From: a virus
IMG/VR virus record: IMGVR_UViG_3300022752_000213
Location: 1-34,541 of that record
DNA length: 34,541 nucleotides
Direction: 5' to 3' (one strand)
How positions within the stretch are numbered: the stretch's first letter is position 1; the number at the start of each line of letters is the position of its first letter. Position numbers and translations under genes: made by a program. Under the pieces are notes generated by a model. It searched no databases. It had not been told where the DNA came from and saw nothing but the letters and a program-made list of their open reading frames with translations. Shown here piece by piece: positions 1 through 34,541 of the stretch.

Positions 1-1973
1 GATTCTGGCACTTCTGCTGCAGTAATATATCCTGCAGGATTAGATGCGTCATATTTTAAGTTTAAAGCAGTTTGAGTAGCTGTGCTTATGGGTTTATTTA
101 GATCGCTAGTATTATCTACATTACCAAGTCCAATATCTGTTTTATCTAATACAACATGTCCGGTTTTAGTGTTAACAGACAATACTGGAGGTATTGCTCC
201 GGGAGATATTTCTATATAAGTAGATCCCGACCAACGATATATTTTATTAGTATCTAGCGCAACGTATATTTTACCAGTTTCTCCAGTAGTTGGAAATGTT
301 GCTAAATTTGCGTATTCTACAACATCATCTACATAAGATGGTAAATATATTGCATCTATTTTTGAATCTGAATTAAGTGGAACTGTTCTAATTCTCAGTT
401 CCATTTCTTGTTTACGAGTTGGGGAAAATACTCCCAAGCTCTCTACCATCCAACGTACTTCCCCTGCCGGTTCTGATGAATTAGAATTTAAAGCAGCAGT
501 TAGAATAAGTTCTGATGGATTTTTATCACCAATAGATTGAATTGGAACTAAATCAAGAGCAACGTGTTGAAGTTCAGGATGTACTGGAGGGTTAGTGCCA
601 ATGTAAAATAAGTATTTAGTACCTGCTAGTAGCGGAGATAATGCAGCTGTAGAAAGTTCGTAAACCCACCTAGAGTGAGCAAACCCAGGTATAACATCTC
701 CAGAGCCTGTAGGTAGTGAGTATAAAGCCATTATAGGCTTAGAATCTTTATTATCTAAAGTCATTACAGCGTAAGCATTAAAATTTGCTTGAGTAATTGC
801 ACCTTGATAACTAGTACTAAGAGGATTACCATCAAAAAAATACCAATTGATTTTTTGACCTGTGGCATTTTGAAAGTACCATCCATCTCTTATTAGAGTA
901 GAAGTATCTCTTATGCCCGGCATTCCATCCGCATATATTGAAGCATTATTTTCAAATACGTGGAACTTTAATACTTCTGAAATACCTTCAAGTGGAGAAA
1001 TAGCTGAATTTAGTTGGGACAGATTAATAGCGTCATTAGAATTTGTACCATCTGCTACATTTTTAATTTGTGCGAGATTTGCATTTATATGACTTCCGGA
1101 CAATGATACATAACCTCTCGTACCACTTCCTTCTTTATTACCAGTTTGAATTACAATGTTACCAGAATTTGCGTCTGTAGCACTACCTTTAGTAAATGCA
1201 TTACTTGTGCTTATGTTAACATTACCAGATGAAACAGAAGAGTTATCTGCTGTTATTCCTTGGAAAGCATTTGCACCAGAAGTAAGATTTAAATCTCCCC
1301 CATTATAATTTCCATCAGCATCGGCATAAACCATAGTTGAAATAAGGTATGTTGTTCCACCGCTATTATTCGGTCTACTAAAAGCTTGGATAGCTGCGAC
1401 ACCGCTAGAAGAAACACCATTAAAATTTATCTGTGGATTATCAGGAGCACCAAATCCGGTAGTACTAATATTAACATTAGATTCTCCAGCTTGATTTCTA
1501 ACAATAAGTGCGCCATAGTAATCTACATTTGCTGTAATATTCTTACTATTTAGTTCAATATTACCTTTATTTCCAGAAGTAACTTCTCCTACAGATAATA
1601 TAATATCTCCAGAATCTCCAGCTACAGTAGAATCTCCAGATGAAATTCTTACAGTAGCGGTGCTATCTTCTTTATCTATCGTCGTTATATCAAAATTAGA
1701 AGTTGCTAAAGAATTTAATCCCACTCCATCTGGAATAGAAGTTTGAATTAGGTTGTCTAAATTTCTATTTGCTTTATCTTCGGAAGATGACATTTCTTCA
1801 TACGCAGAACCTGTCCAAACGTATATTTTTTTAGTATCAGATGCTAAATAAATTGTACCTTCTTCTCCCACTGGAGGAAACGCTGCTAGATTTGCATATT
1901 CTTCAAACCCAGCTCCTCCTCCGCTTCCAGATGTTATAGATATATATCCTAACCTAATAGCGGTATGTGCCAT
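1..1973 (-). CDS. Tail fibre protein, N-terminal part (runs off left edge)
   Basis: An uninterrupted minus-strand reading frame runs from an ATG at 1973 to the window edge, giving at least 657 residues without a stop. The protein is rich in Ser, Thr, Asn and Gly. It carries two copies of a module with the pattern EYANLA-FP--GE-G-IY-A-DT-KIY-W-GS-Y, at about residues 25-61 and 552-588. The second copy is followed by a segment like the TG-V-L-K-DIGLGNVDNTSD and N-AGYIT repeats widely found in phage tail fibres. The start lies 2 bp after the stop of the 118-aa gene, so it is co-transcribed with the tail cluster. It probably forms a host-recognition fibre; the receptor-binding C-terminus is outside the window. 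Confidence 0.9.
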   Translation of the reverse strand, partial: MAHTAIRLGYISITSGSGGGAGFEEYANLAAFPPVGEEGTIYLASDTKKIYVWTGSAYEEMSSSEDKANRNLDNLIQTSIPDGVGLNSLATSNFDITTIDKEDSTATVRISSGDSTVAGDSGDIILSVGEVTSGNKGNIELNSKNITANVDYYGALIVRNQAGESNVNISTTGFGAPDNPQINFNGVSSSGVAAIQAFSRPNNSGGTTYLISTMVYADADGNYNGGDLNLTSGANAFQGITADNSSVSSGNVNISTSNAFTKGSATDANSGNIVIQTGNKEGSGTRGYVSLSGSHINANLAQIKNVADGTNSNDAINLSQLNSAISPLEGISEVLKFHVFENNASIYADGMPGIRDTSTLIRDGWYFQNATGQKINWYFFDGNPLSTSYQGAITQANFNAYAVMTLDNKDSKPIMALYSLPTGSGDVIPGFAHSRWVYELSTAALSPLLAGTKYLFYIGTNPPVHPELQHVALDLVPIQSIGDKNPSELILTAALNSNSSEPAGEVRWMVESLGVFSPTRKQEMELRIRTVPLNSDSKIDAIYLPSYVDDVVEYANLATFPTTGETGKIYVALDTNKIYRWSGSTYIEISPGAIPPVLSVNTKTGHVVLDKTDIGLGNVDNTSDLNKPISTATQTALNLKYDASNPAGYITAAEVPE

Positions 1974-1975
1974 GA

Positions 1976-2332
1976 TTAATGCCTTTGTTTTCCAGCGTAA
2001 AATATTCTAGTAATATCAAGAGAACCTGAAGCTACAGCAATTTTAACTCTTGCGTATAAAGCTCCAGAACCAGCTATATCCCAAATGTGAGATCCTGAGC
2101 TGTCAGAAACAGCTTGCACAGACTCTGCCAAGTCTGCAAAATTTATATTGTCGGAGGAAATTTGTAAGATAAAACTCATGCTTGGAGAAACTCCATTAGC
2201 ATAATTAACTTGTATTGAAAATTCATCTTCTCTGTCATCTAATGAAAAAGAAGGAGAAAACCATTCTAGATTAACAGTTTCTGTTCCATCTAATATTTCT
2301 TTCAGACGTATTGCATCAAGTACACAACTCAT
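1976..2332 (-). CDS. Small tail-cluster protein, 118 aa, unknown function
   Basis: This is a 118-residue protein with no signal peptide or membrane segment. The middle part (LQISSDNINFADL ... GSHIWDI) and the end (LYARVKIAVASG) are predicted beta-rich and resemble the small sandwich proteins often encoded between fibre genes in phages. It overlaps the upstream 98-aa gene by 4 bp and is followed 2 bp later by the partial fibre gene, so it sits in the tail operon. A role as a fibre or tip accessory is inferred from context only. Confidence 0.75.
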   Translation of the reverse strand: MSCVLDAIRLKEILDGTETVNLEWFSPSFSLDDREDEFSIQVNYANGVSPSMSFILQISSDNINFADLAESVQAVSDSSGSHIWDIAGSGALYARVKIAVASGSLDITRIFYAGKQRH

Positions 2333-2625
2333 TTTTCTTCCTCTTTATTATCTTTTGTTAATTTTCTTCCAAAATATAATCCCGCACAAGCGTAGAAAAA
2401 TTGTAAAGCATTTTCTATATCTACTCCATCAACAAGCTTTGCAACTTTATTTAAAAGCCCAAAAATTACCAGTCCAGAAGAAACAACCAAAAGTGTAAAA
2501 GATGCAGAAGGTTTTTGACTAATTGGGTCACGTATAACTGGTACAGGAATTCCTTTATTAGTACACCAATCTACTAGTTTTTTTTGCAAGTCTTTTATTT
2601 TTTTCAACGCTTTCCTTTTTTCCAT
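2329..2625 (-). CDS. Small membrane protein, holin-like candidate
   Basis: The protein has 98 residues: a basic, helical N-terminus (about 1-25), a hydrophobic segment at about 43-60 (TLLVVSSGLVIFGLL) and a second one at about 74-87 ending in GLYFGRK, then a charged tail. Two short transmembrane helices and a charged C-terminus suit a class II holin, but similar proteins of unknown role also occur in phage tail clusters, and no endolysin is nearby. It overlaps the 163-aa gene upstream by 22 bp and the 118-aa gene downstream by 4 bp. The membrane location is well supported; the holin label is tentative. Confidence 0.75.
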   Translation of the reverse strand: MEKRKALKKIKDLQKKLVDWCTNKGIPVPVIRDPISQKPSASFTLLVVSSGLVIFGLLNKVAKLVDGVDIENALQFFYACAGLYFGRKLTKDNKEEEK

Positions 2626-3095
2626 TCTTCAAAACTGTAAACTTTTGCATATACTATAGTAGAATCATTATAAAGCACTGGTAGAGTTCTTAAGTAATTT
2701 CTGTAACTTCTAAACTCTTTCCTATCTTCTACAGTTAACTCACAATCTGAAAGCTGAGTCCAATCCGTAAGTTGTAACATTTTATTTCTTTTTTCTCTAA
2801 AAATGTTCCAACAACCGCTTATACTTTTTCCAGAAGCTTCTTCTACTTTTATTTCTAAACCTTCAGAAAGCTTATAAAACCTTACAATTTCACCATTTAC
2901 TAACTCAGTTTTTTCATCAACTATAAATCGCTTTTGATCTGGTAAAATCTTTTTTTCTTCAACCCACTTAGCAATTCCATTCCATTGACCAAAAGCTAAA
3001 TGATAATCTCTATATAAAACAGCAAGTTCTGCGGATTCAAATTCCTTTATCTCTTCTTCGTTAGTTGTACAATTTCTTACAACTAACTTATACAT
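2604..3095 (-). CDS. Tail assembly chaperone-like protein (Phage_tail_APC type C-terminus)
   Basis: The 163-residue protein ends in the pattern R-KML-LTDWTQL-D-EL---+-EFR-YR-YLR-LP at about residues 103-139. This is the hallmark of the Phage_tail_APC / tail fibre assembly family, whose members help fold or attach fibres. The N-terminal 100 residues are variable, as is usual for the family. It lies just downstream of another protein with a related end (136 aa), sharing one base with it, and both sit between the fibre genes. Confidence is high for the family and moderate for the exact role. Confidence 0.82.
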   Translation of the reverse strand: MYKLVVRNCTTNEEEIKEFESAELAVLYRDYHLAFGQWNGIAKWVEEKKILPDQKRFIVDEKTELVNGEIVRFYKLSEGLEIKVEEASGKSISGCWNIFREKRNKMLQLTDWTQLSDCELTVEDRKEFRSYRNYLRTLPVLYNDSTIVYAKVYSFEEWKKGKR

Positions 3096-3505
3096 TATTT
3101 TACAATCCTATCTCTAGCCGCTTGACGCTCAGCTTTAAATTCTGGAGAAAGTTCTTCTCCCTTTTCCATAGCACGAATTACCATCCAGTCTGTTGCATCA
3201 AGAAAAGCTTGTGCCTCGGCATTGATTTTCTCTTGCTCAAGCTTAGCCGAAATGTCAAGAATTTCCACTTCGTAATCACCAGCAAGCTCAATTTCCTGCA
3301 TTTCTAACACAGCTTCTTGAATTACTGAGCCGTCTTCAGCTAAAACTGCTGGCTGTAGTTCGATTTGTTGTTGAACAATTTGCTTAGGTTGACCAAAACT
3401 TTTCATTCCTTCGTGATGAGCAAGCCAAGCTTGAGCCTCTTCCATTGATGGGAAAGAGGCTTGGTTAGTAATTTGTGAATTTTTATTTATAGAAATTCTA
3501 ATCAT
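3095..3505 (-). CDS. Tail assembly-type protein, 136 aa
   Basis: The C-terminal third contains FLDATDWMVIRAMEKG followed by ERQAARDRI, a pattern common at the end of small phage proteins encoded next to tail fibres. The TDW core matches the one in the neighbouring 163-aa chaperone-like protein. The first 60 residues look like a small mixed alpha/beta fold with a SMEEAQAWL helix. The stop codon shares its last base with the start of the next gene, so translation is probably coupled. Likely a fibre-assembly helper or a tail accessory. Confidence 0.78.
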   Translation of the reverse strand: MIRISINKNSQITNQASFPSMEEAQAWLAHHEGMKSFGQPKQIVQQQIELQPAVLAEDGSVIQEAVLEMQEIELAGDYEVEILDISAKLEQEKINAEAQAFLDATDWMVIRAMEKGEELSPEFKAERQAARDRIVK

Positions 3506-3508
3506 ATA

Positions 3509-4234
3509 TTAGTCCTTATATTTAAATGTATAACCTTTATGTTCTTTTTGTTTGCCAGATAAACAACGATGAATTGCTGCTGAGTGTAGCCCAAAATCTC
3601 TAGCGAATTGATTAAGTATTTCAAATTCTCCTACTTCTTTATTATCTTTGTAAGCAATAAATGTTTTTCCACCTTGCACTTTAGAAGATAATATCTTATA
3701 CTCTTGAGTTTGTCTAGCTTTGATAGAAAGTTCATTTCTACGCTTATTAGCCTCTGGATTATTAGCAATAAATTCTTTTTGTTTAATAGACATGTGCTGA
3801 CGATTAGATTTATTTAAAAAGTATTGCTTTCTAGCCGCACTTAATTTAGCTTTAGATTCAGGTTTAGAAGCTTCTTCTCTAATTCTTTTAATATTGAATT
3901 GAAGCCATTCTTTGTTTTGTCTTAAATTTAAAGAAGCTTGTCTACACTTTTCTTTAGTTTCTTCGGTATGCTTCAGTCCAGAAACTCCCTCTCCTCCTAA
4001 AGTAATATTAGCCTTTGGGTTATATCTAGCAATCAAATCAATTTCTAAAGCAAAAGCATCTATTTCATTTTGAAAATAATTAGCAATTATTATTTTATAG
4101 TCAGTCTTTTTAACTATTCGATTCCAGATAATATTTCTACAATCTTTAGCTTTTGCACGTTTTTCAGTGCCTTTGCCAATGTAGAAACATTCGCCAGTAT
4201 CGAGTCTGTAATGTAAATATACTAACCATTTCAT
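3509..4234 (-). CDS. GIY-YIG homing endonuclease with NUMOD domains
   Basis: This is a 241-residue freestanding homing endonuclease. The GIY-YIG nuclease domain fills about residues 1-85: LVYLH near residue 4, FYIGKG at 17-22, a conserved Glu in the ALEIDLI helix near 64 and the NITLGGEG stretch near 76-83. A NUMOD3-type motif follows at about 84-101 (GVSGLKHTEETKEK), and the C-terminus (about 195-241) resembles a NUMOD1 DNA-binding module with IAYKDNKEVGEF and HRCLSGKQKEHKGYTFKY. Such enzymes cut intronless alleles and spread their own gene. It starts inside the stop codon of the giant fibre gene (TAATG), so it is inserted without breaking the operon. Confidence 0.92.
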   Translation of the reverse strand: MKWLVYLHYRLDTGECFYIGKGTEKRAKAKDCRNIIWNRIVKKTDYKIIIANYFQNEIDAFALEIDLIARYNPKANITLGGEGVSGLKHTEETKEKCRQASLNLRQNKEWLQFNIKRIREEASKPESKAKLSAARKQYFLNKSNRQHMSIKQKEFIANNPEANKRRNELSIKARQTQEYKILSSKVQGGKTFIAYKDNKEVGEFEILNQFARDFGLHSAAIHRCLSGKQKEHKGYTFKYKD

Positions 4235-7200
4235 TATACGCTCGTTTTTACAATTGAAAAATAGTTTTGATTTGCTACTGTATTAAGAGGAGTTGCTCCA
4301 GCAGTTCTACCATTACTCAATGCTAAATATATAGTATCACCTTTTGCTAGAAATACTGTATCACTAAATACAACATCTACTGCGATAGTAGCGGCTGCTT
4401 GTATATTTTGTATAGAAAGTGCAATCTCTACTCCGTTTTTAAATAATGAAATACCTACTCCATTATTTACAGCATAAGAGTTAGTTTGATATCTTGAAGC
4501 ACCTTGAACTTGATAATAACCGGTTTCAGGTGCAGTAAATACTCCAGTGCTTGTATTTAATGCTCCATAAGTGTCAAATGTTTTTATAGAATCATAAGTT
4601 AAAGTTGTATATCCAGTATTAGCTACTGACAATCCGCTTGAATTAACACCACGAGCTGCTATTCTATTAAGTCCAAACCCTGTGATAACTGGATTCTTGC
4701 TTGCGTTGATTACGAGGTAGCCTGAAGATTGTTCAGAAGCATCTGAAAATCTATATAAAGCTAAACTAGCACTAGATGAAATTGACCAACCTGAATCAAC
4801 ATAAAGAATTCCTGTAATTTCAGAATAGTTTATTTGAGCTATTCCATAAGAAGCAGTTGCTCCAGAAAAAGCATAGTCTATCGATCCTGCTATGGATTTT
4901 CCTGTATTTTTATACAAGTCTAAGCTCTTGCCTTTCAATCCCTTACCAATTTGTATAGCAATTGCCGCTGGTTGAGCCGCAGAGCTAGTTGCATTGAAAG
5001 CTCTTGTAAAGATTTGAATACCATTAGCATTTGCATCTCCAGAACCAGAAGCAAACTGCGTTGGAGCTGTGTTTACCGTCTGCGTTCTTGTATTTGTGTT
5101 AGCAGCATAAGTAAAGGTAATGAAAGTTCCAACTGGAGCATTTTGCAATGTGCTAAGCGTGTAACTTGCAGAACCAGCATAGGTTAGAGAAGCTGTGTCT
5201 GTGCTGAATGTTTCTGGAGCTGTAAGGATTTGGTCGGAGAGTGCTGTTGCTAGAACTGAGATTTTTTGTTGGTCTGTATTATTCCCAGAATTGTTATAAA
5301 AGCTAAATTGTATTCCCGCTTCTACAATTCCCGACCAACTAGCACTTGCCCAATAAGCTGAAATATTTTGAGCATAACTTTGTGCAACTAATATATTATT
5401 TACAAAGATAGCAGCAGATGGAGAACTTGCGGCAGCAGATCTTACACTAAAGTTTAAAGATAAGTTACATCGTTTTAGTGTAGTATAAACACCAGTGCTT
5501 GAGTTGTAGGAATATAAAGACGAAGATCCGGATAAAGATGTCAAAGATCCGCTAATATTAACATTTCCAAAAGTTGTAGTGCTATTTAGATAACTACTCT
5601 GACTAATCGGCTGTGGCACATTAACAAACGGAGTTACATCCACTCCAGTTACGTTAGGCTTGCCGACTTTTGTGATGTTAAGGTAGTGAGCTTCTGTTGA
5701 ATTTTGAAGTGTTTTAGAATCTTGCGATCTTATCGATAAAACCTGCCCTTTAGAAAACTGATCTATAATAGCAAATGGATGAAATTGAGTGCTACTTTCT
5801 CCAAACTTAGAAATAACCCTATACGCAGAGCCGTTGACATATAAACGTATTCTATTCCCTGCATTAGCCGCTGTTGTTAATATATTACCTTCTATGCTAT
5901 AAAGTCCATCTTCAGGTACAGTAAATTGCGAACCATTCCAAGAACCTCCCGTAGTATCACTGACAGTCTGGAACGGAATATTAGTTACTCCACCAGTAAT
6001 TGCTTGACCAGAGTTACCGACAGCTTTTACAACCAAGTCACTCTCGCTATACTGCGGCAATACATTGGAAACAGACACAGAAATGTCTTGCTCTTGGAAG
6101 CTGAGGTTTAGGGAGTTCGCAGTACTAGCAGAAGGTACTACGTTACTTGAAATTCTAATAACGTCACCAACAGCAAAATCTCCAGAAACAGCAGCTTGTG
6201 CAACATATCCAGAAGAAGAAACGTGGTTTGCCGCTAAAGTTTCTGAAGCAACAGAAGGAGTTGATGTTCGTACTGATTGATTTTTTGATATAAAAATAAT
6301 TCCAGCTGCACTTAAAGATACAGAAGTGCTTACATCAAGCTTACCAGCCTTCTTCATTGTAATACGAGTTCCAAGAGCAGCATCGCTTTCCACCGTAAAA
6401 GCATCGCCACGAAACTTAGCAATGCTATCGAAGCGCACAATTGCTGTATCAGTGCTACCACGAGAGCTTGCACCTTCCATGCGTAATTCCGATGTAGGAA
6501 TTACAATTTTAGAGTTAGGGTTGACAGACACTTGTTTGAGAGAGCCTTGCTTTACAATTGTAAAACTTGTTGCATTACTTCCAGTAGAAGCTAGTCCACT
6601 TGTATGAGGACGAATAATATCCCCTACTTCTAATATACCTTGCCAAGATACACTTTCGTGATCAAGCCCACTTGTACCAGTAGCACTAGATCTTGCTAAC
6701 ATTATATTAGCATCTGTTATAGAAGTTATAGAAGTACTTAAAGAAGGTGCATTTTTAGTTATGCCAAAATAAAATCCACCAGCGTTACCATTACTTTCAT
6801 TATATGAAATTAAATATGTTCCTTTTTCTTGAATTGTAAAAGATGCCCCATTTATTGCCGAATCTTGATAAATAACGTCATCTCCAACATTATTTAAAAG
6901 TGTACTAAATCTACGAATAACGGTAGCTGTTGATCCAAAACCATTTGCCACTGAAGTGCGAACCATGCTATCAGCTTCCTGCACAAGCCCACTCTGAGTC
7001 AATGGAATGGTTTTTGTTGTTGTAGCTGAAAGACCTGAGCATGGAACGGATGCGAAGAATGATAAAACATTACCAGAACTACATATAGTTCCATTTGCTT
7101 TTGTTAATCCAGCAGTAGTACTTGTTTGTTGACCAAAAGTAATATATGAAACGCTAGGTTCTATTAAAACTTCTGTGGAAAAATATGAAGAACTTGACAC

Positions 7201-9030
7201 ATTAAATACTGCATGACCAGCAATTTGCAAACTTGCAATTAAACTTGTGCCAGCACTCGTTAATCCAGATGGAAGTCCAACACGAGCCTCAACACCAGTC
7301 GTAGTTCCCGCAGTAAATTTTCCCCGAATCTCTACGCTCTCTCCAACTTGTCTATACTCAAACTCTACGTTTGTTGGAGTGCCAAAACCTTGAAATGTTG
7401 GCGTATATCCCTGCCAAGCTGTAACAACTGGAACTTCAACAGCAGTTTCTAAAAGAGCTGTTTCAGCAAGTTCGCAAATAATGTCATCTATTCTTGTGGT
7501 AGGCGATCCCGACTCAGGGAGAGCCGTTATTGTATAAGATAAGCTTGCACAAGTTTCTGGAATTGTAAAGCTAACAGAAGTTCTTTTGCCATTAACATCG
7601 TTTGAGAGTTGTAATTGCTCAGAAGCTACAAGGTTAGCAGAGTTTGTTTCGTCTTTAATGTTGATTACTACGTTACCTTGAGAAGCAGATGACTTAGAAT
7701 CAAGTCTAAGCATCATAGTTTGACCACGAAACTTGCGGTCAACTGGAATGATTTCTTTAAAAAATTGATCGTTTGCTGGGGATGTTCCTGCTTGGTGCGT
7801 TAAAAGAGCTGAGATTTCTCCATGTAAAGGACTAGAGGTAGATAAAGAAAGTCCTGTTTGGGTAAAATCTGTTAAAGCAGCTTCTTCAAAAGTTTGAGAG
7901 AATAGAATATCTACTCCACCAATACCCGCTCCGCCTCCGACAGATTCAAGCAATCCGTCAACAATTTGGAACATTTCTTTTGTATCAGTAGCAAAACATA
8001 ATTGACCATTAGCTGCAGTTAAAGCATATGTTGTAAGATTTGCTTTTGTATTTTGCTTAACATCCAATCTAGCTGGAGTAGTTACAAAACCATTGGTTAA
8101 TGTGCCGCCAGATTCATCAACTTTTGCGTCTAATTGATTTTGAATAGAAGATGTAGCATCTACATAACCTAAAGTTGTAGAAGTTACACTAGAATGTGTT
8201 GGAATTCCATTAGCATCTGAAATTAAAACTCTAGCTGCAGTTATGGCAGTTGCATCAGTTTGAATTCCTGTAGCATCATTCACTACAACTCTATTAGCTG
8301 TGCCAGAAGCAAGCTTTGAGCGAGCAATGTTTGCACCAACTTTAATATCAGCATTTTCAATGTTGGAAATTGTATTTAAGTCAGCGTCAATAGTTTTATT
8401 TGTAAGAGCTTGAGAATCTGATGTACCAACTACAGAACCGGCTACTCCGTGAACTCCAGAAGAAGCTCCTGTATGAGTTTCGTGAGAAGTTTCTATAGCC
8501 TGCAAAGCTTCTTTAATATCTGAATTATCTGGAATTGTAACTCCAGTAAAAGTTCCAAGGTCAATAGAATCTAAAGCTACTCCAGAAAGAGTTACAAGAT
8601 TGTCTACATTGCCATCAACTTCATCAATTGCATTTTGAACATTTGTAGCAGTTAAACCAGAAGTTGCATTACTATAAGAAATTTCAGAAGCTTCATTTTG
8701 AGATGCGGCTACATTATCGACATATGTTTTAATTGCTGAAGCAGAAGCTAATTTAGTAGCACTAGCAGATACTGCTAAATCTGTTTCTATTGCTGTACCA
8801 CTAACTCCAGTGTCTATAACTGGCGAGATAAGCGTTTTATTAGTAAGTGTTTGAGTCTGCGAGCTTGTTACAATTTCACGACTAGCTGAAGGATTAGCTC
8901 CATCTTTTAGTGTTACTTGTATCTTACCAGTAGATGAATCAACTTTAATTTCGCCTTCAATGCCATCTAAAGATAGGGTATCTGGGGCAAGAATAATACC
9001 TTTGATAAAGCGTTCTTTTTTAAGTGACAT
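4234..9030 (-). CDS. Very long tail fibre / receptor-binding protein, 1598 aa
   Basis: The N-terminus (about 50-330) holds the TNKTL, SKLASG and ISDANGIPTHSS-type repeats typical of trimeric phage fibres. From about residue 540 a WQGYTPTFQGFG ... VGLPSGL module appears, like those of adhesin tips. After that come several repeats of a C1q/TNF-like jelly-roll pattern (a start such as TVPEDGLYSIEGN or TAPETGYYQVQG, then LYVNG or LFKNG, then a DVVFSDTVFLAKGDTIYL-type ending). The last of these ends the protein. The composition is Ser/Thr/Ala/Asn rich with few charges. It is the largest gene here and probably the main adhesin. It lies 10 bp after the 164-aa gene. Confidence 0.9.
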   Translation of the reverse strand: MSLKKERFIKGIILAPDTLSLDGIEGEIKVDSSTGKIQVTLKDGANPSASREIVTSSQTQTLTNKTLISPVIDTGVSGTAIETDLAVSASATKLASASAIKTYVDNVAASQNEASEISYSNATSGLTATNVQNAIDEVDGNVDNLVTLSGVALDSIDLGTFTGVTIPDNSDIKEALQAIETSHETHTGASSGVHGVAGSVVGTSDSQALTNKTIDADLNTISNIENADIKVGANIARSKLASGTANRVVVNDATGIQTDATAITAARVLISDANGIPTHSSVTSTTLGYVDATSSIQNQLDAKVDESGGTLTNGFVTTPARLDVKQNTKANLTTYALTAANGQLCFATDTKEMFQIVDGLLESVGGGAGIGGVDILFSQTFEEAALTDFTQTGLSLSTSSPLHGEISALLTHQAGTSPANDQFFKEIIPVDRKFRGQTMMLRLDSKSSASQGNVVINIKDETNSANLVASEQLQLSNDVNGKRTSVSFTIPETCASLSYTITALPESGSPTTRIDDIICELAETALLETAVEVPVVTAWQGYTPTFQGFGTPTNVEFEYRQVGESVEIRGKFTAGTTTGVEARVGLPSGLTSAGTSLIASLQIAGHAVFNVSSSSYFSTEVLIEPSVSYITFGQQTSTTAGLTKANGTICSSGNVLSFFASVPCSGLSATTTKTIPLTQSGLVQEADSMVRTSVANGFGSTATVIRRFSTLLNNVGDDVIYQDSAINGASFTIQEKGTYLISYNESNGNAGGFYFGITKNAPSLSTSITSITDANIMLARSSATGTSGLDHESVSWQGILEVGDIIRPHTSGLASTGSNATSFTIVKQGSLKQVSVNPNSKIVIPTSELRMEGASSRGSTDTAIVRFDSIAKFRGDAFTVESDAALGTRITMKKAGKLDVSTSVSLSAAGIIFISKNQSVRTSTPSVASETLAANHVSSSGYVAQAAVSGDFAVGDVIRISSNVVPSASTANSLNLSFQEQDISVSVSNVLPQYSESDLVVKAVGNSGQAITGGVTNIPFQTVSDTTGGSWNGSQFTVPEDGLYSIEGNILTTAANAGNRIRLYVNGSAYRVISKFGESSTQFHPFAIIDQFSKGQVLSIRSQDSKTLQNSTEAHYLNITKVGKPNVTGVDVTPFVNVPQPISQSSYLNSTTTFGNVNISGSLTSLSGSSSLYSYNSSTGVYTTLKRCNLSLNFSVRSAAASSPSAAIFVNNILVAQSYAQNISAYWASASWSGIVEAGIQFSFYNNSGNNTDQQKISVLATALSDQILTAPETFSTDTASLTYAGSASYTLSTLQNAPVGTFITFTYAANTNTRTQTVNTAPTQFASGSGDANANGIQIFTRAFNATSSAAQPAAIAIQIGKGLKGKSLDLYKNTGKSIAGSIDYAFSGATASYGIAQINYSEITGILYVDSGWSISSSASLALYRFSDASEQSSGYLVINASKNPVITGFGLNRIAARGVNSSGLSVANTGYTTLTYDSIKTFDTYGALNTSTGVFTAPETGYYQVQGASRYQTNSYAVNNGVGISLFKNGVEIALSIQNIQAAATIAVDVVFSDTVFLAKGDTIYLALSNGRTAGATPLNTVANQNYFSIVKTSV

Positions 9031-9040
9031 TTATTGACTC

Positions 9041-9535
9041 CTAATCATTAATTACTTTTGCTTCGTAAACTATTGACAACTTTTTATTTGTTGCACCAAC
9101 TGGAAAATCTTCAGTTGTTTGATAACGCATTTGACCAGAAGAAAGGATAGTTATTAATACTCCAGCTTCTCCTGTTGTACGAATGGATATTCCCCAATCT
9201 GTACCATCGAAATAACCTTCAATAAAGCCAACTTCCATTTTAATGTTGTTAGTTATGCCTATAGTCCATTCTCTTCTAAAAAGATACTTTGCTTCAATTG
9301 CAATAACTTCCGCTGTTGGAAAGCTAAAGCCTGGAATAGCAGAAGGCGTATTTATAATAATATCTGGGTTTAAAGGTATCTCTGAAGTGGTTGGAATATC
9401 GTTTGGTTTTTGGACGGTAGTAAGAGCATCTGTAACAGCTTCTGCCCAATCTGTTATTTCAGAACCATATCCGGCATTTTCCCCTTCTAATGGGAATTCA
9501 AATTCTTCACTCCCAATGGTTAATAATTTAGGCAT
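9041..9535 (-). CDS. Small tail/fibre-associated protein, 164 aa
   Basis: The N-terminus (FPLEGENAGYGSEITDWAEAVTDAL at about 14-38, quoted only as a pattern) matches a motif found near the start of many phage fibre and baseplate-associated proteins. The rest is a predicted beta domain (EGYFDGTDWGISIRTTGEAG, ILSSGQMRYQT). It is the first gene after the capsid terminator and a late-promoter-like motif, about 36 bp upstream of its start, and is preceded by an AGAGG ribosome binding site. It is likely a structural protein that accompanies the giant fibre directly downstream. Confidence 0.78.
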   Translation of the reverse strand: MPKLLTIGSEEFEFPLEGENAGYGSEITDWAEAVTDALTTVQKPNDIPTTSEIPLNPDIIINTPSAIPGFSFPTAEVIAIEAKYLFRREWTIGITNNIKMEVGFIEGYFDGTDWGISIRTTGEAGVLITILSSGQMRYQTTEDFPVGATNKKLSIVYEAKVIND

Positions 9536-9571
9536 CAGTTTCCTCTTTATCTTAAAGACTTTCCTGATATA

Positions 9572-9583
9572 TAAGGGTGTTTT
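9572..9583 (-). promoter_or_regulatory. Late-promoter-like motif, copy 1
   Basis: On the minus strand this reads AAAACACCCTTATATATC. It sits about 36 bp before the start of the 164-aa gene and just after the capsid terminator, where a new transcript would be needed. It shares the core CACCCTTA with five other intergenic copies. The promoter role is an inference from position and repetition. Confidence 0.55.
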
Positions 9584-9671
9584 ATGTAACTACCGGCTTT
9601 GGGAGTAACTAATTGAAATATTGGAAAAAATAGTTGTTGCTTATTTTATAAAAATAATATACTATGATGTA

Positions 9672-9726
9672 GAGGTTTCCTCCTACCTCAACCCCCCCCC
9701 TTTTGTTATAGCTTAGAAATCTAAGC
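9672..9726. other. Hairpins and poly-C tract between capsid terminator and next promoter
   Basis: This short non-coding stretch has a GAGGT/ACCTC inverted repeat (9672-9689), a run of nine C (9692-9700) and a perfect GCTTAG-AAAT-CTAAGC hairpin (9711-9726) touching the A-tract of the capsid terminator. In the capsid direction the second hairpin lies just past the terminator U-tract and may back it up. No gene is visible here. Confidence 0.5.
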
Positions 9727-9732
9727 AAAAAA

Positions 9733-9755
9733 AAGGCTCCCAGAACGGGAGCCTT
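9733..9755 (-). terminator. Intrinsic terminator of the capsid gene
   Basis: A perfect 9-bp stem, AAGGCTCCC with GGGAGCCTT, closes a 5-nt loop. On the minus strand it is followed by eight U residues. It begins 25 bp after the major capsid stop codon. It also has a short U-rich tail on the plus strand, so it could work both ways. Confidence 0.93.
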
Positions 9756-9780
9756 TCTTACTCAGATAGAGCTAGAAAAA

Positions 9781-11049
9781 TTAAGCAGTTTTAATATACT
9801 TAAGAACAGCCATCTTGCCTGGAGCTGAAGTGAAAAGAGCCTGATCAGAGTATGAACGTAATTCATAACCGTTAGCAGATTCCATTTCACGGAAGAACTT
9901 ACCAGGGAAGCCCGGACGCTCAAAAGTAATATCTGAAGAACCGATACGCTCAAGTTCACCAGGTGGGAAGATATAAGAAAAGCCTTCTTTTACAAAAAGA
10001 GAAGCGTGGATTTCAATCTTACCGTTCTGACCGTAGAAAACAAGAGACTTAGCTCCATTTTCCATTTTTTCAGAAGAATAAGAAGAATCATATTGACGCT
10101 TAGCAGCTTGATCAGTCATTAGCTTGTTCCAATGCTTAGGATTAACAAGACAAACAACGTCTTCTTCTGTAAGACCTTTTTCCATACAAAGAGCAATAGC
10201 TTCTTCTACTTTTTCAAAAGAGATGAAAGCTTTTGAAGCTTCAGAAGCACCAACTAGTATTGTGTTACCTTTGAAAAGATCGAACTCAGCAGCGTCGATA
10301 TTGAAGATTGTAGAAGTGTTTGTGATGATCTTATGAAGACCAGCAAACTCTTTATTGTAAGCACCCTTGAAATAAACAACGTCAGCAGCAGAGTTTTCAG
10401 AATCTGGATTACCAGAAACACCAGCTGGGATAAGATCTACTTCAACAGTTTGATCTTTAAGATTTGGCTTAACTACGTTACAAGTACCACGAAGAGTACC
10501 AGACTGAGAACGGATCTCAAGTGCAGCGTTCTTAGAACCAGACCAAATACCAGCAGCCCATTCAGAGGCACAGATAGTTAGGATATTATTAACAGAGTCA
10601 ACGATTGCAACTTTAGCAATACCAGACTGACCGTACATAAGTTGGATTTCCATACGGATCTGAGTTGACTTAAGCATGTTTTGAACAAGACGCTTAGTTT
10701 CCTGTTCGAAAGCAGCTTTAGAAGAGATAGAACGAGAAGCAGCACCTACTGAAATAGCAGATACTAGAACTAGCTCGTGACCTTTAACTTGAGCATCTCT
10801 GTTTGGAGAAGCTACAGCAGCGTTAAGTAGGAAAGCATCTCCAGCAGATCCACCATAAGTGAAACCATGCTCAAGACCAAGAACTACTGGCTGGTGATAA
10901 AGATTACCAAGAAGCTTTTCAGCAGCTGAGAACTCAGCAAGCTTAAGCATCTTCATCCCTTCTGGAACTAGATCTCTAATTTTTGATGCATACACTTCTT
11001 TAAAATGACCGTCAAGTGTAGAAACGGTGTTTGTTGATGAAATTGACAT
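9781..11049 (-). CDS. Major capsid protein
   Basis: The 422-residue protein follows directly after a scaffold-like gene, has its own upstream promoter candidates and is closed by a strong terminator, as expected for the most abundant virion protein. Its sequence shows the mixed alpha/beta composition of HK97-fold capsid proteins, with a helical N-terminal arm (about 1-60), stretches such as AIALCMEKGLTEEDVVCLVNPKHW near 285-310 and a late IEIHASLFVKEGFSYIFPPGE region. Codon use is more regular than in neighbouring small genes, with many GCA, AAG and CTT codons. The start has an AAAGGAAAAG ribosome binding site. No exact subfamily is recognised. Confidence 0.85.
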   Translation of the reverse strand: MSISSTNTVSTLDGHFKEVYASKIRDLVPEGMKMLKLAEFSAAEKLLGNLYHQPVVLGLEHGFTYGGSAGDAFLLNAAVASPNRDAQVKGHELVLVSAISVGAASRSISSKAAFEQETKRLVQNMLKSTQIRMEIQLMYGQSGIAKVAIVDSVNNILTICASEWAAGIWSGSKNAALEIRSQSGTLRGTCNVVKPNLKDQTVEVDLIPAGVSGNPDSENSAADVVYFKGAYNKEFAGLHKIITNTSTIFNIDAAEFDLFKGNTILVGASEASKAFISFEKVEEAIALCMEKGLTEEDVVCLVNPKHWNKLMTDQAAKRQYDSSYSSEKMENGAKSLVFYGQNGKIEIHASLFVKEGFSYIFPPGELERIGSSDITFERPGFPGKFFREMESANGYELRSYSDQALFTSAPGKMAVLKYIKTA

Positions 11050-11095
11050 TTCTTTTCCTTTTTTTGTTTAAGATAATTAAGTTGTTTATAACCAA

Positions 11096-11124
11096 GTTAT
11101 ATTCTTCCTAACTAGCTTGTCCAA
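11096..11124 (-). promoter_or_regulatory. Sigma70-like promoter upstream of the capsid gene
   Basis: On the minus strand, TTGGAC (11124-11119) and TATAAC (11101-11096) are separated by 17 bp. The predicted transcript start is about 40 bp before the capsid start codon. This would give the capsid gene host-type transcription in addition to the late-like motif further upstream. Confidence 0.5.
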
Positions 11125-11177
11125 AGTCCGTGGATATTTGGAGGCGTCGTATGTACTAAATACACTTACTTATAGAA

Positions 11178-11189
11178 TAAGGGTGTTTT
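11178..11189 (-). promoter_or_regulatory. Late-promoter-like motif, copy 2 (in a hairpin arm)
   Basis: On the minus strand this reads AAAAACACCCTTATTC, about 130 bp upstream of the capsid gene. It differs from the other copies in forming one arm of a long inverted repeat. Confidence 0.55.
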
Positions 11190-11221
11190 TTAAACAAATC
11201 AAATGTTTATACTAACACCCT
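11180..11221 (-). terminator. Long two-part hairpin between scaffold and capsid genes
   Basis: On the minus strand, AGGGTGTT pairs with AACACCCT and the inner TAAACA pairs with TGTTTA around a 7-nt loop. The hairpin starts 12 bp after the scaffold stop codon and is followed by UUAUUCUAU. It could act as a weak terminator or RNA-processing site that uncouples scaffold from capsid expression. The 3' arm is also the late-promoter-like motif. Confidence 0.55.
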
Positions 11222-11232
11222 AGTAATTTCAG

Positions 11233-12192
11233 TTATTTATTCTTGCCTAATGATTTAAAAAAGTCTCTCTGCTTAATTTTTTCACGCTTAACTTCTTCTT
11301 GTTTCTGCACAGAACCGGCTGTTGGTTTAACAGAAGCTGCTGTTTTAGTGTTAGAAGTATTCATAACGTTTAGTCTTTTAGCACGTAGTCTTTCTATGTT
11401 ACGCTGACCAATAAGCTGCTCAAGGATATCTTCTGGAGAATCGTCCATTAAACGACTCATTTCATCACGCCATTCTTTTTCAACTAGTGGCATAACGTCT
11501 TCTGCAGTTACATCTTCAAAGCCATTGTTGATAGCCCAAAGCATAGAATCTGCAATACGCTTTACAATGTGGCGAGATTTTGGCAGAGTTTTGTGAGAAT
11601 CTAGAGCTTGCTCAATTTCTGTCTCAATTTGTGCAGCAGCTTGATCTTTAAGTTTTTCAAATTGCTCAGAATCACGCTCTTCTTTAAGTTTACGAGCTTC
11701 TTCTCTTGCAGCCTGAAGTTCTGCTTGAATTTTTTCACGCTCAACCTGCTCTGGAGATTTTTTCATCTCTTCGATACGCTGTTGAATACGCATTTCAGCA
11801 AGTTGATCTGGATCAAGACCAAGCTCAGCTAAAACAGAAAATGGATCTTGCTTAAGACGACTAACTTCTGACTCATATAGCTTTTTAAGATTAGCAGCTT
11901 CTTGCATTGCTTGACGAGCAGCAGCAGAAAGCTGAAGTTCGTTTCTTAAAGCATTTTCATCGGAAAGATCAATCTTTTTATTAACAATTTTGCCATTAAC
12001 TTTTAATTGGAATTCTTTAATTAGGTTCTTGATTTCTTTTTCAGAAGCTCCACTTGCGATTGCATCTTCTACTGCACCCTGTAGTGCTTCATCTGGAGAT
12101 GCCTCTGAAGAAGCTTGCTCAGGCGAGCCTTCAATTACTTCTGATGGGATTTGCTCTTGTGCTTCAGCTGAAGCTTGTACTTGCTCTGACAT
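11233..12192 (-). CDS. Capsid scaffolding protein
   Basis: This 319-residue protein is strongly acidic at the N-terminus (Glu/Ser/Ala-rich to about residue 60) and then largely helical coiled coil, rich in Glu, Lys, Gln and Ala (about 85-205). It ends in a basic tail with KQRDFFKSLGKNK. This composition and its place between the portal cluster and the capsid gene are typical of phage scaffolds, which guide procapsid assembly and then leave or are cleaved. The LQLSAAARQAMQEAANLKK helix near 90-105 is commonly seen in such proteins. No protease gene is recognisable nearby. Confidence 0.85.
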   Translation of the reverse strand: MSEQVQASAEAQEQIPSEVIEGSPEQASSEASPDEALQGAVEDAIASGASEKEIKNLIKEFQLKVNGKIVNKKIDLSDENALRNELQLSAAARQAMQEAANLKKLYESEVSRLKQDPFSVLAELGLDPDQLAEMRIQQRIEEMKKSPEQVEREKIQAELQAAREEARKLKEERDSEQFEKLKDQAAAQIETEIEQALDSHKTLPKSRHIVKRIADSMLWAINNGFEDVTAEDVMPLVEKEWRDEMSRLMDDSPEDILEQLIGQRNIERLRAKRLNVMNTSNTKTAASVKPTAGSVQKQEEVKREKIKQRDFFKSLGKNK

Positions 12193-12256
12193 AAATTTCC
12201 TTTTTGGCTGTTTGTATGAGCCATAAAACGACTGTCCCTTTATTGGGATAAGTCTA

Positions 12257-12514
12257 TTAATTTACTTTTTTTCTTAATTTACTAAAACGAACTTTGCCAA
12301 ACTGCCTTCCTTCTAAGTTAGCTTTGTTTTTATCAGCAATAGCTTTTCTTTCTTCTGAGGGTGTTAATTCACTCCATGTTTTAGGAGTATCAGAGGAGAT
12401 GCGTTTAGCTGGACGACACTTAGCATCATCTTGACCTTTGTCTGACCCGCATTCGACATACTTACCGTTAACTTTCTTTTTCCATGATTCTTTAAACCAA
12501 CGTTTAAGACTCAT
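12257..12514 (-). CDS. Small basic head-cluster protein, 85 aa
   Basis: The protein is Lys/Arg rich with two Cys (CGSD and CRPA, about residues 22 and 32). It starts with SLKRWFKESWKKKV and ends with RFGK-type RFSKLRKKVN. The motif F-x-K-L-[KR]-x-K-V recurs in three other tiny proteins of the head cluster. It begins 11 bp inside the end of the HNH endonuclease gene. It may bind DNA or capsid; the role is unknown. The basic Cys-containing pattern recalls the 84-aa protein at 19773-20027. Confidence 0.75.
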   Translation of the reverse strand: MSLKRWFKESWKKKVNGKYVECGSDKGQDDAKCRPAKRISSDTPKTWSELTPSEERKAIADKNKANLEGRQFGKVRFSKLRKKVN

Positions 12515-13163
12515 CTATAGCCTCTTTAACATTAACTTTCCATTCCGGCTTAGTTTTTATAAATCTTTTAAAATTTCTATGATCTATTTTTAAATAGCGA
12601 GAAGCTTCTTTTATAGCATTAAAGTATAAACCATTAGGACCACTTACAGACTTTTCTCTATTATCTTCTGATTCAAAATTATCTTCAATAGATTCTGTCT
12701 TTAAACCCTTTATTACATCTGCAAATTCTTTAAAAGTAATATAGTCATTAGCATTTCTTCCCATATTAGCCGAAAAACAACATAATAAAATATTATCTTT
12801 ACTATAGCCTTTACTATTATCAATCCTATCAACAGAAGGCTGGAATGGATACTTTGCTTTTGTGCTAGGTTTCATTTCTATTCCATACCAATGACATTTT
12901 TTATTTTGTTTTTCAAATAACTCTAAAATATAATTTTCATCAAAATCTAAAGAATAATTATTTAATTTAGCTCTTTTTTTACAGTCAATAAATAATCTTT
13001 TATGCCAACTTCTAGCCGTACTTTTTTTAGCTTTATTTTTATATTTTAAAGCTTCTAAACTGCGACAACTTTTGCAAGTATACTTCTTTCCATCTAAATA
13101 ACACTTACTGTTATGAAATTCAGATAAAGGTTTTTCTAATTTACAAAAATTACATCTTTTCAT
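12504..13163 (-). CDS. HNH homing endonuclease
   Basis: The 219-residue protein opens with a zinc-ribbon pattern (C4-x2-C7 and C30-x2-C33), then an HNH-type nuclease core with CHWYG near 90, PSVDRIDNSKGY at 109-120, then SKDN and LLCC up to 129. The C-terminus (about 176-212) resembles a NUMOD1 helix-turn-helix module (FNAIKEASRYLKI-HRNFKRFI). It lies between two tiny head genes, overlapping both (ATGA at its start, 11 bp at its end), so it has entered the operon without leaving a gap. Codons are more AT-rich than in the portal and capsid genes, fitting a mobile gene. Confidence 0.9.
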   Translation of the reverse strand: MKRCNFCKLEKPLSEFHNSKCYLDGKKYTCKSCRSLEALKYKNKAKKSTARSWHKRLFIDCKKRAKLNNYSLDFDENYILELFEKQNKKCHWYGIEMKPSTKAKYPFQPSVDRIDNSKGYSKDNILLCCFSANMGRNANDYITFKEFADVIKGLKTESIEDNFESEDNREKSVSGPNGLYFNAIKEASRYLKIDHRNFKRFIKTKPEWKVNVKEAIDES

Positions 13164-13348
13164 TTAAAAGTTCCACCACGTTTTTTATATTCCTTAATTA
13201 ACCAAGCAGATCCATATGCTGAAGGCCAGTCATCTCCAAACTTTGCTTTAGCTTCAGACTTTATTTGAGAGTAAAGCTTTTGATTTGTAGGCACAGACCC
13301 ATCAGAAGTTTTACCTTGAACTTTCTTTTTAAGCTTTTCAAATGCCAT
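13160..13348 (-). CDS. Small head-cluster protein, 62 aa (DUF5872-like pattern)
   Basis: A 62-residue basic protein. The N-terminus AFEKLKKKVQGK carries the recurrent F-x-K-L-K-x-K-V motif, and the C-terminal half (KFGDDWPSAYGSAWLIKEYKKRGGTFK, a pattern of W-SAY-S--L-KEYK-RGG) resembles short phage and viral proteins grouped under DUF5872. It overlaps both neighbours (11 bp with the upstream 66-aa gene, ATGA with the HNH gene). The function is unknown; co-expression with portal and scaffold suggests a virion or assembly role. Confidence 0.75.
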   Translation of the reverse strand: MAFEKLKKKVQGKTSDGSVPTNQKLYSQIKSEAKAKFGDDWPSAYGSAWLIKEYKKRGGTFK

Positions 13349-13538
13349 TTTTCTTTTTCTTTAATTTTTCTGCTTCTTCTGTTGCTATTTCTGCTGCAGT
13401 TTTATTACCAATAATTCTATCCATTAATCCGCTAAATCTAGAAGGCTTAGTTTTTTCTTGTTCTTTTTCTTCTTCGCCTTCCCAGAACGGTTTATATCCT
13501 ACAGGTCTTCTAGCTTTTTTATTTGCTTCACTGCTCAT
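13338..13538 (-). CDS. Small charged head-cluster protein, 66 aa
   Basis: A 66-residue protein dominated by Lys and Glu, with KKARRPVGYKPFWEGEEE near the N-terminus and a helical C-terminus ending in Lys residues. No family is recognised. The start codon overlaps the stop of the DUF3008-like gene (ATGA), so it is translationally coupled. A role in head assembly is inferred from its location only. Confidence 0.68.
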   Translation of the reverse strand: MSSEANKKARRPVGYKPFWEGEEEKEQEKTKPSRFSGLMDRIIGNKTAAEIATEEAEKLKKKKNGI

Positions 13539-13705
13539 TTTTTCATTCCAACTTTTTCTTTAAGTTTAGCAAAACGTTTTTTGCCAACATTACCTTTTGT
13601 GAATTCTTTAGCAACTTTTGGCTCAATTCCAACTTTTTCAGCAAATTCAGGATTATTTTCAGCAGCTTTCATGAATTTAAATTGCTGCTTAGATTTAGCT
13701 GGCAT
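13535..13705 (-). CDS. Small DUF3008-like protein, 56 aa
   Basis: The chosen start at 13705 has a strong AAGGGGAAATAAT ribosome binding region and yields MPAKSKQQFKFMKAAENN, which matches the start of the DUF3008 family (MPAKSK-QQRFM). A longer reading with 13 extra residues from 13744 is possible but less likely. The C-terminus KKRFAKLKEKVGMKK carries the head-cluster F-x-K-L-K-x-K-V motif. The function of DUF3008 proteins is unknown. Confidence 0.75.
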   Translation of the reverse strand: MPAKSKQQFKFMKAAENNPEFAEKVGIEPKVAKEFTKGNVGKKRFAKLKEKVGMKK

Positions 13706-13706
13706 A

Positions 13707-13760
13707 TTATTTCCCCTTTTTTCCTTTACCTTTTTTTGTTCCACATGTACATTTAGCCAT
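13707..13760 (-). CDS. 17-residue Cys-x-Cys microprotein
   Basis: An ATG at 13760 overlaps the portal stop codon (TAATG) and has AAGGA 7 bp upstream. It opens a 17-codon frame, MAKCTCGTKKGKGKKGK, ending one base before the start of the DUF3008-like gene. Tight coupling on both sides and a good ribosome binding site argue that it is translated. The Cys-x-Cys pair plus a basic tail could bind metal or nucleic acid. It may alternatively be a coupling leader only. Confidence 0.5.
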   Translation of the reverse strand: MAKCTCGTKKGKGKKGK

Positions 13761-15910
13761 TATTGATTCCTTGCCATCATTTGTTCTGGTGTTGTTGGTT
13801 GTTCTGGTAAAATAGTTCCTTGACCTGCTGGTTGAGCTGGTGCAGGAAGAGGTCCCATATTTTCTTGTATAGCCACAGACTGAGCTTGAGGATTTTCAAG
13901 CAAAGGTGGAATTTGTTCTTGACCTTGTTGCATTGGTTGTTCTGGAGCTACTGTACCTGGAGCTGGAGGAGTTCCCATTGGAGGACCTAGTGGTTGCTCG
14001 CCTAACAAAGCAAGAATATTTGCAACATCAGGATTAGATAAGATATCAATGTGCTCTTGGATATGGGCAAGTGTTCGTTGAACAAGCTCCGCATCCATAC
14101 GTAAGTCAGGATCAGCGAGAACAGCCTTATGCTCTCTAATATGCAGTGAATGAGCATCAGTGAGTACAGCCACCACGGGAGTTGTACCGTCCACAAGCCG
14201 CTCTCTTTCAGCTCTAACAAGCAATAACTCCTTGTTTTGACCTTCAGTCATTGTCTCTAGTTTACCAGAATTAATAACTGAAATGTACTGTTCTGGTGTA
14301 GTAATAATACCCATCTGCATCATCTGTGATGCCATTTCTACTCGTCCTGCAGTCGTTTGAGCAAGAGCATTACCTGCGTCAACAATAACTCTAGTGATTG
14401 AAGAAAGATCGTCTGAAGTAAACTCTTTCATGTAAGTTACATTAGATTTACCAGCAATTGCTGCAACACGAGGAGTCTTTGCAAAAGTTTTAAGAAGCTC
14501 CACAACATTAGTTCCGACATCCTCAATCAATTGGATGTAAGATTGTTGTAGTCCAGAAATAAACTGTAGAGCTTGGGATTGAATTAATGCTAAAGCGTTA
14601 CCCGATTTAAGCTGAGACTCTGGATTACCTCGTGCGACAGAATTTACGCCTGATATAGTCTCCATCGATGACTCTAGCATTTTCAAAAAATTAAATATTT
14701 CAGCAGGAGTTTGTGTTAGATTTAAAGGTCTAGGAGGTTGAAACCCTGGATTACCTTGTATAAAATTAAGACCATCAGCCACTTGCTCCATCTGCACATC
14801 AGAGCCTCGCTCTACGTACACGTTTTGAACTCCAAAGGCATTTTGATTGGTCATTATTGTAGAATATAATGAGTTAACTGCATCCTGTATTGGAAGTAAA
14901 TCAAACATTGCTGTGTAACTAAATGGAGTACCTAAGATATCTCTACTGGCTATTCTAAAAATTGGAAGATTCTTGTAAACTAAAACTGTGTCTTCGAGAA
15001 CAATATCAGAATCTAGATAAAGAACATAACGTCCTTTAGGTAGTGACTCAGTTGGTTTGTGAAAAAATTCATAAACTGGAACATCGGTTGTTTCATCATA
15101 AGCCGACATTGTAATTCTAGTTGTATTTAGGTCGGACTTAGTTTTAAGTGCTTTAATTTGTTCAGAAAACTCTGGATATTTAGCAATTAAGTCAAACTTA
15201 TTTTTAAAGCTACGACAAAGTTGCCAATCGTGGTTACTATCAGATTTAGTTGGGTCAAAAACTACATCAAAAGGCGACATAACAGTAAAAACAATATCAC
15301 CGCTGTAGAGTGGAACTCCTGCTCTAAGTTCAACTTTCTCGCCATTTTCGTCAGTTTCAAATACAACATTTCCGTTTGTATCGTATAAAACTTCTCCACT
15401 TTCATCAACAAGTGGTTTATATTCTGGCTCAATGAAATCATATACTTCGCCAGTTGTAGCATTCCACTCCATTTTAATATAACCAGAAGCCATGACAATA
15501 GCATATTCCACTGCTCTCTTAAGATCTTGTTCAAGCCTTTTATCCCTCATGTAATATTCTAAAAGACCATTGGCTAAGTTTGTTTGAATTTGAGATTTAA
15601 CATCAGTGTTAACTGAACGAGCTTGGAAAGAAGGTCTAGTTGCTGTAACCATTGTCAAAATGTGACTAGCAATGTTACCATAGTGGTTCATTGGTAGATT
15701 TACAAGTTCGCCTGTCTCTCCACCGAAAGTTATAGCATGTCCGCCTTCATAAAAAAAGCCATAATAAGCTTGCCAACTACGCTTAATCTTATCTAAATAG
15801 TCAGTTGAAATTAAGCTATTAAACCAAGCATCGGATTTCTTTTGCAGATATAAAACTAGCGTTTCTTCGTCGCTTGCTGCAAAATACTCGTCCTTGTCAA
15901 AATAAGCCAT
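13760..15910 (-). CDS. Portal protein
   Basis: The 716-residue protein lies directly after the terminase and before the head-assembly genes. It has the long helical N-terminal portion of podovirus-type portals (YLDKIKRSWQAYYGFFYEGG near 38-57, then NHYGNIASHILTMVTATRP), a central wing region with DVVFDPTKSDSNHDW near 215, and conserved NQNAFGVQN and SGVNSVARGNP stretches (about 345 and 420). The last 80 residues are Pro/Gln rich and probably disordered. The length is close to that of P22-type portals. It forms the dodecameric ring through which DNA enters and leaves the head. Confidence 0.87.
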   Translation of the reverse strand: MAYFDKDEYFAASDEETLVLYLQKKSDAWFNSLISTDYLDKIKRSWQAYYGFFYEGGHAITFGGETGELVNLPMNHYGNIASHILTMVTATRPSFQARSVNTDVKSQIQTNLANGLLEYYMRDKRLEQDLKRAVEYAIVMASGYIKMEWNATTGEVYDFIEPEYKPLVDESGEVLYDTNGNVVFETDENGEKVELRAGVPLYSGDIVFTVMSPFDVVFDPTKSDSNHDWQLCRSFKNKFDLIAKYPEFSEQIKALKTKSDLNTTRITMSAYDETTDVPVYEFFHKPTESLPKGRYVLYLDSDIVLEDTVLVYKNLPIFRIASRDILGTPFSYTAMFDLLPIQDAVNSLYSTIMTNQNAFGVQNVYVERGSDVQMEQVADGLNFIQGNPGFQPPRPLNLTQTPAEIFNFLKMLESSMETISGVNSVARGNPESQLKSGNALALIQSQALQFISGLQQSYIQLIEDVGTNVVELLKTFAKTPRVAAIAGKSNVTYMKEFTSDDLSSITRVIVDAGNALAQTTAGRVEMASQMMQMGIITTPEQYISVINSGKLETMTEGQNKELLLVRAERERLVDGTTPVVAVLTDAHSLHIREHKAVLADPDLRMDAELVQRTLAHIQEHIDILSNPDVANILALLGEQPLGPPMGTPPAPGTVAPEQPMQQGQEQIPPLLENPQAQSVAIQENMGPLPAPAQPAGQGTILPEQPTTPEQMMARNQ

Positions 15911-15936
15911 GCTAATTCCTTTAAATTTCTAATATC

Positions 15937-15948
15937 TAAGGGTGTTTT
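15937..15948 (-). promoter_or_regulatory. Late-promoter-like motif, copy 3
   Basis: On the minus strand this reads AAAACACCCTTAGATATTAG, 27 bp upstream of the portal start codon and its AAAGGAA ribosome binding site. It shares the core CACCCTTA with the other copies. Confidence 0.55.
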
Positions 15949-15960
15949 ACTATATAAACG

Positions 15961-17427
15961 CTACTTACCTTGCTTTCTATTCCAAGCAAAGCTTTTTAAC
16001 CATGATTTTGCGGAGTTATCCTCAACTTCCGCTTTTATGTTAGACTTAAATACTTGAGAACCCGATATCTGTCCATACCCAATTGGATAAGGATTTTTGC
16101 TTTTTATAATATTACGGTGTAGGTAAATAATGGCAGCAAGTGCATCTGCGTGACCACCTTTAATTTGACCAGATGGAGAGTCTTTTAATTTTAAGAAATT
16201 AGTTCTAGTTTTGTTCCATCTAGCAAACTTCATGTGGTATAAAGTATGTGTACATCTAGGGTGGATAACCACTTTATGTTGAGATAAAGCCACATCTAAT
16301 GCGTTAATAGCAGCCTCTCTATTATCTTTTCTTGTTGGAATAAATGTTATTCCATGATCTCTTTGTAAGTCAGTTAACATAATTAAATTGTTATTATCTG
16401 CAACTCTTAGATAAGGAGGAATTATACTTTGGTCTATGGAGTTTTTCCACAATTCTCCTTCTTTTTTTCTAATTGCTTCAGCTACAGCTTTTGTATTTAC
16501 TTCCTTTCCAAAAATTAATTCATCTTCAATTACTGTGGTAGCATTTAGATAATCATAATATCCAAACACAACTGCTGTTAGATCTGATCCCCCAATATCC
16601 ATAGAAACATATGAATCATAGAATACTGGTCTTTCATAATTACTTCTAACAACTACCTTTTCTACTTCAGAACTAAAGGATGGAAGAATTGAAGTATCTG
16701 CACTTCTAACAATTTCACACATATACTCACGACGAAACCCCGAATCTTTTTCTCCATCTGGGTAATCATCCAAAGCGTCTTTAATAATAGCTTCTGTAAA
16801 CTGTGGGTTATCGAAGATTGTAAATACTCTTATACGACCTTCAGCTTGATACTTTAAAGCCCAGTCTTGGATAAACTCATGATCTTCATATCTAGATGGA
16901 GTAGATACAAGTATTGTTCTACCTTGCGTTAACTTAGTAGTTGGTGCAAGAACAGAACGCACTGCATAAGTTAAATCATCACAGAAACCAGCCTCGTCTA
17001 CTATATTTAAGCTGGAGTTACCACCTCGAATATTTTCAATATTACCATTATCCGAACCTGCCATTTGCAATTCACTACCATTTGGAAACTTATATAGTAA
17101 ATCTGCCGCCATAAATACTGGACGTAGGTGCTTTGGACAATCTTCAAGAATTGTCTTCATAATTGGAAGGATATTTTTCTTAGCTGATTTTTGTTTTGGA
17201 AATACGTACTTAACAATAGAGTCTGGGTTTTGTAAACAAGCTTCTATCGCCATTGTTAATGCAAGATAACTTTTACCCAAACGTCTAGCACACATAACAA
17301 CACTAATCTTGCTCTTATCTTCTACAATGCCTTTTTTAATTATCTTTTGTGGTTCTGTAAGTTTCCAGTCTAGAACACCGGCATCCCACAAAGCTTCAAT
17401 GGCTTGTTCTCTACTTACGGTGCTCAT
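15961..17427 (-). CDS. terL: Terminase large subunit
   Basis: This is the 488-residue DNA-packaging motor. The ATPase domain has a Walker A-like CARRLGKSY at 46-54, Walker B LNIVDEAG at 140-147 and the coupling motif STPS at 175-178. The RNase H-like nuclease domain shows MDIGGSD at 276-282 and GGHADALAAI near 424-433, giving the expected catalytic Asp residues. The gene overlaps the small-subunit candidate by 4 bp and precedes the portal, the classical phage order. The protein cuts concatemers and pumps DNA into the procapsid. Confidence 0.95.
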   Translation of the reverse strand: MSTVSREQAIEALWDAGVLDWKLTEPQKIIKKGIVEDKSKISVVMCARRLGKSYLALTMAIEACLQNPDSIVKYVFPKQKSAKKNILPIMKTILEDCPKHLRPVFMAADLLYKFPNGSELQMAGSDNGNIENIRGGNSSLNIVDEAGFCDDLTYAVRSVLAPTTKLTQGRTILVSTPSRYEDHEFIQDWALKYQAEGRIRVFTIFDNPQFTEAIIKDALDDYPDGEKDSGFRREYMCEIVRSADTSILPSFSSEVEKVVVRSNYERPVFYDSYVSMDIGGSDLTAVVFGYYDYLNATTVIEDELIFGKEVNTKAVAEAIRKKEGELWKNSIDQSIIPPYLRVADNNNLIMLTDLQRDHGITFIPTRKDNREAAINALDVALSQHKVVIHPRCTHTLYHMKFARWNKTRTNFLKLKDSPSGQIKGGHADALAAIIYLHRNIIKSKNPYPIGYGQISGSQVFKSNIKAEVEDNSAKSWLKSFAWNRKQGK

Positions 17428-17768
17428 CTTTTTTCCACAATGCTAAGAAGCTCCGCAACTGACTTCTTACCTTTCTTACTATCTTTCTTATCTTCTACTG
17501 GACGACCTTGAGCTAAAAGTAAATTTTTATGCAATATATCCAAGACCTTAACATCTTCTAAAGTTAAAATGCCATTATCACTAGCTACTTTAAGTTTATG
17601 TATTTCGTTGGCACAAATTGCTTCGCATTCTGAAATGTGCGAGGTTTTTTCTAGCAAGTCATTTTCTTTGAGAATAGATTGAGCTTTAGCAAGTTCTATT
17701 TCAAGATCAGCTATTTTTTTCTTAAGCTGTTTAATTTCTAAACTATCTAACTCAGAGTATATACTCAT
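17424..17768 (-). CDS. Terminase small subunit candidate
   Basis: The 114-residue protein is helical, with a coiled-coil N-terminus (about 12-45) followed by a conserved-looking pair of helices (EAICANEIHKLK and LTLEDVKVLDILHKNLLLAQG, about 48-91) and a Lys-rich tail. This middle pattern is common in short proteins encoded directly upstream of phage large terminases. It overlaps that gene by 4 bp (ATGA). It probably recognises the packaging site, though no clear helix-turn-helix is visible. Confidence 0.7.
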   Translation of the reverse strand: MSIYSELDSLEIKQLKKKIADLEIELAKAQSILKENDLLEKTSHISECEAICANEIHKLKVASDNGILTLEDVKVLDILHKNLLLAQGRPVEDKKDSKKGKKSVAELLSIVEKR

Positions 17769-17777
17769 AATTATGCC

Positions 17778-18116
17778 TTAAAATTGAATCTTAGGTTTAT
17801 CTTTTGGACGTTCCATAACGCCTGGAACTCTAGCCATTGTCAAACTAAATTTAGCAACGTCATCACGAAGTTGAGTAAGTTCTGTCTCTGCTTTTGTTTG
17901 AATGTGTAAAACTCGTGCGTCAGTTTCTTTGCGAAGCTTTTCAAGCTCACCTAAAATATCAGGTTGCTCTGTTCTGAATAAATATTGTTGATATGCAAAA
18001 AGTAAAGAAGAAGCTACAAATCCAACAATTGGACCGAGGCTTATTGGGTTAATTCCAAGGTAGAAGAAAAATGCAAGAAGAAGAACGGCAGGGAATGCGT
18101 CAAGTATTTTTTTCAT
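17778..18116 (-). CDS. Membrane protein with coiled-coil tail
   Basis: The first 55 residues contain two hydrophobic helices (AVLLLAFFFYLG and LGPIVGFVASSLLFAYQ). After them comes a charged coiled coil (about 60-95) and a Pro/Lys-rich end, PKDKPKIQF. It sits between the 129-aa structural gene and the small terminase candidate, behind a late-promoter-like motif. Membrane-anchored proteins in this position of podovirus-like genomes are sometimes lysis or morphogenesis factors, but no family is recognised. It could be a holin or spanin-like protein. Confidence 0.72.
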   Translation of the reverse strand: MKKILDAFPAVLLLAFFFYLGINPISLGPIVGFVASSLLFAYQQYLFRTEQPDILGELEKLRKETDARVLHIQTKAETELTQLRDDVAKFSLTMARVPGVMERPKDKPKIQF

Positions 18117-18178
18117 GAATGTCCTTATAAGTTAAGCACTTAGAGCCTATTGGTATCTAAGTAGTTACTGTCACAATA

Positions 18179-18190
18179 TAAGGGTGTTAT
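18179..18190 (-). promoter_or_regulatory. Late-promoter-like motif, copy 4
   Basis: On the minus strand this reads AATAACACCCTTATATTG, about 60 bp upstream of the membrane-protein gene. It overlaps the last codons of the 129-aa gene, so it is partly coding. Confidence 0.52.
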
Positions 18191-18576
18191 TTTTTAAGCA
18201 AGGATTCTAATGCAGCACGACGAGCCTTAGACATACGCTCATTTTCTGGAAGATCTAAAGCCTCTGGAGTTTCTACTTCATTAAAGTATCTTTGCAAATT
18301 ACTACGCCCCATATTTTCTAAGTTTAATTTAGATGGTTTAAATGTCCCTTCTTCTGACCATTTTCCACCCTGCTGAATAACCGGAATATTGTACATAGAT
18401 TGATCTGAAAAAGTAGGATGATTTGGTTTTTTATAAGTATCTTCTAAATGCCCTAAATCTTTTGGATTATATTTTTGATTTTTAAAATAAGCAGGAAGAT
18501 CGTATTCTTGTTCATCTAAAGATACATCTCTATTTTGAAGTTTTGACTGATAAGCTAACCAATCTTTATAATTCAT
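18187..18576 (-). CDS. Structural protein, 129 aa, with shared C-terminal tail
   Basis: The pattern YDLPAYFKNQ ... LGHLEDTYKKPNHPTFSDQSMY ... GGKW (about 26-75) is a recurrent signature of phage virion-associated proteins, often in internal or tail proteins. The last eleven residues, RRAALESLLKK, nearly repeat the end of the neighbouring 396-aa protein (RRKALESLLRK). The two genes are 2 bp apart and probably made together. A virion location is inferred from the signature and from the shared tail. Confidence 0.78.
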   Translation of the reverse strand: MNYKDWLAYQSKLQNRDVSLDEQEYDLPAYFKNQKYNPKDLGHLEDTYKKPNHPTFSDQSMYNIPVIQQGGKWSEEGTFKPSKLNLENMGRSNLQRYFNEVETPEALDLPENERMSKARRAALESLLKK

Positions 18577-18578
18577 AG

Positions 18579-19769
18579 TTATTTCCTTAATAAAGATTCT
18601 AATGCTTTGCGTCTAATCTCTGGACTGGCTTGTGGATTTTCTATGCTATAATCTTCAGAACCCTTTTCTGGACCTAAAGACTCAGACTCTCCTAATATAG
18701 GTACAGCAGAAGCTGCATTAGCTTCTCCTGACATAGCTGCTATTCCCGCTCCAATTGTTGGACCAATCAAAGGGAGTTTACTTAATAACCCCATTCCCTT
18801 AGATAACCTTTTTATATTTCTTCCTTCATAATGCCCGATATCTTCAAGGATATCCTTTCTAATAGAGTGGTGTCCTTGAGAGCGTATAGCCTCGGCTTTT
18901 ATTGGATTATATTCTGACTCTAAAACTTTAGTAATGTAGTCTCTATCTGGAGTATATCTTAAATTCTCTGCTGGCATATCTGGTATTTTTTTACGATCTA
19001 TTCCAATATACTTTTCTATCATTTGTTTATCTATAGCATTAGGTCTATCTCTTAATAATGCTTTTTTATACTTATTAATTAATGAGAGATGATCCTCCCT
19101 ACTTCCAGATGGAGGTTGTTCTTTTAATAACTTTTCTAAAATATCTACTTTATCTGGGGTTAACATATCTGCAGATTCTGTGGGATAAATATTCGCTATA
19201 TTTTTAGAGTGTTGTAAAAACTGCTCCCCTCCTTTATTAATATTTCCAATACGCTCCGTTAATTCTTTGTACTTTTCTGGATCTGCTATTTCAATTCTTT
19301 TTAAATGAATGGCTGGTAAATCATTTGCATGAGATAGTTCATGAGCAAGAACTCTTTTAGCCCTAGCATTAGTATAATCTTTATTTGTTATAGGAGTGCT
19401 ACCTAACCTAATTGGTATATCCATAGTTGGGTCTGAATAAAATAATCCATTATTAAAAAATCCACTTCCGTAAGAAGCATTTACATCTTTAGCATTTGGG
19501 TATATTATTTTTTTAATTTCATCCAAAGCAGGATAATCTTTTTGCTTCATTTTTGTAAGATAATTATTAAGTGATTCGGAAGATTTAACATCTTCAGTGC
19601 CAAATCTTTTTTCTATTAAAGAACCTAGTATGTCAGAATTAAGAGCTTGTACATTTGACAAGTCTCTACCAGAGTTTAACAATATCTTTTGAATTTCATC
19701 ATCTGAATTAGCTTTAGATAACAATTCTATTAAATCATCATCACTTATTTCTTTCAATATTTTATTCAT
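18579..19769 (-). CDS. Putative virion-associated HExxH metallopeptidase, 396 aa
   Basis: A zinc-peptidase motif, HELSH, lies at 143-147 in a helix (RVLAHELSHAND), preceded by a beta-type segment with SGFFNNGLFYSDPTMDIPIRLG. Near 325-350 there is a hydrophobic, Gly/Ala-rich stretch (LLSKLPLIGPTIGAGIAAM, then a EANAAS junction) of the kind seen in large phage proteins ejected with DNA. The C-terminus RRKALESLLRK is shared with the 129-aa neighbour. It may be a protease delivered into the host or acting on the envelope or capsid. Catalysis is not proven: only the motif and its helical context are visible. The start is preceded by a weak ribosome binding site. Confidence 0.72.
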   Translation of the reverse strand: MNKILKEISDDDLIELLSKANSDDEIQKILLNSGRDLSNVQALNSDILGSLIEKRFGTEDVKSSESLNNYLTKMKQKDYPALDEIKKIIYPNAKDVNASYGSGFFNNGLFYSDPTMDIPIRLGSTPITNKDYTNARAKRVLAHELSHANDLPAIHLKRIEIADPEKYKELTERIGNINKGGEQFLQHSKNIANIYPTESADMLTPDKVDILEKLLKEQPPSGSREDHLSLINKYKKALLRDRPNAIDKQMIEKYIGIDRKKIPDMPAENLRYTPDRDYITKVLESEYNPIKAEAIRSQGHHSIRKDILEDIGHYEGRNIKRLSKGMGLLSKLPLIGPTIGAGIAAMSGEANAASAVPILGESESLGPEKGSEDYSIENPQASPEIRRKALESLLRK

Positions 19770-19772
19770 TTA

Positions 19773-20027
19773 TTACCACTTCTTACAAGACCAGTAACCA
19801 GCCTTGAGTTTTGACTTTTTTTCATCACAGGAATGGCGAGCACGAAAATTTTTGCGTCTTTCTGGGTTATAGGACTTATCTGGCATATTAGGATCTCCAA
19901 AGCGAACAATTTTTTCTTCTCCGCCTTCACATCCTTTAACTACCCAAGACTTTTTTTCGCCAGAAGTTCTTTTTGGGCTATTACAAGAAAGTTTTTCTTT
20001 TAAACTAGACCAACGTTTCTTAGCCAT
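19773..20027 (-). CDS. Small basic Cys-containing head-cluster protein, 84 aa
   Basis: The 84-residue protein begins with KKRWSSLKEKLSC and ends with the pattern FRARHSCDEKKSKLKAGYWSCKKW, which recurs in many short phage proteins or as a tail on larger ones. Its four or five Cys and high Lys content suggest a small metal- or DNA-binding element. The N-terminal W-x-x-L-K-x-K pattern is akin to the F-x-K-L-K-x-K-V motif of other head-cluster proteins. It lies 3 bp before the 396-aa gene. The function is unknown. Confidence 0.75.
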   Translation of the reverse strand: MAKKRWSSLKEKLSCNSPKRTSGEKKSWVVKGCEGGEEKIVRFGDPNMPDKSYNPERRKNFRARHSCDEKKSKLKAGYWSCKKW

Positions 20028-20028
20028 A

Positions 20029-20205
20029 TTAATCCTTATACTTTTCTTTCAAAGCCTCGTACCTAGCTCTCTTCTTTTTTTCCAAATCTTTTAGATCTTC
20101 TGGAAGTTCTTCTATCTCATCCGATTTAGACGGTTCTTTTTCTTTTCTATTATCCATTATAGAATAAAACAAGTCTTCCAAGAAGCTATCTTCTACTTTC
20201 TTCAT
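20029..20205 (-). CDS. Small charged protein, 58 aa, first gene of the minus-strand operon
   Basis: An ATG at 20205 opens a 58-codon frame ending one base before the start of the 84-aa gene. The protein is very rich in Glu, Lys and Asp and looks mostly helical (KKVEDSFLEDLFYSIM, then LKDLEKKKRARYEALKEKY). The start lies only 6 bp from late-promoter-like copy 5, so it would be nearly leaderless if that motif is the promoter. An internal ATG at 20157 is an alternative. Its place suggests a head or packaging accessory. Confidence 0.68.
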   Translation of the reverse strand: MKKVEDSFLEDLFYSIMDNRKEKEPSKSDEIEELPEDLKDLEKKKRARYEALKEKYKD

Positions 20206-20211
20206 ATCCTA

Positions 20212-20223
20212 TAAGGGTGCTTT
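20212..20223 (-). promoter_or_regulatory. Late-promoter-like motif, copy 5
   Basis: On the minus strand this reads AAAAGCACCCTTATAGGATATG and lies at the very head of the structural operon. With copy 6 it forms a subclass that has GCACCC instead of ACACCC. Confidence 0.55.
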
Positions 20224-20243
20224 TTGACGCTTCCTGCGTCAAA
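20223..20243. promoter_or_regulatory. Perfect 8-bp palindrome between divergent operons (operator candidate)
   Basis: The arms TTTGACGC and GCGTCAAA flank a 5-bp centre. It lies between the late-type motif of the minus operon and the promoter of the plus operon. The half-site matches the extended -35 element TTGACGC found in several plus-strand promoters. It could bind a dimeric regulator or form a terminator-like hairpin. Confidence 0.5.
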
Positions 20244-20260
20244 TTCACACCTGAAGACCT

Positions 20261-20288
20261 TTGCTAGACAAACCTCCTGTTTTATAGT
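20261..20288 (+). promoter_or_regulatory. Sigma70-like promoter for the first plus-strand operon
   Basis: TTGCTA and TATAGT are 16 bp apart, about 45 bp upstream of the first plus-strand gene. No better promoter is seen in the divergent gap. Confidence 0.45.
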
Positions 20289-20332
20289 AGACTACCTCTT
20301 TAATAGGTGATATAACCCCCTTAGTAGGTAGG

Positions 20333-20533
20333 ATGAAAAATAAAAATAACAAGACAAAGAAAGTAGCAACAGCAGTTCCAGTTGGAAGGGTTTTGAATGA
20401 GCTTGTTATCTGGGAATTTTCTAAGGATGAAGCTGTTATCTGTCACATAGTTGACCAAGTTTCTAAAGCTATACTTATGACATATCACCTTAGACATTTT
20501 GGAGCTGCCAGTTTTGGAATTAGTGAAGAATAA
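20333..20533 (+). CDS. Small protein, 66 aa, unknown
   Basis: The first gene of the plus-strand block, 66 residues, starts with a Lys/Asn-rich tail (about 1-12) and then a compact mixed domain (VLNELVIWEFSKDEAVICHIVDQVSKAIL). There is no membrane segment or known motif. An AGGTAGG ribosome binding site lies just before the ATG. Its position right after a promoter suggests early expression. No function can be given. Confidence 0.65.
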   Translation: MKNKNNKTKKVATAVPVGRVLNELVIWEFSKDEAVICHIVDQVSKAILMTYHLRHFGAASFGISEE

Positions 20534-20544
20534 TTAGGTGACAG

Positions 20545-20601
20545 ATGGGTTTTAACTACCGTAGCAAAGTTTGTGCTGAAGTGACAGATAAAAATACTTA
20601 A
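20545..20601 (+). CDS. Possible 18-residue peptide
   Basis: An ATG at 20545 preceded by AGGTGA, an extended Shine-Dalgarno match, opens an 18-codon frame beginning MGFNYRSKVCAEV. It fills the gap between two genes. It may simply be a translated leader; the evidence is the ribosome binding site and the spacing only. Confidence 0.3.
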   Translation: MGFNYRSKVCAEVTDKNT

Positions 20602-20613
20602 AAACAATGAAAA

Positions 20614-20838
20614 GTGACAGATATGTTTAGACCGAACGAAGAAAATTTTTTACAAATGCTTTTTTCCCAGAAAGAGGTAGTATCAGAGCCTTATTGTGTG
20701 GATGGAGTAATATATATTTGGAGAGATTACGGAATTGATGAGTATGTTTATTTAATGTCTCCAAGTACAAGTGCTCAGTATAATGCATTTTTAGAAAAAG
20801 TTAAGGAAGAACGCCCATTATTATTGGAATTAGTTTAA
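20614..20838 (+). CDS. Small protein, 74 aa, unknown
   Basis: The frame opens with GTG at 20614; an ATG at 20623 is an equally plausible start and gives 71 residues. The protein has an aromatic centre (YCVDGVIYIWRDYGIDEYVYLM) followed by a helix and ends in PLLLELV, a loose match to the L-x-x-E-L-L tails of its neighbours. No family is recognised. It ends 1 bp before the next start codon. Confidence 0.65.
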   Translation: MTDMFRPNEENFLQMLFSQKEVVSEPYCVDGVIYIWRDYGIDEYVYLMSPSTSAQYNAFLEKVKEERPLLLELV

Positions 20839-20839
20839 A

Positions 20840-21148
20840 ATGAAAGAAGCTCTTAAGGAATTACGTAAAATTGCAAAGATGCCAGACCAGAAACACTGGA
20901 ACTGTACAGAAATGCGTGAAAGAGCCTTAGAAGATTGGATATATAAATGGATTATTGAGCTAGAATATGAACAACATGTGTTAAATAAGAAGTATTTAAG
21001 CTCTGATTTCGAGGATTTCTTAAAAGAACATATTGGAAAGAAGCTGGCAGAACAAGCAATGGAAGAAGCTATTGAAATTAAAAGCGAAAAAACAGAATTA
21101 AAAGGTAATTTAACATGTCTACGAAGAAAACCAAAAGAATTGCCTTAG
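20840..21148 (+). CDS. Helical small protein, 102 aa, unknown
   Basis: A mostly alpha-helical, charged protein of 102 residues with a Trp-rich N-terminal half (HWNCTEMRERALEDWIYKWIIELEYEQ). It has no membrane segment or known motif. The last 34 bp overlap the next gene. The ribosome binding site is weak (GGAAT), suggesting coupling to the gene before it. Confidence 0.65.
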   Translation: MKEALKELRKIAKMPDQKHWNCTEMRERALEDWIYKWIIELEYEQHVLNKKYLSSDFEDFLKEHIGKKLAEQAMEEAIEIKSEKTELKGNLTCLRRKPKELP

Positions 21149-21324
21149 TTGATCTAATTAAAGATCAGGTTGTTTGGTCAGATAGGTGGAATACTTACTT
21201 GAAATACGTAGGAAAAGACTTTGATGGCGAACATATATTTAAATTCTTGGATAAAAGTAGCTATTGTGTTATAATTGAAACTTGTTTATATGAACCGCCA
21301 GAGCTAATAAAGGAGCTTTTGTGA
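21115..21324 (+). CDS. Small protein with C-terminal LIKELL tail, 69 aa
   Basis: A 69-residue protein: basic N-terminus, then a beta-rich core (QVVWSDRWNTYLKYVGKDFDGEHIFKFL, aromatic-rich), ending in PELIKELL. It resembles the beta-rich small proteins at 22254, 22472, 29298 and 29971, which end in LEIELL or LELELL. The DNA for the tail (AAAGGAGCTTTTG) also carries the ribosome binding site of the next gene, whose GTG start overlaps the stop codon. Confidence 0.68.
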   Translation: MSTKKTKRIALVDLIKDQVVWSDRWNTYLKYVGKDFDGEHIFKFLDKSSYCVIIETCLYEPPELIKELL

Positions 21325-21674
21325 CAGTTAAGAGAAAACCTGCCAGAAAAAAACCACAACTATCTGGAACTATTCAAAGTGGCGTGCTATTTATAGGTGA
21401 TTGTCAGTTTTTCGCACAGTCTCCAGTGTTAGAGTTAAATCCTACTACGGGCGAAACGGTGGATGTTACTCCTAAAGACCCTCTTAATCCTTTCAATACC
21501 TTAGATAGAACCTTTGATTTGGTTGGAGACTCTGAAAAAAACCTAGAAATAGCCCCATTTATCCCAGGTAGAGGAGTTCTTCTTAATACGCATCTCCAAC
21601 AAGGTAATTTTGTTGTGCGTAAAAAGATAAAAAATGGTAAGTTAGTTGGCTATGTTATTGATATAAAGGGGTAA
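21321..21674 (+). CDS. Unknown protein, 117 aa, GTG start
   Basis: Translation probably starts at GTG (21321), which overlaps the previous stop codon (GTGA) and has AAAGGAG 6 bp upstream. The N-terminus is basic (KRKPARKKP), followed by a beta-rich domain with GVLFIGDCQFFAQSPVLEL and PFIPGRGVLLNTHLQQG. No family is recognised. The codon use is slightly richer in C than in its neighbours. Confidence 0.65.
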   Translation: MTVKRKPARKKPQLSGTIQSGVLFIGDCQFFAQSPVLELNPTTGETVDVTPKDPLNPFNTLDRTFDLVGDSEKNLEIAPFIPGRGVLLNTHLQQGNFVVRKKIKNGKLVGYVIDIKG

Positions 21675-21675
21675 T

Positions 21676-21864
21676 ATGACACAGACTAAAGAAGAATTTC
21701 TAATAGACTATCTCATAAAGAACAACTTTTCTGCAACTTCCAGTAAAGATCTTGAAAAAGCCATATCTGGAATGACAGCTCAACAAATCATTAAAGCCAT
21801 GGAAATTGCGAGGAATATCCAGACTAATCTAAACGCAACATCTCTAGGAAAAGAGTTAACTTGA
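21676..21864 (+). CDS. Small helical protein with LGKELT tail, 62 aa
   Basis: A helical 62-residue protein (EEFLIDYLIKNNF, then LEKAISGMTAQQIIKAMEIARNIQ) ending in TSLGKELT. The next two genes encode other helical proteins ending in LGRELF and LGKELF. It overlaps the following TTG start by 4 bp. Start: ATG one base after the previous stop. The function is unknown. Confidence 0.68.
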   Translation: MTQTKEEFLIDYLIKNNFSATSSKDLEKAISGMTAQQIIKAMEIARNIQTNLNATSLGKELT

Positions 21865-22100
21865 TATACGATGTTATGGCTATTTCTTCAGAGGAAGCAA
21901 GCGTTTTGCTATATAAACGATGTGTGGAGTTAATAGTTACAGAAAAGAAATATGAAATAACTGCAGATTCAATGGTTAGGGTGCTAACCCAGCGATTATA
22001 TGGAGATTATAGGCAAGTGGTAAATACTGCAGAATACAAAAGGGCTGAGAAACATGTCAACTACTTTAAAAACACAGGACTTGGACGAGAGTTATTTTAG
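21861..22100 (+). CDS. Small helical protein with LGRELF tail, TTG start
   Basis: The frame opens with TTG at 21861, overlapping the previous stop codon (TTGA), with GGAAAAGAG just upstream; an in-frame ATG at 21876 is an alternative. The 79-residue product is helical (SSEEASVLLYKRCVELIV, DSMVRVLTQRLYGDYRQVV) and ends in TGLGRELF. It is similar in layout, though not closely in sequence, to its two neighbours. Confidence 0.65.
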   Translation: MIYDVMAISSEEASVLLYKRCVELIVTEKKYEITADSMVRVLTQRLYGDYRQVVNTAEYKRAEKHVNYFKNTGLGRELF

Positions 22101-22257
22101 ATTTAGATCACAAGTATCTAAGGAATCTACAGAAGATTTACAACTAATATTAGACGCTTACATTTTAATAGGTAGACATTTCTTTGACATCTCTATAAAG
22201 GCAATAAAAGACGAGCTGGAGTTTAGAAGCACAAGCTTAGGAAAGGAATTGTTTTGA
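22054..22257 (+). CDS. Small helical protein with LGKELF tail, 67 aa
   Basis: A 67-residue helical protein (STEDLQLILDAYILIGRHFF, IKAIKDELEF) ending in STSLGKELF. It starts 47 bp inside the end of the previous gene, an unusually long overlap; no better start is apparent downstream. The tail codons contain GGAAAGGAA, the ribosome binding site of the next gene. Confidence 0.65.
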   Translation: MSTTLKTQDLDESYFRFRSQVSKESTEDLQLILDAYILIGRHFFDISIKAIKDELEFRSTSLGKELF

Positions 22258-22475
22258 GGCTAGAGCTATCTAAGATATATAAAGTGTCAGATAAGTTTAA
22301 TGACAGGCGATTCTATGTTAAAGTCACAGAAGAGTTGTGTAATTGGGAATATGATTATAACACATATAAATGTAGAATATTGAGCGTTGGGGATTTTTAT
22401 GGACAAACCCTAATTCTTGTGACGGAAATGTGGAACGTAATAGAGGCTACAGACCTCGAAATAGAGCTTTTATGA
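22254..22475 (+). CDS. Small beta-rich protein with LEIELL tail, TTG start
   Basis: The start is TTG at 22254, overlapping the previous TGA (TTGA) and preceded by AAAGGAA. The 73-residue product begins RLELSKIYKVSDKF and is beta-rich and aromatic, ending in ATDLEIELL. The pattern K-IYKV or GDV-V, an aromatic middle, then a helical LE-ELL end recurs in the proteins at 22472, 29298 and 29971, suggesting a family of SH3-like small domains. This fold is an inference from the strand pattern. Confidence 0.68.
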   Translation: MRLELSKIYKVSDKFNDRRFYVKVTEELCNWEYDYNTYKCRILSVGDFYGQTLILVTEMWNVIEATDLEIELL

Positions 22476-22693
22476 AGATAGGTAGGGTATATAAGGTTCA
22501 GTATAATGTGTACGATATAACCGATATAAACGCTTATCTGGTAGTAATAAAATCTGAAAGCAAGGCAGACCATCCAAACTTAGGTCACTACTATGAGGCG
22601 GAAATGTTAGAAACAGGATGTAAGTTACATTTCTATCCTAGAGATTGGAGTATTGTGCATGAACTTAGTAGCTTGGAGTTAGAGTTGCTGTGA
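22472..22693 (+). CDS. Small beta-rich protein with LELELL tail, 73 aa
   Basis: The start at 22472 (ATGA overlap with the previous stop) gives MKIGRVYKVQYNVYD, which lines up with the starts of its relatives; an upstream ATG at 22430 would add 14 residues unlike them. The protein ends in SSLELELL. This tail is kept although no gene follows that could need a ribosome binding site there. It is the last gene of the operon. Confidence 0.7.
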   Translation: MKIGRVYKVQYNVYDITDINAYLVVIKSESKADHPNLGHYYEAEMLETGCKLHFYPRDWSIVHELSSLELELL

Positions 22694-22710
22694 CAGACTA
22701 ACTGTAAACT

Positions 22711-22737
22711 GGGAAATATATTGTGAGGCATATTCCC
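22711..22737 (+). terminator. Hairpin after the first plus-strand operon
   Basis: GGGA-ATAT pairs with ATAT-TCCC (one bulged A) around a 10-nt loop, 18 bp after the last stop codon. No U-tract follows, so it may be a processing site or a weak terminator. Confidence 0.4.
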
Positions 22738-22766
22738 ATCCACTCCCACATTCACATCCCCTCATA

Positions 22767-22860
22767 CCCCCCCCTGCTGGGCTGTCTGGCTGAGGCTGGC
22801 TTGGCATCCGCCTTGCATCTTGCAAGCTTCATGCCAGTGCCTTGCCTTCCTTGGCACAGG
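22767..22860. repeat. GC-rich hairpin island
   Basis: A run of eight C (22767-22774) is followed by repeated GGCTG units. Then comes a nested hairpin, TGGCAT (22802-22807) with ATGCCA (22831-22836) around CTTGCA-TCT-TGCAAG, and another, GTGCC (22837-22841) with GGCAC (22853-22857). The GC content is visibly higher than in all surrounding DNA. No gene is evident; it lies between convergent genes and could be a terminator, a structured RNA or a foreign insertion. Confidence 0.5.
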
Positions 22861-22865
22861 CTTTG

Positions 22866-22979
22866 CTATACTCTTGAGATTATATAGCTAAATCCAGATT
22901 GTTTACCCGCATTCTCAGCTTCCTCATAAGTGGCATAGAATTTGCTATAGTCAAAATTTGTAAAGTAAACTCTAAACAT
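22866..22979 (-). CDS. 37-residue protein with its own consensus promoter
   Basis: On the minus strand an ATG at 22979 preceded by AAGGGAGGGG, an excellent ribosome binding site, opens a 37-codon frame: MFRVYFTNFDYSKFYATYEE, then AENAGKQSGFSYIISRV. Short proteins of this type (MFRVYF..., with a TYEEAE helix) occur in phages. It is the only minus-strand gene in this region and has a near-consensus promoter 30 bp upstream, so it is probably strongly expressed. The function is unknown. Confidence 0.75.
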   Translation of the reverse strand: MFRVYFTNFDYSKFYATYEEAENAGKQSGFSYIISRV

Positions 22980-23009
22980 TGTCCCCTCCCTTGTTTGTTT
23001 CTTGCTCTT

Positions 23010-23038
23010 ATTATATCGCAGTGAGTTATTAGAGTCAA
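23010..23038 (-). promoter_or_regulatory. Near-consensus sigma70 promoter for the 37-aa gene
   Basis: On the minus strand, TTGACT (23038-23033) and TATAAT (23015-23010) are exactly 17 bp apart. It diverges from the plus-strand promoter at 23076. Confidence 0.85.
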
Positions 23039-23075
23039 GCATTATTTTTCTTAAGAATAAAGCGATAAGTTACAC

Positions 23076-23104
23076 TTGACAGGTATGATGCACCGTGCTA
23101 CAAT
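23076..23104 (+). promoter_or_regulatory. Near-consensus sigma70 promoter with flanking direct repeats
   Basis: TTGACA and TACAAT are 17 bp apart. Direct repeats ATAAGTTAC flank it at 23065-23073 and 23111-23119, the second at the expected transcript start. The repeats may be operator half-sites. Confidence 0.85.
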
Positions 23105-23158
23105 GGGGGTATAAGTTACGAAGTAATGAGTAACATCAAGACAACACCGGAGATACGT

Positions 23159-23419
23159 ATGATAGTTCTAATGCAACTTCTTAAAATGCTAAATAAATCA
23201 CAACGTAAAGAATTCGTAGCATTATTCTCCGATCTTGACTATGAGCTGGATGAACTAGGTTATAGAGGCAATGAAACTGATTTAGTCAACGATATGCTGT
23301 TCAATCACTTCGGGCTAAGTATCGAGGATAATGGACAACTCCAAAGATTGACAGACGCTATCCTTAAAAAAGGTAACTTACAGGCAGCCGTCGGTACTAT
23401 CGAGGCAGTGGGGGCATAA
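23159..23419 (+). CDS. Small helical protein, 86 aa, single-gene unit
   Basis: The start at 23159 has GGAG at a good distance (CGGAGATACGTATG); an upstream in-frame ATG at 23126 would add 11 residues but lacks a ribosome binding site. The product is helical (IVLMQLLKMLNKSQRKEFVALF, LVNDMLFNHFGLSI) with no known motif. Codons are richer in G and C than in nearby genes. It has its own promoter and a terminator whose loop contains the stop codon, so it behaves as an independent, possibly recently acquired unit. Confidence 0.72.
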   Translation: MIVLMQLLKMLNKSQRKEFVALFSDLDYELDELGYRGNETDLVNDMLFNHFGLSIEDNGQLQRLTDAILKKGNLQAAVGTIEAVGA

Positions 23420-23432
23420 TGCCCTCGTTTTT
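23410..23432 (+). terminator. Intrinsic terminator, stop codon in the loop
   Basis: GGGCA pairs with TGCCC around TAA, which is the stop codon of the gene; the stem extends by G·U and G-C pairs and is followed by TCGTTTTTCC. Confidence 0.8.
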
Positions 23433-23437
23433 CCATA

Positions 23438-23466
23438 TTGACATGGTGAATCAGTAATGCTACAAT
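23438..23466 (+). promoter_or_regulatory. Near-consensus sigma70 promoter
   Basis: TTGACA and TACAAT are 17 bp apart, directly after the previous terminator. The -10 and -35 are identical to those of the promoter at 23076, which suggests a duplicated cassette layout. Confidence 0.85.
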
Positions 23467-23520
23467 GAGGTAACACAATGCAACAAGGGGCGAGGCATAA
23501 AGCCGAGCGAAGGGACAAGC

Positions 23521-23742
23521 ATGAAACTATCAACATACAAGTCTTTTCTCACTGGCAAACGTACTTGGTTCGTGGCATCGCATGGCAGATGCGGATATGA
23601 AGGTTATGTTGAGTATCAAGTGCTATTTCAGAACGGGCAATGGATGTGCTATAAAACTGATGGGTACAAGCTGGATTTAGTTGGGACATATGCTGGATCT
23701 AAGGGACTTAAGAGCGTGCTCAACTTAATATGGGGGCAGTGA
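23521..23742 (+). CDS. Small protein, 73 aa, single-gene unit
   Basis: A 73-residue protein with beta-type composition and aromatic residues (RTWFVASHGRCGYEGYVEYQVLF, WMCYKTDGYKLDLVG). There is no known motif. GAAGGGA precedes the ATG. The 5' leader has a short GGC-ATAAA-GCC hairpin. The gene has its own promoter, and hairpins follow it. Its GC content is higher than its neighbours. Confidence 0.7.
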   Translation: MKLSTYKSFLTGKRTWFVASHGRCGYEGYVEYQVLFQNGQWMCYKTDGYKLDLVGTYAGSKGLKSVLNLIWGQ

Positions 23743-23776
23743 TTTACTAGCATAAACAAGTCAAGGGAGATCTAAG

Positions 23777-23806
23777 ATGTTGTTTTCACAACGATCTAAA
23801 CCTTAG
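23777..23806 (+). other. Nine-codon reading frame inside a hairpin
   Basis: An ATG with AGGGAGA 7 bp upstream opens a 9-codon frame (MLFSQRSKP). The frame overlaps a hairpin in which AGATGTTGT pairs with ACAAC-ATCT, so folding would hide the start. It could be a leader peptide; the evidence is limited to these two features. Confidence 0.25.
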
Positions 23807-23835
23807 TTTTTCCCTTATATTCCTACCTCTAAAGC

Positions 23836-23881
23836 CTCGTGCGTATACACTGTATATCGCATGGGGCTTGTCTCTTTTTAA
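23836..23881 (+). terminator. Strong intrinsic terminator
   Basis: A 14-bp stem runs from GCCTCGTGCG and TATA to the paired TATAT-CGCATGGGGC around a 5-nt loop, with one bulge; G·U pairs favour the plus strand. It is followed by TTGTCTCTTTTT. It ends the plus-strand unit that begins at 23438. Confidence 0.85.
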
Positions 23882-23892
23882 GACCATAATAA

Positions 23893-24278
23893 GCTTGTCC
23901 CAATGATTTTAATTGGAACGTGTAAGCAATTGAATTTCTGTTAAACTTGATAAGTAGACGTAATAAGACTTAAGAGTGTCGATATTTTTTGTTTTGCGTA
24001 ATCGACATGAGGCAAAACTTAGACAATTAACCTAGATTGTCACGTTAAACAAGTTTAGGGCATGACGATTTTCGATCATGCTCGGTCCTTTCAATTGGTG
24101 GATGAAAGGGGGAAGTTTTTACTTCCTTTCAAGTCTTGTGCCAAGTGTATTTCCCTTGGTCTCTGAGACTTTTCTGGTCAAGTTACCTCATTAAAATGCC
24201 CTGGCTTGATGCAGAAAAAACCTGTTTAAAGATGGTCCTTGTTGATTCTCTTTTCACATCGTACGGAGTCACCTTCAT
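23893..24278. ncRNA. Candidate structured non-coding RNA with an H-type pseudoknot
   Basis: No gene of normal length fits in this 680-bp gap, yet it is full of inverted repeats. Helices: GCTTGT/GTAAGC (with G·U pairs) enclosing CCAAT/ATTGG (23893-23927). TGTCGAT (23977-23983) pairs with ATCGACA (24001-24007), and GTTTTGC (23991-23997) pairs with GCAAAAC (24012-24018); their order gives an H-type pseudoknot. An outer TAAACTTG (23942-23949) pairs with CAAGTTTA (24050-24057). Further: GACAAT/ATTGTC (24022-24041), GCATGA-CGA/TCG-TCATGC (24060-24081) and CCTTTCA/TGAAAGG (24085-24107). G·U pairs slightly favour plus; late-type motif copy 6 at its right edge would favour minus. An origin of replication is another reading. 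Confidence 0.5.
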
Positions 24279-24282
24279 AGTA

Positions 24283-24294
24283 TAAGGGTGCTTA
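24283..24294 (-). promoter_or_regulatory. Late-promoter-like motif, copy 6
   Basis: On the minus strand this reads TTAAGCACCCTTATACTATG. It points into the structured non-coding region, and the ATG in it opens only a 31-codon frame (24278-24183). It would drive the structured RNA if that RNA is on the minus strand. Confidence 0.5.
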
Positions 24295-24364
24295 AAACAG
24301 TTAATTCTAAGTGTCATAAATCACTTGATAAAACCATTATTTTCTTCAATGCGTCAAATAATGC

Positions 24365-24392
24365 TTGAACTAATTTTGTAATCTGATAATAT
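24365..24392 (+). promoter_or_regulatory. Sigma70-like promoter of the second plus-strand operon
   Basis: TTGAAC and TAATAT are 16 bp apart, about 35 bp upstream of the ATG at 24428. An inverted TTGACGCATT lies next to it at 24346-24356. Confidence 0.6.
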
Positions 24393-24427
24393 CTACTTAA
24401 CCGACAAACTTAAACGAGGGGAATATT

Positions 24428-24631
24428 ATGAAGGAACTACTTGAATTAGAATATCTCAAAGCTCAAGCCGACCACATCAACACTAAGCTTGATATCTATA
24501 ACGATCAATTCGGACCATCGTCGGACATTGTTTTAAAGCTTAAAAACGAAGTTAAAAAGATCGATATGCTTATCCTTGACCTCATGGTAAGGGTACAGGA
24601 AAACAGTGTAAATAAGGCTATAATCGATTAA
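24428..24631 (+). CDS. Small coiled-coil protein, 67 aa
   Basis: A 67-residue, highly helical protein (ELLELEYLKAQADHINTKLDIY, then DIVLKLKNEVKKIDMLILDLMVRV) with heptad-like spacing of Leu and Ile. It starts after a GAGGGGAATATT ribosome binding region and has the promoter just upstream. No motif is recognised. It is the first gene of a run sharing the same type of G-rich ribosome binding site. Confidence 0.68.
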   Translation: MKELLELEYLKAQADHINTKLDIYNDQFGPSSDIVLKLKNEVKKIDMLILDLMVRVQENSVNKAIID

Positions 24632-24644
24632 ACAAGGGGGAGTT

Positions 24645-24860
24645 ATGAATAAGACTCAATTACTGTTACTTGAAAGATTAGAAGGAAAGCATGGCGGCGG
24701 AAATATTAAAGAAAAATGGGGAAAGTACGGTAGTGCAATTAGATTGCAAAAATTAAGTGAAATTGATCAAGCTTATAAACTTGCGGAAAAGTATCCCGAT
24801 AAGTTTAAAACAGCTACAATAAGTTTTAACCTTGTGGAATTGTATAAACTTGAGGGGTAA
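24645..24860 (+). CDS. Small protein, 71 aa, unknown
   Basis: A 71-residue charged protein with an N-terminal helix (KTQLLLLERLEGKHGGGNIKEKWG) and a helical C-terminus (DQAYKLAEKYPDKFKTATISF). An AAGGGGGAGTT ribosome binding site lies 5 bp before the ATG. No family is recognised. Confidence 0.65.
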   Translation: MNKTQLLLLERLEGKHGGGNIKEKWGKYGSAIRLQKLSEIDQAYKLAEKYPDKFKTATISFNLVELYKLEG

Positions 24861-24862
24861 TT

Positions 24863-25045
24863 ATGATAAGAAAAGCATGGAATTTTAAACCATTGGATAA
24901 ATTTATTTATAATTTCGGTTTTGCCAGTGCGGAAATTGTGGAAATTAAAACAATTAATAAGCGAGATGATGGTTGCGTTTTGATTTTCACTTCATGCGGA
25001 AAATCGTTAGTTTTTGAAGGAATTGAATATTTAAAAACAATTTAA
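24863..25045 (+). CDS. Small beta-rich protein, 60 aa
   Basis: The product has 60 residues with alternating hydrophobic residues (KFIYNFGFASAEIVEIKTI, GCVLIFTSCGKSLVFEGIEYL), compatible with a small beta barrel. GAGGGGTAATT precedes the ATG, 2 bp after the previous stop. No function can be given. Confidence 0.65.
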   Translation: MIRKAWNFKPLDKFIYNFGFASAEIVEIKTINKRDDGCVLIFTSCGKSLVFEGIEYLKTI

Positions 25046-25054
25046 GGGGGAATT

Positions 25055-25312
25055 ATGAAAATAATTTATCATAATGACGGCGGACATGGATGGTATTCTG
25101 TTAAACGCTCTAAACTTGAATCAATGGGAATTTTAAACAAGATATCAGGCTTTTCATACCAAAAAGGGAATAGCGTTTATCTTGAAGAGGATTGTGATGC
25201 GGGGCTTTTCTTTAATAACTTAACAAGTCAAGAACTAGATTGCATTGAGGTTATTGACTCTTATTCTCAAGCTTGTCCTGTCAGGAATTATGAAAGATTT
25301 TCTTTGACTTAA
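25055..25312 (+). CDS. Small protein, 85 aa, unknown
   Basis: The 85-residue protein begins with KIIYHNDGGHGWYSVKRSKLE, a start seen in small phage proteins (HDPGHGWL-V type), and continues with a mixed domain (FSYQKGNSVYLEEDCDAGLFF, SYSQACPVRNYERFSLT). An AAGGGGGAATT ribosome binding site is present. The -35 of the next promoter lies in its last codons. Confidence 0.7.
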   Translation: MKIIYHNDGGHGWYSVKRSKLESMGILNKISGFSYQKGNSVYLEEDCDAGLFFNNLTSQELDCIEVIDSYSQACPVRNYERFSLT

Positions 25313-25332
25313 TTTAACGCATGATATAAAAT
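25304..25332 (+). promoter_or_regulatory. Sigma70-like promoter of the DUF932-like gene
   Basis: TTGACT and TAAAAT are 17 bp apart. The spacer contains ACGCAT, shared with other promoters in this block. The transcript would start about 25 bp before the ribosome binding site. Confidence 0.75.
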
Positions 25333-25362
25333 GATTTTAAGGAATTTAAAAAAGGGGAATTT

Positions 25363-26094
25363 ATGTCAATATGTCTTAATCAAACGTCTCATATTGGATC
25401 AAACAAGTTCGGGTTTATTTCATCGGCTAATCTTGTCCAGACCTTGGAAAATAAAGGCTTGAAACTTGCCGATGTAGTAGAATCTAAGATTAAAAAAGAT
25501 AAGGAAAAGCGTCTAGGCTATCAAAAACATGTTATACGTTTTAATACTGGAATAAGTAATACCCATGGCAATTTGCAGCTATTGGCTATAAATTCACATG
25601 AGGGATCTAGTGCCTTAACATTCAGACTAGGTTTTTTCCGACTTGTTTGCTCGAATGGACTTATTATTGGGAGTGATTTAATCCCTCAAGTCAAGGTGAG
25701 ACATACTTCCAATGGGCTTTTAAAGCTTGATAATGCTATTGACGAGGTTATGGAATATCAAACGGCTGCAAAGGAATCAATGGAACGCATGATAGATACT
25801 AAGGTTGATCTTGAAACTTTTGAAAAGCTTAAACGTGAAGCTTTAAAGATTAGACTAGGTGAAAAATATTCGGATAATATCGTTCCGCTATTTGAGGTAA
25901 AACGTTGGGAAGATAACAAAGAAGATTTATTTAGTGTTTTCAATGTTATCCAGGAAAATGTTATCCGCACCGGTTTTTATGCCTTGAATAAGGAAACAAA
26001 CGCAGCGACAAAAATTCGAGCTATCAAAGGAATGGAGTCAAACGTTATCCTTAATAATGCGTTATTTAATAAAGCTATGCAATTTGTGGCATAA
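25363..26094 (+). CDS. DUF932-like protein, 243 aa
   Basis: The sequence shows the pattern of DUF932 (phage/plasmid) proteins: an N-terminal segment with FISSANLVQTLENKGLKLADV, a domain core with HVIRFNTG and the conserved LTFRLGFFRLVCSNGLIIGSD at about 87-107, then a helical C-terminal part with ESMERMIDTKVDLETFEKLKREAL. DUF932 proteins occur widely on phages and plasmids, often next to accessory or anti-defence genes; the biochemical activity is unknown. It has its own promoter, an AAAGGGGAATTT ribosome binding site and a terminator directly after it. Confidence 0.82.
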   Translation: MSICLNQTSHIGSNKFGFISSANLVQTLENKGLKLADVVESKIKKDKEKRLGYQKHVIRFNTGISNTHGNLQLLAINSHEGSSALTFRLGFFRLVCSNGLIIGSDLIPQVKVRHTSNGLLKLDNAIDEVMEYQTAAKESMERMIDTKVDLETFEKLKREALKIRLGEKYSDNIVPLFEVKRWEDNKEDLFSVFNVIQENVIRTGFYALNKETNAATKIRAIKGMESNVILNNALFNKAMQFVA

Positions 26095-26109
26095 TAAACA
26101 AAAATAGAG

Positions 26110-26132
26110 GCGGGCTTTATGCCCGCTTTATT
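26110..26132 (+). terminator. Intrinsic terminator overlapping the next start codon
   Basis: GCGGGC (26110-26115) pairs with GCCCGC (26121-26126) around a TTTAT loop, followed by TTTATTTAT. The ATG at 26119 is partly in the loop. Confidence 0.85.
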
Positions 26133-26328
26133 TATGAAACTAAATGAAATTTACATAAATAAAAGAGACTCCACAAAAAGAATTAAAATTATAAGACTTG
26201 ATGAAAAAAGTTTCACGGTTGAGACATTAGATAAAAACTTTAAAAAGACCTTTAGAACAAAAATTCAAAAGGAAGCATTTTTTAGTTTTTTTATACCTAT
26301 ACCAAAATTATTACTTGAACTAGATTGA
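26119..26328 (+). CDS. Small beta-rich protein, 69 aa
   Basis: Two starts are possible: ATG 26119, which has GAGG 8 bp upstream but lies inside a terminator hairpin, and ATG 26134, which gives MKLNEIYINKRDSTKRIKII, matching the style of the beta-rich small proteins elsewhere in the block (M-L--IY or M-L-LGDV starts). The product ends in PKLLLELD, a weak form of the L-x-x-E-L-L tail. The hairpin may make its synthesis conditional. Confidence 0.62.
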   Translation: MPALFMKLNEIYINKRDSTKRIKIIRLDEKSFTVETLDKNFKKTFRTKIQKEAFFSFFIPIPKLLLELD

Positions 26329-26353
26329 CGCATTGTTTATTTTTTGCTATTAT
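26325..26353 (+). promoter_or_regulatory. Sigma70-like promoter of the gp88-like gene
   Basis: TTGACG and TATTAT are 17 bp apart; the -35 is extended as TTGACGCATT. Confidence 0.8.
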
Positions 26354-26383
26354 TTCAGCAAGGGAATTTTCAAGGGGAATAAC

Positions 26384-27091
26384 ATGAAAAACAAAATGAT
26401 CTTAACGACACAAAACGCAAAAACTACCAAGGGTGAGGATTTAGGTTACCTTACGGGCATTCTTTATCTTGCCCCTGCCAATATCGTAGAGGGTATAAAT
26501 GTATGCAAATTTGCCTCTAAAGGTTGTAAAGAGGCTTGCCTTTATTCAGCGGGACGTGGTAAGTTTTCAAACGTACAGGCTGCACGTAAAGCCAAAACAG
26601 AATTCTTTAGAGACAATCAACAAGCTTTTATGACTTCACTTGTTTGGTCAATTCAAAAGGTTATAAGACAAGCGGAAAAACAAGCTTTAAAGCCTTGTAT
26701 TAGACTTAATGGGACAAGCGATATATCGTGGGAAGAAATTATCGTGCAAGATGGAAAAAACATTTTTGAACTGTTCCCCACAATTCAGTTTTACGACTAT
26801 ACGCCCAATCATACCAGGACAAAAGCACTATTAGGTTTTTGGTCCAATTATCACTTGACATTTTCTCGTAAAGAGGCAAGAGCGAATCATGTCCAAGCTG
26901 AAAGATTGCTATCAATGGGCGTAAATATTGCAGCGGTTTATCGTGATGCGTCTAAGGCGGTTGAAAAACTTAATGCAGTTGACGGTGATTTACATGATCT
27001 TAGATTCCTTGATCCAAAGGGTAAAATTATTGCCTTGAAAGCCAAAGGCAAGGCAAAAAAAGATGAATCAGGCTTTGTTATACATAACTAA
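26384..27091 (+). CDS. Gp88-like protein, 235 aa
   Basis: The start at 26384 has AAGGGGAATAAC upstream; an earlier in-frame TTG would overlap the promoter. The protein resembles the phage Gp88 family: TGILYLAPANIVEGINVCKFASKGC at about 24-48, then KEACLYSAGRG and RKAKTEFF. Cys at 41, 48 and 52 may bind metal, and RLNGTSDISWE follows near 115. The role of this family is not established; a radical-SAM-like or metal-dependent activity has been suggested by the Cys layout, but the CxxxCxxC signature is absent. It has its own promoter. Confidence 0.78.
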   Translation: MKNKMILTTQNAKTTKGEDLGYLTGILYLAPANIVEGINVCKFASKGCKEACLYSAGRGKFSNVQAARKAKTEFFRDNQQAFMTSLVWSIQKVIRQAEKQALKPCIRLNGTSDISWEEIIVQDGKNIFELFPTIQFYDYTPNHTRTKALLGFWSNYHLTFSRKEARANHVQAERLLSMGVNIAAVYRDASKAVEKLNAVDGDLHDLRFLDPKGKIIALKAKGKAKKDESGFVIHN

Positions 27092-27102
27092 AGGAGAAAT
27101 TT

Positions 27103-27243
27103 ATGGCTTATTTTTGGCTTAAATGTAAAGAATGCAATGAAGAGGTAGAGGTTTATTGTGATGGTGATAGTGCAATGTTATGCCAAGAATGCTTAAGCGT
27201 TGATTGTTTTGAGGAGATTGACGAGGACGGTGAAACCTTATGA
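27103..27243 (+). CDS. Small zinc-ribbon protein, 46 aa
   Basis: A 46-codon frame starting at 27103 after AAAGGAGAAATTT. The protein has four Cys in two pairs, C8-x2-C11 and C27-x2-C30, plus a fifth Cys near 35, in a sequence starting AYFWLKCKECNEEVEVYC. This is a classic zinc ribbon. The acidic tail is DEDGETL. It is probably co-transcribed with the gp88-like gene. Function unknown; DNA, RNA or protein binding is possible. Confidence 0.8.
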   Translation: MAYFWLKCKECNEEVEVYCDGDSAMLCQECLSVDCFEEIDEDGETL

Positions 27244-27298
27244 TAATTACATGGTGTATAAAGCTTTTAATTTTTTATATTATTTGTAAACTTTTTGG

Positions 27299-27327
27299 TT
27301 GACGCATTAAAAGATAATATGTAAAAT
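27299..27327 (+). promoter_or_regulatory. Sigma70-like promoter
   Basis: TTGACG and TAAAAT are 17 bp apart; the -35 is extended as TTGACGCATT, identical to that at 26325. Confidence 0.8.
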
Positions 27328-27348
27328 GAATTATCACAAGGGGGATTT

Positions 27349-27567
27349 ATGAAAATACGATTAGATCATTTAGCTCAACAGTTAATCGAGGAAGGTTTTT
27401 CAAGTAAGCAAATTGACTCCGATAAATTAACAGACAGAATTATAGAAATTTTATCAGACAAGGATTTTTTTAATAATTTGCATGATGAGATGACTTTAAT
27501 TGAGGAAGAAAATCATCCAGAACCAACAACGAAAGAAGAATATTTAGAAAGAATAGGGGAGTTTTAA
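27349..27567 (+). CDS. Small acidic protein, 72 aa
   Basis: A 72-residue helical, acidic protein (KIRLDHLAQQLIEEGFSSKQ, IDSDKLTDRIIEILSDKDFF, then an EEEN-rich tail with TTKEEYLERIGEF). There is no known motif. It starts after an AAGGGGGATTT site and just downstream of the promoter. Confidence 0.66.
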   Translation: MKIRLDHLAQQLIEEGFSSKQIDSDKLTDRIIEILSDKDFFNNLHDEMTLIEEENHPEPTTKEEYLERIGEF

Positions 27568-27569
27568 TT

Positions 27570-27851
27570 ATGAATATCCAAGAATTTAAAAAAGAAGTTA
27601 AAGGTAATTTTTTCAGAGCTTGTTTTATCAAAAAAGATGGCACCGTGAGAGAGATGACGGCTCGTTTTGGAGTTAAAAAGCATTTAAAAGGGGGAGAATT
27701 AAAGTATAATCCAGAGGATCATAATTACATTATAGTCTTTGATATAGATAAGGGTGGATATAGAACAATTAACATGGATAAGCTTGTTTTTCTAAAGTAT
27801 AATGGCAAAGAAGTAAAGGGACCTAATGCCTTACTATATATGTTAAGTTAA
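27570..27851 (+). CDS. Small protein, 93 aa (DUF2693-like pattern)
   Basis: The product has 93 residues with a beta-rich pattern: EVKGNFFRACFIKKDGTVREMTARFGVKKHLKGG at about 9-42, then YIIVFDIDKGGYRTINMDKLVFLKYNG. The KDGTVREM-ARFGVKKHLKGG core is typical of a small phage family often labelled DUF2693 (SH3-like). The role is unknown. The gene starts 2 bp after the previous one with GGGGAGTTTTAATT. Confidence 0.75.
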   Translation: MNIQEFKKEVKGNFFRACFIKKDGTVREMTARFGVKKHLKGGELKYNPEDHNYIIVFDIDKGGYRTINMDKLVFLKYNGKEVKGPNALLYMLS

Positions 27852-27864
27852 AGGGGGGGGACTT

Positions 27865-27984
27865 ATGTTTAAAAGTTTTTTAATATTGGCAGTTTTTATA
27901 CTAATTACTGCGTCTATTGGTAGAACGGATAAAGAACAAATTACAAATGCTACTAAAATTTTTTGCAAGGATATACGTAAATGA
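27865..27984 (+). CDS. 39-residue membrane or secreted peptide
   Basis: An ATG at 27865 after a run of eight G (ribosome binding site) opens a 39-codon frame: MFKSFLILAVFILITASIG, then RTDKEQITNATKIFC. The hydrophobic N-terminal stretch is a signal or transmembrane segment. It overlaps the next gene by 4 bp (ATGA). The function is unknown. Confidence 0.65.
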   Translation: MFKSFLILAVFILITASIGRTDKEQITNATKIFCKDIRK

Positions 27985-28163
27985 AAGAAATAACTTTAAA
28001 ACTAAATAAAAAAGAAGTTGAGGTAATCAAGGATGCTTTGGACAATCAAAAAGTTGTAATTAAAATTAAAGCATCTAGTGAAAATCAGCAAAGAAGAGAA
28101 CTTGCTATAAATGAACTTTACAATATAGAAAGTATAGAAAATAAAATAAAAGGAATAAAATGA
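27981..28163 (+). CDS. Small Lys-rich helical protein, 60 aa
   Basis: A 60-residue protein, beta then helical (EITLKLNKKEVEVIKDAL, then SSENQQRRELAINELYNI), Lys-rich. The start overlaps the previous stop (ATGA) and has AAGGATATACGT upstream. No motif is recognised. It overlaps the next gene by 4 bp. Confidence 0.65.
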   Translation: MKEITLKLNKKEVEVIKDALDNQKVVIKIKASSENQQRRELAINELYNIESIENKIKGIK

Positions 28164-28504
28164 AGACCTTTATAATTAACTTAGATGAAATATCATCCGA
28201 GAAATTTAGGGAAGTAATTGGATTTATTTTAGTAGTGGGATTAAACTTTAGGAAAGTAGACTTAATAAAGGATGATAAGACAATTTCTAGTCTAGTTGTT
28301 GAAGTAGAGACAAAAGCGGAAGAAAAAAGTTTTTCGGATTTTTTAAACAAGAATGATATTTCTACTCCGATTACTATTCTATCAAATAATAATGCAACTA
28401 TAGGCTTGAAAGTAATTGGAAAGTTTAAACAATTGGGAGAAAATGCAAAATATAGCACCTATTACCAGGACAAGAGTACAGGTAGAAAATTTGTAATAGT
28501 ATGA
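28160..28504 (+). CDS. Unknown protein, 114 aa
   Basis: The product has 114 residues with alternating strands and helices (KTFIINLDEISSEKFREVIGF, then VGLNFRKVDLIKDDKTISSL), and a C-terminal part with KYSTYYQDKSTGRKFVIV. No known family. The ATG overlaps the previous stop and has AAAGGAATAAA upstream. Confidence 0.65.
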   Translation: MKTFIINLDEISSEKFREVIGFILVVGLNFRKVDLIKDDKTISSLVVEVETKAEEKSFSDFLNKNDISTPITILSNNNATIGLKVIGKFKQLGENAKYSTYYQDKSTGRKFVIV

Positions 28505-28511
28505 GGTTATT

Positions 28512-28592
28512 ATGACTAAATTGGGCTTTTTATTTTATTTGGTATCAGGTTTACTTATGGCTTTAATAACTGATTATCTAATAAGGCTTTAA
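28512..28592 (+). CDS. 26-residue membrane peptide
   Basis: An ATG at 28512 with GAGG 6 bp upstream (at the end of the previous gene) opens a 26-codon frame, MTKLGFLFYLVSGLLMALIT, then DYLIRL. It is almost entirely one hydrophobic helix. It stops one base before the next micro gene. The short length makes it uncertain, but the packing suggests translation. Confidence 0.5.
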   Translation: MTKLGFLFYLVSGLLMALITDYLIRL

Positions 28593-28593
28593 T

Positions 28594-28701
28594 ATGAATA
28601 AGCTAGAATCTTTTTTATTGCTCATAATTATTTTTGGGCTTATAACTGCTGCAGGTGGTCTAATTTATAACATTTTTGAGGGAGATTTAGACGATGAATA
28701 A
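28594..28701 (+). CDS. 35-residue membrane peptide
   Basis: An ATG at 28594 opens a 35-codon frame with a hydrophobic helix (LESFLLLIIIFGLITAAGGL) and an acidic tail (FEGDLDDE). It overlaps the next gene by 8 bp. No ribosome binding site is obvious (AAGGC at 9 bp), so it may be coupled to the 26-residue gene. Confidence 0.5.
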   Translation: MNKLESFLLLIIIFGLITAAGGLIYNIFEGDLDDE

Positions 28702-28840
28702 TATTGAGCAACAAATTGACATTACATGTGAATTATTGGATGTAACTACTAATGAAGTTGATAGGAAAATATTAGAGGCAAGGCTTTTTGAACTTGTTGA
28801 GCAGTTAAACGGGAACACTATTTATTTGACGGTGCAATAA
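28694..28840 (+). CDS. Small acidic protein, 48 aa
   Basis: A 48-codon frame from an ATG at 28694, with GGGAGA 9 bp upstream inside the previous gene. The product is helical and acidic (NNIEQQIDITCELLDVTTNE, then LEARLFELVEQLNG). Its stop codon overlaps the start of the Pyr_excise-like gene (TAATG). No function is known. Confidence 0.6.
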   Translation: MNNIEQQIDITCELLDVTTNEVDRKILEARLFELVEQLNGNTIYLTVQ

Positions 28841-29307
28841 TGAACATTTTTGCTACTTCCAATTGTCCTATTGAATCCGCTCAATTCTTAGACGATAAAC
28901 GAGTCAGAAAAATGGTGTTAGAAAGCGGGCAATTATTGTCCACGGCAATGAGGGTACATGGCTATTCTGGCGATGAGGTTTATAAAATTGCTTATAAAAA
29001 TCATCCGAGTAATATTTGGACTCGTGCCACCCAAGGTAATTACAAATGGCTTTTAGAGCATTTTAGAGCATTATGCGATGAATATGTCCGACGCTTTGGA
29101 AAAACCCACGCTAGTTTTGCTTTACTTCCAGCTTTTGAGCGAGGTATTAGTCTCATTCCAGAGGGTGAACAAATGCCTTTTTCAAACAATGCTAGAAACT
29201 TGACAAAGGGTGTTGACTTCACGCATGAAACTAATACAATAATAGCATATCAGCTTTACCTATCAGTGAGATGGGAAAGTGATAAAAGGGAGCCAAAATG
29301 GAGTTAA
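28840..29307 (+). CDS. Pyrimidine-dimer glycosylase family-like protein (Pyr_excise)
   Basis: The 155-residue protein shows the pattern of phage proteins assigned to the Pyr_excise family: MNIFATSNCPIESAQFLDD with KRVRKMVLESGQLLSTAMR at about 20-38, then YKNHPSNIWTRATQGNYKWLLEHFRALCDEYVRRFGK at about 52-88 and a C-terminal KREPKW. Relatives include the T4 endonuclease V family, which removes UV-induced pyrimidine dimers, though activity is shown only for some members. The start overlaps the previous stop (TAATG), and it overlaps the next gene by 10 bp. Confidence 0.78.
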   Translation: MNIFATSNCPIESAQFLDDKRVRKMVLESGQLLSTAMRVHGYSGDEVYKIAYKNHPSNIWTRATQGNYKWLLEHFRALCDEYVRRFGKTHASFALLPAFERGISLIPEGEQMPFSNNARNLTKGVDFTHETNTIIAYQLYLSVRWESDKREPKWS

Positions 29308-29507
29308 AATTAGGAGATGTTTTAGTTTTTAAAGACAAAATTGCCAACTTAATAGGTCCAATTACTGTTTGGGGAGTGGATTGTAATCGTAGGGTGAGAT
29401 ATAGTTATGGACTTATGGATGAAAAAAGAGGTTATTTTTTTGCAAATGAAAAAGATTTGTTAAGAGAAACAAAAAAACTCTCTAAACTTGAAATAGAACT
29501 ATTATAA
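29298..29507 (+). CDS. Small beta-rich protein with LEIELL tail, 69 aa
   Basis: It begins MELKLGDVLVFKDKIANLIG and is aromatic and beta-rich, ending in LSKLEIELL. The stop is followed by a separate ribosome binding site (AAAGGAGAAAA) for the next gene, so here the tail is not needed for translation initiation downstream. This points to a protein-level role for the tail. It is related in pattern to the proteins at 22254, 22472 and 29971. Confidence 0.7.
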   Translation: MELKLGDVLVFKDKIANLIGPITVWGVDCNRRVRYSYGLMDEKRGYFFANEKDLLRETKKLSKLEIELL

Positions 29508-29519
29508 AGGAGAAAACAA

Positions 29520-29741
29520 ATGGAAACAATTAAGAAATTTAAAAACCGCAAGCTTTATAGCAAAACAACAAAAAGCTATGTTACACTTAATTATCTAGTT
29601 GACAAGCTTAGAAACAAAGAATTATTCCATGTTGTAGAGCATGGAACTAACTTGGACATAACAAGTAAAACCCTTAAGCAAGCATTGATTACAGTTGACT
29701 TAACGGATGATGTTGTAAAGAGAGTTATCTTGGGAGAATAG
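29520..29741 (+). CDS. Small Lys-rich protein, 73 aa
   Basis: A 73-residue protein with a basic N-terminus (IKKFKNRKLYSKTTKSYV) resembling small phage proteins that begin with R-LY---T--YVTL. There follow LNYLVDKLRNKELFHVVEH and a DLTDDVVKRVILGE end. The first half recalls the PHB/PHA-type N-terminal DNA-binding pattern (RKLYNT--S-YV-L), but this is not certain. The AAAGGAG ribosome binding site is good. Confidence 0.68.
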   Translation: METIKKFKNRKLYSKTTKSYVTLNYLVDKLRNKELFHVVEHGTNLDITSKTLKQALITVDLTDDVVKRVILGE

Positions 29742-29744
29742 TTT

Positions 29745-30029
29745 TTGAATTGTCGCATTAAGTATAATAAACTTAAGTCCGGTGAATTGGAAAGTGGGGA
29801 ACTAATCTCCATCAAAGGAATTGTTTATTTTGCCAGGATTGACTTTACACAAGGTTGTTGGAGAATATTCAATGCTAGGCGTAGGAATGTTATAAAAGAA
29901 GGCTACAGCCAAAATAAGAACGTTTTACGACGCATGGTTAGGAGAGAACTTCAAAAGTTAGGAGTTAAGCTTGAAAAAGAATTTAAAGAAAGTGGATATT
30001 CAAAAACCAAAAATAGGAAGTTATTATAA
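29745..30029 (+). CDS. Small basic protein, 94 aa, TTG start
   Basis: The frame opens at TTG (29745) 3 bp after the previous stop, with GGGAGAATAG upstream. The product is Arg/Lys-rich (CRIKYNKLKSGELESGELIS, CWRIFNARRRNVIKEGYSQN) and ends in KTKNRKLL. An inner LGVKLEKEF resembles the tails of its neighbours but is not at the end. It overlaps the next gene by 59 bp, which is long. Confidence 0.58.
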   Translation: MNCRIKYNKLKSGELESGELISIKGIVYFARIDFTQGCWRIFNARRRNVIKEGYSQNKNVLRRMVRRELQKLGVKLEKEFKESGYSKTKNRKLL

Positions 30030-30210
30030 AATCTTTATAAATGGACCTTTAAGTAAAGATAATGTAATGGAAATAAAAAAAATTAATGGAATTATAGCAA
30101 TTTATTCTATTTTAAGTGAACCACAATATGAAAATTGTTGGGACTATGTAAGGTTTACAATAGATGAAAATCACCCAAAGCTTTCTTCCTTAGAGATAGA
30201 ACTTTTATGA
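29971..30210 (+). CDS. Small beta-rich protein with LEIELL tail, TTG start
   Basis: The frame opens at TTG (29971) with AGGAG 7 bp upstream; a GTG at 29992 is an alternative. After a basic start comes PKIGSYYKIFINGPLSKDN, aligned in pattern with its relatives, and the product ends in SSLEIELL. Its stop overlaps the next start (ATGA). Confidence 0.65.
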   Translation: MKKNLKKVDIQKPKIGSYYKIFINGPLSKDNVMEIKKINGIIAIYSILSEPQYENCWDYVRFTIDENHPKLSSLEIELL

Positions 30211-30368
30211 AGCTATGGGTTTTAACAATTTACATGGTACATGGATCAACTACGTATGGTTATAAGTTTTTAGATAAGTCCAATTGTGAAAAAGTTGGAA
30301 AAGAACTTGTAAAAATAATAAAACACGGAAATTTTTCTTGCAAAAAGAAGCATCATGTTATAAAATAA
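30207..30368 (+). CDS. Small secreted or membrane peptide, 53 aa
   Basis: A 53-codon frame from the ATG at 30207 (overlapping TGA), starting MKLWVLTIYMVHGSTTYGYK and continuing DKSNCEKVGKELVKII, with a second Cys at FSCKKK. The hydrophobic start and two Cys resemble small exported phage proteins. The promoter for the next gene overlaps its end. Confidence 0.65.
   Translation: MKLWVLTIYMVHGSTTYGYKFLDKSNCEKVGKELVKIIKHGNFSCKKKHHVIK
30338..30366 (+). promoter_or_regulatory. Sigma70-like promoter of the winged-helix gene
   Basis: TTGCAA and TAAAAT are 17 bp apart. The transcript start would be about 10 bp before the AAGGAGGA site of the gene at 30393. Confidence 0.6.
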
Positions 30369-30392
30369 AAAAAGAAGTTACAAGGAGGACTT

Positions 30393-30890
30393 ATGAACTT
30401 GATAGATAAATTCGAAAATATGCCTTTTCAAGATGTTGGAACTTTTAATAGCATTTTTAAAACTACTCCAATTCTTAACGTGGATTACTCTACCAAAGTA
30501 GAAGTGTGTGAAATGCATAAAGACAATACCAGGAAAATAATTGTAGGAGATAAAGTTATTTTCATGGATTTAACACAAAGAAAAAGCTTAAAACCAGAAA
30601 AAAGAGTTACTTTTGTTAAGCCAAAAGGAATTACTGAAAGATGTAATAAGTCTACTTTGAAACTTCCAGAGATTTACAAAATACTTAAGCCGACTGAGTT
30701 CATGATTTATTCCGCCATAAAGGAAGTTGGGGAAGTTGATGGAATAGAGGAGTTGTCTAGAAGAATCTCTGTAAGTAATAAATCCATTATAGCAAACTTA
30801 CCACGGTTAATAGAACTTGGACTAATTAAAAAAAAATATGTCACGGTAATTGGAAAATCAGGAAGTTTTAATAAATTATCTATTGTGTAA
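30393..30890 (+). CDS. Winged-helix DNA-binding protein, possible regulator
   Basis: The first 90 residues are a variable, partly beta domain (KIIVGDKVIFMDLTQRKSLK). Residues about 97-165 form a winged-helix domain: LKPTEFMIYSAIKEV, then GIEELSRRISVSNKSIIANLPRLIELGLIKKK, a recognition helix at about 127-140 and a wing. It has a strong ribosome binding site (AAGGAGGA) and its own promoter. It may control the early or late promoters in this genome; this is inferred from the domain only. Confidence 0.75.
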   Translation: MNLIDKFENMPFQDVGTFNSIFKTTPILNVDYSTKVEVCEMHKDNTRKIIVGDKVIFMDLTQRKSLKPEKRVTFVKPKGITERCNKSTLKLPEIYKILKPTEFMIYSAIKEVGEVDGIEELSRRISVSNKSIIANLPRLIELGLIKKKYVTVIGKSGSFNKLSIV

Positions 30891-30911
30891 CATATTGTAC
30901 TATGTTATAAA
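30883..30911 (+). promoter_or_regulatory. Sigma70-like promoter of the AAA ATPase gene
   Basis: TTGTGT and TATAAA are 17 bp apart, overlapping the end of the winged-helix gene. The -35 lacks the GACGCA extension. Confidence 0.55.
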
Positions 30912-30928
30912 GTTTCTAAGGGGGAATT

Positions 30929-32107
30929 ATGAATATTACACAACTTAAAGAATCATTGCCTTTTTTAATCCAATCTGGACTGGTACCGAATATTATTGGA
31001 AAACATGGAATTGGTAAATCATCCGTTATTGCTCAATACGCTAAAGAGAATGGGTATTCATTCCATCCTTTCTTTCTAGGTCAAATGAATGACACCGGAG
31101 ACCTATTAGGACTTCCAGAGTTTGATAGAGATGCTACTGGCAGAGCTACTGGCACTCGTTTCATTCATCCTGAGAAGTTACCACGTAATCCACGTTCTAT
31201 TCTATTCTTCGATGAGCTTAATAGAGCTTCAAAAGATCTTTTACAAGCTATTTTCCAGCTAGCATTGGAAGGCACTATTCATGACTATATTCTTCCAAAA
31301 GACTCCGCTATTATCATGGCAATGAATCCAGCGACGGACGATTATTCTGTGCTTGATTTTGCTGATAAAGCTTTTGCAGATAGATTTGTACATATTAATC
31401 TCGACCCTACTCATGAAGAATTTCATTCCTATATGAGTTCTAAATACGAAACTAGTTCGGTTAGTGATTTCTTAAGACAGCAAACTAAACTACTAGAAGA
31501 AACTGACCTTAAAGCAGTTACTCTTGATTTTGTAAAACCTTCTAGACGTTCATGGGATAGGTTGCAGAAATTAGAGTTAACTGGTATGCCTGAGAATCTA
31601 TTTAGAGAGGCAGGAATGGGGATAGTTGGTACCGCCGCCATGGTTTCTTATAGTTCATGGAAAGAAACTCAAATTAAGATTGTAGAAGGTAAAGACATTA
31701 TAGACAATTATGAGAAAGTGAGAGAACGTTTTATCTCTTATTTCAAAAATCCTAAAACCGGTAAAGATTTAGAAACTCCACGGACTGACATAGTTTCTAC
31801 AGTATGTTCCAGTTTCTCCGAGGAGTTGGTAAAAAGATTAAAAAGTGGTGCATTAAAAGATTCAGAAGCCATTAATGTTTCTACTTTCTTGATGGATACT
31901 CCAATTGAAAATTGTTATGCTACGCTATTGCCTTTGAAACTACTTCCAGAGTTTTCAATTGATGCGGCTATGAAAAAGCACGTATTGGAAAATAAAGAAC
32001 TAGTATTGAGAGTTAGAGAAGCCAAAAAAGCGAAGGAAGCTTATTTAAAGGCTAAAGAAGAGAGAGAAAATAAGAAGAAAAAAGTTCCAGATGATATCCC
32101 CTTTTAA
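30929..32107 (+). CDS. MoxR-type AAA+ ATPase
   Basis: The 392-residue protein has Walker A GKHGIGKSS at 24-32, Walker B ILFFDELNRA at 91-100 and a sensor region with MAMNPATDDY near 130-139. This order, without a long extra insert, fits the MoxR/AAA_5 family. Such ATPases act with a VWA protein as a chaperone-like pair; here the next gene encodes a protein with a VWA domain. The C-terminal 80 residues are charged and helical (KAKEAYLKAKEERENKKKK). The ribosome binding site is AAGGGGGAATT. Confidence 0.9.
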   Translation: MNITQLKESLPFLIQSGLVPNIIGKHGIGKSSVIAQYAKENGYSFHPFFLGQMNDTGDLLGLPEFDRDATGRATGTRFIHPEKLPRNPRSILFFDELNRASKDLLQAIFQLALEGTIHDYILPKDSAIIMAMNPATDDYSVLDFADKAFADRFVHINLDPTHEEFHSYMSSKYETSSVSDFLRQQTKLLEETDLKAVTLDFVKPSRRSWDRLQKLELTGMPENLFREAGMGIVGTAAMVSYSSWKETQIKIVEGKDIIDNYEKVRERFISYFKNPKTGKDLETPRTDIVSTVCSSFSEELVKRLKSGALKDSEAINVSTFLMDTPIENCYATLLPLKLLPEFSIDAAMKKHVLENKELVLRVREAKKAKEAYLKAKEERENKKKKVPDDIPF

Positions 32108-32109
32108 TC

Positions 32110-32138
32110 TTGACGCAATAATATTTCCCCTGTATTAT
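32110..32138 (+). promoter_or_regulatory. Sigma70-like promoter before the VWA gene
   Basis: TTGACG and TATTAT are 17 bp apart; the -35 is extended as TTGACGCA. It starts 3 bp after the ATPase stop codon. Confidence 0.8.
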
Positions 32139-32151
32139 TGGTTAGGATTAT

Positions 32152-32179
32152 AAAAAAGGCAATGAAAGTTGCCTTTTTT
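32152..32179 (+). terminator. Intrinsic terminator inside the leader of the VWA gene
   Basis: A perfect 11-bp stem, AAAAAAGGCAA with TTGCCTTTTTT, around a 6-nt loop and followed by a U-rich tail. It lies between the promoter at 32110 and the ribosome binding site of the VWA gene, so any transcript from that promoter must pass it. Confidence 0.85.
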
Positions 32180-32193
32180 CTTTTAGGAGTTTT

Positions 32194-33390
32194 ATGAATA
32201 AACTACAACAAGCTATAAGTTCATTACTTTTTGCAGAGCCTTTTTATGGACATTTAATCTCCAAAATGAGAATATCTAAGTCTGATAAAGTACCTTCCGC
32301 AGGTGTTTCTATAACGGATAAAATAAACTTGTTTTATAATGAAGCTTGGATTGAATCATTGGATTTGATAGATGTTGTTAAAGTTTTAAAACATGAATGT
32401 GGGCATATATTACAGGAACACATAATAAGAGCTAAACAGATTGGCATTGTCAATTCTGAATTACATAAGAGATTTAATCTAGCTACCGATGCCACAATAA
32501 ATACTCATGATCTTGTGCCTACAGTTGAAAAGATTGGAGGAGTTACGGTAGATAGTTTAAATGAAAAACTAAAACAAATGATAGAAGAAGCAAATGCAAA
32601 GGATAAAGGTAATAGAAAATTCTCTCCAATGAAAGAAGGGGAGATAGCAGAATATTATTATAACAAGATAAACGAGTTTGCAGAGGAAAATTCTGATATA
32701 TTACCTCAAGGAAGCGGATTTGGTGACACAATGGATGACCATTCTACTTGGGAAGAGTCAGATGGAAACGAAGAAATGCAAAAAGAAGTCGCAAAACAAG
32801 CCGTTAATGATTCCGTAAAGTCTTGCGGAGGTATTGGTAATGTGCCAGGAGAGATAGCCTCGTTGGTTGCAGAGTTAAATAAAAGCCAAGTAAACTGGAA
32901 ACAACAGCTTAGACAATTCTATGTTAATACTCTAAAGAGCACTAAACTTGCCACAAGAAAGCGCAGGAATAGACGTTATGGAATATTACAGCCTGGCGTT
33001 AAAAAGAAACCAGAGCTACATTTAGGCTTGTGTGTGGACACTTCTGGATCTGTCAGTGACGAAGAGTTGACCTTATTCTGGGAAGAAATGAAAGCAATAT
33101 ACTCTTGCGGAGTTAAAATAACTGTTATTGAGGCAGATTGTGTTGTGCAAAACGTATATGAATTTGAAGGTAAAAAAACTCCAGAGTTTAGAGGTAGAGG
33201 CGGAACTAGCTATAATCCGGCTATAAAAAAAGCACTTGAATTAAAAGTTGATGGAATATTATACTGCGGAGATTTTGACACAGCTGACACTCCAGAAAAT
33301 CCTAAAAAGCCTTTTTTGTGGGTTGGAGTTAGAAAATCCCCTCCTCCGGCTGATTTTGGCAAAGTTATTTATTTAGGAGATTTAACATAA
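32194..33390 (+). CDS. Metallopeptidase/VWA protein (DUF2201-type)
   Basis: The 398-residue protein has an N-terminal metallopeptidase-like domain with HECGH at 67-71 followed by ILQEH, and a C-terminal VWA domain with the MIDAS-type DTSGS at 282-286 and GRGGTSY near 334-340, then a strand with ILYCGDFD. This two-domain layout is that of the DUF2201 family (N-terminal putative metallopeptidase, C-terminal VWA-like). It is encoded next to a MoxR ATPase, the usual partner. The target is unknown; assembly, disassembly or anti-defence roles are conceivable. Confidence 0.9.
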   Translation: MNKLQQAISSLLFAEPFYGHLISKMRISKSDKVPSAGVSITDKINLFYNEAWIESLDLIDVVKVLKHECGHILQEHIIRAKQIGIVNSELHKRFNLATDATINTHDLVPTVEKIGGVTVDSLNEKLKQMIEEANAKDKGNRKFSPMKEGEIAEYYYNKINEFAEENSDILPQGSGFGDTMDDHSTWEESDGNEEMQKEVAKQAVNDSVKSCGGIGNVPGEIASLVAELNKSQVNWKQQLRQFYVNTLKSTKLATRKRRNRRYGILQPGVKKKPELHLGLCVDTSGSVSDEELTLFWEEMKAIYSCGVKITVIEADCVVQNVYEFEGKKTPEFRGRGGTSYNPAIKKALELKVDGILYCGDFDTADTPENPKKPFLWVGVRKSPPPADFGKVIYLGDLT

Positions 33391-33524
33391 TGATTTCTGA
33401 AATTAAACTTTTGATTGACAGACTATTCTTTTTGTTTATAATTGTATTAGCACTTAGTTTTGTTTTGTGCAAAGGATTTATTATAGACACAAAGGATATA
33501 ATAAAAAAGAAGGTACTGAAATGA
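33390..33524 (+). CDS. 44-residue membrane peptide
   Basis: A 44-codon frame from the ATG at 33390, whose first base is the last base of the VWA stop codon (TAATG). The centre is a long hydrophobic helix (LFFLFIIVLALSFVLC). The C-terminus is basic (IIKKKVLK). It overlaps the next gene by 4 bp (ATGA). GGAG at 9 bp is the ribosome binding site. Confidence 0.62.
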   Translation: MISEIKLLIDRLFFLFIIVLALSFVLCKGFIIDTKDIIKKKVLK

Positions 33525-33763
33525 AATCAACTATAGAATTTAATCTACCCGAAGAGTCAGAAGAATTACAGGACGCTTTAAAGGGTAGCTTATACAAGTG
33601 TAGAATAGACACGCTTTATGATGAAGTGTTTCGTCCACATTTTAAATATAATAAGCCTCTTATGCCTAAAGATGAAGGCGGTATGCAAGAACTTACTGAT
33701 GGGCAAATAGCCATACTTGAACGAGTTTGGGAAAATGTTAGAAGACATTTTGAAATGGATTAA
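33521..33763 (+). CDS. Small acidic protein, 80 aa
   Basis: The start at 33521 overlaps the previous stop (ATGA) and gives MKSTIEFNLPEESEELQDAL; an upstream ATG at 33467 would add 18 residues overlapping the membrane peptide. The MKSTIEFNLPEE--E---A--G start and the following D-LYDEVFRPH pattern match a small phage protein often seen in many genomes, with unknown role. It precedes the structured RNA. Confidence 0.72.
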   Translation: MKSTIEFNLPEESEELQDALKGSLYKCRIDTLYDEVFRPHFKYNKPLMPKDEGGMQELTDGQIAILERVWENVRRHFEMD

Positions 33764-33770
33764 TATTGCT

Positions 33771-34010
33771 AAGCAGTCCAATCCTAGCTTATGTTAGTGA
33801 AGATTGTTGGGACGGAGCGACCGACAGCTTGAGCGACTGATCAGCGCAAGTCGGTGACAGGGAGGAGAGACTCCTTACTTGGTAGTAGCTATATGCTATT
33901 GCTGTTCAAGGTGTCACATACCTTTAACCTAACCCATATGATGGGAGCAGGAATGGGAACCTGCCTAATAATAGTGGTACAAAAGTTGTGAGTGTGGCGG
34001 GCTGTGCTTT
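33771..34010 (+). ncRNA. Candidate structured non-coding RNA with nine helices
   Basis: A closing stem joins AAGCA-GTCC (33771-33779) with GGGC-TG-TGCTT (33999-34009), followed by a U-tract. Inside, in order: AATC-CTAGC/GTTAG-GATT (33780-33805); CCGAC-CTTG/CAAG-TCGG (33821-33854); AGGAG/CTCCT (33863-33875); GTAGTAGC/GCTATTGC (33882-33902, several G·U); AAGGT/ACCTT (33908-33924); CCCAT/ATGGG (33933-33945); GCAGG/CCTGC (33947-33964); TACAA/TTGTG (33978-33990). GTGACA (33854-33859) can pair with TGTCAC (33912-33917), which overlaps a hairpin loop, giving a pseudoknot. Several G·U pairs would be A·C on the other strand, so plus is favoured. It matches no RNA family that I recognise. Confidence 0.7.
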
Positions 34011-34025
34011 TTATTTAGGAGATTT

Positions 34026-34253
34026 ATGAGTAAATACAAAATAGCAGAAATAGCTATCGAGCTTAAACAAGATGGCACTCCTATGTATTGGGTTTACAAT
34101 GCTGGCTATCATCCCGGTCAAGGTGGTATGGAGTTTACTTATGGTAACTTCGGCACTCCTAGCTTAGAGAAGTCGTTAGATTTACTGAAAGAAAAACTGG
34201 TGAGGGATATCGATTATGTACTGGAAGAGATCAAACGAAGGGAATCGGAATGA
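34026..34253 (+). CDS. Small protein, 75 aa, unknown
   Basis: A 75-residue protein starting with KYKIAEIAIELKQDG, then a Gly/aromatic stretch (MYWVYNAGYHPGQGGMEF) and a helical C-terminus (LEKSLDLLKEKLVRDIDYVL). No family is recognised. AGGAG precedes the ATG directly after the structured RNA. Its G+C content is higher than most plus-strand genes. The stop overlaps the next start (ATGA). Confidence 0.7.
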   Translation: MSKYKIAEIAIELKQDGTPMYWVYNAGYHPGQGGMEFTYGNFGTPSLEKSLDLLKEKLVRDIDYVLEEIKRRESE

Positions 34254-34541
34254 TCTACATTGTAATACTAGCTCACTGGATTGCCGACTTCATTTGCCAG
34301 ACTAACTGGATGGCACAGAATAAAAGTAAAAGCTACAAAGCACTTTCCTTGCATATCCTGTCGTACACTACGGCATTATCTTTAGTTATGTTCTTGCTCA
34401 CTCAGAATCCTAATTCGTTCCTGTACGCACTCATCAACGGAGCTGTACACTTTGTAGTGGACGCTATCACTTCTCGGATAACTTCTAAGTTGTATGCGAA
34501 AGGGGATATACACAACTTCTTTGTTGTGATAGGATTAGATC
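34250..34541 (+). CDS. DUF3307-like membrane protein, partial at right edge
   Basis: An ATG at 34250 opens a frame that continues past the window edge, giving 97 residues so far. The start IVILAHWIADFICQTNWMAQ with the H-x3-D-x3-Q pattern (His9, Asp13, Gln17), then ALSLHILSYTTALSLVMFLL and NGAVHFVVDAITSR, matches DUF3307, a small multi-pass membrane family common in phages and bacteria with unknown function. Confidence 0.82.
   Translation, partial: MIYIVILAHWIADFICQTNWMAQNKSKSYKALSLHILSYTTALSLVMFLLTQNPNSFLYALINGAVHFVVDAITSRITSKLYAKGDIHNFFVVIGLD

Follow-up and report, generated by a model that had tools for sequence, protein, structure and literature searches.

The put RNA of phage HK022 is an antiterminator of ~70 nt whose two stem-loops follow the early promoters and suppress termination (PMC9378689). 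Theta ribozymes, the HDV-like ribozymes of phages, are small and intergenic, are often tRNA-adjacent and cleave at the 3′ end of the tRNA (PMC10879173). GOLLD, ROOL and OLE are ornate structured non-coding RNAs of phages and bacteria, found mostly in environmental and phage DNA (PMC12286853). The 34.5-kb IMG/VR phage record analysed here (34,541 nt, hereafter the window) carries a segment at 33771–34010 that comparative evidence identifies as a conserved structured non-coding RNA of uncultured phages, modular in build, with a 5′ module (D1) plus a hairpin and a 3′ core. The family is new, being absent from Rfam 15.

The RNA segment lies in a gap between two genes; the first-pass annotation described it as lacking a reading frame, which agrees with the ORF-free stretch between the end of one ORF at 33763 and the start of the next at 34026. 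G+C content peaks at 45.6% in the segment, compared with 26–43% in 250-nt windows further upstream. The parts of the RNA, the promoter-like site and the two flanking genes are all on the plus strand. The upstream gene (33521–33763) encodes 80 aa (MKSTIEFNLPEE...) with no Pfam or PHROG family, and it also precedes the core in L010/G006 (71% identity). The downstream gene (34026–34253) encodes 75 aa (MSKYKIAE...), to which no family was assigned; next comes a DUF3307 gene, and the homologue of that gene in phage record G022 lies directly 3′ of a long form of the RNA. A perfect sigma70-like promoter, TTGACA-16-TATAAT, occupies 33415–33442 (12/12, a consensus match only), and promoter, small gene and RNA together form a moron-like unit. 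Elsewhere in the window (21115–22693 and 29298–30210) there are many small ORFs with similar C-termini (TSLGKELF, SLEIELL, SLELELL), probably reflecting a coding end that doubles as the Shine–Dalgarno (SD) sequence of the overlapping next gene.

Folding energy is by itself no better than chance and proves nothing: the minimum free energy z-score against shuffled sequence was −1.53 for the plus strand and −1.45 for the minus strand. The nine consecutive helices of the first-pass annotation could not be accepted on energy, because z is only about −1.5. No Rfam 15 family reached its gathering score in the window, and permissive scans gave weak unrelated matches only; Rfam 15 scans of the relatives' loci returned tRNAs only, outside D1 and the core. 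The HDV-like covariance models of Rfam matched neither the window nor the scanned relatives, the segment itself was unmatched by ARAGORN (tRNA, tmRNA) or RF00005, and BLASTN with the segment gave no hit among 50,697 isolate phages or 72,556 plasmids. Searches of the literature on the motif strings and on novel phage motifs brought up no relevant work. The frame RCHIP...SCEVAAR was considered as a conserved peptide and discarded, as the distance between the two conserved strands is not consistently divisible by three from copy to copy; a read-through pseudoknot and an attC-like cassette site were both considered and are unsupported.

Relatives of the DUF2201 protein encoded by a neighbouring gene led to six phage records. 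At the contig end of one of these, G006, AGGTGTCACATACCT...AAAGTTGTGAGG matches window positions 33909–33923 and 33982–33992, with a different insert between them, and pattern scans of IMG/VR used these two shared words. The scans found more than 30 copies of the core (a minimum count), at one to three per phage record, in unrelated intergenic sites of uncultured phage contigs. A covariance model built from 13 core copies with the window left out (R1) recovers window positions 33905–34011 at 36.1 bits (E 6.8e-5), and a second model that includes the window (R2) scores it at 42.9 bits. In 577 kb of unrelated phage DNA the R2 scores stayed at or below 12.3 bits. This R2 run is a fair control; that of R3, the D1 model, is biased since the same loci were picked by a D1 pattern. 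The suggestion that this may be a new phage RNA thus gains from the lack of an Rfam 15 match and from recurrence in dozens of unrelated phage intergenic sites with compensatory changes, which affect P1, P3 and D1.

Several candidates were discarded: L069/L078, L079, L083 and L084 are pattern matches without P3, and GGTGTCACATA in a G+C-rich intergenic region of G001–G003 was treated as a chance occurrence, with no UGUGA strand and no R2 match where scanned. Locus L012 (1200–2200, in G001 and also G002 and G003) comprises ~1 kb of intergenic sequence, poor in ORFs, that contains GTGACA and GGTGTCACATA and has no core match, possibly another structured RNA. The nearest isolate terminase (29% identity) belongs to a phage of Silvanigrella aquatica, in which R2 found no core. 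A single bacterial copy was seen on one contig of Ca. Harrisonbacteria (L085); as it occurs in only one of 286 genomes of that class, the other 285 having none, it is probably carried by a mobile element and is not a host RNA.

One part of the core is the P1 hairpin, AAGGU-GUCACAU-ACCUU (33908–33924; stem 33908–33912/33920–33924), which lies in the R1 match. Its pairs vary together as AU, GC, CG and UA across 30 aligned sequences, and in most copies it has 3–6 bp and the loop GUCACAU. Within that loop, UCACA (33914–33918) pairs with UGUGA (33987–33991, within AAAAGUUGUGAG), forming what comparative evidence indicates to be an H-type pseudoknot. This pairing is kept in 30 of 30 aligned cores with invariant bases; the sole compensatory change, UCACC/GGUGA, was found in the second tandem unit of L236 by a structure-led scan in which the loop letters were not preset beyond the first G. 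The window has both defining parts of the core, P1 with its GUCACAU loop and the UGUGA strand. Between P1 and the second pseudoknot strand lies P2 (33925–33980), a variable insert that ranges from a few nt to ~70 nt and differs widely in sequence among copies. The two candidate P2 hairpins of the window, CCCAU/AUGGG and GCAGG/CCUGC, are specific to it, and a P2 hairpin is dispensable, since the insert of L377 is only a few nt long. A UCURAUC-like hairpin loop was observed in P2 of L053, L063, L066, L074 and L261 and also in D1 of L049, L350 and the window.

Downstream of the pseudoknot most copies carry P3, a hairpin with a GCU loop in which all four counted stem pairs show both-side changes; slid controls for the whole core structure gave 0–1 such pairs. 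Of the 26 copies in which P3 is clear, 19 have at least four T in the next 8 nt. The window's own P3 is degenerate (GCGG-GCU-GUGC, 33997–34007, with a G·G mismatch), and P3 is weak in L049 and L350 too; the first unit of L049 is a core without P3. The U-tract that had been noted after the closing stem is real: a T-run or T-rich tail at 34008–34016 comes after P3, and the next gene's SD adjoins it. The window's P3 was not called as a terminator-like site. The long-range closing stem itself, in which 33771–33779 would pair with 33999–34009, is possible; of it only AAGCA/UGCUU can also form in L049 and, in shorter form, in L350, where it is invariant, and the stem shows no covariation and competes with P3.

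The 5′ module D1 (33817–33879) consists of a stem ACCGAC/GUCGGU (33820–33825/33850–33855) around a small hairpin (33833–33835/33845–33847), followed by AGGGAG-GAGAGA-CUCCUU (33859–33876; stem 33859–33864/33871–33876), whose loop is conserved as GAGAGA or GAAAGA. Compensatory changes occur in five of the six stem pairs of the GAGAGA-loop hairpin, and covariation also supports the inner hairpin near 33833–33847. In an alignment of five sequences with 15 pairs, 97.3% of cells are paired and 8 of 15 pairs have both-side changes; this covariation score was reached by none of 500 shuffles, slid controls gave 1–2, and RNAalifold independently proposed the same fold. The D1 hairpins covary in 5–6 phages. 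The general form is an outer stem ACCRA/UYGGU, an inner hairpin and a GARAGA-loop hairpin, all present in the window. R3, which was built with the window included, scores it at 87.6 bits; in sequences outside its build it gave 60.6 bits for L190/G325 and 34.6 bits for G022.

Immediately 3′ of D1 is the hairpin GGUAGUAGC-UAUAU-GCUAUUGCU (33881–33903; stem 33881–33889/33895–33903), with an identical loop in L342 and L190. The L190 counterpart, CCUGUAGC-UAUAU-GCUACUGG, covaries with it: by eye, one pair is swapped on both sides, three one-side changes still pair and one becomes U·U. The L190 record gave no core match, so D1 occurs there without the core. Long forms with the 5′ module are the window, L049, L046, L342/L349, L350 and G022, of which L046, L049, L350 and G022 have TATAAT near the 5′ end. 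Another module, M (GCGGGGCGGGAG...; GCGGGGCGGGAGTTTGTTAGTTTG...CCGCAGCGAAYAACCTTAAACT), recurs in long forms L046, L049, L342, L350, L359 and L031; to judge from its sequence it looks like a second pseudoknot, GCGG/CCGC, which becomes CUGG/CCAG in L049.

These comparisons revise the first-pass fold in part. P1, AGGGAG/CUCCUU and GGUAGUAGC/GCUAUUGCU stand by covariation, whereas the hairpin GUUGG/CCGAC is unsupported, CCGAC being one strand of the D1 stem; module boundaries were also corrected. A pseudoknot in which the loop of the AAGGU hairpin pairs with a distant strand had been proposed correctly, but with GUGACA (33854–33859) as the partner where UGUGA (33987–33991) is found. GUGACA was rejected as the main partner because its GU belongs to the D1 stem and its last A to the next, GAGAGA-loop hairpin, and because it is lost in G022 (UCGGUCGUGG) and missing from the short forms; UGUGA, by contrast, is present in every case. 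A transient exchange between GUGACA and UGUGA pairing is possible.

The core is on the same strand as its flanking genes throughout, and these genes are mutually unrelated; by sequence inspection they appear to encode small homeodomain-like, DNA-binding-looking proteins, major-tail-like proteins, DNA polymerase, dUTPase and PRPP synthetase. The L081 and L301 copies follow a major-tail-like gene, and others lie near DNA-polymerase and nucleotide-metabolism genes. Mostly the core lies 5–30 nt past a stop codon, and in G006 the stop overlaps P1; at least 18 of 32 copies have an upstream ORF of 50 or more codons whose end is no more than 30 nt from P1, a figure that is too low where one stop directly follows another. 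CUCCUCC pyrimidine tracts stand just before P1 in L071, L072, L075, L082, L081 and L301, and in the last two the pre-P1 segment is, by eye, complementary to the next gene's SD region.

Some copies neighbour tRNA genes. In L350, D1 is followed at 1 nt by a tRNA-Val. In L149, which is G+C-rich, a D1-like GUGAC + GAGAGA hairpin ends 5 nt before a tRNA-Met; this adjacency is suggestive only, because L149 was picked by a D1 pattern. L149 (2447–2739) holds two such D1-like GUGAC + GAGAGA-loop hairpins in a phage tRNA cluster, along with further odd tRNA-like sequences. In L050 the core itself stands a few nt ahead of a tRNA, and in L060 it does so ahead of a tRNA-like sequence. These genes 3′ of the core (L050 7032–7136; L060 ~2450–2620, minus strand) have extra sequence in or near the anticodon arm, and the L050 gene is hit by the Rfam tRNA model across 105 nt and missed by ARAGORN; introns or decoy tRNAs are possible explanations.

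The association with stop codons and the hairpin with its T-rich tail make an effect on the preceding message at its 3′ end, and on read-through in the operon, the simplest reading, and the RNA may be, as a tentative first choice, a cis-acting 3′-end or intercistronic element that limits read-through and protects the upstream RNA. The pseudoknot would fold on leaving the polymerase, just behind the stop codon. P3 and the U-tract would then act as a leaky terminator or pause, such that only part of transcription reaches the next gene, and the folded end would keep 3′ exonucleases off the upstream RNA. Those long forms that bear a promoter-like −10 box of their own would give stable small RNAs that finish with this 3′ module. 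Counted in favour of this 3′-end role are the intergenic position on the gene strand between unrelated neighbours, often with a stop at most 30 nt upstream, the P3 covariation, the T-rich tails, TATAAT in long forms, and sites by tail, DNA-polymerase and nucleotide-metabolism genes, where expression steps would be useful; counted against it are the lack of a T-rich tail in about a quarter of the clear-P3 copies, the weak P3 of the window, the core without P3 (first unit of L049) and D1 without the core (L190). The GUCACAU loop and AAGUUGUGAG are near-invariant, beyond what a terminator needs, which suggests specific recognition and keeps protein recognition, a ligand or catalysis as live rivals.

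It is conceivable, if rather unlikely, that the core and/or D1 represent a class of catalytic or ligand-sensing RNA not described before, in the form of a minimal reusable pseudoknot placed on message ends and tRNA leaders and combined into larger RNAs in which tRNAs fill an interchangeable slot. A ligand- or protein-sensing role, with the pseudoknot as aptamer or operator and P3 or a nearby SD as expression platform, would suit the invariant loop and strand, the P3 or SD a few nt 3′ of the pseudoknot, and the SD complementarity of L081 and L301; it is judged unlikely, given that this complementarity was seen in two related loci only, no common alternative fold was found, and the downstream genes are unrelated, with a tRNA in L050. 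The promoter-like −10 boxes, D1, module M and 3′ T-tails of the long forms, and the retention of D1 between distant phages, would fit a trans-acting regulatory or scaffold RNA in which the core is a 3′ stability module; core-only short forms are commoner in the set, though the search patterns favoured the core, and this too appears an unlikely role.

That the core and/or D1 is a putative small self-cleaving ribozyme, cutting polycistronic or tRNA-containing transcripts at the module, seems improbable. The compact pseudoknot, the invariant unpaired and loop bases and the many phage contexts accord with it, and the position of the core 5′ of the tRNA (L050) or tRNA-like sequence (L060) and of D1 1–5 nt 5′ of tRNAs (L350, L149) recalls the often tRNA-adjacent theta ribozymes (PMC10879173), but no Rfam ribozyme family matches, no conserved sequence surrounds any candidate cleavage site, and P3 and the T-tail would be unexplained. 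Short conserved words in many intergenic contexts might also mark a DNA-level site for recombination, replication or protein binding, which is made very improbable by the compensatory changes, the single orientation relative to genes, the pseudoknot topology and the position after stop codons. The z-score of only −1.5 would agree with a spacer folding by chance, with no element; this reading can practically be dismissed, being refuted by the recovery of the window by R1 and by the covariation of P1 and D1, and the other homology and covariation results and the ceiling of 12.3 bits for R2 in unrelated phage DNA also speak against it.

The result is a covariation-backed RNA family that neither Rfam nor, at the sensitivity of blastn, the records of isolate phages contain, and it accounts in annotation for recurrent ORF-free gaps. 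It also provides a concrete marker for the division of operon expression or the processing of tRNAs in these phages, and because it is modular (core alone, D1 alone, D1 by a tRNA, tandem cores) its function can be tested on short constructs.

Compared with the known systems, the new RNA shares with GOLLD, ROOL and OLE its character as a structured non-coding RNA found mostly via environmental and phage DNA; those RNAs are much larger and have Rfam families, none of which it matches. Like theta ribozymes it is a small, intergenic phage RNA with some tRNA-adjacent copies, but its modules lie 5′ of the tRNAs and have no HDV-family match in Rfam. Riboswitches of the preQ1-I and SAM-II type place a small H-type pseudoknot near an expression platform, and the core is likewise an apparent H-type pseudoknot close to a possible platform; it differs in having no Rfam match, other conserved bases and no shared downstream pathway. 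With HK022 put it has in common that it is a phage cis RNA, with a core of similar size, that may act on the transcription complex, although by inspection position and topology set the two apart, the core being a pseudoknot past stop codons, usually with a terminator-like hairpin at its end. The hairpin and T-tail after a gene also resemble intrinsic terminators and phage moron modules, as does the order of sigma70-like promoter, small gene and RNA in the window, but an ordinary terminator has neither the upstream invariant pseudoknot nor the conserved loop that this RNA carries.
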